Position numbers and translations under genes: made by a program. From Ruania alkalisoli (GTDB taxonomy: Bacteria; Actinomycetota; Actinomycetes; Actinomycetales; Beutenbergiaceae): a stretch of 64,000 nucleotides of DNA. This document shows, piece after piece, positions 1 to 64,000 of the stretch. Location of the stretch: positions 4,125,581 through 4,189,580 of the forward strand of contig NZ_CP063169.1 of assembly GCF_014960965.1 (NCBI RefSeq). The letters are read 5' to 3'. How positions within the stretch are numbered: position 1 is the first letter of the stretch; each line of letters opens with the position of its first letter. Under the pieces are notes generated by a model that was given only the letters and a program-made list of their open reading frames with translations, had not been told where the DNA came from and made no database searches.

Positions 1-1
1 C

Positions 2-1135
2 GAGACGGTCGAATCGCTCAGTGCTGCCGGCCTGAACAAGCTCCGCTTCATGGTCTTCCCGCAGGCCGGCGGGTACGTCGAACACGTCCCCGAGCTGATG
101 CCGTTCGAGAAGACGGCGAACGGCTGGGACGTGGGCCGCCCGAACATCGAGTTCTTCCGCCGTCTGGACTCCCTTGTCGCGGACCTGGGCAACCGCGGCA
201 TCGAGGCCGATGTGCTCATCTTCGACGCCTACGATCGCGGCGCCTTCGGCCTGAACGAGCTCACCGAGGAACAGGACGCCGCCTACCTGCGCTACCTGGT
301 GGCCCGCCTCGGCGCCTATCCGAACGTGTGGTGGTCGCTGTGCAACGAGTTCGACCAGATGACCGACCGGCCCACCGAGCGTTGGACGCGCGCCGGTGAG
401 CTGCTCGCCGAGATCGACGCACACGACCACCTGCGTTCGATCCACAACTGGATCGAGCTCTACGACTACAACCAGCCGTGGGTCACGCACGCCTCGATCC
501 AGAACGGCTTCGCCACCGAGGCACTCGGTCGCGCGAGCCTGTACCGCGACGTCTATGGCAAGCCGGTCGTGCTGGATGAGATCAAGTACGAGGGCGACTG
601 CCCCGAACGCTGGGGCCAGCTCAGCGGGCAGGAGCTGGTGGACCGGTTCTGGATCACCACCAGCTCGGGTTGCTACGCCTCGCACGGGGAGAGTTTCGTC
701 ACCGAGTCGGGCAGCCTGCACATCGTCGAGGGTGGCCGGCTGCGCGGTGAGAGCCCCGTGCGCCTGGGCTTCCTGCGCGAGGTGCTGGAGGGACTGAACG
801 TCCCCGGCCTGGACCCGATCGACAAGTGGGACGACCCGGCCTGCGTCGTCGGCACGCCCCGCGAGCAGTACCTCGTCTACCTCGGCCGCGAAGCCCCTGC
901 CGAGTGGACGTTCCGGCTGCCGCAGGGCCACGGCGGCGACCGACTCGAGGTGGGAGACGCCTTCGCGGTCGAGATCATCGACACCTGGAATATGACGCGC
1001 ACCCCGGCACCGGAGTCGTTCGCGCTGACAGACGTACAGCGCAACGATGCCTACGCCACCGGCAACGCCCCGCTCAGCCTGCCCGAGGGGGAGGCGATCG
1101 CCCTGCTGATCACCCGCGTCCCCAGCGCCGCCTGA
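2..1135 (+). CDS. GH5-like glycoside hydrolase with DUF5060/DUF5605-type architecture (5' end cut off)
   Basis: The reading frame is open from the first bases of the window, so the N-terminus lies upstream and the ATG at position 50 is internal. The 377 visible residues look like a TIM-barrel glycosidase of the DUF5060/DUF4038/DUF5605 group. The segment WWSLCNEFDQ (about position 330-360) resembles the acid/base Glu of clan GH-A, and VVLDEIKYEG (about 567-596) is placed like the nucleophile strand. The C-terminal part, about 100 residues, resembles the beta-sandwich DUF5605 tail. No signal peptide can be judged. A GH2 gene follows after 47 bp, so the two are probably co-transcribed for plant-glycan breakdown. 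The substrate cannot be read from sequence. The family call is by motif and architecture only. Confidence 0.7.
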   Translation, partial: ETVESLSAAGLNKLRFMVFPQAGGYVEHVPELMPFEKTANGWDVGRPNIEFFRRLDSLVADLGNRGIEADVLIFDAYDRGAFGLNELTEEQDAAYLRYLVARLGAYPNVWWSLCNEFDQMTDRPTERWTRAGELLAEIDAHDHLRSIHNWIELYDYNQPWVTHASIQNGFATEALGRASLYRDVYGKPVVLDEIKYEGDCPERWGQLSGQELVDRFWITTSSGCYASHGESFVTESGSLHIVEGGRLRGESPVRLGFLREVLEGLNVPGLDPIDKWDDPACVVGTPREQYLVYLGREAPAEWTFRLPQGHGGDRLEVGDAFAVEIIDTWNMTRTPAPESFALTDVQRNDAYATGNAPLSLPEGEAIALLITRVPSAA

Positions 1136-1182
1136 ACGACCACCCACCTGCACGCGCCCGAGGGCCACGAGGAGAGAACAGC

Positions 1183-4100
1183 ATGAGTACCGCCCGCTAC
1201 TGGGAGTCCCACACCCCGGGTGAGGGTCGCCGTCGGCCTCGTGCCGAGGCACGCACGGATGCCCGCACCCTCTCCTTGAACGGCACCTGGCGGTTCCGGC
1301 TGTGCCCGACGGCGGAGGGCACCGGGGCAGAGTTCCTCGCCGAGGACTTCGACGACAGCGCGTGGGACGAGATCCGCGTGCCCTCGCACTGGGTACTGGA
1401 GAGCGTCACCCCCCTGGCCGGCGGTGAGCAGCGCTCGCTGCGCGGCAGCGCCGAGGGCCCGCTGTATACGAACACCGCGTTCCCGATCCCGATCGACCCG
1501 CCCCGGGTGCCCACCGAGAACCCGACCGGCGACTACCGGCTGGTCTTCGACGCCCCGGCCGACTGGGGCACCTCGATCCTGCGGCTGCGCGGGGTGGACT
1601 CGTGCGCGAAGGTGTGGCTGAACGGCGTCGAGTTGGGCTGGTCCACCGGCAGCCGGCTGCCGGTGGAGTACGACGCCCCGGTGCGCCCGGGCCGCAATGT
1701 GCTGTGCGTGCGGGTGCACCGCTGGTCGGCGGGCACCTACCTGGAGGACCAGGACATGTGGTGGCTGCCCGGGATCTTCCGGGACGTCGACGTGATCGAG
1801 CGCCCCACCGCCGCGATCGAGGACCACCACGTCCACGCCGACTACGACCACAGCACTGGTCTGGGCACGCTGCGGGTGGACGCCGAGGTCACCGACGGTT
1901 CTCCGGCCCGGGTGCGGGTACCCGAACTCGGGATCGACATCGGCGCCGGGGAGCAGGTCACTGCCACGGTCGCGCCATGGAGCGCGGACAGCCCGCGCCT
2001 GTACCGCGGCACCCTCTCGACGGCGGAAGAGACGATCGAGCTGGCGATCGGTTTCCGCCGGGTCGAGATCACCGACGGCGTCCTGCTCGCCAACGGCGCC
2101 CCGTTGCGGTTTCGCGGGGTGAACCGGCACGAGCACGACCCGGCGACCGGCCGCACCCAGGACCGCGCCACGATGATCCGCGACATCGAGATGATGAAGC
2201 AGGCCAACATCGATGCCGTCCGCACCAGCCACTACCCGCCACACCCGGACTTCCTGAGCCTGTGTGACGAGTACGGGCTGTGGGTGGTCGAGGAGTGCGA
2301 CCTGGAGACCCACGGGTTCATCTACGCCGGCTGGGAGGGCAACCCGGTTGACGATCCCGCCTGGTTCCCAGCGCTGCAGGACCGGATCGAGCGGATGGTG
2401 GAGCCGGACAAGAACCACCCGAGCGTGGTGATCTGGTCCATGGCGAACGAGAGCTGGACCGGCGCCGGGTTCGACGTGCTGGAACGGTGGATCCGCGAGC
2501 GCGACCCCTCGCGCCCGGTGCTCTACGAACGCGACCCCTCCTACCGCAACTCCGACTTCTACTCCTGCATGTACCCCTCGCTGGAGGACCTGGAGGCGAT
2601 CGGGAGGCGCGAGGAAGCGCGTCCGGAGCACGTCACCGACGCCGAGGATGAGCGGCGGCGCACCCTGCCGTTCCTGCTGGTGGAGTACGCCCACGCGATG
2701 GGCAACGGGCCCGGTTCGCTGCAGGACTACCAGCAGATCCTGGAGAGTTCGGACCGCTTCTGCGGCGGGTTCGTCTGGGAGTGGATCGACCACGGTTTCG
2801 ATGCGCTCACCGCCGATGGCACGCCTTTCACGCTGCACGGCGGAGCCGTCGACTACCGGCCCAGCGGCGGGCGCTACTGCCTGGACGGGCTGGTACTCGC
2901 CGACCGCACCCCCACCCCGGGCCTGACGCAGCTGGCGAAGGCGTACGAGCCGGTGCGGATCACGATCGGGGATGCGATCACGGTCACCAACCTGCGCCAT
3001 GCCGCCGACACCGCGGACCTGCAGTGGCGCTGGGAAGCACTCGTGGACGGCCACCCGATCGCCGAGGGCGAGCTTGAGGTTCCCGTGGTCCCCGCCGGGG
3101 GCACCGGTGAGGTGGGCCTTCCTGAGGCCATGCCAGAACTGCCCGGCGACGGCGAAGCTCACCTGAGCGCCGAGGCCCGCCTCGCGCACGACACCGCCTG
3201 GGCTCTGGCGGGCCACGTGGTCTCATGGGGCCAGCACCAGCTGCGCTCCGGTGGATCGCGCGTTCAGGGAGCGCCCACGGGCACAGGCTCAGGCGCTGGA
3301 AACACGGTGGCGCCTGCGGCAGCCCGGACGAGCGGCGCCCGCGGCGAGGGAGACATCCGGGCGCACGGGACGCCGTCGGCAATCGTGCTCGGGCCGGCCA
3401 CCTTCGATGGTGAGACCGGGCGCCTGGTGCGCCTGGGAGACCTCGAGCTGGAGGGTCCGTGGCTGGATGTGCACCGCGCCCCCACCGAGAACGACCGGGG
3501 TCAGGGAGGCCGCAACGATCTCGCGGGGGCGTGGGCCGCCGTCGGGATGGACCGGATGCTGCACCGCACGCTGGACGTGCAGGTACGCCCGGAGGGTGTG
3601 AACGTGACCGGCCGGGTGGCCGCCGCCACGCATCCGCACGCCCTGGAGTACCAGCTCGACTGGACGCTGGACGCCGGGCTGCTGTGGCTGGACGTGCAGG
3701 TCGACTTCACCGGGCCATGGGACTCGACACCCCTCAAGGGGCTGGAGATCGTGCTGCCCCGGTTGGGGTTGTTGTTCAGGCTGCCGGGTGGCTACACGAG
3801 TGCCGCGTGGTTCGGGCGCGGTCCGGGTGACAGTTATGCGGACTCCTTCGCGGGAACCCGGGTGGGCCGGTGGCAGGCGACGATCGACGATCTGCAGGTC
3901 CACTATCCGGTGCCGCAGGAGAACGGCAACCACGTTCATACGCGGGAAGTGACGATCTCGGGGCCCGGGGTGCCAGACCTGCGCGCGGTGGGCGATCCGC
4001 TGTTCGACTTCACCGCTCGGCGTTGGACGTCGACGGATCTGCAGCAGGCGCGATTCCCGCACGAGCTGCGCGATTCCGGGCACGTCTGGCTGAACCTGGA

Positions 4101-4215
4101 CCATGGCCAGCTGGGCCTGGGGTCGGCCTCGGTGGGGCCGGCACTTCCCGAGGAGTACCGCCTTTCCCGGAGCCAGACGTCGTGGCGGATCGGACTGTCG
4201 GCACGCCCTTCATGA
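1183..4215 (+). CDS. Glycoside hydrolase family 2, LacZ-type beta-galactosidase
   Basis: The 1010-residue protein has LacZ domain order: N-terminal jelly roll (LNGTWRFRL, about residue 30), immunoglobulin-like domain, TIM barrel, second Ig-like domain, and C-terminal beta-galactosidase small-chain domain (VHRAPTENDRG). Acid/base Glu423 lies in IWSMANESW and nucleophile Glu501 in LLVEYAHAMGNG; GGFVWEWIDHG follows as in LacZ. Start chosen at ATG 1183 because GAGGAGAG lies just upstream; the frame is open further 5' but has no family-like residues there. There is no signal peptide, so it acts in the cytoplasm on imported oligosaccharides. A low-complexity Gly/Ala/Thr linker (about 3250-3360) splits the C-terminal domain. 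The upstream GH5-like gene and downstream ABC importer suggest one utilisation locus. It probably cleaves beta-galactosides, but GH2 also includes glucuronidases and mannosidases. Confidence 0.9.
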   Translation: MSTARYWESHTPGEGRRRPRAEARTDARTLSLNGTWRFRLCPTAEGTGAEFLAEDFDDSAWDEIRVPSHWVLESVTPLAGGEQRSLRGSAEGPLYTNTAFPIPIDPPRVPTENPTGDYRLVFDAPADWGTSILRLRGVDSCAKVWLNGVELGWSTGSRLPVEYDAPVRPGRNVLCVRVHRWSAGTYLEDQDMWWLPGIFRDVDVIERPTAAIEDHHVHADYDHSTGLGTLRVDAEVTDGSPARVRVPELGIDIGAGEQVTATVAPWSADSPRLYRGTLSTAEETIELAIGFRRVEITDGVLLANGAPLRFRGVNRHEHDPATGRTQDRATMIRDIEMMKQANIDAVRTSHYPPHPDFLSLCDEYGLWVVEECDLETHGFIYAGWEGNPVDDPAWFPALQDRIERMVEPDKNHPSVVIWSMANESWTGAGFDVLERWIRERDPSRPVLYERDPSYRNSDFYSCMYPSLEDLEAIGRREEARPEHVTDAEDERRRTLPFLLVEYAHAMGNGPGSLQDYQQILESSDRFCGGFVWEWIDHGFDALTADGTPFTLHGGAVDYRPSGGRYCLDGLVLADRTPTPGLTQLAKAYEPVRITIGDAITVTNLRHAADTADLQWRWEALVDGHPIAEGELEVPVVPAGGTGEVGLPEAMPELPGDGEAHLSAEARLAHDTAWALAGHVVSWGQHQLRSGGSRVQGAPTGTGSGAGNTVAPAAARTSGARGEGDIRAHGTPSAIVLGPATFDGETGRLVRLGDLELEGPWLDVHRAPTENDRGQGGRNDLAGAWAAVGMDRMLHRTLDVQVRPEGVNVTGRVAAATHPHALEYQLDWTLDAGLLWLDVQVDFTGPWDSTPLKGLEIVLPRLGLLFRLPGGYTSAAWFGRGPGDSYADSFAGTRVGRWQATIDDLQVHYPVPQENGNHVHTREVTISGPGVPDLRAVGDPLFDFTARRWTSTDLQQARFPHELRDSGHVWLNLDHGQLGLGSASVGPALPEEYRLSRSQTSWRIGLSARPS

Positions 4216-4232
4216 TGAATAATAATGCACAG

Positions 4233-4261
4233 TTGATTCTGTAGTTACATCGGGTTACGCT
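4233..4261 (+). promoter_or_regulatory. Candidate sigma-70-type promoter of the ABC importer operon
   Basis: TTGATT (4233-4238) and TACGCT (4256-4261) are separated by 17 bp inside an unusually AT-rich stretch that follows the GH2 stop codon. The solute-binding protein gene starts 59 bp further on, with AAGGAGG in front of it. The call rests on sequence resemblance only. Confidence 0.4.
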
Positions 4262-4320
4262 CGGGGCGAGTCACACAGCGGGCCGCGCCTCGGTGCGCGA
4301 CCCTCGTCAAGGAGGACGTC

Positions 4321-5679
4321 ATGAACATTCGTCACCGGCGGCGCACCGTCGTCACTGCGAGCGCACTGCTCGCCACATCACTCACCCTCGCCGCTTGTTC
4401 TGGCGGGGAGGACACCGATTCCGGTTCCGGTTCGGACACCGGCTCGGACTCCGACGCAGGGTCGAGCATCGGCACCGACCCAGACACCTTCGAGGTGCTC
4501 ACCGCGAACGAGAACCCCACCCTGCGCGACCAGCTCGACGCCCTCGCTGCGAACCAGTGTTCGGCCGAGAATGACGCGCTGCCGCTGGAGCACCGCACCA
4601 TCGCCCAGGGCGACACCGTGCAGCAGATCACGCTGCTCGCCAGCCAGGGCGCGCTGCCCTCGCACTTCATCGCCGGCACCGATCAGGTCCGGCCCACGGG
4701 TGACCTCGGCGGTAGCGAGCTGGTGCTCGACTACCAGGAGGCCTTCACCGAATCCGGCGCCTGGGAGAACGTGCTGCCCGCGGCCGCCTCGACGATCGAG
4801 TCGGTCTACGGCCAGATGGTCTCGATGCCGTACCAGTACAACCTCGAAGGCTTCTGGTACAACAAGGAGATCCTCGCCGAGCTCGGCCTCGAGGAGCCGC
4901 AGAGCTACGACGAGCTCGTCTCGGCTGCCGAGGCCGCTGCTGAGGCCGGCTATATCCCGATCGCCCAGGCCGGTGCTGACGGCTGGCCGCTGACCCGGCT
5001 GATGGGTCTGTACATCTTCCGTAACGCCGGCCCGGACGCCATGGCTGCCGTGCGCGACGGTGAGGCGAGCCTGACCGATCCGGAGTACGTGGCCGGCGCC
5101 CAGGCGCTGCAGGATCTCGCGCTGGGCGGCGCACTCGGTGAGGGCTACATCTCCCGCACCGGCGATCAGGCCACGGCCGCCCTGCTGAGCGGGCAGGCGC
5201 TGATGAAGTACGACGGCACCTGGCTGCTGAGCGCCGTCAATGACCCCGAGCGCAACGAGGTCGGCGAAGAGAACATCGGCTTCATGCCCTTCCCTGCCGT
5301 CTCCGGTGGCGCCGGCAGCGCCGACCAGTACCCCGCGAACGCCGGTGCTGCGATGGCGATCAACCCCGAGACGTACGGCCCGCTGACGGCCGACTGGTTC
5401 GCCTGCATCGCTGAGAACTACGGCCAGCAGGCCCTCAGCGACGCCGGTGTGCTCTCGGGCTTCGCCGTGAACGGTGACGTCGGGGACATCCCGGCCGCCA
5501 CCGCCGACATCCAGGAGCGGATGTCCTCCATCGACGAGACCGTGCTGTGGTTCGAGGCGCTGCTCGACTCCGAGAGCAACTCCCTCGCATCGACGAACGT
5601 GTCGCTGCTGGTCAACGGCGACATGAGCGCCGAGGAGTACATGACGCAGCTGCAGGACAGCATCGACTCCAACCGCTGA
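4321..5679 (+). CDS. ABC sugar importer, extracellular solute-binding lipoprotein (family 1)
   Basis: The 452-residue protein starts with an Arg-rich n-region, a hydrophobic segment and a lipobox (LTLAAC, Cys about 26), then a Gly/Ser/Asp-rich linker typical of Gram-positive lipoproteins. The body matches family 1 solute-binding proteins of the MsmE/UgpB type (for example NLEGFWYNKEILAELGL, about residues 178-194). It would be anchored outside the membrane and hand oligosaccharide to the two permeases encoded directly downstream. AAGGAGG precedes the ATG. No ATP-binding subunit is encoded nearby, which is usual for this family because a shared MsmK/UgpC-type ATPase serves several importers. 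The ligand is unknown; the flanking GH2, GH43-like and six-hairpin enzymes suggest a plant or algal oligosaccharide. Confidence 0.9.
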   Translation: MNIRHRRRTVVTASALLATSLTLAACSGGEDTDSGSGSDTGSDSDAGSSIGTDPDTFEVLTANENPTLRDQLDALAANQCSAENDALPLEHRTIAQGDTVQQITLLASQGALPSHFIAGTDQVRPTGDLGGSELVLDYQEAFTESGAWENVLPAAASTIESVYGQMVSMPYQYNLEGFWYNKEILAELGLEEPQSYDELVSAAEAAAEAGYIPIAQAGADGWPLTRLMGLYIFRNAGPDAMAAVRDGEASLTDPEYVAGAQALQDLALGGALGEGYISRTGDQATAALLSGQALMKYDGTWLLSAVNDPERNEVGEENIGFMPFPAVSGGAGSADQYPANAGAAMAINPETYGPLTADWFACIAENYGQQALSDAGVLSGFAVNGDVGDIPAATADIQERMSSIDETVLWFEALLDSESNSLASTNVSLLVNGDMSAEEYMTQLQDSIDSNR

Positions 5680-5741
5680 CGCGAGCTCGCCGGCCCTACC
5701 CCCGGGTGGGGCCGGCGACGTCTGCACGAAAGGATCACGCG

Positions 5742-6623
5742 ATGTCGCGCGTCTTCGGGGACAAGAAGACCATCCTCATCCTTCTGCTCCCCACTCTCTC
5801 GATCTACGTCCTGCTGAAGGTCATCCCGGTCGCCTGGTCGCTCGGACTGTCCTTCTTCCAGGGCAACACCCTGCGCGGGTTCGAGTTCGTCGGGCTGGAC
5901 AACTTCCGGGAGTTCGCCGGCGACTCCGCGGCCCTGAACTCGGTGTGGGTGAGCGTCAGCTTCGCCGTCATCGTGACCGTCGCGCAGGTGACCTTCGGCT
6001 ATCTGCTCGCTTTGCTGTACGTCTTCGTGCTGCGCAGGGGATCGGCGTTCGTGCGCACCGCCGTCTTCTTCCCGATGGTGCTGCCCACCGTGGCGGTGGC
6101 GCTGCTGTTCAAGAGCCTGATCGCCGTCGGGGAGAACCAGGGCCCGGTCAACGATGCCATCAATGCCTTCGGCGGCGAGAGCATCGAGTTCCTCGCCTCC
6201 ACCGCCGGCACGATGACCATCGCGGTGATCATGACCCTGTGGAGCTCGATGGGCTTCTACGCGGTGCTGCTCTACACGGGCCTGCTGGACATCCCCGAGG
6301 AAGTGGTGGAATCGGCACGGATGGACGGCGCCACCGGTCCTCGCCTCGTGGGGTACATCATCATCCCGCTCTCGCTGCCGATCCTGCTCTCGTCGATCAT
6401 CTTCAGCCTGAATGCCACGCTCAAGGTGTTCGACAGCCTCCTCGCCCTGAACAACGGCGGGCCGGGCACCACCACCGCACCTCTCACCCTGTACATGTAC
6501 CGGACCGCCTTCGAGTACGCCGAGTACGGCTACGGCAGCACGATCGCCCTCGCACTGACGCTGCTGTGCCTGGTGTTCACACTGGTGGTCTTCCGGCCCT
6601 CGAGCAAGCGCGTGGAGGACTGA
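5742..6623 (+). CDS. Carbohydrate ABC transporter permease (MalF/UgpA type)
   Basis: The 293-residue membrane protein has six predicted hydrophobic segments and the cytoplasmic EAA-type loop near residues 190-210 (EEVVESARMDGA), which docks the ATPase. The start at ATG 5742 has GAAAGGA upstream; the same frame is open earlier but reads through the 3' end of the solute-binding gene. It forms the translocation pore with the next gene product, whose ATG lies one base after this stop codon. Confidence 0.9.
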   Translation: MSRVFGDKKTILILLLPTLSIYVLLKVIPVAWSLGLSFFQGNTLRGFEFVGLDNFREFAGDSAALNSVWVSVSFAVIVTVAQVTFGYLLALLYVFVLRRGSAFVRTAVFFPMVLPTVAVALLFKSLIAVGENQGPVNDAINAFGGESIEFLASTAGTMTIAVIMTLWSSMGFYAVLLYTGLLDIPEEVVESARMDGATGPRLVGYIIIPLSLPILLSSIIFSLNATLKVFDSLLALNNGGPGTTTAPLTLYMYRTAFEYAEYGYGSTIALALTLLCLVFTLVVFRPSSKRVED

Positions 6624-6624
6624 C

Positions 6625-7530
6625 ATGACCACCGCACCGAGCACTGCGCCCGTTCAGCTCCCCACTCCGCGCCCGCAAGCCCGGCCGGCTCGGCGTGCGG
6701 CACGCCGTATCGTGCGCCGCCTGCCCGTCTGGCTGCTGGTCGCCGTGCTGCTGGTGGTGATGCTCTACCCGCAGTTCTGGATGATCATGGGATCGTTCAA
6801 GACCCAGACGGAGTTCTTCGCGAACCCCACCTGGGCGCTGCCGGAGCAGTTCAACCTCGACAACTACATCGACGCGTTCACGCGCGGCAACGTCGGCGTG
6901 AACTACCGCAACAGCATCCTGGTGACCTTGCCCTCGGTCGCCCTGATCGTGCTCGCCGGTCTCGCGGCCGGCTACGCGCTGGAGATCATGATCTGGAAGG
7001 GCCGCCGGCAGGTCCTGCTCTTCGTGATGGGCGGGATCATGGTGCCCGGGCAGATGATCCTGGTGCCGCTGTTCACCGTGTACTTCAAGATCGGCATCAC
7101 CGACAGCCTGCTGCCGATGATCCTCACCTATACGGCGATGGGCATCCCGCTGACGACGTTCCTGATGGCGGCCTACTTCCGGGCCATCCCCCGGGAGATC
7201 TTCGAAGCGGCGACGGTGGACGGCTGCGGGCCGCTGCGGTCGTTCTTCGTGATCGCGGCACCGCTGATGAAGAACTCGATGCTGACGATCGGGCTGATCC
7301 AGTTCTTCAGCGTGTTCAACGATCTGCTCATCGCGCTGACGTTCACCACGCGCCCCGAACTGGCCACCATCCAGGTGGGGCTGCTCAGCCTGTCCGACCA
7401 GTACGGGTCGACTCAGTACGGTGCGTTGTTCGCGGCCATCAGTATCAACATCATCGTGCTGCTGATCGTGTTCGTGTTCCTGAACAAGAAGATCATGGCA
7501 GGCCTCGCGGCCGGTTCGGTGAAGGGCTGA
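6625..7530 (+). CDS. Carbohydrate ABC transporter permease (MalG/UgpE type)
   Basis: The 301-residue inner-membrane permease has an Arg/Pro-rich cytoplasmic start, six hydrophobic segments and an EAA loop (EIFEAATVDGCGPLRSFF). It ends in the short Gly/Lys tail common in this family (SVKG). Its start lies one base past the stop of the first permease, so translation is coupled. It is the second half of the pore used by the lipoprotein at 4321-5679. Confidence 0.9.
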   Translation: MTTAPSTAPVQLPTPRPQARPARRAARRIVRRLPVWLLVAVLLVVMLYPQFWMIMGSFKTQTEFFANPTWALPEQFNLDNYIDAFTRGNVGVNYRNSILVTLPSVALIVLAGLAAGYALEIMIWKGRRQVLLFVMGGIMVPGQMILVPLFTVYFKIGITDSLLPMILTYTAMGIPLTTFLMAAYFRAIPREIFEAATVDGCGPLRSFFVIAAPLMKNSMLTIGLIQFFSVFNDLLIALTFTTRPELATIQVGLLSLSDQYGSTQYGALFAAISINIIVLLIVFVFLNKKIMAGLAAGSVKG

Positions 7531-7552
7531 CGCCCGACGCGGCGTCCGGGCG

Positions 7553-7591
7553 GCGGCGCCCGATCGAGGTCTGGGCTCGGTCGGGCGCCGC
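7553..7591 (+). terminator. Strong G+C-rich hairpin after the importer genes
   Basis: Two 11-base arms (7553-7563 and 7581-7591) are perfectly complementary, and the 17-base loop can pair further (CGAG with CTCG). It sits 23 bp after the permease stop. There is no long T tract, as is common in actinomycetes, so it may be a terminator, an attenuator or an mRNA-stabilising hairpin before the downstream GH43-like gene. Confidence 0.45.
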
Positions 7592-7654
7592 TGTCGTCTG
7601 CGCCATCGATCCGCACGCACGCGCACCCTGTATCGACGAAGGAACCTCCGCTCC

Positions 7655-8668
7655 ATGTCACTGACTCTCGACGGCGTCCCTCCCCTCTCCCCCAGCCACC
7701 GCAGCCCGGAGCTGCTGTTGGCACCTACGTTCCAGGCCGGTGACTGGCGGAGCCTGGGCCTCGACTGCCCCTTCGTCTTCCGCTCGGGCGGCCGGCTCGG
7801 AATGACCATGGTCGGCTGGGACGGGGAGGGCTATCAGTCCGGCCTCGCTTGGTTCGACGGCGCGCGCTGGTCGGAGCCGGAGGTGATCCTGCGCCGCGAT
7901 CCGGCCTCGGCCCATCGCCGCCACAACACGGCACTGACCTCCCTCGCCCGCGACACCGAGCTGCTGGGGCAAGGGGAGCTGGTGCAGATCGACGGCTGGT
8001 ACTACGGCACCTACCACGCCTACCCGGACGCCGGCTACGAGGCCGGCTCGGCGCTGATCGGCTTCGTCCGTTCCCGCGACCTGCTGGCCTGGGAGGAGAC
8101 CGGGGGGTTCCTGCGCCCCGAGGAGGGCGGCACGTGGGAACGCGGCGGGCTGTACAAGTCCTGGCTGATGCGCCACGAGGACCGCTGGTGGCTGTTCTAC
8201 AACGCCAAGGACAAGGCCGAGGGGTCGTGGATCGAACAGACCGGTGCGGCTGTCTCCGATGATCTGCTCACCTGGGAGCGGGTCAGCGACAAGCCGCTCC
8301 TCCCGGTGGGGCCACCCGGGTCCTACGACGAACGCTTCGCCTCCGACCCGTGCGTGCTGCGGGCGCCGGACGGCACCTGGGTGATGTTCTACTTCGGACT
8401 CGCGCCGGGCCGCGGTGCCGTCGATCTCGTAGCCACCTCCCCCGACCTGCTGACGTGGACGCGTGATCCCGAGCCGTTGCTGGCACCGGGGCCAGCCGGC
8501 TCCGTGGACGACTGGCACGCGCACAAGCCGTCGGTGATCCGCGACGGCGACCGGTTGCTGCACGTCTACTGCGCCGTGCGCCGGTTGGCCGAGCCGGTCA
8601 CGGTCGGTGAGCGGACCGTGTCTGAACACCGAGGAATCGGCCTGGCCTGGTCGGAGGTGACCCGATGA
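7655..8668 (+). CDS. GH43-like five-bladed beta-propeller glycosidase
   Basis: The 337-residue protein has no signal peptide and shows repeated propeller-blade strands (for example DPCVLRAPDGTWVMFYFG and DLVATSPDLLTWTRDPEPLL), typical of the GH43/GH32/GH62/GH130 fold group. A conserved-looking Asp near the start (GLDCPFVF) and the Asp in the SDPCV blade are candidate active-site acids, but the exact family cannot be fixed by eye. GAAGGAA precedes ATG 7655. The next gene starts inside its stop codon (ATGA overlap), so the two proteins are likely made together. Context suggests intracellular trimming of an imported oligosaccharide, for example removal of arabinose, xylose or galactose units. 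Related proteins are often annotated only as family 43 glycosylhydrolase. Confidence 0.65.
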   Translation: MSLTLDGVPPLSPSHRSPELLLAPTFQAGDWRSLGLDCPFVFRSGGRLGMTMVGWDGEGYQSGLAWFDGARWSEPEVILRRDPASAHRRHNTALTSLARDTELLGQGELVQIDGWYYGTYHAYPDAGYEAGSALIGFVRSRDLLAWEETGGFLRPEEGGTWERGGLYKSWLMRHEDRWWLFYNAKDKAEGSWIEQTGAAVSDDLLTWERVSDKPLLPVGPPGSYDERFASDPCVLRAPDGTWVMFYFGLAPGRGAVDLVATSPDLLTWTRDPEPLLAPGPAGSVDDWHAHKPSVIRDGDRLLHVYCAVRRLAEPVTVGERTVSEHRGIGLAWSEVTR

Positions 8669-10782
8669 CCGGGGTGCCTTCCGCGCAGACGCGACCTACG
8701 CCGTCGGGAACCATCGACCGCGAAGCCGTGGTGCGCCGGCACAACGTGCGCTACGCCGGCCCGTGCCCAGAATCCCCGGTCTCGGTGGGCAATGGGGAGT
8801 TCGCCGTGACTGTGGATCACACGGGCTTGCAGAGCTTCGCCGACCGGTACGAGCGCAATGCCGCCCGTTCCCGCGGGGAGGCCGCGACGCCGCTGGGGAT
8901 GCAGGCGCAGTGGGGATTCCACTGGTTCCCCAATCCGCACGGCTACCGGCTCGAGGACACAATGGAGGCGCATCCGAGTCCGCGCGGCCCCGTGAAGTAC
9001 CCGAGTGCGTACGACTTCCGGGAGTCGCGGGAGGAGTCCGAGGCCGCCGGGCGTGGGGCGGGGTACTACTACTGGACGAACCCGCAGCGGCTGCATCTGG
9101 CGCAGGTGGGGCTGCTGCTGGACGGGCGAGTCCCCGAATGGGAGGAGATCCAGGAGGCCGGCCAGGAGCTCGACCTGTGGACCGGGGTGGTCACCAGCCG
9201 GTTCCTGATCGAGGAGCACGCGGTGCAGGTCCGGACGGCGGTCGATCCGGAGCGGGACTGCCTCGCCTTCGAGATGGAGTCGGCTGTGGAGGTGGCGGAG
9301 CGTCTCGCGGTACGGGTCGCCTTCCCCTACGTGGAGGAGAGCTTCGAGGCGCCGCCGGTGTGGGACCAGCCGGAGGCGCACAGGACCGACTATCGGGCCG
9401 ACGGCGGAGCGCACGTGTGGGAGCGCACCGTGGACGAGGCGCGCTATCAGGTGCGGGCGATGGGCACGTTCTCGGTGAACGGGAGTGGGCACGAGTGGGT
9501 GCTGCGGGCGACTGAGTCGGTGCTGCGCTGTGCAGTGGAGTTCGCCCCGGAGCTGCCCGCCGACCCGATCTCCGCCCCGGGCGAGGTTCTGGTGCGTTCG
9601 GCGCGCGGCTGGGAGGACTTCTGGCGCCGCGGCGCGGCCGTGGACCTGGGCGCCAGCACGGCCGATGGGGCGCATGAGCTGGAGCGCCGGATCGTGCTCT
9701 CGCAATACCAGACGCGGGTGCACTGTTCGGGGTCGACCCCGCCACAGGAGACAGGTCTGGTGTGCAACAGCTGGGGCGGCACGTTCCACCTGGAGATGCA
9801 CTGGTGGCATGCGGCGCACTTCCCGGCGTGGGGGCGCCCGGGGCTGCTCGAGCGGAGCCTGGCTTGGTATAAGTCCATCTTGCCGGTGGCGCGGGCGGGG
9901 GCAGTCGCGCAGGGTTTCAGGGGTGCGCGCTGGCCCAAGCATGTGGGGCCGGAGGGCATCGAGAGCCCGAACGACATCGGGCCGTTACTGGTGTGGCAGC
10001 AGCCGCATGTGATCAGCTACGCGGAGCTGCTGCGTACCGGCGCCGAGGACGAGGCGGCGGTGCGGCAGCGGTACCGGGTGCTGGTGGACGAGACGGCGGA
10101 GTTCCTGGCGTCATTCGCGTTGCTCGATGGGGATGCCTACCACCTGCCACCGCCGCTCATGCCGGCGCAGGAGGTGTATGGCGCTGCGCAGACGTGGGAC
10201 CCGCTGTTCGAGGTGGCGTACGTGCGCTGGGCGCTACTGACTGCGCTGGCCTGGCGCCGGGCGGACGGCCGGGCGGAGCCTGCGCTGTGGGCGCGGGTCG
10301 CTGATGGGCTGCGGCCGGTGGTCAGCGAGGACGGTCACTACGACGCCGTGCAGCGCCCGCCCCGCACCGTCTACACCGACCACCCGGCGATGCTCGGCGC
10401 CCTCGGCGTGGTTCCCGACACCGGGGCGATCGACCACGAGGCGATGCTGCGCACCCTGGAGCGGGCGTGCGCGCAGTGGAACTGGCGCAGCGCCTGGGGC
10501 TGGGACTTCCCGATGATCGCGATGTGCGCCACCCGGCTCGGGCGGGCAGACGTTGCGCTGTCGGCCTTGCTGCGCACCGAGGACAAGAACACGCATCTGC
10601 CGAACGGACACAACCGGCAGGTTCCGCACCGGATGCCGCTGTACCTGCCGGGAAACGGGGGGCTACTGATGGCCACGGCCCTCCTGTTCGGGGGGTGGGT
10701 GGACTCCGACGGCGTTCATCGCCGGGTGGAGCTGCCGGAAGGGTGGTCCGTGGTTGCCGAGGGTTTCCCGCCTCGGCCGTGA
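8665..10782 (+). CDS. Six-hairpin (alpha/alpha)6-type glycosidase-like protein
   Basis: The 705-residue cytoplasmic protein has an N-terminal beta-sandwich-like part (about 1-250) with the phrase SVGNGEFAVTVDHTGLQ, as in GH65/GH95-type enzymes, then a helical barrel of aromatic-rich segments (HLEMHWWHAAHFPAWGRP, about residues 370-390; GARWPKHVGPEG; WNWRSAWGWDFPMIAM). Likely catalytic acids lie in the barrel but are not assigned. The closing segment LPNGHNRQVP/LYLPGNGGLLMATALL matches the end of six-hairpin glycosidases. The start overlaps the GH43-like gene by four bases. It is probably a fucosidase-, rhamnosidase- or phosphorylase-like enzyme; the specificity is not deducible. A 282-bp gap follows, ending this locus. 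Confidence 0.6.
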   Translation: MTGVPSAQTRPTPSGTIDREAVVRRHNVRYAGPCPESPVSVGNGEFAVTVDHTGLQSFADRYERNAARSRGEAATPLGMQAQWGFHWFPNPHGYRLEDTMEAHPSPRGPVKYPSAYDFRESREESEAAGRGAGYYYWTNPQRLHLAQVGLLLDGRVPEWEEIQEAGQELDLWTGVVTSRFLIEEHAVQVRTAVDPERDCLAFEMESAVEVAERLAVRVAFPYVEESFEAPPVWDQPEAHRTDYRADGGAHVWERTVDEARYQVRAMGTFSVNGSGHEWVLRATESVLRCAVEFAPELPADPISAPGEVLVRSARGWEDFWRRGAAVDLGASTADGAHELERRIVLSQYQTRVHCSGSTPPQETGLVCNSWGGTFHLEMHWWHAAHFPAWGRPGLLERSLAWYKSILPVARAGAVAQGFRGARWPKHVGPEGIESPNDIGPLLVWQQPHVISYAELLRTGAEDEAAVRQRYRVLVDETAEFLASFALLDGDAYHLPPPLMPAQEVYGAAQTWDPLFEVAYVRWALLTALAWRRADGRAEPALWARVADGLRPVVSEDGHYDAVQRPPRTVYTDHPAMLGALGVVPDTGAIDHEAMLRTLERACAQWNWRSAWGWDFPMIAMCATRLGRADVALSALLRTEDKNTHLPNGHNRQVPHRMPLYLPGNGGLLMATALLFGGWVDSDGVHRRVELPEGWSVVAEGFPPRP

Positions 10783-11064
10783 CCTCCGCGGCGAAGACCT
10801 CTTTCGCCACGCAACCACACTCGACATCGAATGCGAACCAAGCCGACGAGCCTAACGACGCCGATCCAATGCATGCGGTGCGCGTGCGCCCACGGCGTCA
10901 ACCGAGAGGACTCGTAACCCTGCGCGTGCACCGCGCCGCATAGTGCGAGTCCAGAGAAGATGGCGCCCGCACGCCGCTACGCTGTCCTCAACTCGAGCCG
11001 TGATACGGCACCACTCGCATCGACCGTACTAGCAAGGATCCCGCAACAAGCGATAGGACCTCGA
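10783..11064. other. Intergenic stretch before the STAND gene, AT content rising toward its 3' end
   Basis: No convincing gene is seen here. The frame of the downstream gene is open back to ATG 10960, but the extra N-terminal residues have no family features and no ribosome site. Base composition falls from host-like G+C to the lower G+C of the downstream gene, which suggests a transfer boundary. No repeat or integrase site was recognised. Confidence 0.4.
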
Positions 11065-13605
11065 ATGAGTTTCAGCGCCACCAGATTAACGTGCTTTGCC
11101 CTGCTCGCCGCGATGGAGCAAGACATGCGTATGAATATTCAGGAGGCGCTCGGACACAATGATACCGGGGACCTCATTCCATCGGATCGACTCGACACAG
11201 CAAACGACCGTAGGGCACGTGACGGTCTGGGTCCGACAATCGAACTACCCGGAATCCTCGCATATTTGGACTTCGCGCAGAGCTACGAAATTCTGATTGC
11301 CAACCGCACAGACCTTGCAGAGAACCTCCGTTCGAGCCTGGAGGTCATCAAGCCTTCACTCTCGAGGACTGTCGCGATACGAAATAGGGTCGCCCACACC
11401 CGACCTATGGAAATAGACGATTCGTCCTTCCTCATAGACTTAGCAAATTCAATCTCGATTGCAGGTGGCAAGCACTGGGATGAGTTGGACTCAATACTAT
11501 CCCGCCTCCGCTCCGACCCCTCTTTCGTGCTCGGACTAACCGTTAGCCTTCCCTCCGACCCTGACAGAGTTCCGCAGCACAACCTGCCAGTTCCAGACTT
11601 TGACGAGACAGGCTTCTTCGGTCGCCAGGCCGAACTTCGTCGAATAACCAAGGCAATTCGCGGCGCATATCCGGTAGTATCCATACTCGGCGACGGTGGA
11701 ATCGGGAAGACATCGATTGCATTGAAAGCAGCGTACGAATTACTAGAAGACCCGAAGCGCCCCTTCGACGCTATAGTTTGGGTAACAGCAAAAGCAACAA
11801 TCCTCACACCGAATGAAATTCGCAGGATAAATGGAGCGATCGAAACCTCGCTCGGGTTGATTAGCTCGGCCGCATCTGAACTCTCTGGAATCGACGCACC
11901 ATCTGACCCCGTCGATGAAGTGTTGACCTACATGGAGAACTTCCGGATTCTCCTTCTACTAGACAACCTAGAGACTGTCCTAGATAAGCGTCTCCGCGAT
12001 TTTCTTCTTGAGTTGCCGGTGGGAAGCAAAGTTATCGTAACTAGTCGCATCGGTCTAGGCATCGAGAACCCTGTACAACTAGGCCCTCTACCCGATGATG
12101 AATCTGCGCGCCTACTTAGAGCGCTTGCCCGTGTTCGAAACGTTCAACATCTCACCAGTCTGACCCAAGAGACCGTGGACACTCTGGCTCGGCAGATGGC
12201 GGGACATCCGGCGTTTATCCGATGGTTTGTCGCCGGCGTGCAGGCTGGTCGTCGCCCCGAAGACCTTCTGGGCAACAATGAACTGCTCCTCGACTTCTGT
12301 ATGTCCAACGTTTACGACTACTTGAGCGTGGACGCGCAGGCGGCGTTGCGTTCGATGCAGGTCTTAGCAGGCGCGAAAAATCAAGCGGAACTAGCATTCT
12401 TGAACGACTACACCGCTTCGAAAACACAGGCTGTACTATTAGAGTTACTCACGACCAACTTCACGGCAATGTCCAGCCAGGGATCGGGCTACTCGCTAGA
12501 CACCGCTTATGAACTCTCGGAGTTCTCGAGACAATACTTGGATAAACACCATCCTGTGGAATCGGAGGAACGTTCGTGGCTTCTGCAGCGAGCTGAGGAA
12601 CTGCGTGATCTCGGAATGGAGATGGCGGCCGCGAATACCGCGTCTCCGTATTCAGCATCGAGCGTGCATGTGCGGGGGCCCGGCGACTTCCATGCGGCGG
12701 GAATTCTCCGCACCGCCATAGCGGTAGCACTTACCGACGTCGGTGGCGCTTTGGAACACTGCGTTGAAGCGCAACTATTGGCGCCCGGTTACTATGAGGC
12801 GTGGCGTGTCGAAGGATTTGTACGGTCGATCGATCGCGACCAAAGTGGAGCGCAGGCTGCCTTTGACCGAGCACTGGAGCTTGCCCCCGAATCGCCCGCA
12901 GCCCTGTTTCATGCTGGCACATTCTTGCTCGACAAGGTCGGCGATGCGGGCGCAGCCCTCACCCTTCTCCAACGGGCGGCGCGTAACGATCCTGAGAGTT
13001 CGGAGGTAGCGGGCCAAGTCGCCTGGGCTCACTTTTGCCTAGGCGACATGTCCTCGACTGTTGACGTCTGTACTCAAATCGCTACAAAGCAGGCAGCGAG
13101 TAGTTCGCACCGAAGAGTGGCGTTTGATCTCGCTCTACACGCAATCCAGTCAGCGGTTGGACACTTTCGCAGCAATGAGCAGTTCGACGATGCCGTCGAA
13201 CATGTTGAGCTGGGCGTCGAGCTCGCTGAGGCGGTAGACCCAAGATTAATCGAGGGCGTCGCTTCTGACCGCTTGATTGCGTTGCGGGACGTCTCGAATT
13301 CTCTTGCACACCAGAGCATCGACTACGCTGCTCGCCAAGCTGCACAGTTCACTACGAGAATTAGCGATATCCTTGCCTTCAACTTGACTAACAGTGTCCG
13401 GAGATCCGGCTCAGTTCACGCCTTGGTGCCTGACAAGGGTTTTGGATTCGTAACCTCTACGAAGACGAAGTACTTCTTCCATATATCCGATCTGCATGAT
13501 CGTTCTGACTGGGAATCCTTGACTGAAGGGGCTGAATGCGTATTCGAGCCGACTGAGACCGCGAAAGGCCCCAGGGCGAGGAGGCTGCGCCTAGTCAGCG
13601 TATGA
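11065..13605 (+). CDS. HEPN-STAND NTPase-TPR-cold-shock-domain protein (putative defence protein)
   Basis: The 846-residue protein (from ATG 11065) has four parts. Residues about 1-130 look like a Swt1-type HEPN domain with the RNase-like motif R106-N-R-V-A-H111. Residues about 185-480 form a STAND/NB-ARC NTPase: FGRQAEL entry motif, Walker A GDGGIGKTS (Lys215), Walker B ILLLLDN, sensor GSKVIVTSRIG, then a winged-helix-like arm. Residues about 555-690 read as tetratricopeptide helices (GAQAAFDRALELAPESPAALFHAGTF split over two repeats). Residues 781-846 are a cold-shock domain with RNP-1-like KGFGFV and RNP-2-like YFFHIS. STAND proteins with HEPN effectors are known abortive-infection sensors; here the cold-shock domain could be the nucleic-acid sensor (inference). 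The gene is clearly richer in A/T-ending codons (ata, tta, aat, cta) than its neighbours, a sign of transfer. It stands alone between metabolic genes. Confidence 0.8.
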   Translation: MSFSATRLTCFALLAAMEQDMRMNIQEALGHNDTGDLIPSDRLDTANDRRARDGLGPTIELPGILAYLDFAQSYEILIANRTDLAENLRSSLEVIKPSLSRTVAIRNRVAHTRPMEIDDSSFLIDLANSISIAGGKHWDELDSILSRLRSDPSFVLGLTVSLPSDPDRVPQHNLPVPDFDETGFFGRQAELRRITKAIRGAYPVVSILGDGGIGKTSIALKAAYELLEDPKRPFDAIVWVTAKATILTPNEIRRINGAIETSLGLISSAASELSGIDAPSDPVDEVLTYMENFRILLLLDNLETVLDKRLRDFLLELPVGSKVIVTSRIGLGIENPVQLGPLPDDESARLLRALARVRNVQHLTSLTQETVDTLARQMAGHPAFIRWFVAGVQAGRRPEDLLGNNELLLDFCMSNVYDYLSVDAQAALRSMQVLAGAKNQAELAFLNDYTASKTQAVLLELLTTNFTAMSSQGSGYSLDTAYELSEFSRQYLDKHHPVESEERSWLLQRAEELRDLGMEMAAANTASPYSASSVHVRGPGDFHAAGILRTAIAVALTDVGGALEHCVEAQLLAPGYYEAWRVEGFVRSIDRDQSGAQAAFDRALELAPESPAALFHAGTFLLDKVGDAGAALTLLQRAARNDPESSEVAGQVAWAHFCLGDMSSTVDVCTQIATKQAASSSHRRVAFDLALHAIQSAVGHFRSNEQFDDAVEHVELGVELAEAVDPRLIEGVASDRLIALRDVSNSLAHQSIDYAARQAAQFTTRISDILAFNLTNSVRRSGSVHALVPDKGFGFVTSTKTKYFFHISDLHDRSDWESLTEGAECVFEPTETAKGPRARRLRLVSV

Positions 13606-13781
13606 CTTTCGCATTCCCGCTGACCGCAGGGTCTCGCCGTTCCACACTCCTACGATTGCGCGCTTGCCAGCCCCCACCCCCCGCACGGCCGAATGTCCGG
13701 GCGTTGTGCGTTTGATGCACGTTTGATACAGAAGTGTCCTGGTAGCTCCCCCTATCGAAGAGCAGTGAGTTTTGCTCTGCG

Positions 13782-14753
13782 CTAGGCGATCAACTGTTCT
13801 GCCGTCCTCGCATCGGTGATCAACGTCGTCACCCATCCCCCCGCGAGCGCCCCCCGCACGGGGCCGATCTTCCGTTCACCACCAGCAATGCCGATCCTGC
13901 GCGGGATCCGTCGGAAATCATCGATCGGTATCGAGATGGTGCGCGCGTCCACATCCCCCTCGATCGCCGACCCGTCCAGGCGGAACACCCGGTGGCAGAT
14001 GTCGCCCACTGCCCCGTCGGCGAGCAGCGTCTCCCGATCCGAGGCATCGAAGGCATTCCCGCTCTCGGCCAGCAGGTCGCTCGGGTCGATGCTGCCGATC
14101 CCCACCACCGCAGCCGTCAGCTCGCGCCAGCGTTCCATCACCGCCTGCAGACCGGGCTCGCGCAGCAGACTGTCACGGGTACCCCGATCGGCCACCACCC
14201 CCGGCGCCTGCACGTAGTACGCCTGACCGCCGAGCATCCGCGCCAGCTCGCTCGCGAGCCGCTGCGCCTGCGTCTGCACCTCCGGCACCCCGATTCCGCC
14301 CAGCAGCTGCACCACTTCGCTCACGGTCGGGTTCACGGCCGGGCGCATCCGATCCACGGTCGCCAGCAGCGTCTGGCTCCACGAGGCGATGCCCACGCGA
14401 TCGGCCCCGGTGAACGCCGTCTCCAGGTACGCGGCCCCCGCTCCCCCGATGGCCGCGATCTGCTCGGCCTCGTCGGCGTCGTCCTCGACATCCACGATCA
14501 CCGCCTCCGCCAAGCCGAACGCGCGCTCCAGCTCGCCCTCGAGCTCGGTGTGCAGCCCCGGCGCGATACTGACCGTCGTGCGCACCACCCCGAGCTGTGC
14601 GGCGCGCTTGAGCAGCCGTGAGACCTTCGCCTGCGAGAGCCCGAGGGCGTCGGCGATCTGCGCCTGCCGCACCCCTTGCTCGTGGTACATCACCGCCACC
14701 TTCGTCAGCTGCCGTAGCTGCACGTCGATCGGCGGACCGTATCGTGAGGGCAT
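13782..14753 (-). CDS. SorC-family sugar-binding transcriptional regulator
   Basis: The 323-residue protein has an N-terminal helix-turn-helix (VRQAQIADALGLSQAKVSRLLKRA, split here as two halves of one motif) and a C-terminal NagB/DeoR-like sugar-phosphate-binding domain (TVSEVVQLLGGIG; GIGSIDPSDLLAESG; VGDICHRVFRLDG; GGERKIGPVRGAL), the order found in SorC/DeoR-type regulators. The start is put at 14753 because AAGGAG lies directly upstream; an ATG 36 bp earlier has no such site. The gene is divergent from a dehydrogenase gene across 112 bp that hold a palindrome. It probably senses a phosphorylated sugar and controls itself and the divergent operon. Confidence 0.88.
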   Translation of the reverse strand: MPSRYGPPIDVQLRQLTKVAVMYHEQGVRQAQIADALGLSQAKVSRLLKRAAQLGVVRTTVSIAPGLHTELEGELERAFGLAEAVIVDVEDDADEAEQIAAIGGAGAAYLETAFTGADRVGIASWSQTLLATVDRMRPAVNPTVSEVVQLLGGIGVPEVQTQAQRLASELARMLGGQAYYVQAPGVVADRGTRDSLLREPGLQAVMERWRELTAAVVGIGSIDPSDLLAESGNAFDASDRETLLADGAVGDICHRVFRLDGSAIEGDVDARTISIPIDDFRRIPRRIGIAGGERKIGPVRGALAGGWVTTLITDARTAEQLIA

Positions 14754-14783
14754 CACTGCTCCTTCCCCAAGAAGTGCAAGCAT

Positions 14784-14830
14784 ATTCACAGATGAATGAA
14801 TTGCGCCAGTGGGTGCCGCGCGGCTAGGCT
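14784..14830 (+). promoter_or_regulatory. Divergent control region: palindrome plus candidate promoter
   Basis: ATTCA-N4-TGAAT (14784-14797) is a perfect short palindrome and a candidate SorC operator. TTGCGC (14801-14806) and TAGGCT (14825-14830), spaced by 18 bp, form a possible promoter for the plus-strand dehydrogenase, whose ATG follows 36 bp later behind GAAGGAG. Confidence 0.4.
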
Positions 14831-14865
14831 CGAACCCGCTATCTCACCACGAAGGAGTGTCGACG

Positions 14866-15696
14866 ATGATCGTCGGAGTCACCGGCAGCTCGGGCAAGCT
14901 CGGCAGCGCCACCATGACCCACCTGCGCGAGCACGGACACCACGTCATCGGCTTCGACCGGCACGGCTCTGTCGGCTTCGACTTCACCCAGGTCGACCTC
15001 GGCGATTACGGCCAGATCCTCGACGCCCTGCTCGGCGTCACCGCACGCCACGGCGGGCTCGACGCACTCGTCCACCTCGCCGCCATCCCGGTCAACGGCA
15101 TCGTGCCCGACGCCGCCACCTTCGACGCCAACGTCAGCGCCACCTTCCACACCCTCTTCGCCGCGCACCGCGCCGGCATCCGCAACGTCGTCTTCGCCTC
15201 CAGCATCACCGCCATGGGATTCCCCTTCGAGCAGGCCCCACCGTCCCTCCCAGTGGACGAGACCTTCACCCGCGCGCACAACACCTACGGGCTCGGCAAG
15301 GTGGCCGAAGAAGCGATCGCCGCCCAGCTCACCGGCTGGACCGACGGCGCCTCACTCACCGCCCTGCGCTTCACCAACGTGGTCGCACCCGATGAGTACG
15401 CCACCTTCGAACGCGCCGGCGACCCCGCCTACCGGCGCGACCTGCTCGGCTCCTGGATCGACTCCCGCGACGGCGCCCTCGCCGTCCGCCTCGCCCTCGA
15501 AGCGCCCGCCCCGGGCTTCCGCGTCTACAACGTCGCCCACCCTGAATCCGGCAACAGCAGCCCCTCGGCCGAGGTGGCCGAGCGCTGGTTCCCCGGCACC
15601 CCCGTGGCCGGCGACCTCGGCGAGCACGAGTCCTTGATGTCCACCCGCAAGATCCAGCGCGAGCTCGGCTTCGCCGCCCAGCACAACTGGCGCTGA
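14866..15696 (+). CDS. NAD(P)-dependent epimerase/dehydratase-family oxidoreductase (extended SDR)
   Basis: The 276-residue cytoplasmic protein starts with a Rossmann fingerprint (GVTGSSGKLG, residues 4-13) and continues with the extended-SDR signatures HLAAIPVNG, FASSITAMG and the catalytic YGLGK (Tyr-x3-Lys). Start chosen at ATG 14866 for its GAAGGAG site. Members act on nucleotide sugars or on free aldose/uronate (uronate dehydrogenase is a near relative), and the small size favours a free sugar or uronate. It is divergent from a SorC regulator and followed after 28 bp by a LacI regulator, which suggests a small controlled catabolic step. Substrate unassigned. Confidence 0.8.
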   Translation: MIVGVTGSSGKLGSATMTHLREHGHHVIGFDRHGSVGFDFTQVDLGDYGQILDALLGVTARHGGLDALVHLAAIPVNGIVPDAATFDANVSATFHTLFAAHRAGIRNVVFASSITAMGFPFEQAPPSLPVDETFTRAHNTYGLGKVAEEAIAAQLTGWTDGASLTALRFTNVVAPDEYATFERAGDPAYRRDLLGSWIDSRDGALAVRLALEAPAPGFRVYNVAHPESGNSSPSAEVAERWFPGTPVAGDLGEHESLMSTRKIQRELGFAAQHNWR

Positions 15697-15724
15697 GTAC
15701 GCTCGGGCGGATGGAGAACAGGGC

Positions 15725-16729
15725 GTGAGCAGGGTCGGCATCCGCGATGTCGCCGCCCACGCCGGTGTCGGGATCGGGACAGTCTCGAACTACCTCAACC
15801 ACCCCGAACGCGTCTCCCCCGAGACCGCGGGCCGCATCGCCGCCGCCATCGACACCCTCGGTTTCGTGCCCAGCCAGGCCGGCCGGCAACTGCGTTCGGG
15901 CACCAGCCGCGTGATCGGCTACCTCGCCCCCGACATCTCCAACCCGTACTTCACCGAGATCGCCGAGAGCGTCGAACAGGGCGCCTCCACGCGCAACATC
16001 TCCGTGTTCTTCGCCGACTCCCACCGCAGCCGCTCCCGGGAGGACGCCTACCTCTCCGTCTTCGAAGAGCACCGCGTGCTCGGCCTGCTCGTGTCCTCAC
16101 ACGAGCCGATCGAAGACCGGTTGGCACAGGTGCGCAGGCGAGGGACGCCGTCGGTTCTCGTGGGCCAGCAGGCCCACCACCCGGAGCAGCCCTCGATTTC
16201 CGTGGACGACGTTTCCGGCGGCCGGCAGGCGGCCGCCCACCTGATCGATATCGGACGGCGGAGCCTCGCCTTCGTCGGTGGCCCCCTGACCATCGCCCAG
16301 GTCGCCGCCCGCCTCACCGGGGCGAGCGCCGCCGTCAACGGGAGCGGAGCCGGCCTGGAAATCATCGACACCGCCGACCGCACCGTCCACAGCGGGCAGG
16401 AGGTGGGCCGTGCGCTCCTGGAACGCACCCCCGAGCGGCGACCGGACGCCGTCCTGGCCGTGAACGACCTCGTCGCACTGGGTCTGATGCAGGCGCTGGT
16501 GCACGGCGGCGTGCGGGTGCCCGAGGACGTCGCGATCGTCGGCTACGACGACAACGAGTTCGCCGAGGCCTCCCTCATCCCGCTCACCAGCGTGCGCAGC
16601 CGGCACGAGGAGTTCGGGCCGACCATGATCGACCTGCTGTTCGAGGCAATCGCTGGGGAGTTCTCCGGGCAGGTGCACCGCACGTTCGAGCCGGCGCTGG
16701 TGGTGCGGGCGAGCACGAGTGGAGGCTGA
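15725..16729 (+). CDS. LacI-family transcriptional regulator
   Basis: The 334-residue protein starts at a GTG preceded by GGAGAACAGG. Residues 5-25 are the LacI helix-turn-helix (IRDVAAHAGVGIGTVSNYLN) with hinge helix, followed by a periplasmic-binding-protein-like effector domain (VIGYLAPDISNPYFTEIA; AILGYDDNEF-type motif as VAIVGYDDNEFAEASLIPL). It follows the dehydrogenase by 28 bp and is probably co-transcribed with it. The effector sugar is unknown. Confidence 0.92.
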   Translation: MSRVGIRDVAAHAGVGIGTVSNYLNHPERVSPETAGRIAAAIDTLGFVPSQAGRQLRSGTSRVIGYLAPDISNPYFTEIAESVEQGASTRNISVFFADSHRSRSREDAYLSVFEEHRVLGLLVSSHEPIEDRLAQVRRRGTPSVLVGQQAHHPEQPSISVDDVSGGRQAAAHLIDIGRRSLAFVGGPLTIAQVAARLTGASAAVNGSGAGLEIIDTADRTVHSGQEVGRALLERTPERRPDAVLAVNDLVALGLMQALVHGGVRVPEDVAIVGYDDNEFAEASLIPLTSVRSRHEEFGPTMIDLLFEAIAGEFSGQVHRTFEPALVVRASTSGG

Positions 16730-16768
16730 CGCTCCTGAGGGCCCTCGAGGGAAGTGGAGCCCAGCGCT

Positions 16769-16809
16769 GATAACATTATCAACGCCGAACCATCGCTGAG
16801 AATGTTATC
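16769..16809 (+). promoter_or_regulatory. Two operator-like sites, GATAA-N2-TTATC and a near copy
   Basis: GATAACATTATC (16769-16780) is a palindrome with a two-base centre, followed by AACG. A second site, GAGAATGTTATC (16798-16809), also followed by AACG, lies 29 bp downstream in the same orientation. They sit upstream of a decayed ATPase reading frame and may be the relic operator of the lost toxin-antitoxin-like locus. Confidence 0.35.
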
Positions 16810-16839
16810 AACGTGCGCACCGCAGCCAACTGGTACGCC

Positions 16840-17145
16840 AGCGCGGTCAACACGATCACTGAAGATCAAGTACTCACCGGCTGGGAAGCGGCCGTTCCAG
16901 AGGCGGTCGCTCACGTCGAGCGGATCCTCGAAAGGCTCCCCGCCCGCGAGCGTGCGTTCGTCGGAGCCATGGCCGCCTTACCCAAACCGGAGCGTACGCT
17001 CACGTGCATCGCTCGGGAGATGGGACTCGCAAAGCACACCGACGCCGGCCCCACGTCACAGCGCCTCGACGCCGTCCGCAGGATCATCACCCGTGGCAAG
17101 CCGTACACATTTCGCCCGCCGGGCCGTCGAGGCGTACGTCGTCGC
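16840..17145 (+). pseudogene. C-terminal fragment of a bacterial AAA-type ATPase
   Basis: The frame encodes a winged-helix tail like that of chromosomally encoded bacterial AAA ATPases: RILERLPARERAFVGAMAAL, then TLTCIAREMG, DAGPTSQRLD, and ITRGKPYTF. Near 17110 the expected continuation (RRAVEAYV) lies in another frame, so there is one small indel. Everything N-terminal, including the Walker motifs, is missing, and the 3' end runs antisense into the decayed nucleotidyltransferase gene. This is a gene remnant and is unlikely to make a working product. Confidence 0.5.
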
Positions 17146-17353
17146 GCCGGTCTCGATGTGGATGATGAGGTCGATATCCTCGGTCGGGCGTGTTGACCGG
17201 CATTTCGGCAAGCAGCACGTGCGCCTGAACCATGAGCCCTCCGATCAGCGTCCACGAGCCCGCGGAGGTCTCGTTCGCCAGCTCGAACAGACGCGGCCAC
17301 GGCGCACCCAGCTCGCTCGGCGAGATCGGCAGCACGACAAGCGAGCGGGTCAC
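17056..17353 (-). pseudogene. Frameshifted, truncated AbiEii-like nucleotidyltransferase (toxin) remnant
   Basis: The GTG start overlaps the stop of the upstream HTH gene by four bases (GTGA). The first about 55 residues contain SWTLIGGLMVQAHVLL, the N-terminal signature of AbiEii-like nucleotidyltransferases. The next motif, RPTEDIDLIIHIETG, with its catalytic-type D-x-D, is found only after a shift of one base around 17180-17190. Soon after (about 17130) homology ends and the frame stops at 17058, antisense to the ATPase fragment. The toxin is therefore broken twice, by a frameshift and by truncation. Confidence 0.6.
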
Positions 17354-18009
17354 TGTGACAACCGACCCTCCAGCAGAGCCAGGGCCGCGCTGCGTTCACG
17401 TACGGTGCCGGTCTCGACCAGGTCAACGGCTGTACTCACCAACCCGGCAGCGGGTGACTCAGTGCTGATTCGTAGCAACACAACTCCTTCGGCGTCGGCC
17501 TCCAGGCCGAACCTCGCCTGCGTGCGTTTCCACTCCCCTGCGTTCACGTAGCCCTCGGTACGTCCAGCTGGCCCACCGCTCAGGCCAAGCAGCGCAGCCA
17601 CCTGCGGATCAGCCAGCAGCGATTGGCCCGATGGGTAGATCTCGGCACGAAGCTGGTCGGAGGAGCGACGAGTCAGGTTTCCCCGCCACAACGATGCCCG
17701 TCCCGCGCACAACCGCACCAGCTCTTCAGCGCTGATCGCCCGCAACCGGTGCCGCAGACGTGACAGGGCCGAGCCTGCCAGTCGGCCCGTATGACCGGAC
17801 TGGAGTGAGTCGATCGCGGCCCACGCAGTGACCGGCGACCAGAGCCGCCCCGCACGCGCCGAAGCGGCTCGCGCCAGCCCTGTATCGTCCACCAGCGCTA
17901 CTGGACCCCGGTGCCCCACGATCTGCAACCGACCGGATCGTGCCAGACGCTGCGCCTGCCGCGGCGTCACCCCGAGCCGAGCGGCAGCCTCCTTCAACGT
18001 CAGTTCCAT
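17350..18009 (-). CDS. Helix-turn-helix antitoxin-like protein (type IV TA, AbiEi-like)
   Basis: The 219-residue protein starts with an excisionase/MerR-like helix-turn-helix (LKEAAARLGVTPRQAQRLAR, residues 4-23) followed by a globular part without recognised catalytic motifs. Its stop overlaps the start of the broken AbiEii-like gene, the usual antitoxin-first order of type IV toxin-antitoxin pairs. The promoter carries a 7-bp-armed inverted repeat close to the start, in keeping with the self-repression known for AbiEi proteins. The frame is intact although its partner is not, so it may survive as a solitary repressor. The AbiEi assignment rests mainly on the neighbour. Confidence 0.6.
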   Translation of the reverse strand: MELTLKEAAARLGVTPRQAQRLARSGRLQIVGHRGPVALVDDTGLARAASARAGRLWSPVTAWAAIDSLQSGHTGRLAGSALSRLRHRLRAISAEELVRLCAGRASLWRGNLTRRSSDQLRAEIYPSGQSLLADPQVAALLGLSGGPAGRTEGYVNAGEWKRTQARFGLEADAEGVVLLRISTESPAAGLVSTAVDLVETGTVRERSAALALLEGRLSQ

Positions 18010-18018
18010 GACACTAAT

Positions 18019-18045
18019 GGTCGCTTGAGCGACCTATTCTGTCAA
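18019..18045 (-). promoter_or_regulatory. Inverted repeat and -35-like box before the antitoxin-like gene
   Basis: GGTCGCT-TG-AGCGACC (18019-18034) is a perfect inverted repeat 10-25 bp upstream of the start codon at 18009. On the minus strand TTGACA lies just beyond it (18045-18040). The repeat would cover the core promoter and fits an autorepression operator. Confidence 0.4.
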
Positions 18046-18098
18046 TGGGATCAGGTCGGCGGTGCATCAGACGTTGGCGACGATGTGCCTTCGACGAC

Positions 18099-19988
18099 TC
18101 AAACCATCGTCCGGCTCACCCAGGACGCCGCCTCGACGCACTCGGTGACCGTCCCGGCGGGTGTGTTCACGCGCACCTCCCGCGAGACCGGGTGCAGGTT
18201 CGCCAGCAGCAGCGTGGTCTGGGGACCATCCGCGCTTCCCACAGCCCAAAGCAGCCCGTCCGGGCTGTCGCCACTGAGCAATTGCACAGCCCCCGACGGC
18301 GCAGCGTCCGCTGATCTGTTCCCGTGCGTGACCGCAGGGTCACCCGGGGCCACCAAGCCACGCAGCGCCTCGAGCGCCCCGGCCACCGGGTACGGCGCGC
18401 CGTCACTATCGACCACGCCACGCGGGCCCCACTGCTCGAAGTAGCTGATCGAGGTCACCCCGGGAACCGCGAGCGCCGCTGCGCTGGCAATGGTCCAGGC
18501 GGCCAGCTCAGGTGCCTGCTGGCGCGGATCGGTGGCGTCGGCGAGCGCTGGGCCGTAGCCCTCGGCCAGGTCGGGGCGCGTGGGCGAGGCATAGTCACGC
18601 TCGGCGACAGCGTTGAAGGGCGGCCGCAGGGTGACGGGTCCGATGTGCACTCCCGCCCCGCGGGCCTTCTCCTCCGCCAGCGCCACCATGCGGCGGGCAA
18701 GAATGCGCTGCATCGCCACCGACTCCACCAGCTGCGGGGTTCCGAGGTCGTGGAAGAGCGGCGACATCGCCACCGCCAACCCGTCCAGGTCGGCCGGGAG
18801 AAGGTGCTGCCCGCGGTTCAGCTCAGTGAAGTGGGATCGGGCGCCACCGACCACCGGCAGGTCCAGGCCGGCGGCGTCGAGCGCCTCCCGGAGCACGGCG
18901 ATCGTCGCCGCGTCGGAGACGTGTCGCGGGGACCCGCCGGCATAGGCACCCACCCGCAGCACGCGCTGACCGACCAGGCCGGCGACGGCGGAACGCACCT
19001 TCTCGCGGTTGGCAGGGTCGGCCGAGTCGGCAGGGTCGGCAGGTTCCAGCACCAGGCGCACGTCGAGCGGGTGGCCGCTGGCGACGGCGCGCTCCAGCGC
19101 GGCCTGCCAGGTCGCCGTCCGTAGGTCAAGTTCGACGAGCAGCGGCACGCCCCTATCCATGCCGATCTCAGGCGCCGGGTCGGGTGCGGTGGCCGCTCCC
19201 AGACCGATCTGCGGGAGCGGGTCGGCGGCAACGAGGTCGATGACGTGCGGCCCATGCCCACCAGTCCCCTGCGAACTCACGCCCCGCCCGGGTGCCACGG
19301 CAGCACCAGAGGGGAGCTGCGCCGTCGCGCCTGATGCGCTGACGACGAGGCCATGACGGATGCGCTCACACGCCCCGATCCGATACGGGAACGGCAGGGA
19401 GAGGGGGCGGTTGTAGGTCTTGAAGGAGGCGTCGGTCCAGTTGCGCTGGTCCTCCATCTCGAACACGTCGCCCTCCAGGCCCAGCTCCACCCGGAGGCCG
19501 CCCTGATCCCAGGTGAGCCCGGCGATGTCGCGTGCCGGCTGATGCGGAGCGGGAGCCTCGGGGAACTCGGCGGGCGAGCGGCCGCCGTCGGGGTGGCGTA
19601 CGACCAGCGGCGTTCCGGCCAGCACCGGGGGATGGAGCACGACCAGCCCGGCGCGGTTGGTCCACAGCTCCTCGGCGGGCTCCAGCTCGACAGTGGCGGT
19701 GAGCCGGTCGCCGTCGATCTCGGCGCGCAGGGTGCCGGTGATCTGCGGCTCGGTGGCCTCGAGGCGGACCGTGACCGAGGCGTCGGTCATGTCCACGGAG
19801 GTCACCGACCACGGCACGGTCACCCAGTCGGCCACCCGCACGATCGCGCGCACCCCGCGTAGCAGCACCTGCCCGTCCACGGCGATCTCGGCGAGCTCAC
19901 CGTCGCGGACAAGCAGGGACCACCGCCCGCTCGTGAAGGAGCGGGTCGGTGGGAACCACTGCGATGGGGTGGCGGGCCCCTGGGTCAT
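18099..19988 (-). CDS. apnL: D-apionolactonase-like protein
   Basis: The 629-residue cytoplasmic protein has an N-terminal beta-rich domain (WSLLVRDGELAEIAVDGQVLLRGVRAIVR, split: WSLLVRDGEL then VDGQVLLRGVRAIVR), a TIM-barrel-like middle (HLLPADLDGLAVAMSPLFHDL; HIGPVTLRPPFN; SYFEQWGPRG) and a small C-terminal beta domain. This matches the three-part layout of D-apionate lactonase, which opens D-apionolactone to D-apionate. The start at 19988 shares one base with the stop of the upstream oxidoreductase (TGATG). Length and neighbours (an ApnO-like oxidoisomerase and an OiaC-like TIM-barrel enzyme) agree with the bacterial apiose pathway. Family identity is recalled by architecture and not confirmed by a search. 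Confidence 0.65.
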   Translation of the reverse strand: MTQGPATPSQWFPPTRSFTSGRWSLLVRDGELAEIAVDGQVLLRGVRAIVRVADWVTVPWSVTSVDMTDASVTVRLEATEPQITGTLRAEIDGDRLTATVELEPAEELWTNRAGLVVLHPPVLAGTPLVVRHPDGGRSPAEFPEAPAPHQPARDIAGLTWDQGGLRVELGLEGDVFEMEDQRNWTDASFKTYNRPLSLPFPYRIGACERIRHGLVVSASGATAQLPSGAAVAPGRGVSSQGTGGHGPHVIDLVAADPLPQIGLGAATAPDPAPEIGMDRGVPLLVELDLRTATWQAALERAVASGHPLDVRLVLEPADPADSADPANREKVRSAVAGLVGQRVLRVGAYAGGSPRHVSDAATIAVLREALDAAGLDLPVVGGARSHFTELNRGQHLLPADLDGLAVAMSPLFHDLGTPQLVESVAMQRILARRMVALAEEKARGAGVHIGPVTLRPPFNAVAERDYASPTRPDLAEGYGPALADATDPRQQAPELAAWTIASAAALAVPGVTSISYFEQWGPRGVVDSDGAPYPVAGALEALRGLVAPGDPAVTHGNRSADAAPSGAVQLLSGDSPDGLLWAVGSADGPQTTLLLANLHPVSREVRVNTPAGTVTECVEAASWVSRTMV

Positions 19989-20845
19989 CAGCGCTCGATG
20001 GCGTCGAGGTGCAGCATGCGGGCGAGGTTCTTGTCGAGTTCGTCGTCGCGGAAGATCTTCTTCCAGTCCTCCTTGATGATCGACTCGCGCCCGTAGTCCA
20101 TGGCGATCAGGCACGCGTCACTGAACGGGTTGTCCCCGCGCAGACCGTTCGCGAGCGCCACCTGGGTGTGGCCGTAGAGGATGCTGCGCGCGGCGGCCTC
20201 GGGCACGCCCATGGTGTTCACCGCCTCCTGCAGTGCCTCGTTCAGCAGCTCACCAATCATGCAGGCCACGGTCTCCACCAGGGTCGGCTCGAGCTGGGCA
20301 AGCTGCTTGACGCTCACCCAGTGCACGTCGATCACGGGGGCGTAGATGGCGCGGACCGTGGTCTCCACGAGCGCCTTGACGGCGTCGTCGTCGGACTCGA
20401 CGGCGGCAATGGCATCCTGCGGGGCGGCGATGCCGCCGAAGGTGTCGGCCCACTCCTCGGGGGTCTTGCGCTGCAGGAAGACCGACGGGTGGCACGGGTG
20501 GGCGACCGCCTGGATGACATCCTCGCGGGTGGCGAGCAATCCGGCGTAGGCGGCGGCCGGGTCGAGGGTGAGCACCACGGCGCCGGCGCGCATCTGCGGC
20601 ACCAGCTCGGCGGTGACCGAGGCGAGCGCGAGGTCCGGCACCGCCAGGACGACGATGTCGGCGTCGGCTACGGCGGTGGCGGCGTCGGTCAGCTCGCGGC
20701 CGGCGTCGATCGTGCGCTGGCGGCCGGCTTCAGAGTTCTCGACGTACTTCACAGCATGATCCGTGTGGACCAAATTGTTGGAGACGCGCATCCCCATCTT
20801 CCCGCCGGCGCCGATGACGGCGATCGTGTACGTGTTCTCACTCAT
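19988..20845 (-). CDS. apnO: D-apionate oxidoisomerase-like dehydrogenase
   Basis: The 285-residue protein has an N-terminal Rossmann fold (IAVIGAGGKMGMRVSNNL, residues 7-24) and a helical C-terminal domain of the phosphogluconate-dehydrogenase-C-terminal type (VAHPCHPSVFLQR; WVSVKQLAQLEPTLVETVA; EDWKKIFRDDELDKNLARML). This is the family of ApnO, which converts D-apionate to 3-oxo-isoapionate with NAD. The upstream TIM-barrel gene overlaps its start by four bases, and the lactonase gene overlaps its stop, so all three are translationally coupled. Start at 20845 has GGAG-type sequence upstream. Alternative: another hydroxyacid dehydrogenase of the same superfamily; context favours ApnO. Confidence 0.65.
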   Translation of the reverse strand: MSENTYTIAVIGAGGKMGMRVSNNLVHTDHAVKYVENSEAGRQRTIDAGRELTDAATAVADADIVVLAVPDLALASVTAELVPQMRAGAVVLTLDPAAAYAGLLATREDVIQAVAHPCHPSVFLQRKTPEEWADTFGGIAAPQDAIAAVESDDDAVKALVETTVRAIYAPVIDVHWVSVKQLAQLEPTLVETVACMIGELLNEALQEAVNTMGVPEAAARSILYGHTQVALANGLRGDNPFSDACLIAMDYGRESIIKEDWKKIFRDDELDKNLARMLHLDAIER

Positions 20846-21636
20846 GTGGTGCTCCTCAGATAGTCGACGGCGGTACGGGTCCATTCCCGTTCCGTGCGGA
20901 GGGTGGTCTCGGGGTCGCCCTGCCAGGGCAGCCAGTGCTCGACGACTTCGTTGATCCCGCGTTCGCGCGGGCGGACGGTGCGCAGTAGGTGCGGGTAGTC
21001 GTGCAGGCCCTCGCCCATCGGGGCGCCGCTGTAGGTGAAGCCGACCCAGCCGGGCTGGCGCGCGAAGGCGTAGTCCTTCACGTGCACGGCACGGGTGAGA
21101 TCGGCGACCTGCTCCACGCAGGTTTGCGGGTTCTCCAACCGGGCGACGACGTTGCCCGGGTCGAGGCAGATGCCGAGGTTCTCGCTGCCGACCTGCTCGA
21201 CCAGGGAGATGAGGTCGGTGGTGGGCAGCTGCTCGTAGGTTTCCAGGGCGAGGGTGACGCCGGCTGCCTCGAAGGCGGGCATCGTCTCGGTCAGCCACTG
21301 GAGGGCTTGCTCAAGGGTGGGGCGGGAGTCCGGTCCGTAGATCATGCTCCGGATCAGCGTGCTGTCGAAGACGGCGGCAATCTCCAGGAAGCGGGCCAGG
21401 TGGCCGGGGTCGATGCCCTTGGTGCCGAGCTCGATCACCAGGTCCAGGTCTTGTGCTGCGGCGGCGGCATCGGCGAGTTCGGCGTCATCCATCTGCTCCA
21501 GCGGCGCGTAGTCGCAGATCTGGTGCAGGCCGATGCCGAGGTCGCGGGTGGCCTGGAAGGCCTCCGGCAGCGTCATCGGCCGCGGGTTGCGGTCGGAGAG
21601 CTGCCAGAAGAAGGCGTAAGTGCCGAGTCCGAACAT
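20842..21636 (-). CDS. oiaC: Xylose-isomerase-like TIM barrel protein, probable 3-oxo-isoapionate decarboxylase
   Basis: The 264-residue protein is a sugar-phosphate-isomerase/AP-endonuclease-2-type TIM barrel: LGTYAFFWQLS at the start, metal-ligand-type motifs VTLALETYEQ (Glu), GICLDPGNVV (Asp), AVHVKDYAF (His/Lys/Asp), and a C-terminal Glu in VVEHWLPW. OiaC, which decarboxylates 3-oxo-isoapionate to L-erythrulose, belongs to this fold, and the next two genes look like the preceding steps. It is first in the operon, next to a palindromic operator and a divergent FadR regulator. No kinase for L-erythrulose is seen in the window. The enzyme name is inferred largely from operon context. Confidence 0.55.
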   Translation of the reverse strand: MFGLGTYAFFWQLSDRNPRPMTLPEAFQATRDLGIGLHQICDYAPLEQMDDAELADAAAAAQDLDLVIELGTKGIDPGHLARFLEIAAVFDSTLIRSMIYGPDSRPTLEQALQWLTETMPAFEAAGVTLALETYEQLPTTDLISLVEQVGSENLGICLDPGNVVARLENPQTCVEQVADLTRAVHVKDYAFARQPGWVGFTYSGAPMGEGLHDYPHLLRTVRPRERGINEVVEHWLPWQGDPETTLRTEREWTRTAVDYLRSTT

Positions 21637-21645
21637 GAGGCCATT

Positions 21646-21665
21646 TTGGCGAACCGGTTGACCAA
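21646..21665. promoter_or_regulatory. Palindromic operator between the apionate operon and its regulator
   Basis: A 20-bp palindrome starts TTGG and ends CCAA around the perfect core AACCGGTT; 16 of 20 positions are symmetric. It lies 10 bp upstream of the operon start (21636) and 40 bp upstream of the divergent regulator (21705). TTGGT/ACCAA-type symmetry is typical of FadR-subfamily GntR operators. Confidence 0.55.
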
Positions 21666-21704
21666 TTGCAAGAGCGCCGGGGCTTGTGCCGGTACTCTCG
21701 TGCC

Positions 21705-22436
21705 ATGCCAGCCAGCGACCGTTCCGCCGAGATCACGGCGTCCCTGGGCTCGCTGCCGGGCACTACACCGGTCTCGGAGGTGGCGCGCCGGTTGCTGGAC
21801 CTCTTCACCGGCGGCTCGTTCGAGCCCGGCACCCGCCTGCCCGCCGAACGCCAGCTCGCCGCGACCCTGGGGGTGGGGCGGTCTGCGGTGCGGGAAGCCC
21901 TCGCGGCCCTGGAGATCCTCGGCATCGTGCAGGTCCGGCCCGGCTCGGGCACCTACCTGCGCGGGACCGCCAGCACGCTCCTGCCCCGGACGTTGCGGTG
22001 GGGCTTGCTGATCGGTTCGCGAAGCACCGCGGAGTTGCTGGAGCTGCGCTCCGGGCTGGAGACGCAGGTGGCTCAGCTGGCCGCCATTCGCGCGAGCGAG
22101 GACGATCTGAAGGAACTACGAGCCGCACTCGATCACATGCGTGAGAGCACCGGGGATCTGGCGGTCTTCGCGCGCGCCGACCACGACTTCCACGACAGCC
22201 TCGCGACCGCCTCGAAGAACGAGACCATCGTCGATCTGCTGCACGTGGTGCGATCGCTGCTGCAGGTCTATGCCGATCGCGCCGTGCACGACGAGGCGTC
22301 AGCACTCCAGGCACTCGACGAGCATCGCGCGGTCCTGGAGGCGATCACGGCACAGGACGGCGGCGCTGCGGCTGCGGCGATGGCGGCACACATGGCAACG
22401 GCGAATCGCCGGTTGGGTGAGTCCTCCGACGCGTGA
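21705..22436 (+). CDS. FadR-subfamily GntR transcriptional regulator
   Basis: The 243-residue protein has a GntR winged helix (PAERQLAATLGVGRSAVREA, about residues 45-64; VQVRPGSGTYL) and an all-helical FCD ligand-binding domain (ELLELRSGLETQVAQLAA; FARADHDFHDSLATASKN; DEHRAVLEAI) with the Asp/His metal ligands of that domain. Start at ATG 21705, chosen because earlier in-frame residues lack homology. Divergent position and the shared palindrome suggest it represses the apionate-type operon until a pathway acid binds. Confidence 0.9.
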   Translation: MPASDRSAEITASLGSLPGTTPVSEVARRLLDLFTGGSFEPGTRLPAERQLAATLGVGRSAVREALAALEILGIVQVRPGSGTYLRGTASTLLPRTLRWGLLIGSRSTAELLELRSGLETQVAQLAAIRASEDDLKELRAALDHMRESTGDLAVFARADHDFHDSLATASKNETIVDLLHVVRSLLQVYADRAVHDEASALQALDEHRAVLEAITAQDGGAAAAAMAAHMATANRRLGESSDA

Positions 22437-22488
22437 GTGAGCGCTCCACGACTCCTCGAGGGAGCCGAAATCAAGGATCAACCCAGCA

Positions 22489-22512
22489 AGGGGGCCGAAT
22501 GTTCGGCCCCCT
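22489..22512 (+). terminator. Perfect hairpin with GGGCCGAA core, first copy
   Basis: AGGGGGCCGAA and TTCGGCCCCCT are perfectly complementary 11-base arms around TG. It lies 52 bp after the FadR gene and could terminate it. The same GGGCCGAA core recurs 77 bp downstream and again near 43055, so it may be a dispersed repeat. Confidence 0.5.
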
Positions 22513-22565
22513 CGGGAACGGGCACATCGCCAACGGGCCTGAAACTCGGGGTCAGCCCTGAGAAA

Positions 22566-22583
22566 GGGCCGAATATTCGGCCC
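22566..22583. repeat. Perfect palindrome with GGGCCGAAT core, second copy
   Basis: GGGCCGAATATTCGGCCC is an 18-bp perfect palindrome, flanked by AA and CCTT. It lies 36 bp before the holin-like gene. The sequence just 5' (ACTCGGGGTCAGCCCTGA) resembles the sequence beside the third copy near 43075-43092. Confidence 0.45.
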
Positions 22584-22619
22584 CTTGGGGCCGACGGCCG
22601 CGGGTGCGACAATGTCCGT

Positions 22620-23018
22620 ATGAGCTTCCTCATCAAGGTCCTCATCAACGGCGTCGCGCTCTGGCTCACCGCCCTGTGGATCTCGGGCGTCGACTTCCGC
22701 ACCGACGGCACCGCACTGAACACGGTGATCGTGGTCGCCGTCGTCTCACTGCTCTTCACGCTCGTCAACGCGATCGTGAAGCCGCTCGTGCAGCTGGTCT
22801 CAATCCTGTTCTACATCCTCACCCTCGGCCTGTTCTTCCTCGTGGTGAACGCGTTGATGCTGCTGCTGACCAGCTGGATCACCGGCTTCACCGACTACGG
22901 CCTCGAAGTGGACGGCTTCTGGACCGCGGTGCTCGCCGGCCTCATCATCACCGTCATCTCGGTGATCCTGACCGTGATCTTGCCGGACGGGAAGAAGAAG
23001 GATCGCGACCGCCGCTGA
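22620..23018 (+). CDS. Small integral membrane protein of the phage holin 4-2 family
   Basis: The 132-residue protein has four hydrophobic segments (about residues 4-24, 35-55, 62-85 and 100-123) and a basic tail (GKKKDRDRR). The internal motif NAIVKPLVQLVSILFYILTL is the hallmark of the actinobacterial 'phage holin family' (Pfam Phage_holin_4_2), which is a common chromosomal membrane protein of unknown role, not evidence of a prophage. The start at ATG 22620 lacks a clear ribosome site and may be leaderless. It converges on the hydrolase gene 6 bp downstream. Confidence 0.85.
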   Translation: MSFLIKVLINGVALWLTALWISGVDFRTDGTALNTVIVVAVVSLLFTLVNAIVKPLVQLVSILFYILTLGLFFLVVNALMLLLTSWITGFTDYGLEVDGFWTAVLAGLIITVISVILTVILPDGKKKDRDRR

Positions 23019-23024
23019 CCCGGT

Positions 23025-24683
23025 TCACTCCTCCCGCCGCATCTGGAAGTACATGGTCTCGGTGGTGACCTCCCCGGAGGGCAGCACGCCGGCCGACTGC
23101 TCACGCCAGCTCTCGATCGCCGGATCAGTGCTCGCGTCGATGAGCGTGCCGGTGCGCTGGTAGGCGGGCAGATCGTGGGACTCGCCGAGGTGGTTGACCT
23201 CGGCATCGGTGGCCAGCTGGGAGTCCGAGAGAGGGTTCGCCACCGTCACCCGGTTCCCAGCCACCGGGTTCGGCTGGTTGGCGAGGTTCCACACCACATC
23301 CTCCGGATGTTCCACGTGCATCACAGCAGCCCCCTCCGGGGTGGGCAGGTGCCCGGTCGGACCGCCGAAGGTGACCACCGACTCGAACGAGAACTCGGTG
23401 CTGAGCACCGGGTCGTTCGCCATGTTCATGACGATCATCCCGGCCTGGGAGTGACCCGAGAGCAGCACCGGTTCATCCGGTGCGACACCCGCGGCACGCA
23501 TCGCCTCGACCACACCGTTCTGCGAGGCGGCCTCCTGACCGGTGAAGAGATGAAGGTTGGACTGCCAGTCCAGCGGGTTGGGGTTGCGGATGCCGCCCGC
23601 CACCCGCTCCGCGGCACCCTGCAGCAGCGGCTGTGTCACTGCCGGCGCCCCTGGCACGACCGGGACCAGCGACGGTGCAGGGGCCTGCCGCAGCGTGGGC
23701 GCCAGGCCAGCCAGAGGTGTAGCCGTAGCAGCCAGACCCAGCGCCGGACCAAAGAACGGGTTCGTCACGGGCCGCGGATCGTCCCAGGATGATTGGGTCC
23801 CCGGCACGTGCACCTGCCATGAGATGTTCCCCTCGGCATCGCTCACCCGGTCGATCCGGACCGTGCCCTCGGGCAGATCCTCGCGGTGGCGGAACCCGTT
23901 CTGCACCCCCGCCAGATCCTCGATCCCGCGCGCGGCCTCCGTGTGAGGCACCTGGAAGCGCCCGTTCACCACCTGCGGCGTGGGGTAGACCCGCTGCACG
24001 CTGACATCCGTCCCTGCGCCGAGCACCAGACCGGACGTCCAGCTCACCATCGAGGCGAGGAGCACACTGCGATTGATGTCATCCTGCCCGAGCCAGTCCA
24101 GCACCGGCCCACCGGTCGCGGTCCAGCTCAGCTCCTCCAGGATGTATCCGAGTCCGGCCCCGGTCGGCGTCAGTTGCCCGCGATCGGCGGCCACCTGCAT
24201 ATTCCCGACGGTGATCGCCACCAGTCGCGTCACCGCCCAGGGCACGTAGTCGAGTCCGAACAGCCACGGCACGGGCTCGCCCGACCCGGTCAACGACCGC
24301 GGCAGCTCGAACACCGTCGCATCTCGCGCCGACTCCTCCGCGCGCTCGTACTCCTCACGCGCTGCACGCAATGCAACCGCCAACTCCTCCGCCTCGCGTG
24401 CTGCCACGAGCAGACTGCCCTTCGCGAACCCGCACTGGGTCTGCCCCTGCATCCCGCTCCCCCACGCCAGCGCCGTGGTGGTGCGCACCGCATCCTGCCC
24501 GCTGCGGACCTGTCCGTAGACGGCGTGCAGTTGCTCCGCGATCGCGTCCGCCTCGATCGCCAACAACACCAGTTCGGCTGTGTCGGTATCGAGCGCCGCG
24601 CCGGAGACGATCAGCTGATCGGCCGCCACCTGCCGCCAGAACCCGTCCCGGTTCCCGTCCGGAACCTGCGAGATGCCGCTCAT
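23025..24683 (-). CDS. Alpha/beta hydrolase with N-terminal helical (WXG-like) region
   Basis: The 552-residue protein has a long Ala/Glu-rich helical N-terminal part (about 1-130) resembling WXG100/LXG-type secretion domains, then a lipase-like region: nucleophile elbow GHSQAG (about residue 420), VVTFGGPTGHLPTP, and VMHVEHPEDVVWNLANQPNP, which probably supplies the acid and general region of the triad. No signal peptide or lipobox is seen. The small WXG-like gene upstream overlaps its start by four bases, which suggests an export pair of type VII style. No EccC or other secretion genes are in the window. It could be an exported esterase, or a toxin-like effector; the role is unknown. Confidence 0.6.
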   Translation of the reverse strand: MSGISQVPDGNRDGFWRQVAADQLIVSGAALDTDTAELVLLAIEADAIAEQLHAVYGQVRSGQDAVRTTTALAWGSGMQGQTQCGFAKGSLLVAAREAEELAVALRAAREEYERAEESARDATVFELPRSLTGSGEPVPWLFGLDYVPWAVTRLVAITVGNMQVAADRGQLTPTGAGLGYILEELSWTATGGPVLDWLGQDDINRSVLLASMVSWTSGLVLGAGTDVSVQRVYPTPQVVNGRFQVPHTEAARGIEDLAGVQNGFRHREDLPEGTVRIDRVSDAEGNISWQVHVPGTQSSWDDPRPVTNPFFGPALGLAATATPLAGLAPTLRQAPAPSLVPVVPGAPAVTQPLLQGAAERVAGGIRNPNPLDWQSNLHLFTGQEAASQNGVVEAMRAAGVAPDEPVLLSGHSQAGMIVMNMANDPVLSTEFSFESVVTFGGPTGHLPTPEGAAVMHVEHPEDVVWNLANQPNPVAGNRVTVANPLSDSQLATDAEVNHLGESHDLPAYQRTGTLIDASTDPAIESWREQSAGVLPSGEVTTETMYFQMRREE

Positions 24684-24982
24684 ACCGGGATCGGGGCGCC
24701 CGTGAGCAGCGCCTGCCGCACGTGGTCGAGCTCGGACTCGTGCACACGGGCGGCCGCGGCTGCTGCATCGATCCCTTCCGCCGCCGCCTCGACGGCTCGC
24801 ACCAGATCGTGGACCCGATCGCAGTAGGCACGCGCGGCCGGCGAGACCCAGTGGGAAGGCTCCAGGGCCGCGGCGCTCGTGGAGATGCGGCGGGTCTCAG
24901 CCGCCGCTGCCGCGAGCGCGACCGACGGGGTCAGGCTCGCCGGGGCGATGGGCAGGGTCAGCGGTGATCGTGGTGGGTTCAC
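24680..24982 (-). CDS. Small WXG100-like helical protein
   Basis: The 100-residue Ala-rich protein reads as a helical hairpin (TRRISTSAAALEPSHWVSPA with SHW at the position of a WXG turn, then ARAYCDRVHDLVRAVEAAAE). It begins at a GTG behind GAGGAGG and overlaps the hydrolase gene by four bases. This layout is typical of a WXG100 partner encoded beside a type VII substrate. Assignment rests on size, helix content and context. Confidence 0.55.
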   Translation of the reverse strand: MNPPRSPLTLPIAPASLTPSVALAAAAAETRRISTSAAALEPSHWVSPAARAYCDRVHDLVRAVEAAAEGIDAAAAAARVHESELDHVRQALLTGAPIPV

Positions 24983-25114
24983 GGGTTCCTCCTCGTCTCG
25001 CCAGCGACGTTAGGGAGAATCCCTGCGACCGATGCGAGAGCCCCCGGAGGGTTGTGGACGAACCGACATCGCCCAGCCGGCATCGCACACCGGCTCACCG
25101 GCACCGGCAACGGC

Positions 25115-25882
25115 TCAGAAGCCCTGCTGGCGCAACCACCCGATCAACCGGTCCTCCCGCTCACCCGCCGCGTCCGCCGTCCAGGTCCCCAGCTCCGCGG
25201 AGTCGACCAGCAGACCGTCCCGCAGGTAGACCACCCGGTCGGCTCGAGCCGCGCAGGACGGATCGTGAGTGACCATCACCAATGTCGACCCATCCCGATG
25301 CACCTGCGTGAGGGCGTCCATGACCTCGGCCGACATCCTGCTGTTGAGTGCACCTGTGGGCTCATCGGCGAACACGATCGCGGGTTCACTGGCCAGCGCC
25401 CGGCACAGGGATGCCCGTTGCAGCTGGCCACCCGATACCTGGGTGATGCCGTGGCCGGCGACATGCGCGATCCCGAACCGCTCCAGCAACGCTTCCACTC
25501 GTGCGATCGCGCCCGGTTTGTCCCTCGGTGCGGCCTTCAACGCCGGCAGCAGCACGTTGTCACGCAGTGTGAGGTTCCCGAGGAAGTGCGCCTGTTGGAA
25601 GACGAATCCCATCCGGGTCAGACGTAACCTACTCATCTCGCCGTCGGAGAGTCCGGTCAGCTCGCTGCCTTCCAGCAGCACCTGGCCGCCGCTGGGCCGG
25701 TCCATCCCACTGATGCTGTAGAGCAGGGTGGACTTCCCGGATCCGGAAGCGCCCATCACTGCGATGAACTCCCCCTCGCGGACCGTCAGGTCGATGCCGC
25801 GCAGCACCTCAGCCGGCGGGTCGGTGGAGACGTAGGTCTTGGTCACGGCGCGACATTCCAGTGTCGTCTGGCGATCGGTCAT
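25115..25882 (-). CDS. MacB/LolD-type ABC transporter ATP-binding protein
   Basis: The 255-residue ATPase has Walker A GASGSGKST (about residues 41-49), Q-loop FVFQQAHFL, signature QVSGGQLQR, Walker B IVFADEPTGALNS and H-loop MVTHD. The DEPTGALNS wording is typical of MacB/LolD-like systems. The start is put at 25882 because AGGAG precedes it; an ATG 15 bp earlier lacks one. It lies 27 bp after the large permease gene and powers it. Such pairs move lipoproteins, peptides or antibiotics, or work by mechanotransmission. Confidence 0.92.
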   Translation of the reverse strand: MTDRQTTLECRAVTKTYVSTDPPAEVLRGIDLTVREGEFIAVMGASGSGKSTLLYSISGMDRPSGGQVLLEGSELTGLSDGEMSRLRLTRMGFVFQQAHFLGNLTLRDNVLLPALKAAPRDKPGAIARVEALLERFGIAHVAGHGITQVSGGQLQRASLCRALASEPAIVFADEPTGALNSRMSAEVMDALTQVHRDGSTLVMVTHDPSCAARADRVVYLRDGLLVDSAELGTWTADAAGEREDRLIGWLRQQGF

Positions 25883-25909
25883 CACAGCTCCTGTCATTGG
25901 TCGGGAAGG

Positions 25910-28309
25910 TCAGCCGCGGAGCCAGTCGCTGGTGTTGGCCCGGCGCAGCGAGTGGCTGAGCAGGACGGCACCGACGTAGGCGGTTGCGAGCAGCAGCAGC
26001 GGATAGGCGAGGTAGGCGATCCACGGGTTGGGCAGGAGCGTCAGGCTGACCAGCCCGAACGGCAGTGTGGCGATCAACGACCCGACGAACCACTCTCCGG
26101 CCGTGGCCGCGAACACCGCGCCCAGGCCGATCCCGGCCGAGGCCGTCACCACGGTCTTGCCCTGCACCTGGCCTGCGAGCTCCCGTAGCGAGAACCCGAT
26201 CGCGGAGAGTGCTCCCATCACCGGCCGATCCCGGCTCAGCCGCCATCGCAGGAAGAGGCAGGTGATCAGCAGTGCCACCGCCACCCCGAAGATCAACGAC
26301 AGCACGGCCGCGCTGCGGAATGCGTCGGTCAGGGAGGACAGCAGCTGGTCGAGGTACTCCTGCATCGGCCACATCGTGGCGTCGGGGAACGTCGCGTTGT
26401 ACTCCGATGCGACGGCCTCCGGGTCCGTCTCGTCTGTGGTGTTGGCGAAGATCACGTAGCTGGCAGCGCCGGCGGTCACCCGCCCTGGCATCTTGGCGGT
26501 GTACCCGCCGCTGGTGATGTCCTGGTAGATCCCGCTCACGGTCAGGGTCAGCTCGTCGTCCTGGTTGCGCACTGTGAGCTCGTCGCCCGTCGCTACACCG
26601 AGCTTGTCCGCATTCAGCGCCGACAACGCGATCTCCTGCTCTCCTGGGGAGCGGCCGTCGAGGAACTCCGCGCTGCCGGCGCTGTGGTCCCCCACCGCGA
26701 TCCGCAGGGTCTCGGGACCGTCCACGCCCGTCGTCTCGTACAGCACGTTGGCATGGGCCTGCACGTCGGTGAGCCGGTGGTCCTCCGTCATGGCCGCCAG
26801 AATTTCGGCGCCCGCGGCGTCGACGTCGTCGGCGAACTGCACGTCTGCCCGCACGTCGGCCTCCGGCGATCCCATATGGGTGACGAAGCCAGGATCCTGG
26901 AATGTGTTCAGCAGGCTCATCGGTAACGTGATCAGCACGGTCGCCAGGAAGTACACCACGGGGATCAGCAGCCACTGCCGGCTCTCGGCGCGCAGGTCAG
27001 CCACCGCGAGCCGGCTGTTGAGGGTGCCGAAACGCCCGGCAACGCTGGTGCGATGCAGCCGCCGAGCTTGTCGCTTGGCCCGCCTGGCGGACTGGCGCTC
27101 ACCGAGGAGGCTGCCGTGCACCAGGGCGTTGACCACCTCCACCTTCTTCACCGACCGCAGCACCCTCCAGCAGGTGAGCAGCACGATCCCGGCGACGAGC
27201 CCCACGGCCGCGAGCAGCACGGGAGCGGACAGCGCTCCGAATCCGGCGGGTGCGAAGTTCACCTGGACACTGCGGGTGAGCAGGTGAGCAGCAGCGATGG
27301 CTGCGCCTGCACCGATCAGGCACCCGATCACCGTCATCGCGCCGTATCGCAGCAGGTAGAGCCGAGAGATCTCGTGGGATGGAAGGCCGATCGCCTTCAT
27401 CGTCCCGATCTCGCGGACCTCGTCCTCCAGGGTGCCGCGGATCACGAACCGCACGCTCAGCAGCGCGATCGCGATCAGGAGCAGGCTGACCAGCATCAAC
27501 GCCATCGCCGCGAGGCCATCGCTGAAGGCGTTGAACACCCGGGCCAGCGCGTAGGTGACGGTCGGCCCGTTCTTCGGCACTGCCGCGTCCGCGTCATAGG
27601 CGCGTTGCAGCTCGCCGACCAGCGCGAGGTCGGTCATCCGGTACTCCACGATGATCTCCGACGCACCCCCTCCGGCCTGCCGCAGCGCCGCGAAGTCGGG
27701 CTCCGAGATCAGGAACCGGATCGCCGGGGACAACGAGGAGGCCATCTGTCCGTCGCGGACGAAGCCCTGAACCACGTAGTGTTCCGTCCCCGCGTCGGTG
27801 CCGACGACGAGCTCGTCCCCCACCCGCAGCTCATACCGCTGCTGGTACCCGACCGGAACATAGATCTCCCCGGGCGCCGGCCGCGGGATCGCACCGGACT
27901 CCTCCACGAGGTGGTCGAACTCGGTGTTCTGGGTGACGAAGAGGTTGTCGATCAGGCTGTCCGCGAAGTCTCCTGACTCCCCGGTGGACGGTCGTTCCCA
28001 GCCGATCGCGGCGCCGTCGAAGCCGAGCATGTCCTCGATGAACCAGCTCTCGATGCCGGGTTGCCCGGCGGCGAACTCCTCGAGCGCCGTCAGGTCGTAT
28101 TGCCCCGAGTGCATCTGCAGGAAATGTGGGGGCTTTGCCTCGTCGAACAGCTGATCCACCGACCCGAGAGTCCGCTCCATCACCAGCGCGCCGGTGCCCA
28201 TCAGGAATGCACTGAGGGTCACCACCAGCAGCAGTGCGGTGGTGACAGTCTTGTTCGCGCGCAGGTCGTTGGCGACGTACCGCAGGTAGACCGACGATCG
28301 GATGTTCAC
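25910..28309 (-). CDS. FtsX-like ABC permease with two FtsX domains
   Basis: The 799-residue protein begins at a GTG, has a first membrane segment at about residues 18-40, a large extracytoplasmic part, three membrane spans near 260-380 (LMLVSLLLIAIALLSVRFVI; EIGTMKAIGLPSHEIS), another span near 440-465, a second extracytoplasmic part, and a final FtsX unit of three spans (about 680-790). The EIGTMKAIGL and GALSAIGFSL loops are the usual ATPase-coupling sites. It forms an exporter or mechanotransmission complex with the ATPase downstream. No two-component sensor is adjacent, so the substrate is not suggested. Confidence 0.9.
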   Translation of the reverse strand: MNIRSSVYLRYVANDLRANKTVTTALLLVVTLSAFLMGTGALVMERTLGSVDQLFDEAKPPHFLQMHSGQYDLTALEEFAAGQPGIESWFIEDMLGFDGAAIGWERPSTGESGDFADSLIDNLFVTQNTEFDHLVEESGAIPRPAPGEIYVPVGYQQRYELRVGDELVVGTDAGTEHYVVQGFVRDGQMASSLSPAIRFLISEPDFAALRQAGGGASEIIVEYRMTDLALVGELQRAYDADAAVPKNGPTVTYALARVFNAFSDGLAAMALMLVSLLLIAIALLSVRFVIRGTLEDEVREIGTMKAIGLPSHEISRLYLLRYGAMTVIGCLIGAGAAIAAAHLLTRSVQVNFAPAGFGALSAPVLLAAVGLVAGIVLLTCWRVLRSVKKVEVVNALVHGSLLGERQSARRAKRQARRLHRTSVAGRFGTLNSRLAVADLRAESRQWLLIPVVYFLATVLITLPMSLLNTFQDPGFVTHMGSPEADVRADVQFADDVDAAGAEILAAMTEDHRLTDVQAHANVLYETTGVDGPETLRIAVGDHSAGSAEFLDGRSPGEQEIALSALNADKLGVATGDELTVRNQDDELTLTVSGIYQDITSGGYTAKMPGRVTAGAASYVIFANTTDETDPEAVASEYNATFPDATMWPMQEYLDQLLSSLTDAFRSAAVLSLIFGVAVALLITCLFLRWRLSRDRPVMGALSAIGFSLRELAGQVQGKTVVTASAGIGLGAVFAATAGEWFVGSLIATLPFGLVSLTLLPNPWIAYLAYPLLLLATAYVGAVLLSHSLRRANTSDWLRG

Positions 28310-28461
28310 GGCAGCATTTTCCGTTCCTCGTCCTGAGGCGAGAGCCCGTCGCGCTCGCCACGCCTACGACGCTAGGAGGCCGGTGATGTCCGGGACCATC
28401 GGGGACAACCCGGGTTAGCGGCACCGAGACCCTGGCCTTCCTCAGGGTCGCCACCCTGACC

Positions 28462-28513
28462 ATCGGCACCGCACGTCGGCACCGCACATCGGCACCGCAC
28501 ATCGGCACCGCAC
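28462..28513. repeat. Four tandem copies of a 13-bp unit
   Basis: The unit ATCGGCACCGCAC is repeated four times head to tail (28462-28474, 28475-28487, 28488-28500, 28501-28513); only the second copy differs, by G for A at its first base. It lies in the 303-bp gap between the divergent FtsX permease and phosphatase genes, a region otherwise without a gene. The unit is not a multiple of three and no gene was seen across it. Copy number could vary by slippage. Confidence 0.85.
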
Positions 28514-28612
28514 ATGGGCATCGACCGGGGACCGCAGCGCGCCTCGAGTTGGCGTTGAGCCCGCCCGGCGAGCGGGATGGTGGCCAGAGCGACGCACCCG
28601 ATAATGGTCGGC

Positions 28613-29104
28613 ATGGGATATCGGATCAGCGTGGTGTGCACCGGCAACATCTGCCGCTCCCCGATGGGCGAAGCAATCCTGCGATCAGCATTCGAGGAGA
28701 TGGGCCTCGGCGACCAGGTCGACGTGGTCTCAGCCGGGACGGGCGCCTGGCACCTGGGCAACGACGCCGACCACCGCACGCACGCCGTCCTCACCCGCCA
28801 TGGCCACACCCTCAGCGGGCACACGGCCACCCAGTTCTCCGCCTCCGACTTTGCTGAGCTGGACCTCGTACTCGCCCTCGACCGCGGCCACGAACGGGCC
28901 CTGCGCCGGCTCGCCCCCGATGCCGGCGCCGCCGCGAAGATCCGCCTGCTGCGCAGCTTCGACTCCAGCGCCCCACCCGGTGCCGAGGTCGCCGACCCCT
29001 ACTACGGCGACCCAGAGGACTTCGAGACCGTCTATACGCAGGTGAGCTCCGCCGTCGACGGGCTCGTGGCGCACGTGCGGGACGCGCTCGAGGCACCGGT
29101 CTGA
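28613..29104 (+). CDS. Low-molecular-weight protein-tyrosine-phosphatase
   Basis: The 163-residue protein has the P-loop C-x5-R as CTGNICR (Cys9-Arg15) followed by SPMGE, and the general-acid Asp in VADPYYGD near residue 130. Two earlier in-frame ATG codons exist (28577, 28604) but have no ribosome site; GATAAT at 28600-28605 could be a -10 box for a leaderless start at 28613. Its stop overlaps the start of a fructosamine-kinase gene. In bacteria, low-molecular-weight phosphatases beside such kinases have been linked to repair of glycated (ribulosamine) proteins, so the usual tyrosine-phosphatase label may not be the real function here. Confidence 0.88.
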   Translation: MGYRISVVCTGNICRSPMGEAILRSAFEEMGLGDQVDVVSAGTGAWHLGNDADHRTHAVLTRHGHTLSGHTATQFSASDFAELDLVLALDRGHERALRRLAPDAGAAAKIRLLRSFDSSAPPGAEVADPYYGDPEDFETVYTQVSSAVDGLVAHVRDALEAPV

Positions 29105-29865
29105 TGGAGAGCTGGACCAAGACCGACTTCCCGCACCCGGATGCCGCCCTCGCCGAGGCCGAGGGGTTGCGCTGGCTCGCAGCCGCCGACGGCGGAGCCC
29201 GGGTTGCGCAGGTGCGTCACGCCGGGCCCGGGGTACTGGAGCTGGAGCGGGTACGCGACGGCAGCCGGTCGGCCGAGCACGCCCGTACGTTCGGAGCGGC
29301 ACTCGCCCGCACGCATGCCGCGGGCGCCCCGTCATTCGGGTTCGTCCCCGGCCAGGCCACGGGATTCATGGCGGGTGCGCCCATGCCCGGCAGCGACGCT
29401 GCGACGTGGGGCGAGTTCTACGCCAGCGCACGGGTGATGCCGTTCCTGCGGCGGGCCGAGGCGAGCGGAGCGTTCGGGGCGCGGGATGTGGAGGTGATCT
29501 GCGCCGTCGTGGAGCGGTTGGCGGCCGGGGAGCTGGACCATCCGCAGCCGGCACTCGTGGGTGAGGTAGCGCGGTTGCACGGCGACCTGTGGAGCGGGAA
29601 CGTGCTGTGGTCACCCACCGGGGTGGTGCTCATCGACGCCACGGCGCACGGCGGGCACGCCGAGACCGACCTGGCCATGCTCGACCTGTTCGGAGCGCCG
29701 CATCTGGCGGAGATCCTCGCCGGCTACCAGGAGGTTTCCCCGCTCGCCGACGGGTGGCAGGACCGGGTGGCGCTGCACCAGCTCAACCCGCTGCTGGTGC
29801 ATACCGTGCTGTTCGGGGGCGGATACGCCCAGGCGGCGGTGGCTGCGGCCTCGCGGTACCGCTAG
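29104..29865 (+). CDS. Fructosamine-3-kinase family protein (protein deglycation kinase)
   Basis: The 253-residue protein is an aminoglycoside-phosphotransferase-fold kinase with catalytic loop LHGDLWSGNVLW (about residues 158-169) and Mg-binding VLIDATAHGGHAETDLAML (about 175-193), both diagnostic of the fructosamine kinase family. It phosphorylates sugar-amine adducts on proteins so that they decompose and release the lysine. The start shares one base with the phosphatase stop (TGATG). Bacterial members studied act best on ribulosamines and erythrulosamines. The pairing with a phosphatase suggests a two-enzyme repair path for adducts of sugar 5-phosphates. Confidence 0.88.
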   Translation: MESWTKTDFPHPDAALAEAEGLRWLAAADGGARVAQVRHAGPGVLELERVRDGSRSAEHARTFGAALARTHAAGAPSFGFVPGQATGFMAGAPMPGSDAATWGEFYASARVMPFLRRAEASGAFGARDVEVICAVVERLAAGELDHPQPALVGEVARLHGDLWSGNVLWSPTGVVLIDATAHGGHAETDLAMLDLFGAPHLAEILAGYQEVSPLADGWQDRVALHQLNPLLVHTVLFGGGYAQAAVAAASRYR

Positions 29866-29974
29866 GTGCCACGGCTCGTCGATACCGACGGGCGTGGCAG
29901 TCCGGCATCAAGCGTCTCGACAGTTCGACAGCGGGCGGCTTGCAGACGACGCTCGGGCATGCCACGCTTCTCTT

Positions 29975-30007
29975 TGAAGCGCTTCATTATGAGATTGAAT
30001 CGCTTCA
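29975..30007 (+). promoter_or_regulatory. Double LacI/CRE-type operator upstream of the GH3 gene
   Basis: TGAAGCGCTTCA (29975-29986) is a perfect 12-bp palindrome with the central CG typical of LacI-family operators. TGAATCGCTTCA (29996-30007) is a near copy with 10 of 12 symmetric bases. Their centres are 21 bp apart, two helical turns, so two dimers would bind the same face. The GH3 start lies 30 bp downstream. Confidence 0.6.
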
Positions 30008-30037
30008 TTCCCTGTTGATCAGTGTCAAGGAGGACAT

Positions 30038-32299
30038 ATGCTCACCGACGCCCCTCACCGGCACCTCGACCAGAGGTCCGAACCGCGACGGCGACGACGC
30101 CGCGCTCTCGTCCCGCTCACGATGGCCGCGGCACTCGCCCTCACCCCGCTGGCCGCACAGGCGCAGCCCCCGGCCGCCACACCCGCCGCAGACGCGTCAT
30201 TCCCAGCCGAGTGCCCCTGGATGGACACCACTCTTTCTGCGGAGGAACGCGCGCAGGTCCTGCTCGACCACTCCAGCCTCGAGCAGACGATGCGCTGGAT
30301 CGTCGAGCAGCCCGCCGCCGCTCCTGACCGGACCACCTGGCCCGGTGATGTGGTCTATCCCGAGCAGCTGCCGTGCACGCCGGACATCATGTTCGCCAAC
30401 GGCGCCCAGGGACTCGACGCACCCGGTGCCACCGCCCTACCCGTCGCGATCGCCGAGGCGGCGGCGTTCTCCCCCGCGCTGAGCCAGGCCAAGGGTGCCC
30501 TCGTCGCCGACGAGACGTTCCGCTCCGGTCGCAACGTCCTCCTCGGCCCCGGCGTCGCGGGCGGGCGCACACCCCTGTCCGGACGCACATCGGAGTACTA
30601 CGGCGAGGATCCTGTCCTCTCCGGCGTGCTCGCAGCGGCGAACATCCACGGACTGGAGGACAGTAACCCCGAGCGTCCGGTGGTCGCCAATCTCAAGCAC
30701 TACGTCGCCAACGAACAGGAGCTCGACCGCGAGTCCAGCTCGAGCAACATGGACGAGCGCACGATGCAGCAGATCTACGGGCTCGGGTTCGAGATCGCCA
30801 CGCGCGAGGGCGACCCCGGCTCGATCATGTGCTCCTACAACCAGATCAACGGCGTCTACGCGTGCGAGAACGACATCCTGACCGACATCGTCAAGGAGGC
30901 CTGGGACTACGAGGGCTTCATCATGTCCGACTTCGGTTCGGTGCACTCCACGGCACCGTCCCTGAACGCTGGCCTCGATATGGAGCTCAATCGCCCGATC
31001 TGGTTCACCCCCGATCGCCTGCACGCCGCACTCGACGCCGGTGAGATCACCGAGGATCAGATCGAAGCCGCCGCATTCCGCGTGGTGACGGTCTTCATCG
31101 AGGCCGGCCTGTTCGACCACCCACTCCCGGAGAACCCCTCGACCGATCTGGTCACCGAGGACAGCCGCGCACTCGCCCGCGAGATGGCCGAACAGGGGTC
31201 GGTGCTGCTGACCAACGACGGCACGCTCCCCCTCGCGGACACCGCGCTCGACGTCGCGGTGATCGGCCCGACCGCCTCGAACACCCCCACGGACGGCGTC
31301 AGCGCCCGGTCGGTCTGCTCGTCCTGGATGCCCTTCGGCGGCGGCCGCCCGTCGGTCCCCTGTGACGAGCCGGTCGCACCCCTGGACGCCATCACCGAGC
31401 GTGTCCAGGCCGCCGGCGGCACGGTGACCTTCGACGCCGGCACCGACCATGAGCAGGCAGCTCAGGTCGCGGCCGCCGCGGATGTGGCGATCGTGTTCGG
31501 GTACTACCAGATGGGAGAGTTCAGCGACCTGACCGATCTGCGCCTCGACAACGACGGAGACGCCCTGATCGAGGCGGTCGCAGACGCGGCGGCGAGCACC
31601 GTCGTGGTGACCCAGACCGGTAGTGCAGTCGAGATGCCATGGGTCGACGATGTCGACGCCGTGCTCCACGTCTGGTACGCCGGGCTGGAGATGGGCAATG
31701 CGATCACTCACCTGCTCTGGGGTGACGTCAACCCATCCGGCAACCTCCCGATGACCTTCCCGGTCTCTCTCGACGACGTCCCGACCAGCGCCCCGGAGCA
31801 GTACCCCGGCGTGGTGGACACCGATGGCATCCGGCAGGTGGAGTACTCCGAGGGCCTGCAGGTCGGTTACCGCTGGTACCAGGCGCAGGGCATCGACCCC
31901 CTGTTCGCCTTCGGGCACGGGCTCTCCTACACGACCTTCGACTACTCCCACATCCGGGTCACGCCCCGGCAGGTGCAGTCCGGGCACGAGGTGCGCGTGC
32001 ACTTCCGCCTCACCAACACCGGTGATGTCGCGGGCGAGGAGGTCGCCCAGGTCTACCTGACGCTGCCGGACGAGGCCGGTGAGCCATTCCAGCGCCTGGT
32101 CGCCTTCGAGCGGGTGCACCTCGAACCCGGTGAGCACGAGAACGTGGTCATCGAGCTCACCCGGGATGACCTCGAGTCCCGGCACCTGCTGCAGTATTTC
32201 GACGGCGGAGCCTGGGTCACCCCTGCGGGCGAGTTCGGCGTGCACGTCGGATCTGCCTCTGACGCCCTCGCCCCGCCGGTGAGCTTCACCGTGCGCTGA
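30038..32299 (+). CDS. Secreted glycoside hydrolase family 3 (beta-glucosidase-like)
   Basis: The 753-residue protein has an Arg-rich n-region and hydrophobic core ending LAAQAQ (cleavage near residue 42), so it is exported. Domains in order are the GH3 TIM barrel (KHYVANEQELDRESSSSNMD; SIMCSYNQING), nucleophile Asp298 in FIMSDFGSVHS, the alpha/beta sandwich (VLLTNDGTLPL; VIFGYYQMGEF; LHVWYAGLEMGNAITHLLWG) and a C-terminal fibronectin-III-like domain (GHGLSYTTFDYS onward). AAGGAGG precedes the ATG. It is probably a beta-glucosidase or beta-xylosidase that cuts oligosaccharides outside the cell. The double LacI-type operator indicates sugar induction; no regulator gene lies next to it, so a distant LacI protein is probably responsible. 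Confidence 0.92.
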   Translation: MLTDAPHRHLDQRSEPRRRRRRALVPLTMAAALALTPLAAQAQPPAATPAADASFPAECPWMDTTLSAEERAQVLLDHSSLEQTMRWIVEQPAAAPDRTTWPGDVVYPEQLPCTPDIMFANGAQGLDAPGATALPVAIAEAAAFSPALSQAKGALVADETFRSGRNVLLGPGVAGGRTPLSGRTSEYYGEDPVLSGVLAAANIHGLEDSNPERPVVANLKHYVANEQELDRESSSSNMDERTMQQIYGLGFEIATREGDPGSIMCSYNQINGVYACENDILTDIVKEAWDYEGFIMSDFGSVHSTAPSLNAGLDMELNRPIWFTPDRLHAALDAGEITEDQIEAAAFRVVTVFIEAGLFDHPLPENPSTDLVTEDSRALAREMAEQGSVLLTNDGTLPLADTALDVAVIGPTASNTPTDGVSARSVCSSWMPFGGGRPSVPCDEPVAPLDAITERVQAAGGTVTFDAGTDHEQAAQVAAAADVAIVFGYYQMGEFSDLTDLRLDNDGDALIEAVADAAASTVVVTQTGSAVEMPWVDDVDAVLHVWYAGLEMGNAITHLLWGDVNPSGNLPMTFPVSLDDVPTSAPEQYPGVVDTDGIRQVEYSEGLQVGYRWYQAQGIDPLFAFGHGLSYTTFDYSHIRVTPRQVQSGHEVRVHFRLTNTGDVAGEEVAQVYLTLPDEAGEPFQRLVAFERVHLEPGEHENVVIELTRDDLESRHLLQYFDGGAWVTPAGEFGVHVGSASDALAPPVSFTVR

Positions 32300-32311
32300 C
32301 CGGGTCGACAC

Positions 32312-32360
32312 CCCGGAATCGCTCGTCGATCTGGCCGCCAGATCGACGAGCGATTTCGGG
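32312..32360. repeat. Near-perfect 49-nt palindrome, dispersed repeat upstream of purB
   Basis: Arms 32312-32335 and 32337-32360 pair at 23 of 24 positions around a single base. The arm contains AATCGCTCGTCGATCTGGC, which recurs several times just after purB (33851-33976). Between the GH3 gene and purB it could act as a bidirectional terminator, but its copy number points to a REP-like mobile or nucleoid element. Confidence 0.7.
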
Positions 32361-32405
32361 TGGGCACGGGTTCGCCCGCCGCACGAGTTCTGGGATGATG
32401 GCGGC

Positions 32406-33833
32406 ATGGAGCGCGTTCTGTTCGCCGAGCTGCCCGATATCGCCCTCGGCCCGTTGGACGGCCGCTACCGACGGGTGGTGGCCCCGCTGGCGGACCACCT
32501 GTCCGAGGCGGCTCTCAACCGGGCCCGGCTGCAGGTGGAGGTGGAGTGGCTCATCCACCTGACCACCCACCGAGTCCTCCCGGGAGCCCCGGACCTGAGC
32601 GAGGCCGAGATCGCCTACCTGCGTGACGTCGTCGCCACCTTCGGCGCCGAGGAGATCGCCGAGCTGGCCGAGATCGAGGCCGAGACCCTGCACGATGTGA
32701 AGGCGATCGAGTACTTCCTCAAGCGCCGGCTCGCCGCCGCCCCGCAGACGCTCGGCGAGGACACGGTGCTGCCCCGCGTCAGCGAGATCGTGCACATCTT
32801 CTGCACCAGCGAGGACATCAACAACCTGTCCTACGCGCTCACCGTGCGCGACGCCGTCCAGCAGGTGTGGCTGCCTGCCGCCCGCACCGTGGCCGACGCC
32901 GTGGCGGATCTGGCACGCGAACACGCCGGGGTCCCGATGCTGGCCCGCACGCACGGGCAATCCGCCACCCCCGTGACCCTCGGCAAGGAGCTGGCGGTAC
33001 TCGCGCACCGCCTGCGCCGGCAGATCAGGCGGATCGAAGCAGGTGAGTACCTCGGCAAGATCAACGGCGCCACCGGCACCTACGGTGCGCACTCGGTCTC
33101 GGTCCCGGGCGCGGACTGGCAAGAGGTCTCCCGCACGTTTGTCGAAGGTCTGCGGCTCAGTTGGAATCCGCTCACCACCCAGATCGAGAGCCACGACTGG
33201 CAGGCGGAGATCTACGCCGATGTGGCGCGCTTCAACCGCATCCTGCACAACCTCGCCACCGATGTGTGGACCTACATCTCCCTGGGGTACTTCCGCCAGC
33301 GGCTCTCCGCGCAGGGATCCACAGGCTCCTCGACCATGCCGCACAAGGTGAACCCGATCCGGTTCGAGAACGCCGAGGCGAACCTGGAGATCTCCTGCTC
33401 ACTGCTGGACACGCTCTCGGCCACGCTGGTGACCTCCCGGTTGCAGCGCGACCTCACCGACTCCACCACGCAGCGCAACATCGGCGTCGCGTTTGGGCAC
33501 TCCCTGCTCGCCCTCGACAACGTACGCCGCGGCCTGGCCGGCCTGGATGTGGACGCCGCCACGATGGCTGCGGACCTGGACGCCAACTGGGAGGTGCTCG
33601 GGGAGGCCGTGCAGTCGGCGATGCGTGCGGCGGGGATCGCCGGTGCCGACGGGATGGCCGACCCCTACGAGCGCCTCAAGGAGCTCACACGTGGTCGCCG
33701 CGTGGACGGACCCGCCATGCGGGAGTTCATCTCCGGTCTGGGCCTACCGACCGAGGTCGAAGATCGGCTGCTGGCACTGGGCCCGGCCGACTACGTGGGA
33801 CTGGCACCCCAGCTCGTCGCCCACCTGGACTGA
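32406..33833 (+). CDS. purB: Adenylosuccinate lyase
   Basis: The 475-residue enzyme belongs to the fumarase/aspartase superfamily and removes fumarate in two steps of purine synthesis (from SAICAR and from adenylosuccinate). Signatures seen are FCTSEDINNLSYAL (about residues 137-150), LARTHGQSATPVTLGKEL with the general-acid His, and the superfamily loop GSSTMPHKVNPIRFENAE (about 303-320) with the catalytic Ser. The start ALPDIALGPLDGRY-type opening is that of the E. coli-type PurB. It stands alone as a housekeeping gene in this sugar-catabolic region, with palindromic repeats on both sides. Confidence 0.95.
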   Translation: MERVLFAELPDIALGPLDGRYRRVVAPLADHLSEAALNRARLQVEVEWLIHLTTHRVLPGAPDLSEAEIAYLRDVVATFGAEEIAELAEIEAETLHDVKAIEYFLKRRLAAAPQTLGEDTVLPRVSEIVHIFCTSEDINNLSYALTVRDAVQQVWLPAARTVADAVADLAREHAGVPMLARTHGQSATPVTLGKELAVLAHRLRRQIRRIEAGEYLGKINGATGTYGAHSVSVPGADWQEVSRTFVEGLRLSWNPLTTQIESHDWQAEIYADVARFNRILHNLATDVWTYISLGYFRQRLSAQGSTGSSTMPHKVNPIRFENAEANLEISCSLLDTLSATLVTSRLQRDLTDSTTQRNIGVAFGHSLLALDNVRRGLAGLDVDAATMAADLDANWEVLGEAVQSAMRAAGIAGADGMADPYERLKELTRGRRVDGPAMREFISGLGLPTEVEDRLLALGPADYVGLAPQLVAHLD

Positions 33834-33850
33834 CGGGGCGCCCACCCACC

Positions 33851-33976
33851 CGGAAATCGCTCGTCGATCTGGCTACCGCCGGGCGGTCGGAGACCGCCAG
33901 ATCGACGAGCGATTTCCGTGAGCGGAAGCCATATCGACGTCGGATTCCTGGGTGGGAGCCAGATCGACGAGCGATT
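33851..33976. repeat. Cluster of palindromic repeat units downstream of purB
   Basis: A perfect 23-bp inverted repeat (33851-33873 with 33896-33918) encloses a smaller perfect hairpin (ACCGCC-G-GGCGGT). A further full unit, GCCAGATCGACGAGCGATT, lies at 33958-33976, and a degenerate one at about 33928-33946. These match the palindrome at 32312-32360. No coding sequence is seen in 33834-34010. Confidence 0.75.
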
Positions 33977-34010
33977 CTAAGTCGGCCCGGCGCGCGTCGC
34001 TGAGGACGAC

Positions 34011-34055
34011 GACGAGCGGGTGCGCCGGCAGGAGGAACCGGCGCACCCGCTCGTC
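34011..34055 (-). terminator. Very strong hairpin ending the minus-strand importer operon
   Basis: Two perfectly complementary 18-base arms (34011-34028 and 34038-34055) enclose a 9-base loop, 27 bp past the stop codon of the solute-binding protein gene (34082). There is no clear U tract, as is usual in high-G+C hosts. It may also block read-through from purB. Confidence 0.7.
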
Positions 34056-34081
34056 TGGCGGTGCTGGGCGTCAGCGACTGG

Positions 34082-35737
34082 TCACTGCGTCGCGTCCCAT
34101 GCTTCCTGGTAGATCTCGACGTAGCGATCGCTCCCGTTGGCGACGAGGGCGTCCTGGAACGCCTGCCAGTCATCGTCGGAGTCGATGTCACGCACACCGG
34201 TGACGAACTCGGCGCTCGCCTGCAGCACCAGGGACTCGACATTGGTCTGCACGGTGGAGAGCTCGCTCGCGTGGTCCTCGGGGATCCACAGGTTCCAGTA
34301 CGGGAAGGCCTCCGCCGGGCTGTTCTCCGCGTAGGGCTGCGTGGCCTCGAACAGACGGCGCTCATAGCCGGAGAGGTCGTAGACGTCCTCGGGGACAACC
34401 TGCGACTGACGGAACTCCTGGCTGCCGTAGTACTGGGCCAGCGGGCCCCAGGCGGCGTTGGTGTTCTCACTGGCCTCCGCGCCACTGAGGCGATGGCGCA
34501 CGTACAGCGGCTCGAGCTCCTCGTTCAGGGCCACGTCACCGTCCTGGGCGTAGTCCCAGGCGACACCCTCCTCGCCCCACTCGGCACGCAGGTGGTTGTC
34601 GTAGTCGATCATCCAGTCCACGATCTCCACGAGCGTGGCCGCTTCCTCGTCGGTGGCGTTGTTCGTGATCACGAAGGTGGCGCCAGCCGAGGACGAACTG
34701 ATCTCCGACGCCGGCGAACCGTTCGGCCCGGTCAGCGGGGGCAGCGCGTCATAGTTGGCGTCACGGCCGTCCTCCTGACCGATGGTGACGAAGACGCCCG
34801 GGTGACCGACCGTGGCAGCACCGAGGATCGGGTCGCCGGCGACGTCACCGAGGGCGAGCAGCGCATCCTGGTTCTGCGTGAAGGCGGCCTCATCGATCAG
34901 GCCGTCCTCGAACAGCGAGTTCACGTAGGTCAGTCCCTCGCGCCACCCGTCGAGCGTGGGCTGCAGCGTCACGTCGTCCCCCTGCAGCGCCAGCGATCCT
35001 GGTGCGGACCCGCTCGTGCTGGAGGTGGCCATGTACACGAACGGGTTCATCAGGAACGGCAGCACCGAGTTCGCACCGGGTGAACCGGACAGCGGCACCT
35101 CGTCGGCCTCACCGTTGCCGTTCGGGTCCTGCTCCTTGAACGCGGCCAGCACCTCCCTCAGCTCCTCGGGCGTGGTCGGCTGCTCCATGCCGACGCTCTC
35201 CAGCCAAGCAGTGTTCAGCCAGAGCTTGGAGGGATAGGTGCAGTGGAAGCAGTCGTTCCACTGGGGAAGACCCCAGACGTTGCCGTCGGGCGCGGTGGAC
35301 AGTGCCTCCCACTCGGGGGTGTCGGCCCATGCGGCTTGCAGGTTCGGCGCGTTCTCCTCGAGCAGGTCGTTCAGCGGCCGGATCAGGCCCTGATCACCGA
35401 ACTTGATGAGCTCGGCCTGGGTGAACTGATCCACCCACGGAATCAGCAGGAAGGCATCCGGGTAGTCACCGCTGGCCAGTGTGATCTGCCGAGACTCAGA
35501 GGCCGCAGCCGCGTCCCAGGTCGTGGTCTCGAACTGCAGATCGACGCCGAACTCTTCCTCGATCAGCAGCGTGAACGAGCTCGTGTTGAGGTCACGGTCA
35601 GGGCCCTGCTGGCTGTAGATGGTGATGACGCCGTCATCGGTGGGTTCCTCCTCGCCACCGGGGGCGCAGGCGCTGATTCCCAGCGCCAGGCCACCGGCGG
35701 CCAGAACAGCCGCGGTTCTGCGGTGCGTGCGTGTCAT
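34082..35737 (-). CDS. LplA-type extracellular solute-binding lipoprotein of an ABC sugar importer
   Basis: The 551-residue protein begins MTRTHRRTAAVLAAGG and has a lipobox LGISAC (Cys about 24), then an acidic linker. Its length and motifs (FLLIPWVDQFTQAELIKFGDQG; YPSKLWLNTAWLESVGMEQP) match the LplA/YtcQ group of large family 1 binding proteins, which serve complex or acidic oligosaccharides. Start at 35737, where AGAGAGG is upstream; the frame is open 33 bp further but without homology. It is the last gene of a three-gene operon with two permeases, read toward purB and ended by a strong hairpin. Confidence 0.9.
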   Translation of the reverse strand: MTRTHRRTAAVLAAGGLALGISACAPGGEEEPTDDGVITIYSQQGPDRDLNTSSFTLLIEEEFGVDLQFETTTWDAAAASESRQITLASGDYPDAFLLIPWVDQFTQAELIKFGDQGLIRPLNDLLEENAPNLQAAWADTPEWEALSTAPDGNVWGLPQWNDCFHCTYPSKLWLNTAWLESVGMEQPTTPEELREVLAAFKEQDPNGNGEADEVPLSGSPGANSVLPFLMNPFVYMATSSTSGSAPGSLALQGDDVTLQPTLDGWREGLTYVNSLFEDGLIDEAAFTQNQDALLALGDVAGDPILGAATVGHPGVFVTIGQEDGRDANYDALPPLTGPNGSPASEISSSSAGATFVITNNATDEEAATLVEIVDWMIDYDNHLRAEWGEEGVAWDYAQDGDVALNEELEPLYVRHRLSGAEASENTNAAWGPLAQYYGSQEFRQSQVVPEDVYDLSGYERRLFEATQPYAENSPAEAFPYWNLWIPEDHASELSTVQTNVESLVLQASAEFVTGVRDIDSDDDWQAFQDALVANGSDRYVEIYQEAWDATQ

Positions 35738-35814
35738 GTCGTGCCTCTCTTCGTCGTGAGGGAGTGCCACCGTCGTCGATGGCCGGAGGGTTGAACGAGG
35801 TCGGGAGGGTCAGG

Positions 35815-36741
35815 TCAGCCCTTGACGGCACCCAGGAGCAGGCCCCGGGTGAAATAGCGGGCGACGAACGGATAGATGAGCATCATCGGGACGGTGGAGA
35901 CCACGATGAGCGAGTACTTCAGCAGGCTTGCGAGTTGTTGTCGCTCGATCGCTGCGGTGACGTCCGCGCCCGCGTCGGTGTTGAGGATGAGGATGTTGCG
36001 CAGCACCAGCTGAAGTGGGTAGAGACTGTCGTCGCGCAGGTAGATGAGAGCGTCGAAGTAGGAGTTCCACTGCACGATCGCGTACATCAGAGCGATCACG
36101 GCGAGCATCGGCGCCGAGAGCGGCAGCACCACCTTCCACAGGATGCGCAGGTCGCTGGCCCCGTCGATCTCACCTGCCTCACGCAGCTCGTCCGGGATCG
36201 CGGTACGGAAATAGGTGATGGCCAGGATCGCCGGCCACACCGCCACCGCCTTCGGGATGAGCAGGGCCCAGCGAGTGTCCAGCATGCCCATGCTCTGCAC
36301 CACTAGGTAGGTCGGGATGAGCCCACCTGCGAACAGCATCGTGAAGACGACTGCGCCGGTGAGAAATTTGCGCCCCACGAAGTCGGCCCTGGAGAGGGGG
36401 TAGGCGAGCATGACCGTCAACGTCACGCTGATCGCCGTACCGGCGACCGTATAGAACGCCGAGTTCGCGAAGCCGGTCAGGATCGTCGAGTTGGTGAAGA
36501 CCACCTCGTACCCGCGCAGCGTGAAGTCGACCGGCCAGAGGAACACCTCACCGGCCGAGACTGCCGCCGGGCTGGAGAAGGAGCTGACCAGGATGTACCA
36601 CAACGGCAGCAGCACCACGATCAGGAACGTCGTCAGCAGGATGTAGACACCGACGAGGAAGATACGGTCGACCGGCGTCTCCCGCACCCGCCGAGGGCGC
36701 CGGGAAGCCGTGCGGTTCGGCTTGGTCAGGACGGCGTTCAC
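35815..36741 (-). CDS. LplC-type carbohydrate ABC transporter permease
   Basis: The 308-residue permease has an Arg-rich cytoplasmic start, six hydrophobic segments and the EAA loop (ELREAGEIDGASDLRILW). It ends RGLLLGAVKG, the typical C-terminus of LplC/YtcP proteins. The start is the GTG at 36741, which overlaps the previous stop as GTGA with AAAGGGG just before it; the frame stays open far upstream only as an artefact of high G+C. Confidence 0.9.
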   Translation of the reverse strand: MNAVLTKPNRTASRRPRRVRETPVDRIFLVGVYILLTTFLIVVLLPLWYILVSSFSSPAAVSAGEVFLWPVDFTLRGYEVVFTNSTILTGFANSAFYTVAGTAISVTLTVMLAYPLSRADFVGRKFLTGAVVFTMLFAGGLIPTYLVVQSMGMLDTRWALLIPKAVAVWPAILAITYFRTAIPDELREAGEIDGASDLRILWKVVLPLSAPMLAVIALMYAIVQWNSYFDALIYLRDDSLYPLQLVLRNILILNTDAGADVTAAIERQQLASLLKYSLIVVSTVPMMLIYPFVARYFTRGLLLGAVKG

Positions 36742-37745
36742 CACAGCCCCTTTCCTGTCACGCGCTTGGCGACGATGTTGACCGCGACCAGCAGAACGAG
36801 GTTGATGACGGAGTTGAACAACCCGATCGCGGTGGCCAGGCTGAAGTCGGCGTTCTGGATGCCGATCTTGTAGGTGTAGGTGGCGATGATCTCCGACTGC
36901 GAGAGGTTCAGCGGGTTCTGCAGCAGGAACGCCTTCTCGAAGCCGACCGCCATGATGGAGCCGACCGAGAGGATCAGCACCACGACGATGGTCGGGGTGA
37001 TGCTCGGCAGGTCGACGTGCCAGATCTTCTGGAGCCGGTTCGCTCCGTCGACTTTCGCCGCCTCGTAGAGCCCCGGATCGACCCCGGCGAGGGCGGCGAG
37101 ATAGATGACGGCGGAGTACCCGGCCGTCTGCCACACCTCGGACCAGACATAGACGTGCCGGAAGAAGTCCGGCTGGGCAAGGTAGTCGGTGGCCGGCAGA
37201 CCGAAGAAGCCGGTCAGGTCGCTGGCCAGGCCGATCCGCGGCGAGAGGATCAGGATCGCCATCGAGACCACGACCACCGTCGAGATGAAGTAGGGCGCGT
37301 AGGTGACCATCTGCACGGTGCGCTTGAAGAACCGCGCCCGGATCTCGTTCAGAGCGAGGGCCAGGATGATCGGGATCGGGAAGCTCGCGATCAACGCGTA
37401 CAGGCTCAGCAGGAAGGTGTTGCTCACCACGGTGGTGAACATGGGGTTGGAGAAGAACCGCTCGAAGTACTCCAGTCCCGCCCACGGCGATCCCCAGATG
37501 CCCTCGACGACGTTGAAGTCCTTGAACGCGATGATCGCGTTCGCCATCGGCACGTACTGGAAGATCAGGAAGTACAGCAGCGGGGGGATGACGAGCAGAT
37601 AGAGCTGCCAGTGGCGCCGGACGGACCGGCGCAGCCGCCCACGGCGACCACCAGAGTGACGGCGCGGCGAGGGCGATGCGCCCAGCCCCCGCGTCGCGAC
37701 CTGGGGTGGCGACGCGCTGGCTGTACCCAGACCGGTGTGCACCAC
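36738..37745 (-). CDS. LplB-type carbohydrate ABC transporter permease
   Basis: The 335-residue permease has a basic N-terminal tail of about 50 residues, then six membrane segments starting at WQLYLLVIPPLLYFLIFQYV. The EAA loop reads GLYEAAKVDGANRLQKIW. The start is GTG 37745, six bases after GAGGAG; earlier in-frame ATG codons lack a site. It heads the lplB-lplC-lplA-like operon and faces a divergent operon across 241 bp that hold two LacI-type operator candidates. Confidence 0.9.
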   Translation of the reverse strand: MVHTGLGTASASPPQVATRGLGASPSPRRHSGGRRGRLRRSVRRHWQLYLLVIPPLLYFLIFQYVPMANAIIAFKDFNVVEGIWGSPWAGLEYFERFFSNPMFTTVVSNTFLLSLYALIASFPIPIILALALNEIRARFFKRTVQMVTYAPYFISTVVVVSMAILILSPRIGLASDLTGFFGLPATDYLAQPDFFRHVYVWSEVWQTAGYSAVIYLAALAGVDPGLYEAAKVDGANRLQKIWHVDLPSITPTIVVVLILSVGSIMAVGFEKAFLLQNPLNLSQSEIIATYTYKIGIQNADFSLATAIGLFNSVINLVLLVAVNIVAKRVTGKGLW

Positions 37746-37825
37746 TGGGGACTCCTCTCGCTGTGAACCGAGGACGTGGCGCCTGCCGCTCAGGGGCGGA
37801 GTCTGTGACCATGACCTCGTCGTCC

Positions 37826-37982
37826 GGTGAATCGTTTCTCTGATGCTAGCCAGGGTTCCCACTCATGCGCAACCCACGGTCGACTCCCACTCCGCATGGC
37901 GCGAATATTCAGTCGATACAGCGCTTGCCACGTCCCCACCTGAACCGGCTATGGTGTCTCCACGTGCATTAAATCGATTCTC
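37826..37982. promoter_or_regulatory. Divergent control region with two LacI-type operator candidates
   Basis: GGTGAATCGTTT (37826-37837) is the exact reverse complement of a 12-bp sequence upstream of the LacI gene at 43135-44154, and lies 81 bp before the importer operon. TTAAATCGATTCTC (37969-37982), with AATCGATT at its centre, lies just before the plus-strand operon at 37987. TTGCCA (37925-37930) and TATGGT (37950-37955) are a weak promoter candidate for the plus strand. Confidence 0.5.
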
Positions 37983-37986
37983 CGAG

Positions 37987-38274
37987 GTGACAGTGTCGTC
38001 CAGGTTCACGTTCGCGCAGCCGCCCGCAGAGACGGTGACGGATCCCCGCGTTCACCAGCTCTCGTTCACCAGCGCCGCGTCCGAGTGGGTCGAAGCGCTG
38101 CCCCTCGGTAGCGGCAGGCTGGGCGCGATGGTGTTCGGCGGGGCAGTCCAGGAGCTTCGTTCCGACCATCACACCGCGCAGAAGGTGATCGTCCGATACC
38201 GGTCGATCTCCCAGGAGATCGAGCTTCATCCGGGCCAGCCGGTGCACCTGACCGCCGAGGAGACCCGCTCATGA
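37987..38274 (+). pseudogene. Internally deleted GH95 (alpha-L-fucosidase) remnant
   Basis: The frame (GTG 37987) encodes about 95 residues. The middle part, SAASEWVEALPLGSGRLGAM followed by VFGG, is the N-terminal signature of GH95 fucosidases, normally near residue 10-30 of an about 750-residue enzyme. After AVQELRSDHHTAQ it changes abruptly to KVIVRYRSISQEIELHPGQP, which reads like the last beta-strands of such an enzyme. Some 650-700 residues, including the whole catalytic barrel, are missing, yet the frame is kept. Its stop overlaps the next start by four bases (ATGA), so it may now serve only as a translational leader for the CoA-transferase gene. Confidence 0.6.
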
Positions 38275-39473
38275 CCGCATCCACCTCCATCGACCCGCTC
38301 GAGGGCTTCCTCGTGCTCGACTTCAGCCAGTTCCTGGCGGGGCCTGTGGCCGCGCTGCGGCTCGCCGACCTCGGCGCACGGGTGATCAAGATCGAGCGAC
38401 CCGGCACCGGGGACATCGGCCGTGGCCTCGCCTTCGCGGGAGCGCGCGCCGGCAGCGACACGGTCTCCTTCCACGCGATGAACCGCGGCAAGGAGAGCCT
38501 CGCTGCCGACTTGAAGAACCCCGACGACCTGGCGATCGTCCGCCGCCTCGTGGAGCAAGCAGACGTCGTCGTGGAGAACTTCCGCCCCGGGGTCATGGAG
38601 CGGTTGGGCCTGGACTACGAGACCGTTCGCGCGACCAACCCCGGCGTCGTCTACGGCTCGATCACCGGCTACGGCGAGGAGGGGCCCTGGCGGGACCGCC
38701 CTGGTCAGGACCTGCTCGCGCAGTCGATCGCCGGCGTGCCCTGGCTGCAAGCCGATCCCGAGCCGAGCCCAATGGGGATCGCCATTGCGGATCACCTCGC
38801 CTCCTGCCACCTGGCGCACGGGATCACGGCCCTGCTGCTGCGGCGCACCCGTACCGGAGTCGGCGGCCATGTGCGCACATCGCTGCTGGAGGCGATGGTC
38901 GACCTGCAGTTCGAGATGCTCTCGGTGCGCCTGACCGAACCGGCGGCGCTGAGCCAGCCCGTCCGTGGCCCCCACAGCGCACATAGTTACCTGCCCGCCC
39001 CGTACGGGGTCTACCCGACGGCGGACGGTTACCTCTCCATCGCGATGAACCCGGTGCCTCGCATCGGTGAGCTGCTCGGCATCGCCGAGCTGGTGGAGAT
39101 GACCGACCCGCAGACCTGGTGGGAGCAGCGCTCCCACATCGAGACGCTGATCGCGGACCGGCTGCGCACCGGCACCACCGAGGCGTGGCTGATGATCCTG
39201 GATCAGGCCGACATCTGGTGTGCACCGCTGCATACCGTGGACGAACTGGTCGAACACGAGGGCTTCCGGCAGATCGACATGGTGCAGACCCTCGACCGCG
39301 CCGAGGCGGACGGCTCCCGCACCGAGGTCACCACCACCCGGATGCCGCTTCGGTTCGATGGCGTCCGCCCCCGCTCGGCGGCCGCCGCACCCTCCCTCGG
39401 CGCCGACAGCGAGCGCCTGCGGGCTGAGCTCAACCCCTGTGTCACCGAGCGGATCGCGGAGCAGGCGTCATGA
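38271..39473 (+). CDS. CaiB/BaiF family III CoA-transferase
   Basis: The 400-residue protein shows family III signatures: LDFSQFLAGPVAALRLADLG near the start, RGKESLAADLK, VVENFRPGVMERLGLDYE, and the catalytic Asp147 in RPGQDLLAQ. The enzyme moves CoA between carboxylic acids through an aspartyl-CoA intermediate in the cytoplasm. It is the first complete gene of a tightly overlapping operon with a solute-binding-like protein, MaoC hydratase, lactonase-like amidohydrolase and Gfo/Idh/MocA oxidoreductase. CoA-transferase plus MaoC suggests activation and hydration of an acid (mesaconyl/itaconyl-like chemistry is one option). The substrate is not known. Confidence 0.9.
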   Translation: MTASTSIDPLEGFLVLDFSQFLAGPVAALRLADLGARVIKIERPGTGDIGRGLAFAGARAGSDTVSFHAMNRGKESLAADLKNPDDLAIVRRLVEQADVVVENFRPGVMERLGLDYETVRATNPGVVYGSITGYGEEGPWRDRPGQDLLAQSIAGVPWLQADPEPSPMGIAIADHLASCHLAHGITALLLRRTRTGVGGHVRTSLLEAMVDLQFEMLSVRLTEPAALSQPVRGPHSAHSYLPAPYGVYPTADGYLSIAMNPVPRIGELLGIAELVEMTDPQTWWEQRSHIETLIADRLRTGTTEAWLMILDQADIWCAPLHTVDELVEHEGFRQIDMVQTLDRAEADGSRTEVTTTRMPLRFDGVRPRSAAAAPSLGADSERLRAELNPCVTERIAEQAS

Positions 39474-40606
39474 CACTCACGCTGCGCGGGATGACCTGGG
39501 ACCATGAGCGCGGGTTCGACAGCATCGTGGCGGCATCGTCGGCGTATCGTTCCCGGGCCTACGCCGAGACCGGGGCTGATGTGGAGATCATCTGGGAGCG
39601 CCGCTCACTGCAGGCGTTCGCCGACCAGGGCTTGGAGTCCATGGCGGCGGAGTTCGACCTGCTCGTCATCGACCACCCGCACATCCCGCACGCTGCCCAT
39701 GCCGGGCTGCTCGCCCCGCTTCCCGACGGCGAGGGGCCGGCCGCCTTCGTCGGCCGCAGCTACGAGACCTACCGTTGGCAGGGCGCCCAGTACGGGATGG
39801 CCATCGACGCCGCGGCGCAGGTGGCGGCCTACCGGCCGGACCTGTTGCCCGAGCCACCACGCACCTGGCCGGACGTGCTGGAACTGGCGAGGGACGCCGT
39901 CGTGCTGTGGCCGTGCAAACCCATCGATGCGTTCGCCTCGACCTTCACGCTGACGTCCGCCGTGCAGGGTGAGGACGCCGGGCAACGCGGCCGCTTCGGT
40001 GATCCGGATGCCTTCGCCGAGGCGTGGGAGACGTTGGGGCGTTTGCGCGACCTCGTGCCCGAGGAGTGCTTGGCCGAGAATCCGATCGAGGTCGCCGAGC
40101 GACTCGCGGGCAGTGACCGGTGGTGCTATGTCCCGCTGCTGTACGGCTACAGCAACTACGCCCGGCCGGGCTTCCGCGACCGCCGGCTGGCCTGGACCGA
40201 CATTCCGCAGTCCGGCGGCGAGCCCCGCGGTTCGATGCTCGGTGGTGCCGGGTTGTCGGTCTCGGCGCGCAGCGAACATCGGGCCGAGGCGGTGACCTTC
40301 GCCACCTGGGCCGGTACCGGGGACGTTCAGCGTGGTGTGTACGCCCACGCCGGCGGCCAGCCCGGGCACGTGGCCGCCTGGGAGGACCGGCAGCTGGACG
40401 AACTCACTGCCGGGTTCTTCACCGGCACCCGCCGCACGCTGGAGCTGGCCAGCCTGCGCCCACAGCATCCCCGGTACATGGACGTGCAGAACGCGGCGTG
40501 CGCCCGGGTGCACCGGGCGCTGGTGCAGCGCGAGGGGGCCGCCGTCCTGCTGGCGGATCTGGACGAGATGTTCGCAACGTTGGGAGACCAGCATGCAGGT
40601 GATTGA
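39470..40606 (+). CDS. Signal-less homologue of an ABC solute-binding protein (probably cytoplasmic)
   Basis: The 378-residue protein has the fold features of family 1 solute-binding proteins: an opening beta-strand LTLRGMTWDHERGFDSIVAA (as in MalE-like proteins after their signal), FDLLVIDHPHIPHAAHAGLL, and the hinge-type AQYGMAIDAAAQVAAYRPDL. However, it begins directly at the mature fold with no signal peptide, no Tat motif and no lipobox, and the start is fixed by the ATGA overlap with the CoA-transferase gene. It therefore probably stays in the cytoplasm, where it might sense or buffer an acid intermediate. No transporter permease lies in its operon. Confidence 0.7.
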   Translation: MTLTLRGMTWDHERGFDSIVAASSAYRSRAYAETGADVEIIWERRSLQAFADQGLESMAAEFDLLVIDHPHIPHAAHAGLLAPLPDGEGPAAFVGRSYETYRWQGAQYGMAIDAAAQVAAYRPDLLPEPPRTWPDVLELARDAVVLWPCKPIDAFASTFTLTSAVQGEDAGQRGRFGDPDAFAEAWETLGRLRDLVPEECLAENPIEVAERLAGSDRWCYVPLLYGYSNYARPGFRDRRLAWTDIPQSGGEPRGSMLGGAGLSVSARSEHRAEAVTFATWAGTGDVQRGVYAHAGGQPGHVAAWEDRQLDELTAGFFTGTRRTLELASLRPQHPRYMDVQNAACARVHRALVQREGAAVLLADLDEMFATLGDQHAGD

Positions 40607-41048
40607 CAGGTACTTCGAGGACTTCGCCGTCGGTGAGATCCGCCGCACGCTCGGACGCACGGTCACCGAGGCGGACGTGGTCCTGCACGCCGGTCAATCC
40701 GGCGACTTCTTCCCGCACCACATGGATGAGCGCTGGTGCGTGGAGGAAGCGGGCCTGGGCGGCCGTATCGCGCACGGCACGCTGATCATCGCGATCGCCG
40801 TCGGGATGACCGCCGGGGACGTGAACCCGCAGGCGATGAGCTACGGCTACGACCGGATTCGGTTCATCAAGCCGGTGCTGATCGGGGACACCATCACCGT
40901 CACCGCACAGATCACTGAGGTCACCGATCATCCGCGACGCCCGGAGCTGGGCCGGGTGGACGAACTGGTGACGGTGACCAACCAGCGGGGCGATACGGTG
41001 CTGTCGTTGGTGCACCTGTACGTCGTGACGAAGCGAGGGTCTGAGTAG
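40593..41048 (+). CDS. MaoC-family hydratase/dehydratase
   Basis: The 151-residue single hot-dog-fold protein has the hydratase-2 type motif GDFFPHHMDERW (Asp and His of the catalytic pair, about residues 35-46), followed by GGRIAHGTLIIAIAVGM. The start at ATG 40593 has TGGGAGA upstream and lies 14 bases before the stop of the preceding gene. It would hydrate an enoyl-CoA-type substrate made by the neighbouring CoA-transferase. Mesaconyl-CoA hydratase relatives are one possibility, by family resemblance only. Confidence 0.88.
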   Translation: MQVIDRYFEDFAVGEIRRTLGRTVTEADVVLHAGQSGDFFPHHMDERWCVEEAGLGGRIAHGTLIIAIAVGMTAGDVNPQAMSYGYDRIRFIKPVLIGDTITVTAQITEVTDHPRRPELGRVDELVTVTNQRGDTVLSLVHLYVVTKRGSE

Positions 41049-41884
41049 TGTTCGACGCCCATCTGCATGTCTGGGACCACGCCCGGTCCTCCTACGGCTG
41101 GCTCACCGGCGCGCCGGAGATCCTGCGCCGCGATCACCTGATCGAGGAGGCCCGCGGGGCGCTGATGCCGTGGGGTGTCGACCGTGCCGTCCTGGTGCAG
41201 GCCGACGAGACGATGGCCGAGACGGACTACCTGCTGGACCTCGTCGCCGCCGACCCGCTGGTCGTGGGCGCCGTCGTCTATCTCCCCCTGGAGGATCCGG
41301 CCACGGTCGCAGAGCAGATGGCTGCTTCCCGTCCAGGTGTCGTCGGGGTCCGCAACCTCACACACGACCGGCCGGACCCGGACTGGATCCTCGGCGCGGA
41401 CCAGCGGCGCAGTCTGGAACTGATCGAGGCAGCCGGACTCCCTCTCGACTATGTGGCGACGCTCCCGCGCCACCGTGAGAACCTCCTCACCCTGGCCCAG
41501 GAGCAGCCCGGACTGACGTTCGTGCTGGACCATCTCGGCACCCCGCCGGCTCAACCGGACCAGCGCGATGGCGCCTGGCAGCAGTGGCAGGAGCAGATCG
41601 CGGCGCTGGCCGCGCTGCCCAACGTCGTAGCAAAGGTGTCAGGGATCTACGACGCCGGTGGGCCCGTCACGCCGGAGCACATGCGCACCGTACTGGCCGC
41701 CGCGCTGGACGCCTTCGGGGCCGACCGGCTGCTTGTGGGCAGCGACTGGCCGGTGTGCACGGCCTTCGGCGGGGCCGAGGCCACCATGCGGGTGCTGCTC
41801 GCCGAGGTCGACCGGCTGCCCGGGGATCAGCGGTATGCGCTGCGCGAAGGAACGGCAGCGCGCGTCTACGGGCTCGACGCGTGA
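41048..41884 (+). CDS. Amidohydrolase-family lactonase (COG3618 type)
   Basis: The 278-residue TIM-barrel protein opens with the metal-binding FDAHLHVWD (His-x-His) and contains FVLDHLGTPPAQP (His on strand 6) and LLVGSDWPVC (Asp on strand 8). These are the marks of the PF04909/COG3618 group, which includes L-fuconolactonase, L-rhamnonolactonase and 2-pyrone-4,6-dicarboxylate lactonase. It starts at a GTG sharing one base with the upstream stop. The GH95 fucosidase relic at the operon head makes a deoxy-sugar lactone an attractive substrate, but this is inference. Confidence 0.85.
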   Translation: MFDAHLHVWDHARSSYGWLTGAPEILRRDHLIEEARGALMPWGVDRAVLVQADETMAETDYLLDLVAADPLVVGAVVYLPLEDPATVAEQMAASRPGVVGVRNLTHDRPDPDWILGADQRRSLELIEAAGLPLDYVATLPRHRENLLTLAQEQPGLTFVLDHLGTPPAQPDQRDGAWQQWQEQIAALAALPNVVAKVSGIYDAGGPVTPEHMRTVLAAALDAFGADRLLVGSDWPVCTAFGGAEATMRVLLAEVDRLPGDQRYALREGTAARVYGLDA

Positions 41885-43065
41885 CGTCGCCGGCCGCCGA
41901 ACCGGCTACAGAGCCGGCTTCGGAGCAGGCCACGGAGCAGGCCGGACTGCCGGAGCACGCTCCGGATCCGGCCTACCTGGCCCGGCCCCCGGCCCGGACG
42001 CTGCCGATCGTCCTCGTCGGCGCGGGTGGGATCGCCCGGGACGCCCACCTGCCCGCCTACCGCAAGGCACGGATGCCGGTGGCCGCCGTCGTGGATCTTG
42101 ACGCGGGCCGTGCCGCAAGCCTGGCGACCGACTTCGATATCCCCGCCACCTACGAGCGCCTGGAGGACGCCGTCGCTGCACACGGCACCGACGTCGTCTA
42201 CGACGTGGCCGTGATGCCGAACGCGTTCGGGGCCATCCTCGATTCGCTGCCCGACGGCGCAGCGGTGCAACTGCAGAAGCCGCTCGGCTACACCTACGCC
42301 GAGGCGACGGCGCTGGTCGAGATCTGCGACCGCAAGCGACTACGCGCCGCCGTCAATACCCAACTGCGGTTCGCCCCGCACGTGGCGGCGGCTCGCCGGC
42401 TGATCGCCGACGGCGCGATCGGGGAGCTGATCGACCTCGAGGTGCTCGTGCGGGTGGAGACGCCGTGGGAGCTGTTCCCGAGCGTATTCGCGCTGGAGCG
42501 CATGGAGATGCCGATGCACTCGGTGCACTATGTGGACCTGGTGCGCTCGTTCGTCGGCGACCCCAGCGGAGTGAGCGCGGTGACCGTGGCGCATCCGCAC
42601 AAGGAGTTGGCCAGTACCCGCACGGGCTATCTGCTGCACTATGCCGAGCGGCCGCTGCGGGTGACCATCAGCACCAACCACGACCATGCCTTCGGTCCCG
42701 CGCATCAGGAGGCGGCGGTGCTGTGGCACGGCACCGAGGGCGCCATCCGCACCGAGCTCGGGCTGCTGCTGGACTACCCGCGAGGCGGGCCGGACCTGCT
42801 GGAGATCACCGACGGCGAGGGCTGGCGCGAGATCGAGGTGGAGGGGTCGTGGTTCCCGGATGCCTTCATCGGCTCGATGGGGGCGCTGCAGCGCTACGCG
42901 ACGGGTGAATCGGAGACGATGCCGACGTCGGTGCGCGACGTGCTGAGGACCATGGCCGTGCTCGAGGCCGCGCACGAGGCCACCCTGGCCGGCGGGCACC
43001 CGCTGCCCGGCCCGCCGCTCTGCCCGCCGCTCGACCCGCCGCTCGGCCCTCCAAGGGCCGAATAA
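41881..43065 (+). CDS. Gfo/Idh/MocA-family oxidoreductase
   Basis: The 394-residue protein begins at a GTG overlapping the previous stop (GTGA). After an unusual 40-residue Ala/Glu/Thr-rich tail (PATEPASEQATEQA), the Rossmann motif VLVGAGGIARDAHLP appears, then the EKP-type catalytic segment as LQKPLGYT (Gln in place of the usual Glu) and the substrate domain (MHSVHYVDLVRSFVG). It ends in a Pro-rich repeat (CPPLDPPLGPP) whose stop codon lies in a GGGCCGAATAA repeat, suggesting the C-terminus was extended by a repeat insertion. It probably oxidises a sugar or sugar acid with NAD(P). Confidence 0.85.
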   Translation: MTSPAAEPATEPASEQATEQAGLPEHAPDPAYLARPPARTLPIVLVGAGGIARDAHLPAYRKARMPVAAVVDLDAGRAASLATDFDIPATYERLEDAVAAHGTDVVYDVAVMPNAFGAILDSLPDGAAVQLQKPLGYTYAEATALVEICDRKRLRAAVNTQLRFAPHVAAARRLIADGAIGELIDLEVLVRVETPWELFPSVFALERMEMPMHSVHYVDLVRSFVGDPSGVSAVTVAHPHKELASTRTGYLLHYAERPLRVTISTNHDHAFGPAHQEAAVLWHGTEGAIRTELGLLLDYPRGGPDLLEITDGEGWREIEVEGSWFPDAFIGSMGALQRYATGESETMPTSVRDVLRTMAVLEAAHEATLAGGHPLPGPPLCPPLDPPLGPPRAE

Positions 43066-43104
43066 TTGACCCCTACTCGGGCTCGACCCTGAATTTCGGG
43101 CCCC
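43055..43104. repeat. Degenerate third copy of the GGGCCGAAT stem-loop repeat
   Basis: AGGGCCGAATAATTGACCCCT followed by ACTCGGGCTCGACCCTGAAT and TTCGGGCCCCT (written as three adjoining pieces) resembles the two hairpins at 22489-22583, including the spacer between them. It lies between convergent genes and supplies the TAA stop of the oxidoreductase. Confidence 0.4.
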
Positions 43105-43134
43105 TGCACGGGTGCGCTCGGGCCGGGAGGCCGA

Positions 43135-44154
43135 TCACGTGCCGACGGCCGCCGTGGAGGCACGCAGCACCAGTTCGGGCGCCGGGTCCTCGACCACCCG
43201 GCTGATGGGGTCCACCCGGTCCGCGCCGGCGCCGTCGAGCAGCATGTCCACGGCGGTCGAGCCCAGTGCGCCCATCGGCAGCCGGATCGTCGTCAGCGCC
43301 GGGGCGCAGGTGATGGCCGGCCAGATGTCATGGATCGCCACCACCGAGAGCTCCTCGGGCACGCTGATACCCATCTGCGCCGCCTCGGTGAGCGCACCGA
43401 TCCCGGCGTTGACGTTCCCGACCACCAAAGCGGTCGGCCGGGGCTCACGCCCGAGCAGCAGCCGGACGGCGTCCCGCGCTGAGCGGTAGGTGTACCCCAA
43501 CGTGGTCACGTGTTCCCGGGGCAGGGTGAGCCCCGCCTCGCCGAGTTCGCGCTCGACTCCCTGTTGACGGCGGCTACTGGTGTCGGAGGCCGGGACGCCG
43601 CCGACGTACCCGATGCTCCGGTGCCCCAGTTCGAGCAGGTGGCGGGTCGCGAGCGCACCGGCGGCGACGTCGTCGAGGCCGATGGTGCGCACCCCATCGA
43701 CCGGACCGGAGTTGATCATCACGGTGTGCTCGGGGTGGGTCAATGCCCGGGCGACCAGATCGGTGGGGGCGCTGTCGTCCTTCTGCAGCAGGACGCCGTC
43801 GACGAGCCGTTCGTTGAGCAGCCGGTTGAACCCTTCACTGCCCGGCTGCATCCGCGGACTGGAGGCCAGCAGCACCGAGTAGGAGTGGTCCAGGGCGCGC
43901 GCCTCAACCCCGTTGACCAGGTCGGTGAAGGTGGCGTTGGTGACGTCGGGGACCACGAGGGCAAGCAGGTGGGTCCGGGCTCGCCGCAGGGACCGTCCGG
44001 CCGAGTTGGGCGCGTAGCGCAGCAGCCGCGCCGACTCCACGACCCGCTCACGCGTCTCGGGGCGGATCCGGATGGTGGGGTCGGAGTTGAGCACCCGGGA
44101 AACCACCGAGACAGACACGCCTGCGTGTGAGGCCACATCCCGTAACGTCACCAT
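43135..44154 (-). CDS. LacI-family transcriptional regulator
   Basis: The 339-residue protein has the LacI helix-turn-helix at residues 1-25 (MVTLRDVASHAGVSVSVVSR) and the effector domain (LLALVVPDVTNATFTDLVNG; GHRSIGYVGGVP; LSVVAIHDIWPAITC). The start at 44154 matches the family N-terminus; the frame is open 12 codons further up. A 12-bp sequence upstream of this gene occurs in inverted form before the LplB-type importer operon, so it probably controls both itself and the importer/CoA-transferase region. Confidence 0.92.
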   Translation of the reverse strand: MVTLRDVASHAGVSVSVVSRVLNSDPTIRIRPETRERVVESARLLRYAPNSAGRSLRRARTHLLALVVPDVTNATFTDLVNGVEARALDHSYSVLLASSPRMQPGSEGFNRLLNERLVDGVLLQKDDSAPTDLVARALTHPEHTVMINSGPVDGVRTIGLDDVAAGALATRHLLELGHRSIGYVGGVPASDTSSRRQQGVERELGEAGLTLPREHVTTLGYTYRSARDAVRLLLGREPRPTALVVGNVNAGIGALTEAAQMGISVPEELSVVAIHDIWPAITCAPALTTIRLPMGALGSTAVDMLLDGAGADRVDPISRVVEDPAPELVLRASTAAVGT

Positions 44155-44190
44155 CCTCGCGATCGTAGCGGTGCACACCTTCGGTCGCAC

Positions 44191-44202
44191 AAACGATTCA
44201 CC
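44191..44202. promoter_or_regulatory. Candidate LacI operator upstream of the regulator gene
   Basis: AAACGATTCACC lies 37 bp before the LacI start. It is identical, as reverse complement, to 37826-37837. Both extend to a G-x-GAA-x-CG-x-TT pattern with the central CG step of LacI-type operators. The rest of 44155-44311 shows nothing else recognisable. Confidence 0.5.
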
Positions 44203-44311
44203 GCCGTTTCACCATGGCACAGTGATCACCGGTAGAGCACTGGGTGAATGTCGGTGGTGCTGCCCATAGGCCAGACCTGTTGCATATACCCAGAAGCTCC
44301 CGACACCAGTA

Positions 44312-44429
44312 GCGTCGGTGCGCCACATCCCAGCCCGTATCCGCCATCCGCGAGATCAGACGATGCCTCGAGCGTTACATCGCCCGCGATCTATACCGCC
44401 GTCTCGAAGCCGAACGGACCCGCACTTGA
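44312..44429 (+). pseudogene. C-terminal relic of an IS110-like transposase
   Basis: One frame, open from a stop at 44312 to TGA 44427-44429, encodes SAIREIRRCLERYIARDLY followed by RRLEAERTRT. This resembles the conserved end of IS110-family transposases (AIRCLKRYIARE-like). No upstream catalytic part, start or terminal structure is seen. It is a small scar in the 340-bp gap between the LacI gene and the sialidase-like gene. Confidence 0.45.
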
Positions 44430-44482
44430 CGCCCACAGGGAGCGGCACCCCTCCGGGTGGAGACGTTCGCCGAACGACGCGT

Positions 44483-44511
44483 GCCGGGTGACGTCGTTTC
44501 TGCCACCCGGC
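44483..44511 (-). terminator. Hairpin after the sialidase-like gene
   Basis: GCCGGGTG (44483-44490) pairs with CACCCGGC (44504-44511) across a 13-base loop, 20 bp past the stop codon of the minus-strand operon. No U tract is present, so the function is tentative. Confidence 0.35.
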
Positions 44512-44530
44512 GCGCGCGATCAACGTGCCA

Positions 44531-46750
44531 TCATCGGATTTCGCAGGTCGTTCTAATCCAGTCCATGGCGAACGCCGAGGTGTCTGCGCTATTCGTTGAC
44601 GACCAGAGCCTCACCTGAGGGTCGATGTCTGAGTCCTGGATCGTCCAGTGCGCACCGGTGTCGACGCCGTTCCGATAGAGCCGCGCCTCGCCACCGCTGG
44701 AGGTGTCAACCCGCCAGGATGCGAGCGAGCCGGCATTGGACAGAGCGTAGATCCGCGTCCAGTGCGTCTCGCCCTTGGGTATGGCGTAGACGCCGTCGTG
44801 CTGAATCGAGAGCATCAACCGACGACTGTCATTCGCGACCATCAGAGCCAGGCTCGCACCCCGTCCATTCGACGGATCCAGCGTGCTGTAGTCGGTGACC
44901 TCCGCCCGGAAGTCCACACTGAAGTCACATCTGGTGTTGACGAAAGCGGTGACCGCGTTCTGGCCGGAGGTTGGACTCGAGACGATGAGCTCGCCCTGTG
45001 AGACAGTCCCTCCCGCGCCGAACGGCACCCAGCCCGACAGATCGTCCCAGGTCGTGGAGACGATGTTGTCCTCGACACTGAACCAGTCGACGCTTGCAGA
45101 GGCGGGCTCCGTCGAGGTCCCGGATGCGAAGAGCTGAATGCCGAGACTGGTCGTTGATGCAGGAGTGGACCACTCAACACCAGTGTCAACAGAGTCGAGG
45201 TAGAGCCGCGCGGTGCCGGCTTCGTCGACGGTGACACGGTACTGATGATCACCGGTACCGATGGATGCCGCCAGGACTCGGACCCAAGCCGAGCCACCCG
45301 CAACTCGGGCGTAGACACCGTCGGACTGCGCAGACAGGGCAAGGGTCCAATCACCACCGACGACCTCCATGCCGAGGTTGGCTCCGATGCCGCTGCTGGT
45401 ATTCAGAGGACCACCCGTCGCGATCCGCCCGCGGAAAGCACCCACAAAACCGTGCAGCGGAGCCTGCTCGCGGCCGACGGTCGTCCAGGTGGAATCGTTG
45501 TTCGCGAGATTCAATCGTCCGGACGACACCGTTGCCGAGCCGCCCGCCGGCGTCACGCTCCAGTTCCCGATCGTGTCCCAGTTCTCGTTCGCGCCTGTAA
45601 ACGACTGGTCGAGATCCAGCTTGATCAGCTCGACACCAGCCGTGTCGCTCTCCCAGACGATGTAGTACTTGCCGGGCGCATACTCGTCACCCATGGCGTA
45701 CGTGTCCCAGCCGGCGCTGTGCGGGCGATCCACGACGGGCGGCTCGTCGGCAAGGAATCGACCCGGACCCCACGGCTGGTCCGGCTCCTTCACCTTGTAG
45801 TTGAGTATCGAACGCCAGTGCGCGGGCCGTGTCTCTAGCGGGCTCGGGAAGATGCCACCCATGGTGTTGTACACGGCCACGTAGCGACCGGTGGAGTCCT
45901 GCGTGACGTATCCCTTGGTCCCCATGTTGGGGATGCTGCTGTCGTAGACAAGGCTGCTCCACGTGAGACCGCCGTTAGTGCTCTCGGTGCGAGACATGTA
46001 GACCGGACCAGTCACATAGTCCTCAGCGGGCGCTGCCACACGGCTGAACATGATGAGCTTGTCGGGGTCGTCCTGATCCACGACCAGCTGGTTCTCGCCC
46101 GACTTGGTGTTCAACGGGTCAGGGGCGTAGGCGCCAGCGGTCCACGTCACCAAGTCGGTCGACCGCATCACAGCTACTCGTCCATCATTCCAGAACGGCG
46201 CGATGTGGTAGCCATCCTGGTACATCGGCCGCCCCGCGATGACAAATCCGGAAGGAACCCCCGAGAAGTCGGCGTTCCAGTTCGACCAAGTCGCGCCGCC
46301 GTCGGTGCTTCGCTTCATGAAACTCGTCACCGGCATCCCGTTGTACGAGCTCGCGGGTGTGCGGCCGAGGAACGCGTAGAGGTCGGACCCGACCCGGTAG
46401 AGGATGACGTAGTGCCAGCCGTAGGTTGAGTCTTTGGGGGCCAGGACGGCGGGCGAGGTCCAGGTCGCCCCGCCATCCGTGCTGCGTGAGTACCGAACCT
46501 CACCGTTGTCGAACTGACCATCGGTGTTGCCCTCACGCCAGGCCACGACGACATTGTTCGGACTCGTGGTGATCACATCGGGAGTTCGGATGCCATCACC
46601 GTCTCCGAAGCTTGTGTCCGAGTAGACGGTGACCTGATCTGTGAGCTCCTCTGCTGCCGCCGGCTGTGCCACCACCGCTGCCACCAGCAAGAGGGCGATC
46701 GCCTGTGCAAGTAGCACAAGCCACCGTCTCGATCGAGCGATGTCTGCCAT
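44531..46750 (-). CDS. Secreted BNR-repeat (sialidase-like) glycosidase with two C-terminal sandwich modules
   Basis: The 739-residue protein has a signal peptide (RRWLVLLAQAIALLLVAAVV, cleavage after AAAEE-like region near residue 32). A six-bladed propeller follows with Asp-box repeats SRSTDGGATWTSP and KRSTDGGATWSNW (about residues 85-155) and NVVVAWREGN with an Arg in the position of the sialidase triad. After about residue 370 come two copies of a module of about 170 residues, each with DGVYA and a strand ending ARLY-(LDS/RNG)-VDTG. AAGGAG precedes ATG 46750. It is the last gene of an importer and dehydrogenase operon, so it likely frees the sugar imported by it. The substrate may not be sialic acid, since BNR folds occur in several glycosidase and lyase families. 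Confidence 0.75.
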   Translation of the reverse strand: MADIARSRRWLVLLAQAIALLLVAAVVAQPAAAEELTDQVTVYSDTSFGDGDGIRTPDVITTSPNNVVVAWREGNTDGQFDNGEVRYSRSTDGGATWTSPAVLAPKDSTYGWHYVILYRVGSDLYAFLGRTPASSYNGMPVTSFMKRSTDGGATWSNWNADFSGVPSGFVIAGRPMYQDGYHIAPFWNDGRVAVMRSTDLVTWTAGAYAPDPLNTKSGENQLVVDQDDPDKLIMFSRVAAPAEDYVTGPVYMSRTESTNGGLTWSSLVYDSSIPNMGTKGYVTQDSTGRYVAVYNTMGGIFPSPLETRPAHWRSILNYKVKEPDQPWGPGRFLADEPPVVDRPHSAGWDTYAMGDEYAPGKYYIVWESDTAGVELIKLDLDQSFTGANENWDTIGNWSVTPAGGSATVSSGRLNLANNDSTWTTVGREQAPLHGFVGAFRGRIATGGPLNTSSGIGANLGMEVVGGDWTLALSAQSDGVYARVAGGSAWVRVLAASIGTGDHQYRVTVDEAGTARLYLDSVDTGVEWSTPASTTSLGIQLFASGTSTEPASASVDWFSVEDNIVSTTWDDLSGWVPFGAGGTVSQGELIVSSPTSGQNAVTAFVNTRCDFSVDFRAEVTDYSTLDPSNGRGASLALMVANDSRRLMLSIQHDGVYAIPKGETHWTRIYALSNAGSLASWRVDTSSGGEARLYRNGVDTGAHWTIQDSDIDPQVRLWSSTNSADTSAFAMDWIRTTCEIR

Positions 46751-46827
46751 TCTCGTTTCTCCTTGATCATCATGGCTGCAAGCACCGGGCCGGAACTTGC
46801 GGGGAGTCCATCGACCTGCCATCAGCG

Positions 46828-47850
46828 CTAGGCGATGCGGTCGTACATCTCGCGACTGATCTCGCCGACGAGCGATTCGCCCGCACGAAAACGCTCGATC
46901 TCATCGACGACCGCTTCGCCCTGCGCGCGGAGCGTCTCAACGGTGAGTGCGGCGATGTGAGGGGTGACCATGGCGTTCTCGAGGTGGCGCCAGGGGCTGT
47001 CAGGTGGCAACGGTTCCTGATCGAAGACATCGAGCACGGCGGACAACCGGCCAGACCTCACTGCGTTCAGCACGGCACTCGCATCGAGCAACGCGGCCCT
47101 TGCGGTGTTGATCAGCAGTGCACCGTCACGCATGCGCGCTAGTTCCGCGGCTCCGATCATCCTGCGCGTCTCCGGCAGCACGGGTGCGTGGAGCGAGACG
47201 ACGTCGCTCAAGGTCAGCAAGTTGTGAAAGGTCACGAGCTCGACGCCCAGTTGGCTAGCGTCGTCGGGCGTCAGGAACGGATCGCTGACGAGGACACGAC
47301 AGCCGAACCCTGCCAGCAGCCCGATCACGGCTCTACCGACACGGCTCGCGCCGACCAGGCCCACCGTCTGCGCACGAAGCAGCCTGCCGGGAGCCTCGGC
47401 CGCCAACGACTCCCAGTCGTCGCCACGCCGCATCCGCTCATGTAAGAGAGTCGCCCTCCGTAGCCCGGCGATCATGGCCATCGCAGTGAACTCCGCCACC
47501 GCGTCGGCCAGTACCGCGGAGACCGTGGTCACGGCGACGCCCCTGTCATAGACCTCGGCAGGGACGATCGCGCGGATCGAGCCGCCCGTGTGAGCGATGA
47601 GCCGCAGCTTCGGCGCGTGGTCCAGAATCTCGACGGCGAGGGCAGGGCTGTCCCATCCGGTGACGACGACCTCGGTCTCTGGACCGATCGCCGTCAGATC
47701 GGGCAGGCCGATCGCATCGACAGCGGGCAGCCGGACAGCGCCCGCGGCGCGCAGCCTCGAGCGATCGCGAGCGGAGAAGATGCGCTCGATCAGTCCCGTC
47801 GACATGAGGACGGCGACTCGCTCACCCCGCTCGACTGCCGCAGGTGTCAC
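46828..47850 (-). CDS. D-isomer-specific 2-hydroxyacid dehydrogenase family protein
   Basis: The 340-residue protein starts at a GTG that overlaps the previous stop (GTGA). It has the NAD-binding motif VGLVGASRVGRAVIGLLAGFG (shown as about residues 150-170), the catalytic Arg region GALLINTARAALLDA, Glu in DVFDQEPLPPDS and His in MVTPHIAALT. It reduces or oxidises a 2-keto/2-hydroxy acid, such as a keto-deoxy sugar acid or glyoxylate-type aldolase product. The DHDPS-family aldolase in the same operon could make its substrate. Confidence 0.88.
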   Translation of the reverse strand: MTPAAVERGERVAVLMSTGLIERIFSARDRSRLRAAGAVRLPAVDAIGLPDLTAIGPETEVVVTGWDSPALAVEILDHAPKLRLIAHTGGSIRAIVPAEVYDRGVAVTTVSAVLADAVAEFTAMAMIAGLRRATLLHERMRRGDDWESLAAEAPGRLLRAQTVGLVGASRVGRAVIGLLAGFGCRVLVSDPFLTPDDASQLGVELVTFHNLLTLSDVVSLHAPVLPETRRMIGAAELARMRDGALLINTARAALLDASAVLNAVRSGRLSAVLDVFDQEPLPPDSPWRHLENAMVTPHIAALTVETLRAQGEAVVDEIERFRAGESLVGEISREMYDRIA

Positions 47851-48950
47851 GGGGCTACCGGCGCTGGTGCGCCGTCGCGCAATGACTGCAGCGCCGCCTG
47901 CGCCACCTGTACCGAGGCACGTGCAGCCGACCCATCGAAGAGCATCTTCTTGTCGTCGTCGATCGGAAAGCCCGTCACGACGTCGATGAAGCAGGCAAGC
48001 TCGTCACGCACGGCGCGCCTCAGATAGAGCGGCGGCCGGTCGGTAGGACTCCCGTACGTGCTGCCGCCGTCGACATCCTTGAACAACGCCTGCATCGACT
48101 CCTCGCTGTCGGCGTCGTCGAAGAGCCCGAACTGTTGCGGCGCCGCGTCACCGACCTTCAGGAAAACGCTCGCGGCCTTGTTGTCGATGAGCACCGCACC
48201 CTCGGTGCCGTTGATCTTGACGAGGTGCTCGCCCCAGCGGAATCCCGAGCCGTACTGCATCGAGCCGAAGCCGCCGTCGGCGAACGTCAGCGTGAGCAGC
48301 ACCACGTCGTCCTCGTCCCCGAAACCCTCGCCCTGATGCGCGAGGTTGCCGCCCACAGCCCGGACGCTGGCGACCGCACCGGCGAACCAGAGCAACAGGT
48401 CGATCTCGTGGATGTGATGGAACAGGTGGCCGCCGGAGGTGTCCTGCACCTTCTTCCACGAGACGTCGGGGCGTGGTTCTTCCCACCCCGTCCTCTCGGC
48501 GTGCGCAACCAGGACGCGCCCTATCGTCCCCGACTCGATCCACTCCCGGACTCGCCGCATGCCAGGGTAGAAGTGCATCATGTGACCGAGCATCAGCGTC
48601 ACGCCGGCACGGGTGCACGCCGCGACCATCGCGTCGCAGTCCTCGACGGACAGCGCGAACGGCTTCTCACAGAAGACGTGCTTGCCGTGTGCTGCGGCAA
48701 CCGTCACCGGCTCCCGGTGCAGATGGTTCGGGGTGGCGACGATCAGTGCATCGACGTCGTCCCTCGCCACCAGTGACTCGAGCGAGTTCTCGACATCGCA
48801 CGGCAGTTCATCGGCGACCCTTCTGGCGCCGGTGCCTGAGGCGCTGTGGACGGCAATCAGCTCGGCTCCGGGGAGCGAGTGGATGATCCGCGCCTGCTCG
48901 GCGCCGATATAGCCGCATCCGGTGATCCCGAAACGAACGGGTGCTGGCAT
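47847..48950 (-). CDS. Gfo/Idh/MocA-family oxidoreductase
   Basis: The 367-residue protein has the Rossmann motif FGITGCGYIGAEQ (residues 7-19), the VFCEKPFAL catalytic-lysine motif and a substrate domain with HHIHEIDLLLWFAG (His in the active-site position). AAGGAG precedes ATG 48950; the frame is open upstream without homology. The next gene overlaps its stop. It is the second of two paralogous dehydrogenases in the operon, suggesting an oxidation-reduction pair such as C3 oxidation and later reduction of a sugar. Confidence 0.9.
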   Translation of the reverse strand: MPAPVRFGITGCGYIGAEQARIIHSLPGAELIAVHSASGTGARRVADELPCDVENSLESLVARDDVDALIVATPNHLHREPVTVAAAHGKHVFCEKPFALSVEDCDAMVAACTRAGVTLMLGHMMHFYPGMRRVREWIESGTIGRVLVAHAERTGWEEPRPDVSWKKVQDTSGGHLFHHIHEIDLLLWFAGAVASVRAVGGNLAHQGEGFGDEDDVVLLTLTFADGGFGSMQYGSGFRWGEHLVKINGTEGAVLIDNKAASVFLKVGDAAPQQFGLFDDADSEESMQALFKDVDGGSTYGSPTDRPPLYLRRAVRDELACFIDVVTGFPIDDDKKMLFDGSAARASVQVAQAALQSLRDGAPAPVAP

Positions 48951-48966
48951 TGGTAGTACTCCTTCG

Positions 48967-49914
48967 TCAGTGCGAGTTGGGTGTCGCCTTGAGGTCGTCG
49001 ATGATCGCCTGGACGGCGAGTGCGTCAGCTTCACGCGCCAGGTCGGGGGAGGCGCTGCCCTCGAGCACGGCCCAGAAGGCGCGCCACTGGTCCGCGAACG
49101 GCTGCCGATAATCAGTCGTGAGATCCTCGACGCGGCGTGAGGCGCTCTCGATCACCAGCGTGCCTGGCCGCGTTGCGAGCGCATATCCACGTTCGCCCAC
49201 CGCCAGCAGGACGTTGTCGCGCGTGCCGCCGACGTCGGGGAAGTCCGGCATCCATCCGCCGGCGATCAGCGCGTCATGGGAGTCATCGAACGTCAGCCGG
49301 ATCCGGCCGACCTCGTCGGTTCCAGTCGTTCGGTCCTGCGTCAGCACGCCCTCGACAGCGATCGGCTCCGCTCGCATGAGCCAGCGGCTTAGGTCGATGG
49401 CGTGGCAGAGCGTCTCGCTCGTCACGCCGACCCTACCGGCCCACACCTCCGGGCGGGGCTGCTGGTAGTGCGCGACGTGCAGGTAGCGCAGCGCTCCGAT
49501 TTCGCCGCTCTCGATGACGTCGCGCACGCGCCGGAACAGTGCTTCGAATCGCATCTTGAAGCCGATCGCTAGCGGGACACCGCCTTGGCGACAGCGTGCG
49601 ACCATCGACTCGGCTACCGGCAGCGTGAGCGCGAGCGGCTTCTCGCACAGCATCGGGATCCCGCGCTGCACGCAACGGTCGACGATCCGCTCGTGAGACT
49701 CTGGTGGGGTACTGATGCCCACTGCATCGACGACCTCGCGCGACAGCATCTCTTCGACGTCCGCGTAGATCGGCGATGCTCCGGCGACGGCAGCAGCTCG
49801 GTCATGGTCAATGTCGACCACGGCGACGACGGCGTGCCCGGCACGTCGCAGCACGTCGATGTAGATGCCACCGATGAGCCCGCAACCGACGACGGCCGCC
49901 CTCACTTCACGCAC
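48967..49914 (-). CDS. Gfo/Idh/MocA-family oxidoreductase
   Basis: The 315-residue protein starts AAVVGCGLIGGIYIDVL, contains ISTPPESHERIVDRC and the catalytic MLCEKPLALTLP, and an active-site-type HAIDLSRWLM. It is shorter than its neighbour at 47847-48950 and only distantly similar. Its start lies eight bases inside the upstream isomerase gene, so translation is coupled. Confidence 0.9.
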   Translation of the reverse strand: MREVRAAVVGCGLIGGIYIDVLRRAGHAVVAVVDIDHDRAAAVAGASPIYADVEEMLSREVVDAVGISTPPESHERIVDRCVQRGIPMLCEKPLALTLPVAESMVARCRQGGVPLAIGFKMRFEALFRRVRDVIESGEIGALRYLHVAHYQQPRPEVWAGRVGVTSETLCHAIDLSRWLMRAEPIAVEGVLTQDRTTGTDEVGRIRLTFDDSHDALIAGGWMPDFPDVGGTRDNVLLAVGERGYALATRPGTLVIESASRRVEDLTTDYRQPFADQWRAFWAVLEGSASPDLAREADALAVQAIIDDLKATPNSH

Positions 49915-50761
49915 CTACCCGGTCGTCCGGGGCCGACAGCATCCAGCGTAGCTGTGCCAGTTCGTGCTGAAGGCCCTCTCGCGACGGCGGCAGTTCTTGC
50001 GGGTGCCACCGCTTCTCGAACTCGGTCGATACGAACCCGCTGTACCCGGAGGCCGCCAGCGCCGGCAGGATCCAAGCCCACGGGACCTCGCCCTCGCCGA
50101 CCAAGCGAGGCATGTGTTTCCCGCCGCCCAGCACGTCGACGTCCTTGAAGTGCACGTGGCCGATGTACGGCGCCTGCAACGTGAACGCCTCCTGGTAGTC
50201 GGCGTCACCGAGCACCAGCAGGTTCGCCGGGTCGTAGAGGATGCCGACGTACGGCGATCCGACCTCCTGGACGATCTCGGTCGTGATCGCACCGCTGATC
50301 GCGTGGGAGCCCATGTGGTTCTCGACATTGAGCCGCACGTCGAGGTCCGCAGCATGCCCGGCGAGCCGCCGAAGACTGTCGACGAGCAGTTCCTGCTGCT
50401 CGGTCTCGTGGCCAGGCTCAGGGTCCACGCCGGCCCACACGCGCACTGACAGCGAGCCGATCGCGGCGGCGATGTCGAGGCAGCGGCGCATCTCGTCCAC
50501 GTGGCCCAGCCGTGTCCGCTCGTCGCGCGCGTTGATCGGCCGCACGTATGGCACGACGTTCGCCACGGCCAGCCCCAGCTGCTCAGCCGCCGAGCGTACG
50601 GAGGTGAGCTGCGCCGTCGTCGGTCTGGTGGGGAGGCCGCACGGGTAGTCATCTGCGCAGATGATCTCGACACCCTCGAACCCGATCTCCGCGAGCAGCA
50701 CGAGCGCTTCCTCGAGCGTGGCGTCCGGCGTGGCCATCGTGTGGCCGGCGGCACGAATCAT
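49907..50761 (-). CDS. Sugar phosphate isomerase/epimerase-type TIM barrel protein
   Basis: The 284-residue AP-endonuclease-2-type barrel has metal-ligand strands GFEGVEIICADDYP, LDVRLNVENHMGS (Glu), VGILYDPANLLV (Asp), GHVHFKDVDVLGGG (His/Asp) and FVSTEFEKRW (Glu). These enzymes isomerise, epimerise or dehydrate keto-sugars and inositols, often together with Gfo/Idh/MocA dehydrogenases as seen here. It lies between importer permeases and the two dehydrogenases in one operon. Confidence 0.88.
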   Translation of the reverse strand: MIRAAGHTMATPDATLEEALVLLAEIGFEGVEIICADDYPCGLPTRPTTAQLTSVRSAAEQLGLAVANVVPYVRPINARDERTRLGHVDEMRRCLDIAAAIGSLSVRVWAGVDPEPGHETEQQELLVDSLRRLAGHAADLDVRLNVENHMGSHAISGAITTEIVQEVGSPYVGILYDPANLLVLGDADYQEAFTLQAPYIGHVHFKDVDVLGGGKHMPRLVGEGEVPWAWILPALAASGYSGFVSTEFEKRWHPQELPPSREGLQHELAQLRWMLSAPDDRVGA

Positions 50762-50806
50762 GTCGGTCTCCTGACTCAGGTTGGACAGTCGTCACCAGAT
50801 GTGCCG

Positions 50807-51676
50807 TCAACCCTTGACGGCACCGCCTGTGAGCCCGGCGACGATGTGCTTCTGCGCAAACACGAACAGCACGATGATCGGGATCATGGCGAGCGTGGAG
50901 CCGGCCATCAAGACGCCGTACTCCGCGCCCTCGGCACCGCGGAGGATCGTGGACAACCCCACGGAGACAGTGCGGTTCTCACCGCCACCTGCGATGACGA
51001 AGGCGAACAGGAATTCGTTCCACGTGTTGATGAAAGTGAAGATCGCCACGGCCGCCAGGCCGGGCCGAGTGAGCGGCATCGCAATCGACCAGAAAACCCG
51101 GAGGTTGCTGGCACCATCGATGCGCGCGGCTTCGATGAGCTCGTTCGGGAGCGTGGCGAAGTAGCTCGTCAGGAGCCAGAGCGCGAAGGGAAACGTGATG
51201 ATCATGTAGGCCACAACCAACCCGCTGCGCGTGTTCGCATAACCCAGATCCGCCAGCACCCCGAACAGCGGCACCACCAGCATGATCGGTGGAAACACGT
51301 ACGCGAGTAGCGTGCTTTTGAGCAGGAGGCGGCGCCCCCCGAACCTCCCCTTCGCGAGCCCGTAGCCGGCCATGGCTGCCAGCACCATCGTGATGACAGT
51401 GGTGGCGACCGAGACGATGGTGCTGTTGACCACCATGCGCCCGAAGTCGGCACTCACGCCGAGGAGCTTCTCGAACTGCCCGAGCGTCGGTGCGTGGGGG
51501 AGCAACGAAGGAGGGAACTGGTAGATCTCGTCGAAGGGCTTGAACGCCGTGGACACCATCCACAGCAACGGAAAGGTCGAGAGGCAGCACAACACCACTG
51601 TGAGTACGCCACTGCTGACCTTGGAGGCACGACGACTCTGTGGGATCGCGGGCACGTCAGCTCCCGTCCTCGTCAC
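50807..51676 (-). CDS. Carbohydrate ABC transporter permease (MalG type)
   Basis: The 289-residue permease has six hydrophobic segments, the EAA loop ELIEAARIDGASNLRVFW and the C-terminus AGLTGGAVKG common in this family. Its GTG start overlaps the previous permease gene by 20 bases. It pairs with that protein to form the import channel. Confidence 0.9.
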   Translation of the reverse strand: MTRTGADVPAIPQSRRASKVSSGVLTVVLCCLSTFPLLWMVSTAFKPFDEIYQFPPSLLPHAPTLGQFEKLLGVSADFGRMVVNSTIVSVATTVITMVLAAMAGYGLAKGRFGGRRLLLKSTLLAYVFPPIMLVVPLFGVLADLGYANTRSGLVVAYMIITFPFALWLLTSYFATLPNELIEAARIDGASNLRVFWSIAMPLTRPGLAAVAIFTFINTWNEFLFAFVIAGGGENRTVSVGLSTILRGAEGAEYGVLMAGSTLAMIPIIVLFVFAQKHIVAGLTGGAVKG

Positions 51677-52652
51677 TGTCGATCGGCATCAGGCGGAACA
51701 GCACGATCACCAGCGCGAGCAAGGCGAGCATCATGCCGACGCTGATCGCGGCCATCCGGCCGACCTCGAACTGGGCCCATCCAGCGCGGAAGGCATACAA
51801 CGGCAGGGTCATCGTGGTGTCGCGCGGGCCTCCCCCGGTCGTGAGGTAGATGAAGTCGAAGTTGTTCAGCACCCAGATCGTGCGCAGGATCACCAGGGTC
51901 CCGACGATCGGCCGAAGCGCCGGGAGCGTGACATGCCAGACCTGACGCCAGTAGCCGGCGCCGTCGGTCACGGCGGCCTCATACAGGTCTTGCGGGACCG
52001 TCTGCATGCCGGCGAGAAACGCGAGGAACATAAACGGTGCCCCAAACCAGACATTCATCACGATCACCGATGCCAGCGCCGTGCCCCCGTCGCCGAAGAA
52101 CGCCACAGGCTCCTCGAGCACCCCGACACCGATGATCACGGCGTTCGCCACGCCAGTCAGACCGTCCAACATCAACCGCCACGTGGAGGCAAGCACGATC
52201 GAGGAGAACATCCACGGCACGATGAGCAGTAGCCTGACCAGCGCCCGACCGCGTGCGATCGCCTCGACCGTCAACGCCGCGACGAAGCCGATGACCAGTT
52301 GTCCAATCACCGAGGTGACAGTCCAGATCGCCGAGTTCCCGAGCGAAGACCAGAATGCAGGGTCGGACAGGAAGGCAGAGTAGTTGTCGAGCCCGACGAA
52401 TGACGTGTTCGGGTACTGAAAGCTCTTGTTCGTGAAGCTGTAGTAGAAGTTGAGCAGCACCGGGTACAAAAGCAGTGCCAGCATCCACAACATGCCCGGC
52501 GCGACGAGAAGCACAGCGAAGTGCCGATCCACGAAGCTCCGGATCCGGCGCAATGATGCCGACCCTCGCGGTGGCACGGGTACGCGGCCTCCCCGCGCCG
52601 GCTGCCGACCGCCTGCGCGGTCGGGCGCGAGGCTGCGCATTGTCGTCGTCAC
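51657..52652 (-). CDS. Carbohydrate ABC transporter permease (MalF type)
   Basis: The 331-residue permease has a 35-residue Arg/Pro-rich cytoplasmic tail, six membrane segments beginning FAVLLVAPGMLWMLALLLYP, and the EAA loop DLYEAAVTDGAGYWRQVW. It starts at a GTG six bases after the solute-binding protein stop. Confidence 0.9.
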   Translation of the reverse strand: MTTTMRSLAPDRAGGRQPARGGRVPVPPRGSASLRRIRSFVDRHFAVLLVAPGMLWMLALLLYPVLLNFYYSFTNKSFQYPNTSFVGLDNYSAFLSDPAFWSSLGNSAIWTVTSVIGQLVIGFVAALTVEAIARGRALVRLLLIVPWMFSSIVLASTWRLMLDGLTGVANAVIIGVGVLEEPVAFFGDGGTALASVIVMNVWFGAPFMFLAFLAGMQTVPQDLYEAAVTDGAGYWRQVWHVTLPALRPIVGTLVILRTIWVLNNFDFIYLTTGGGPRDTTMTLPLYAFRAGWAQFEVGRMAAISVGMMLALLALVIVLFRLMPIDSDEDGS

Positions 52653-52658
52653 GCCCCC

Positions 52659-54038
52659 TCACCCGATCTGGGAACTGATGCGGGTGACAATCTCGTCCGA
52701 AGCGGCCGCGGCCTTCTCGATCGCCGCATCCACCGCCATGCCGCCGAAGGCGACGTCCTGTACGAGGATCTCGGAGATCTTCGCGTCCAGGATCGCCCCG
52801 ATGTAGGGGTTCGGACCGTCTTCGAAACCCGCGACGGAGCCCTCCTCGATGCCGGCCAGTGTCTGGGCGACCACGGTGTCCTTGTACCGGGTCACAAGAG
52901 GATCGGCGTAGAAGGCATCAGTGTCGATGTTCGTGGTCGCGGGGAAGTGGAACATCGGGATCGAGAGCAGGAAGTCAAGGTGGATCTCCGGCCGGTAGAG
53001 CACCTTCGCGAGCGCGTTGGCGGCGGCGATGTTGGCACCGGCGGGGATCGTCATCGAAACGGCTCCGACCTGGTGACCGGGTCCGCTGCTCCCGCTGGGC
53101 ATGTGTGTCCCGTCCAGGGCGGCCACCAGGTCCGGGTCGAGCCCTTCGGTGCTGTTGGCGACCGCGATGTTGGCCGCTGTGTCGACGACCATCGAAGAGC
53201 TGCCGTCATGAAAGCGGTTGAACATGTCGCCGATCGTCGTGGTCGTCGCCGCTTCCGGGCCGAACCTGCGCGCGACGCCAGCGAGATAGTCAGTCGCCTC
53301 CTGGACCTGCTCGCTGACCCAGAGCTGCTCACCGTCCGCGGTGACCAGGCCGCCGCCATTCGCACGCACCACCTGCCAGAGCAGGTATCCAGCACCGATG
53401 TCGCTCTGAGACAACGGCATCGTCCACCCGAAATACTCCGGGTCGCTGTTCATTGCCTCAGCGCATGCCTCGACGTCCTCGAGAGTGACCGGGACATCGA
53501 GACCGGCCGCCTCGAGCCGGTCACGGCGGTACAGCATCAACCGGTTGTGGGCGTAGTGCGGCAGCGCGAACGCTGCACCCTCGTAACGACCGTTCTTGTC
53601 CAGGAATCCGGGGACGAAGAAGTCGTCGCCACCGAGGTCTTCGACCAGGCTCCCCATCGCGTCCGTGTCCACGAGCCCCGCCATGTGCATCGGAAGGATG
53701 TTCTCGGGGATGTTGATCAGCAAGTCGGGCAACGTCCCGCCCTGCTGCGCGGACGGCCACCGCGTGGGGAAGTCACCAAACGGCACGTGTTCGGCCTGGA
53801 CGTTCGCACCCGGATTCTCTTCTTCGAAGACGGCGAAGGCCTCCTGCAGTTGCACCTGCCGCGACTCCTGGCCGTACGGGTGCCAGAACACTACGTCGCC
53901 GGAAATGCTGTCGGTCGAGGTGCCGCCGCCGGAGCCTTGCGAGCAACCGGCCACCGCGACACCGGTCGCGGTTAAACCGAGTCCGAGGACGGAGCGCCTC
54001 GAGAGGATGCCAGCCATATGCGATGAGTCACTGTTCAC
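52659..54038 (-). CDS. ABC sugar importer, extracellular solute-binding lipoprotein, Tat-type signal
   Basis: The 459-residue family 1 binding protein begins MNSDSSHMAGILSRRSVLGL, with a twin-arginine motif (SRRSVLG) followed by a lipobox VAVAGC (Cys about 32), so it may be exported folded and then lipidated. The GTG start follows GGAAGG by seven bases. The two permeases follow directly. An operator-like 20-bp sequence lies 43 bp upstream of the start. Confidence 0.9.
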   Translation of the reverse strand: MNSDSSHMAGILSRRSVLGLGLTATGVAVAGCSQGSGGGTSTDSISGDVVFWHPYGQESRQVQLQEAFAVFEEENPGANVQAEHVPFGDFPTRWPSAQQGGTLPDLLINIPENILPMHMAGLVDTDAMGSLVEDLGGDDFFVPGFLDKNGRYEGAAFALPHYAHNRLMLYRRDRLEAAGLDVPVTLEDVEACAEAMNSDPEYFGWTMPLSQSDIGAGYLLWQVVRANGGGLVTADGEQLWVSEQVQEATDYLAGVARRFGPEAATTTTIGDMFNRFHDGSSSMVVDTAANIAVANSTEGLDPDLVAALDGTHMPSGSSGPGHQVGAVSMTIPAGANIAAANALAKVLYRPEIHLDFLLSIPMFHFPATTNIDTDAFYADPLVTRYKDTVVAQTLAGIEEGSVAGFEDGPNPYIGAILDAKISEILVQDVAFGGMAVDAAIEKAAAASDEIVTRISSQIG

Positions 54039-54080
54039 GTCGTTGCCTTCCTTGGCAGCCAGGCGAGAGAACCTGGGGTG

Positions 54081-54105
54081 GGACGTCCTATGTCTCAGAC
54101 CATAG
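54081..54105. promoter_or_regulatory. Operator-like sequence before the importer genes, copy 1
   Basis: GGACGTCCTATGTCTCAGAC (54081-54100) matches 18 of 20 bases at 55139-55158, at the start of the divergent FadR gene. The inner GTCT-C-AGAC is symmetric and is framed by CTATG and CATAG (54088-54105). FadR-subfamily operators commonly have such GTCT/AGAC-type symmetry. Confidence 0.55.
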
Positions 54106-54123
54106 ATGCGACGGTTACTCTCG

Positions 54124-55122
54124 TCAAGAGGCGATGTCTTCGAGATCGAAGTGCGCGAGGTGGGCAGCTACAGCCTCAGCCTCATGGTCGTTCAGTGTGA
54201 CGAGTGGCGCGAGCAGCGCCCGACTCTCGATGACCCCCAGCGCCACCAGGGCGGCTTTGAAGGAGCCGATGCCCGCCGAGAAATTGCCCATCCGGGATGA
54301 GTCCGCCACACGAGCGATCCCGAAGAGCTCGATCAGGCGATCCTGAATCGACTGAGCACGATCAAGATCCCCGACGGATGCCGCGTCGTACAGCTCAACG
54401 TACGGTCGGGGGCTGACGTTGGCTAGCCCTGGCACCCCACCGACCGCACCCAGTCGGAGCGCACTGTCCACCATGACTTCGGAACCACTGAGCACCGGAA
54501 AGTGTTCGAGCGGTGCACACGCCGCAACGGTTCGGCGCAAGGCATACTCGTCGCCGCCGGAGTCCTTGTAGCCAGTGATGATGCGAGCATCCGCGAGCTC
54601 GGCGACGAGCTCCGGCGACATCCGGACGCCAGCTGCTCCCGGGATGTTGTAGGCGACGACAGGCAAGTCGACCGAGGTTGCGATGGCCCGGAAGTGTTCC
54701 CTTACCTCGCCCTGATGCGAGGCACCATAGAAGGGTGTCGTGCACACCAGCGCGTCCACTCCGCGACCTGCGGACGTGGCAGCCATAGCCGCGACCTGCC
54801 GTGCCGACGGTGCCATCGCACCGACGAGGAGAGGCACCCGTCCCGACACCACCTCAACGGCAGTGGCGATGACGCGACGACGATCGTCGTCGGTGACATA
54901 CGCACCTTCGCCGGAGGTGCCCAGCAGGAAGACCCCGTGCACACCCGCGTCCAGCATGCGCTGTATCTGCCGCTGCAACCCGGCCTCGTCCACGCGAAGT
55001 TCTGATGTAAATGGCGTGAGGACTGGTGGGACGATGCCACGGAGCCAGCCCTCGTCACCCGGTCCCGGTCGAGCCGTCGTCGCGGCTTCTCTCGCCGAAG
55101 ATTCGAGTATCATGCGATCCAT
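54124..55122 (-). CDS. Dihydrodipicolinate synthase/N-acetylneuraminate lyase family aldolase
   Basis: The 332-residue TIM-barrel protein contains GVFLLGTSGEGAYVTDDDRR (the GTTGE-type carboxylate loop as GTSGE), the conserved Tyr in VVAYNIPG and the Schiff-base Lys in IITGYKDSGGD. The family splits or joins pyruvate with aldehydes (sialic acid lyase, 2-keto-3-deoxy-sugar-acid aldolases). Start at 55122 chosen for GGAG; only 25 bp separate it from the divergent FadR gene. With the BNR enzyme, sialic acid is possible, but no NanE or NanK is present, so a 2-keto-3-deoxy acid is equally plausible. Confidence 0.85.
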   Translation of the reverse strand: MDRMILESSAREAATTARPGPGDEGWLRGIVPPVLTPFTSELRVDEAGLQRQIQRMLDAGVHGVFLLGTSGEGAYVTDDDRRRVIATAVEVVSGRVPLLVGAMAPSARQVAAMAATSAGRGVDALVCTTPFYGASHQGEVREHFRAIATSVDLPVVAYNIPGAAGVRMSPELVAELADARIITGYKDSGGDEYALRRTVAACAPLEHFPVLSGSEVMVDSALRLGAVGGVPGLANVSPRPYVELYDAASVGDLDRAQSIQDRLIELFGIARVADSSRMGNFSAGIGSFKAALVALGVIESRALLAPLVTLNDHEAEAVAAHLAHFDLEDIAS

Positions 55123-55138
55123 TGTCGCTCCACTGCTA

Positions 55139-55158
55139 GGACGTCCCATGTCTCAGAA
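55139..55158. promoter_or_regulatory. Operator-like sequence overlapping the FadR start codon, copy 2
   Basis: GGACGTCCCATGTCTCAGAA spans the start codon of the regulator (ATG at 55148) and ends 17 bp from the divergent aldolase start. It matches 18 of 20 bases at 54081-54100. Binding here could shut off the regulator and the operon together. Part of it encodes the first residues, so some conservation could be chance. Confidence 0.5.
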
Positions 55159-55867
55159 CAGTAACCCGCCTCAGCTGGAATGGCCAAGGGCACGGGTTCA
55201 AGACATACAGAACGCACTCATCGAGCTCATCATCCGCGACGGGCTCGGGGAGGGAACCGCGCTGCCGCCGGAGGCCGAGCTCTCGGAGGCCCTCGGCGTT
55301 GGCCGCAACTCGCTTCGTGAGGCGGTCAAGGCGCTGCAGGCGTTGGGCGTCCTGACGATCCGCCACGGCTCCGGGACGTTCGTGGCGGAGCCGAACCTGT
55401 CGGCACTGACGTTGCTGCTGAGCTTCCGGGCGAGACACTCGATGCGGACCTCGGGACGCGAGGCGCAGCAACTCGTGGAGGTCCGAGAAGCGCTGGAGAT
55501 CGGCCTGCTGCCGCACGCGATGCACGCTTCAGGCGAGGCCGATCTCGCTGCCGTGCGGAGCGCGTTGTCACACATGGAGGCGGCACCGTTGGGTGACCAG
55601 CTGCGCGCCGCCGACATGGCTTTCCACGAGTCACTGTTCGCACCCCTTCGCAACGACCTGCTCAGCCAGGTCCTGCGGGCGTTCTGGGTGGCATACAACG
55701 ACATCGCGGACCTCGTCCAAGAAACTACCGTCGATCGCCTCGAGACGGTGGCGAAGCACCAAGCGATCCTCGATGCGGTCGAGTCCGGGAATGAGGCCGA
55801 CGCAGTTGTCGCCATGCGCGACCATTTCACGGAGATCCGCGAGCGCATCCACGCCCTGGAGGTATAG
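55148..55867 (+). CDS. FadR-subfamily GntR transcriptional regulator
   Basis: The 239-residue protein has a winged helix (PPEAELSEALGVGRNSLREA; LTIRHGSGTFVAE) and a helical FCD domain (QQLVEVREALEIGLLPHAM; AADMAFHESLFAPLRNDL; VAKHQAILDAVESGNEADA) with the metal-binding Asp/His pattern. Start at ATG 55148 with AGGA upstream. It is divergent from the nine-gene minus-strand operon and is its likely repressor, responding to a sugar-acid intermediate. Confidence 0.9.
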   Translation: MSQNSNPPQLEWPRARVQDIQNALIELIIRDGLGEGTALPPEAELSEALGVGRNSLREAVKALQALGVLTIRHGSGTFVAEPNLSALTLLLSFRARHSMRTSGREAQQLVEVREALEIGLLPHAMHASGEADLAAVRSALSHMEAAPLGDQLRAADMAFHESLFAPLRNDLLSQVLRAFWVAYNDIADLVQETTVDRLETVAKHQAILDAVESGNEADAVVAMRDHFTEIRERIHALEV

Positions 55868-55983
55868 GGGGGCAGAATGCCAAGCTATCGGCGCGCGAGG
55901 GGCTCTTGACGAAGTGCCGACGCTCGGCGCCCGCCCGCCCTGCCCTGAATCAGCCGCCTCCGACGAGCGGGCCCGCGCGAGAT

Positions 55984-56932
55984 CTAGGCGTTCTGGCCCA
56001 TGAGATTGGTGACGCGTGTGTGTAGGCGTGTGGCTGGGGGTTGGTCTCCGACGGCGGTGTGGGCTCGATGGTAGTTGTAGTGGATGGTCCACACGGTGAT
56101 CGCGTGGGCGCGTTCGTCCTCGCTGGTCCAGCTGCGCGAGTAGAGCAGCTCTTCGGCCAGGATCCGGTTGTCGCGCTCGATCTTGCCGTTGTGGCGGGGT
56201 GCATTGGGGCGGGTGCGCTGGTGGCGTGAAGCGCAGGTCAGGACGGTGCGGTGATGGCATGGGCGGCGAAGAAGGCCCGGGCACGATGGAAGGAGCCGAT
56301 CGTGGTGGCTGCTTTCTCGTCCTGGAGGGCTTCGGTGTAGGCCAGGCGGGAGTAACCATCAATGATCGAGTGCAGGTAGAGATACCCGGCCCGGGCGCCG
56401 CCGGTCTTGGCACGCTGAGCCTGCGTGTCCTGAGCCGAGCCGCGCCCGTGGGCGCGCCTGCCACCCTCGTCGGGGATATGCCCGACCTTCTTCACATCCA
56501 GGCGGACCATGTGGGGCGGCGAAGCGGGCGGCCATCGTGCCCACGACCCGGTTCGCCGAGCCGTTGGGGTCAAGGTCGCGGCGGCGGTTGATGCCCAATC
56601 GCACCAACCAGCGCCCGACAGTGGCTACCAAGGCCCGGTGCCTTCGCACACCCAGCTCCCGGCCGATCTGGCGGGCGGTCCACTTCCTCTCCCGACGCCA
56701 GGTCTCGATCAGATCCACCACGTGCGCATCCAGCTGGGTCGGGCGCGCATGCGGGGCGCTGGTGCAGTCCACGAGCCCGTCATCGCCGTCGGCCTCGTAG
56801 CGGGCCTTCCACTTGACAAGCACACCCGGGAGATCCCGGCCTCGGCGGCCAGTGCGCGATCGGGCGGTCCTGGCAGCGCTGGATCAGGCGCAACCTGCCA
56901 GCAGGAGTCAACGGAGCGTTAGCGTGGCTCAT
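55984..56932 (-). pseudogene. IS481-family transposase, multiply frameshifted
   Basis: Starting at ATG 56932 (MSHANAPLTPAGRLRLIQRC), homology continues through three frames: KWKARYEADGDDGLVD and RKWTARQIGREL in one, HMVRLDVKKVGHIPDEGG and YLYLHSIIDGYSRLAYTEAL (two catalytic Asp) in another, and finally WTIHYNYHRAHTAVGDQPPA to TNLMGQNA in a third. Part of the segment that would carry the last catalytic Glu (after FFAAHAIT) appears deleted or scrambled near 56200-56240. No functional transposase can be made. Confidence 0.75.
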
Positions 56933-57050
56933 GAGGGGTAGGTCTCTCGCTTCGCGCAGAACGATCGTAGTGGTACTTCCATCCGGCCACCAGAGGCCCA
57001 CGCCTCCCTCACACCCCGGTGTCACCAACCTCATGAGCCACAACACCTAG
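55984..57050 (-). mobile_element. Decayed IS481-like insertion sequence with terminal inverted repeats
   Basis: The two ends, 55984-56013 and 57021-57050, are inverted repeats matching at 26 of 30 positions (both begin CTAGG at the outer edge). They enclose a broken transposase gene, giving a 1067-bp element. The transposase stop codon lies inside the left repeat. No clear target-site duplication was found in the flanking bases. The element ends 11 bp before the start of an ABC exporter gene and so may have replaced its promoter region. Confidence 0.7.
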
Positions 57051-57061
57051 GCTGCTGTCTC

Positions 57062-59083
57062 GTGCACGACTTCCCGCCCGATGTGGCGCCCTACCCGACC
57101 CGAACCGAGGCCACACCCTCGGCCCGTGGGGATCACCCCGACACCCGGAGCCCGTCCCGTTTCCTGATCTGGCTGCTGGGCAAGCAGGCCTACGCGATGG
57201 TGGGCATGTTCGTCACCGGCATGCTGGTGTTCCTGCCGGGCGCCGCGGGGCCCTACTTCGTCGGTCGCGCTGTCGATGAGGGCATCGTCGCGGGCTCGGG
57301 GAGCGGACTGCTCACCTGGTCCCTGATCCTGCTCGGAATCATCGCGGCCGCAGCTTCGGTCGGGGTACTGATGCACACCTACGCCGTTCATGGCTGGCTG
57401 CACGCGTTGTACCGGACCACGAAACTGGTCACGCGCAAGACCACCCAGATGGGGCACGTGCTGCCGCAGCGGATGCCCACCGGGGAGATCCTCTCGGTCT
57501 CCTCCTCCGACGCGGATAAGTACGGCGCGCTCAGCGAGGTCGTCGGCCGCGCCGCAGCGGCCCTGTTCGCCTACTTCGTGGTCGTCGGCCTGGTGCTCAG
57601 CACCTCCGTCCCGCTCGGCCTGCTCACGCTGGCAGCAGGTCCGGTGCTGGTGTTCATAGCCACCCCGCTGCTGCGGCCGCTGCACCGGCGGCAGGCCACC
57701 GAGCGCAGTCGCTCCTCGGAGCTGACCTCACTGGCCACGGACATCGTGGCCGGGCTGCGGATCCTGCGTGGCATCGGCGGCGAGGGCACCTTCGGGCGCA
57801 ATTACGCCCGCCAGTCCCAGCTGGTGCGGCAGGCAGGTGTGGCAGCCGGGATCTGGCAGGGAGCTGTCGAGGCAGTGGGAACGCTGTTCTCCGGGCTGTT
57901 CCTGGTGACGCTGACCTGGTTCGGCACCCGGCTCGTCGCCCGCGGGGAGCTCAGCGTAGGCGAGCTGATCAGCTTCTTCGGCTACGCCGTGTTCATGGTG
58001 GTCCCGATCTACACCTTCTTCGAACTGGTGCAGAAGTGGGTCCAGTCGCTGGTCTCGGCCCGCAAGACCGTGGCGCTGCTGGAGCAGGAGCCACCCTGGG
58101 AGGAGCCACACACCACCCAGCGGCTCCCGGCCGGTGCCACCATTCACGATGAGGCCACCGGCTTCACGGCGCATCCCGGCGAGCTGACCGTGGTGGTCTC
58201 AGCCGTCCCGGATGACAGCGCCGCACTGGCAGACCGGCTCGGGCGGTACCTGCCCAGCGAGGCCGAACCCGTACCCGCCGAGCTCGAGGACGGCGTGAAG
58301 GGCAGGCGTGCCAAGCAGACACGCGCCGAGCGCCTCGCCGCACGCCGTGCACAGGCGGAGAAGGATCGCCAGCGAGCCCGACGGCGGTGGGGCGTCACGG
58401 TCGGCGGTGTGGACCTCTCCCAGGCTCGCCTGAGTGAGGTCCGCGAGCGCATCCTGGTCTCGGACACGGCCAGCATGGTCTTCGGCGGCACACTGCAGCA
58501 GGCGGTGGATCCGCACGGCCGGCTCAGCCGCGCAGAGGCCGAGCAGGCTCTGGTGGTCGCCTCGGCCGAGGACGTCTTCGACTCCTTGCCGGGTGGCTGG
58601 CAGGGGCACCTGGACGAACGAGGGCGAGGGCTCTCCGGTGGGCAACGGCAGCGGCTGGTGCTCGCGCGCGCGGTGGCCGCCGACCCGGACGTGCTGGTGC
58701 TGGTGGAGCCGACCTCCGCCGTCGATGCGCACACCGAGGCGAGGATCGCCGAGCGCTTGGCGGCTCACCGGCAGGGGCGGACCACCGTGATCACCTCGGT
58801 CTCGCCGCTGCTCCTGCACCACGCCGACCGCGTGGTGCTGCTGAGCGACGCCCACGTGGCTGCCGAGGGGACGCACGCCGGCCTGCTGGCCACCAGCTCC
58901 GCCTACCGGCGCGTGGTGGTGCGCGGTATGGAAGACGAGACGGGCGAGGCAGCCGGGCACGCGGCATCCGAGGCACCCTCGGAGGTGGCCCACGGGACGG
59001 GGCCGCTGCACCTGGGCAGTCCGGGGCACCCGGACACCCAGACCATCATCCGTGAGGGGACGCAGGAGGTCACAGATGACTGA
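57062..59083 (+). CDS. ABC exporter half-transporter with degenerate ATP-binding motifs
   Basis: The 673-residue protein has a six-helix exporter membrane domain (about residues 35-325) and an ATPase domain (about 345-630). The Walker A site is gone: where GxSGxGKST is expected the sequence reads VVVSAVPDDSAALADRL (about 376-392). Walker B is VLVLVEPTSAVD, with Val in place of the Asp. The H-loop His is replaced (VITSVSP). The signature LSGGQRQRL (about 524) is intact. A basic coiled insert (KGRRAKQTRAERLAARRAQA) replaces part of the domain. It therefore lends its signature motif to the partner encoded next, which has the intact nucleotide site. The GTG start lies 11 bp beyond the IS end; its overlap with the next gene is eight bases. 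Confidence 0.85.
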   Translation: MHDFPPDVAPYPTRTEATPSARGDHPDTRSPSRFLIWLLGKQAYAMVGMFVTGMLVFLPGAAGPYFVGRAVDEGIVAGSGSGLLTWSLILLGIIAAAASVGVLMHTYAVHGWLHALYRTTKLVTRKTTQMGHVLPQRMPTGEILSVSSSDADKYGALSEVVGRAAAALFAYFVVVGLVLSTSVPLGLLTLAAGPVLVFIATPLLRPLHRRQATERSRSSELTSLATDIVAGLRILRGIGGEGTFGRNYARQSQLVRQAGVAAGIWQGAVEAVGTLFSGLFLVTLTWFGTRLVARGELSVGELISFFGYAVFMVVPIYTFFELVQKWVQSLVSARKTVALLEQEPPWEEPHTTQRLPAGATIHDEATGFTAHPGELTVVVSAVPDDSAALADRLGRYLPSEAEPVPAELEDGVKGRRAKQTRAERLAARRAQAEKDRQRARRRWGVTVGGVDLSQARLSEVRERILVSDTASMVFGGTLQQAVDPHGRLSRAEAEQALVVASAEDVFDSLPGGWQGHLDERGRGLSGGQRQRLVLARAVAADPDVLVLVEPTSAVDAHTEARIAERLAAHRQGRTTVITSVSPLLLHHADRVVLLSDAHVAAEGTHAGLLATSSAYRRVVVRGMEDETGEAAGHAASEAPSEVAHGTGPLHLGSPGHPDTQTIIREGTQEVTDD

Positions 59084-61043
59084 GGGGACGGCGGGCCCTG
59101 AGCCGAGGCCAGAGACGGCCGGAGCGGCCGAAAAGCTGCCTGGCTCCGCGCAGACCTGGCGCCCGGCCATATCGGAACCGGTGATCCCGGATGAGCTGCG
59201 CCCTGCCCGGACGGGGCCGATACGGGAACGGCTCGGGGCCTGGCGCCGTCGTCACCTGCTGCGTGAGCAACGGGCGAAGGACACCTTCGAACGTTCCCGG
59301 CATCCCGAGCGCGGGCTTCCGGTTGCCTCCGGCCCGGCGGTGTGGACGTTCCTGCGATCCCTCTTGGCTGGGCGTCGCCGGATCCTCATCGGGCTGCTGG
59401 TGCTGCACGCCCTGGCCGCGGTGGCCGGGCTCGTGGTGCCGCAGATCCTGCGCCGCCTGGTCGATAACGCCGCTGCTGCTGACACCGCCGCGGCCACGCT
59501 GAACTCCCTTGCGCTGGCCGTCGCCGGAGTCGTGGTGGCGCAGGCGCTGCTGACGTTCGCCGCCCGGGCGATCTCCGCCGTCTTCGGTCAGGACCTGCTG
59601 GCCGCGGCGCGGGAGTACGTGGTGCACACGGTGCTGCGGCTGCCCCTGAGCAGGGTGGAAGGGGCCAGCACCGGGGACCTGGTCACGCGCGTGACGCGCG
59701 ACGTGGGCACGATGAGCGAGAGCGTGCGCTGGGGGCTCCCCCAGGCAGTGGTGGCACTGGTGACGGTGCTGCTGACGCTGGGCGCGATGATCTACAACTC
59801 GCCACTACTCTCCCTGCCGCTGCTGCTGTCGGTACCGGCGCTGGCATTCGCCGTCACCCGGTACCTCAAGCGCGCGCCCGCCGGCTACATCACCGAGGGC
59901 AAGACCTACTCCGACATCAACTCCACGCTCACCGAAACGGTGGAGGGAGCCCGCACGGTGGAGGCGTTCGGGCTCGGCGAGAAGCGCCGCGATCTCGGAG
60001 ACGACGACATCGAGGTGTCGGCCCAGGCGGAGCGGTACACGATGAGCCTGCGGAACCTGCTGTTCATCGTGATCGACTTCGCCTACAGCTCACCGTTAGT
60101 GTGGACGCTGCTGCTGGGAGGCGTGGGATACGCGAACGGCTGGGTGTCACTCGGCCAGCTGACCGCGGCGATCCTGTACATCCAGGCGGTAGTCGAGCCA
60201 CTGGACCGGTTGATCGCGAACGTGGACCGGCTGCAGGTGGGCGTGGCCTCCACCACCCGGCTTCTGGGGATCGCGGAAGTGCCGGCCGACCGGGAGCCCA
60301 CCGATCGGCAGCCGGACGGAGTGAAGCTGACGGGTGAGGACCTGCGCTTCGCCTACCGCGAAGGTCACGACGTGCTGCACGGAGTGGACGTGGACCTCCA
60401 GCCCGGGGAGCGGCTGGCGATCGTGGGACCCAGTGGATCAGGCAAGTCGACCCTGGGGCGCCTGCTCGCCGGGATCAACGGACCCCGGACGGGATCGGTC
60501 ACCGTGGGCGGGGTGGAACTGCTGGACCTGCGCTTGGATCTGCTCCGTACCGAGGTGGCCCTGGTGACTCAGGAGCACCACGTCTTCGTCGGCACGGTCC
60601 GCGACAACGTGGTCCTCGCTCGGGAGGACTCCGACGATGCGACCGTGATCGAGGCGCTCCGGGCCACCGGTGCGTGGGAGTGGGTGGAACGCCTGCCGGA
60701 GGGGCTGGGCACCGTCGTCGGCTCGGGCAAGGTCCGCCTGACGCCGGCCCAGGCGCAGCAGATCGCCCTGGCCCGGCTGGTGGTGGCCGATCCACACACG
60801 TTGGTGCTCGACGAGGCGACCAGCCTGATCGATCCGCGCACGGCCCGCACTCTCGAGGGGTCGATGTCCTCGCTGATGGAGGGGCGAGCCGTCGTGGCGA
60901 TCGCACACCGCCTGCACACCGCGCACGATGCGGACCGGATCGCCGTGGTGATCGACGGCCAGATCGCCGAGCTCGGTAGTCACGATGACCTGATGGCCGC
61001 CAACGGCGCCTACGCAGCGCTGTGGCGAGCCTGGACGTCCTGA
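59076..61043 (+). CDS. ABC exporter half-transporter, catalytic partner
   Basis: The 655-residue protein has an N-terminal Pro/Arg-rich tail of about 80 residues, six membrane helices (about 100-385) and an ATPase domain with intact Walker A VGPSGSGKST (about 450), Walker B TLVLDEATSLID (about 575) and H-loop IAHRLHT. Its signature is degenerate: LTPAQAQQ instead of LSGGQQQ (about 555). It complements the preceding protein, so the pair has one working and one dead ATP site. AGGAGG precedes ATG 59076, inside the end of the upstream gene. Such heterodimers export drugs, lipids or peptides; the cargo is not indicated. Confidence 0.9.
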   Translation: MTEGTAGPEPRPETAGAAEKLPGSAQTWRPAISEPVIPDELRPARTGPIRERLGAWRRRHLLREQRAKDTFERSRHPERGLPVASGPAVWTFLRSLLAGRRRILIGLLVLHALAAVAGLVVPQILRRLVDNAAAADTAAATLNSLALAVAGVVVAQALLTFAARAISAVFGQDLLAAAREYVVHTVLRLPLSRVEGASTGDLVTRVTRDVGTMSESVRWGLPQAVVALVTVLLTLGAMIYNSPLLSLPLLLSVPALAFAVTRYLKRAPAGYITEGKTYSDINSTLTETVEGARTVEAFGLGEKRRDLGDDDIEVSAQAERYTMSLRNLLFIVIDFAYSSPLVWTLLLGGVGYANGWVSLGQLTAAILYIQAVVEPLDRLIANVDRLQVGVASTTRLLGIAEVPADREPTDRQPDGVKLTGEDLRFAYREGHDVLHGVDVDLQPGERLAIVGPSGSGKSTLGRLLAGINGPRTGSVTVGGVELLDLRLDLLRTEVALVTQEHHVFVGTVRDNVVLAREDSDDATVIEALRATGAWEWVERLPEGLGTVVGSGKVRLTPAQAQQIALARLVVADPHTLVLDEATSLIDPRTARTLEGSMSSLMEGRAVVAIAHRLHTAHDADRIAVVIDGQIAELGSHDDLMAANGAYAALWRAWTS

Positions 61044-61076
61044 CGAGCCCAGTACCCGACCACACCCGGAGGCAAT

Positions 61077-61135
61077 CGACGGGAATGCTGCCAAACGAGG
61101 CCCCATAGACGCACTGGTTGGCAGTATTCCCGTCG
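61077..61135 (+). terminator. Long inverted repeat after the exporter genes
   Basis: Arms 61077-61094 and 61118-61135 (CGACGGGAATGCTGCCAA and its partner) pair at 17 of 18 positions across a 23-base loop, 34 bp past the exporter stop. It is probably a terminator, though the long loop and lack of a U tract leave an operator or repeat role open. The rest of the gap to 61324 shows no gene. Confidence 0.5.
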
Positions 61136-61324
61136 TCTTCATCCCAGCTGGGGCGCCGATCCCACCACGTGCGCTCATCGCTCACCCATGCACTGATCGA
61201 TTCCTGATCGAATCGGCCCTTTTGCTTGTTTTGATCGATATGACGTGATTGCATTCATCGTCGTACGGCGTGCCCCAGGTTCCCCTGGGGGAACGCCACA
61301 GTCACGGCAGAGCAAAGGAGCCTC

Positions 61325-64000
61325 ATGCACTCGATGTCGAGCGCAGGAACGCCCATCCCGGGCGCCGCGCCCGCCAGGTCAGGCCAGACGTCACGGACAC
61401 GGCGCCGCAGAGCCACCGGCGCCGCCGGTCTCCTGGCCGGAGCACTCGTCACAGGTTCGGCACTGGTGGCCGCGCCTGCCGCCGCCGAACCGTTCGACCC
61501 GGTCTCGGCGGCCGCGCACCTCGGCGCCGCGACCAGCGCCGGTACGTCCCTGCCGGAGTCGGTCTCGGACGGCACCACCGACCACGATGTCACCTGGGAC
61601 ATCGACGCGGACACGTTCGCGCTGCCGTACAGCACCGTCGAGGTGAGCGGAACAGCCAACGGCGAGGCCGTGACCGCCGTCGTGGAGGTCATCCCCCCAG
61701 CTGAGCACCCGCTCGCGTACTTCGTCGACGCTGGCCATGCCGGGGACGCGCAGGACCGGTGGTACTCCGCCGGGAGCGTGGACTCGCGCGCCTACACGGC
61801 GATCGAGACCCTCACCCCGCTCCAGAACGAGACACCGGATCAGCGTTTCGCGGATGGCACCACCTGGGGCTACACCTACGAGGTGCCGACCGACTACAAG
61901 CTCTCCGTCCCCGGTGGCGACCCTGCTTCCGGGACCGACCTGTCCTCCTTCGACAAGTTCGAGCTCGGGGCGCGCACCAACAGCGACCACCTCACCTACC
62001 GGCTCGACCTCACCCCGGGCACCTACACCCTGACCAGCGGCTTCTACGAGTTCTACGCGGGCCAGGACCGCTACCGGCAGATGGACCCGACGCTGACGTA
62101 CCAGCTGGATGGTGAGACCGCCTCCCAGACGCTGGACCGGGTGGCGATGAGCACCTCCGCGGGTGCTGCCGAACCGATCCAGGACACCAGCGCCTTCACG
62201 ATCCCCGAGGGAGCCAGCGAGACCTCCCTGACCTACCAGCAGTCCGGTGGCGAGGCACCGGTGCTCAGCTGGTTCGCGATCGCCGAAGGCGATGCCGAGG
62301 AGATCCTCGAGAGCGCGCTCGACAGCGCACCGGACTACGTGGACGTCACGATCGACGCGGCTGACATCGCCGCCGACAACGTCAACGGACTGACCTTCAA
62401 GGGCTTCGGAACGCTCAGCGCGAACAGCACCAGCGCCGTCCTGCTGGACTACAAGGCCGAGCACCCCGAGGCCTACGCCGAGCTCATCCGGATCCTCTTC
62501 GGCGGTGAGAACCCGATCATGAACCACGTCAAGATCGAGATGGGCAACGACCGGAACAACTCCACCGGCCCCGACGTGGCCACGATGCGCACCGAGGACG
62601 AGCCGGCCAACGTCACCCGCCACCCGGGCTTCCAGCTCGCGGCCGATGCCCTCGCGGTCAACCCCGACCTGCAGGTCTCCATCCTGCGGTGGAACGCCCC
62701 CGCCTGGGTGGAGAACAACGACGACATCTACACCTGGTACAAGAACACGATCCTGGCGGCCTACCGTGAGTACGGCTACATGGTCGACTACGTCAACCCG
62801 GGCGTGAACGAGCACAGTGCGGACCTGAGCTGGACCGAGGAGTTCGCCGATCGGGTGAGCACCGACACCACCGGCTACATCAGCGATGACCCGGCCCTGG
62901 CGGGGTTCCGCGACGGTGAGGCCGAGTTGTTCGCTCAGATCCAGACCGTGATCTCCGACGAGGTCGGCGTGGGCACCTTCGGCGACGAGATCATGGCTGA
63001 CGCCGACCTGCGCGAGGCAGTGGATGTCGCGGCTTACCACTACAGCCCCAACGATGACTCCAACGGCAACTTCACCCGGCTCGCGGACGAGTTCGACATG
63101 CAGGTGTGGAACAGCGAGGCGCAGGCGACCTTCTCCAACACCGCGTTCCGGCCGAACAACAACACCGCCGACCCGACCGTGGCGGGGACCGGGATCGGCG
63201 GGCACATCAGCTCCCTGGAGATGGCGAACACCATCGTCAAGGGCTTCGTGAACTCGCGCCGGAGCCACTTCATCTACCAGCCCGCCATCGGATCCTTCTA
63301 CGAGGGTGGTCAGTACTCGTTCAAGGAACTGGTCAGTGCCCGCGACCCGTGGTCAGGATGGATGCACTACGACGGCGGCCTGGCCGTTTTGCAGCACTTC
63401 TCCAGTTTCGCCGTGACCGGTTGGGAGAACGAGGACAACACCGCTGGGATCTGGCGGGCCGTGCCAGAGGCCAGCAGCTCGGGAGCCACCGGCACCAACC
63501 CGGTGGTCGGTCGCAACGGTGAGCCGAACTACCTCACTCTCGCCGCCCCGGACAGCTCGGACTTCTCCACCGTGATCGTCAACGACTCCGAGAAGACCCT
63601 CACCTATCGCCTGAACCCCGAGGGCTTCGGACTGGACGGCGCCCCGCTGGCCGTGTGGGAGACCCGCGCGGCCGAGGACGGCGAGGCGTTCAACGCCCAC
63701 TACAAGCAGCACGTTGGCGACGTCACCCCTGACGGCGGAGCGTACGTCGTCGAGGTCGCGCCGTTCTCGATGACCACCGTCACCTCCCTCGACGTGACCG
63801 GAGACGAGGGGTGGACCACCCCGCTGCCGGTGGAGGGCGAGCGCACCGTCCTGGACGCGGGGCTGGACTCCGGTGAGGGCGTGCTGTGGTCGGATGACTT
63901 CGACTACACCGAGCGCACCATCCCGCAGCTGACCGCCGAGGGCCAGGTGAGCACGCAGACCGACCCGTTCGTCGAGGCTCGCGGAGGCGAAACCGGAGCG
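61325..64000 (+). CDS. Secreted GH59-like galactosidase (3' end beyond the window)
   Basis: The frame from ATG 61325 (AAAGGAG just upstream) stays open to the last base, giving at least 892 residues. A signal peptide with Arg-rich n-region (RTRRRRATGAAGLLAGALVT) ends near AAPAAAEP (about residue 55). An Ig-like bacterial domain follows (STVEVSGTANGEAVTAVVEV), then the catalytic barrel beginning LTFKGFGTLSANSTSAVLL (about 350). Candidate acid/base Glu496 lies in VNPGVNEHSA and nucleophile Glu598 in QVWNSEAQATF, matching WNE and W-x-SE of galactocerebrosidase-type GH59 enzymes. A beta-sandwich and a further module start before the window ends (LWSDDFDYTERTIP, likely a laminin-G/GH-associated domain). 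It probably acts outside the cell on galactans or galactosides. GH30-like alternatives are less likely. Confidence 0.75.
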   Translation, partial: MHSMSSAGTPIPGAAPARSGQTSRTRRRRATGAAGLLAGALVTGSALVAAPAAAEPFDPVSAAAHLGAATSAGTSLPESVSDGTTDHDVTWDIDADTFALPYSTVEVSGTANGEAVTAVVEVIPPAEHPLAYFVDAGHAGDAQDRWYSAGSVDSRAYTAIETLTPLQNETPDQRFADGTTWGYTYEVPTDYKLSVPGGDPASGTDLSSFDKFELGARTNSDHLTYRLDLTPGTYTLTSGFYEFYAGQDRYRQMDPTLTYQLDGETASQTLDRVAMSTSAGAAEPIQDTSAFTIPEGASETSLTYQQSGGEAPVLSWFAIAEGDAEEILESALDSAPDYVDVTIDAADIAADNVNGLTFKGFGTLSANSTSAVLLDYKAEHPEAYAELIRILFGGENPIMNHVKIEMGNDRNNSTGPDVATMRTEDEPANVTRHPGFQLAADALAVNPDLQVSILRWNAPAWVENNDDIYTWYKNTILAAYREYGYMVDYVNPGVNEHSADLSWTEEFADRVSTDTTGYISDDPALAGFRDGEAELFAQIQTVISDEVGVGTFGDEIMADADLREAVDVAAYHYSPNDDSNGNFTRLADEFDMQVWNSEAQATFSNTAFRPNNNTADPTVAGTGIGGHISSLEMANTIVKGFVNSRRSHFIYQPAIGSFYEGGQYSFKELVSARDPWSGWMHYDGGLAVLQHFSSFAVTGWENEDNTAGIWRAVPEASSSGATGTNPVVGRNGEPNYLTLAAPDSSDFSTVIVNDSEKTLTYRLNPEGFGLDGAPLAVWETRAAEDGEAFNAHYKQHVGDVTPDGGAYVVEVAPFSMTTVTSLDVTGDEGWTTPLPVEGERTVLDAGLDSGEGVLWSDDFDYTERTIPQLTAEGQVSTQTDPFVEARGGETGA

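Follow-up and report, generated by a model that had tools for sequence, protein, structure and literature searches.

A gene at 11065..13605 on the plus strand of the window (the whole 64,000-nucleotide stretch of Ruania alkalisoli DNA that we analyzed) encodes an 846-residue protein in which a HEPN-type domain, a STAND ATPase, TPR-like repeats, and a C-terminal cold-shock domain (CSD) follow each other in one chain. The gene is a genuine member of a conserved, mobile HEPN-STAND-TPR-CSD family and most likely encodes an abortive-infection receptor. The layout is real and recurs among relatives: Pfam, HEPN_Swt1 profiles, the VIA structural list, and C-terminal Pfam scans agree on the four-part reading that an earlier note on this DNA had proposed from the letters alone. 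Above their cutoffs, Pfam models place NB-ARC at residues 201-386 and CSD at residues 781-841, with TPR models below theirs. With a threshold of E 0.001, the 4.45 Mb single-contig genome contained no match other than the window gene itself.

We searched genome contigs with the window protein and obtained 23 loci, from Actinomycetota, an Acidobacteria MAG, an Anaerolinea MAG (Chloroflexota), a Pleomorphochaeta MAG (Spirochaetota), three Gammaproteobacteria, and a partial Heimdallarchaeota MAG contig. Further relatives were found on Rhizobium and Planococcus plasmids, on viral contigs, and in additional genomes of the window's class and order, with 0 matches in the phage records searched. Hosts of the family include Brevibacterium linens, a Streptomyces, and Shewanella fodinae, whose copy lacks the CSD. 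The working set comprised the window protein and 30 relatives. The 31-row tree excludes L023 (contig end) and L054 (an apparent copy of L002), and the HEPN alignment (A2) replaces L014, a near-copy of L013, with L023. In the Cryobacterium relative (L015, 9634-12138), a stop codon shortens the cold-shock domain; this sequence was taken up to its early stop, counted as CSD-bearing, and kept outside the identity means. Members are rare: with an E-value limit of 1e-40, the family was detected in 4/394 genomes of the class and 2/396 of the order (the window's own genome is in both counts), and in 0/7 congeners. A wider tally of 127/396 was discarded, as among the matches listed, in order of E-value, only that of the own genome was full length, and the rest covered just part of the protein (ATPase, TPR, or CSD).

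Four regional profiles (N-terminus, ATPase, middle, and TPR) were run against eight relatives (L055-L062), and every profile matched 8/8. Mean identity over 25 rows was 0.54 for the NTPase, 0.40 for the middle region, 0.35 for HEPN, 0.34 for the CSD, and 0.28 for the TPRs, which are thus the most variable region of the protein. Seven residues (R106, R113, P114, K215, D300, T326, and R328) are invariant in 31/31 sequences.

The N-terminal domain (residues 1-160, 11065..11544) was modeled with a pLDDT of 92.9. The earlier note had read it as HEPN, and the domain does resemble one: with an E-value limit of 1, the HEPN_Swt1 profile (PF18731) matched 27/31 N-termini (lowest E 4.5e-6; about 0.15-0.18 and below cutoff for the window protein), and the VIA list for the model, whose top rows are mostly HEPN, was headed by the HEPN structures AbiF, Csm6', and HepT with moderate scores. 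The very top row was PbAbiF bound to ncRNA. The Abi_2 profile matched 11/31 N-termini at E up to 1, Foldseek of the model against the PDB gave no significant row, and a HEPN profile search of the PDB gave 4 rows, none named HEPN. The motif R106-N-R-V-A-H111 (11380..11397), a predicted RX4H RNase motif, keeps R106 in 31/31 sequences and both N107 and H111 in 30/31. By profile, RX4-6H motif, and a modeled fold of moderate scores, the N-terminus looks like a Swt1-like HEPN domain, for which RNase activity is predicted. In one divergent relative (L056, 1453-1911) the motif reads RNRVMK, so that K stands where HEPN domains have histidine, and this copy is perhaps catalytically dead.

The central NTPase (residues ~180-400, 11602..12264) matched NB-ARC at 6.2e-9 (35.9 bits versus a cutoff of 23.5) and AAA_16 at 1.1e-7. 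It carries a Walker A motif, GDGGIGKTS (209-217, 11689..11715; K215 in 31/31), a Walker B motif, LLLLDNLE (296-303, 11950..11973; D300 in 31/31), and a sensor-like T-S-R (326-328, 12040..12048; T326 and R328 in 31/31, S327 in 29/31). Judged from its sequence, by profile, Walker motifs, and sensor arginine, the ATPase belongs to the STAND/NB-ARC class. Behind it, residues ~440-500 (12382..12564) form helices and a beta hairpin in the model, a region that may be winged-helix-like. The TPR-like helical repeats (536-777, 12670..13395) rest on the Pfam TPR models below cutoff, the structure model, and a structure search with the full-length model that covered the TPRs only. In PADLOC, the window protein matched 4 families at E up to 1, none of them Avs; the PADLOC TPR plus cold-shock model PDLC01170 matched 4/23 members at E up to 0.01.

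The C-terminal cold-shock domain (779-845, 13399..13599) is mostly beta strands in the model and matched Pfam CSD at 9.9e-8 (32.2 bits versus a cutoff of 27). Its RNP1-like KGFGFV (791-796, 13435..13452) corresponds to an [F/Y][G/A]F pattern kept in 26/26 CSDs, and its RNP2-like YFFHI (803-807, 13471..13485) to an F[F/V]H pattern kept in 22/26. In NCBIfam, the domain came closest to the effector of retron Se72, with an E-value of 5e-7 that does not reach the cutoff.

We wondered whether the CSD might be a chance fusion, an outcome that the earlier note had allowed for. It is not: because 26/31 sequences carry a CSD, the domain is the rule, and the relatives without one are the minority (5/31). 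CSD bearers span Actinomycetota, Acidobacteriota, Chloroflexota, Spirochaetota, Bacillota, and Rhizobium. Ten C-terminal pieces were scanned against Pfam, which found a CSD in eight (L017, L019, L021, L056, L059, L060, L061, and L062; E 1.5e-16 to 0.067), above cutoff in L017, L019, and L062, and no CSD match in those of L057 and L018. The C-terminal end of the Anaerolinea MAG relative (L019, 7544-10309) consists of two tandem cold-shock domains. The five CSD-less sequences fall into one supported clade (the Gammaproteobacteria L018, L020, and L024 with the viral contig L058) and L057. The genome of L057 belongs to the window's own order, and the tree thus needs two changes in CSD presence. 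Relocation of the domain to a neighboring gene was rejected, since a six-frame scan of the five loci (4.8 kb only for L057) found no CSD at E up to 1.

The earlier note had made the CSD the recognition element. In one rival reading the CSD is the trigger: it would recognize single-stranded RNA or DNA from infection, and the TPRs would only pass the signal on to the ATPase and the HEPN domain. The breadth of CSD bearers across phyla, the kept RNP1 and F[F/V]H patterns, the tandem domains of one relative, and the retron effector as best NCBIfam match are all consistent with such a role. However, a whole clade and L057 do without the domain, with no CSD gene in any frame of their loci, while retaining the HEPN and ATPase motifs, and the TPRs are more variable than the CSD. 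Moreover, a generic Csp surface gives little discrimination between self and non-self. Recognition by the CSD is possible but not the best supported role, and we consider the trigger proposal unlikely. We are slightly more skeptical still of a further reading, in which the protein is a bacterial NLR-like receptor and its conserved cold-shock tip detects single-stranded nucleic acid that arises in the infected cell. If true, a STAND switch would read RNA or DNA directly, not a phage protein, and answer with RNA cleavage by HEPN.

We favor, as a fairly probable reading, a STAND-class receptor for abortive infection that is encoded by one gene and combines a TPR sensor, a HEPN RNase, and a CSD that grips RNA. 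The sensor role is given to the TPRs because they change fastest. At rest, the ATPase would keep the protein inactive until the fast-evolving TPR arm detects a sign of infection, for which a phage protein is the likeliest candidate. Assembly driven by ATP would then pair the N-terminal HEPN domains, and the RNase site predicted to form around R106/H111 would cut cellular or viral RNA and stop growth. The CSD is assigned to the grip because the generic Csp surface is kept and the domain can be absent: it may bind single-stranded RNA with little sequence preference and anchor the assembled enzyme on RNA or translating mRNA, target choice not being its task.

An alternative mode of control is suggested by the VIA list. 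The protein could be an RNA-neutralized toxin like AbiF, silenced by a non-coding RNA on HEPN/CSD that is lost upon infection: PbAbiF bound to ncRNA tops that list, and passages of PMC12373285 describe an ncRNA, encoded upstream of the C. difficile AbiF gene, that neutralizes AbiF. However, the upstream DNA showed little conservation when four loci were aligned, an Rfam scan of the window gave no match at gathering score, and no repeat array was seen in the upstream gap. We regard this mode of control as very improbable.

The gene has a GC content of ~53-60% between flanks of ~70%, and core gene GC was below locus GC in 23/23 loci examined. It is a low-GC solitary insert in a variable slot (10783-13781), with no attachment-like repeats or tRNA seen. 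The left neighbor encodes a 705-residue protein with no Pfam match; on the right lie a sugar-binding regulator that marks the slot's edge (13782..14789, minus strand; Pfam Sugar-bind 6.5e-56), which we take to be of the SorC type, an epimerase-like protein, and a LacI-type regulator. The flank-to-flank distance is 3.0 kb in the window versus 14.2, 18.7, and 32.6 kb in the congeners G784, G832, and G909, each measured on one contig; in a further congener, G771, the right flank alone was found at high identity. We ran PADLOC on ten chosen slot ORFs, three from G771 (L096), five from G909 (L094 and L095), and one each from G784 (L093) and G832 (L091). Five of the ten matched at E up to 0.001. In G771 these were GajA and GajB; in G909 they were PDC-M68A, M68B, and an HNH-type gene. 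No match was obtained for the remaining five, and the G832 and G784 slots were sampled by one ORF each. The Gabija pair (L096, 10875-14212) lies close to the same right flank, with one uncharacterized ORF between, and so does the PDC-M68 pair, an ABC-3C candidate (L095, 13645-16681). The G909 slot also holds a resolvase gene and the HNH-type restriction-like gene (L094, 15571-18085). It is possible that the slot beside the SorC-type regulator is a genus-level defense hotspot.

Elsewhere, two relatives lie on phage-like viral contigs, the CSD-less L058 (3622-12325) and the CSD-bearing L059 (1639-10255). Among 16 ORFs near the gene on these contigs, one, in L058, matched integrase families. In the L058 record, a primase match lies ~2.5 kb from the gene and a repressor-type match at a great distance; in the L059 record, regulator matches of CI type and CII type lie 4-6 kb away. 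The three models behind these matches also match in 5, 14, and 2 of 14 ordinary control genomes. On a conjugative plasmid of Rhizobium sp. BG4 (L061, 7995-17121), the neighbors of the relative are a type I restriction-modification operon (HsdR, HsdS, and HsdM) and a gene for a SprT-like protease.

The earlier note had proposed counting how often homologues sit in defense islands, and a neighbor scan did not show them to do so. We called neighbor ORFs with a simple script, dropping one ORF over 1300 aa, and took control ORFs from 216 called in 16 stretches: 140 were picked evenly, and the first 116 of them, which cover 14 stretches, served as the control. At E up to 1e-20, PADLOC returned 0 families in the first 116 of 232 neighbor ORFs and 10 families, one protein each, in the second 116, versus 88 families, with many Dnd and Pbe models, in the 116 control ORFs. 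Known defense neighbors of the family are thus not enriched over this control. One or more of the control stretches (L063-L076, alignment A6) carry Dnd/Pbe/Ssp-type defense genes, and the control excess probably reflects a stretch crossing a Dnd/Pbe-type island. Because the scan gave no enrichment, we read the family as mostly solitary travelling cargo. For the antiviral role proposed earlier, this leaves anatomy, low GC, patchiness, plasmids and phage-like contigs, and the Gabija pair sharing the slot in a congener on its side, against the lack of enrichment for known defense neighbors.

In the window, the gene is chromosomal, solitary, and next to sugar-type regulator genes, and CSDs are classic RNA chaperones; it might thus encode a regulator and no killer, a MalT-like STAND protein whose output is RNA binding by the CSD, in antitermination or as an RNA chaperone, and whose HEPN domain serves only for pairing. 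Yet R106 and H111 are kept in 31/31 and 30/31 sequences, the distribution is patchy, low-GC, and on plasmids and viral contigs, and absence of the CSD in 5/31 would be odd for an output domain. We judge a purely regulatory role improbable.

The earlier note could not name the architecture as described; in fact, it was already listed in 2013, and the window protein is a further example. Table 1 of Anantharaman et al. 2013 (PMC3710099) gives fusions in which a Swt1-like HEPN domain is joined to STAND-ATPase, TPR, and S1 (Npun_F6454, MED222_16016, and Desac_1927), and its text mentions a HEPN-STAND protein of B. cereus (gi 229028907) with a C-terminal cold-shock-like OB-fold. These fusions hold the same four kinds of part, a likeness of architecture only: the table says S1 and the text cold-shock-like. 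The passages of that paper on the fusion contain no conservation count and no test, and the fusion is not named in the relevant parts of PMC12839542, PMC10853773, PMC8195603, and PMC11811056. We found no experiment on this architecture in searches of open-license PMC papers. The 2013 listing now becomes a defined family with fixed residues, a CSD count of 26/31, natural CSD-less controls, and a defense-slot context, and the question of a STAND receptor with a nucleic-acid-binding tip is now directly testable by domain swaps.

As outlined in PMC12931631, the chain of a STAND receptor begins with the effector, carries the ATPase in its center, and ends with the sensor; here HEPN occupies the effector place, and the TPRs and CSD that of the sensor. 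Avs/AVAST and TIR-STAND-TPR anti-phage receptors likewise unite an effector with an ATPase and a sensor made of repeats in a single polypeptide, but the effectors described in the pertinent sections (PMC12931631, PMC9122126) are nuclease, Sir2, or TIR instead of HEPN, and those sections mention no CSD. The N-terminus resembles the Abi_2 HEPN of AbiF by top VIA row and profile. To our knowledge, AbiF has neither a STAND ATPase nor a repeat sensor. It acts with an ncRNA antitoxin, as portrayed in PMC12373285. The closest NCBIfam model for the CSD, below cutoff, is the cold-shock-like accessory protein of retron Se72. According to a passage of PMC6868368, that protein has its own ORF in a retron cassette that also encodes a reverse transcriptase. 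Cold-shock domains also occur in other conflict systems (PMC7159879 and PMC11090510, in part). As presented in sections of PMC11090510, CnuB of Type I CoCoNuT likewise carries a CSD-like OB-fold on a defense NTPase, with predicted RNA targeting, but differs in its McrB-like GTPase, its McrC-type partner, and the N-terminal position of its CSD.
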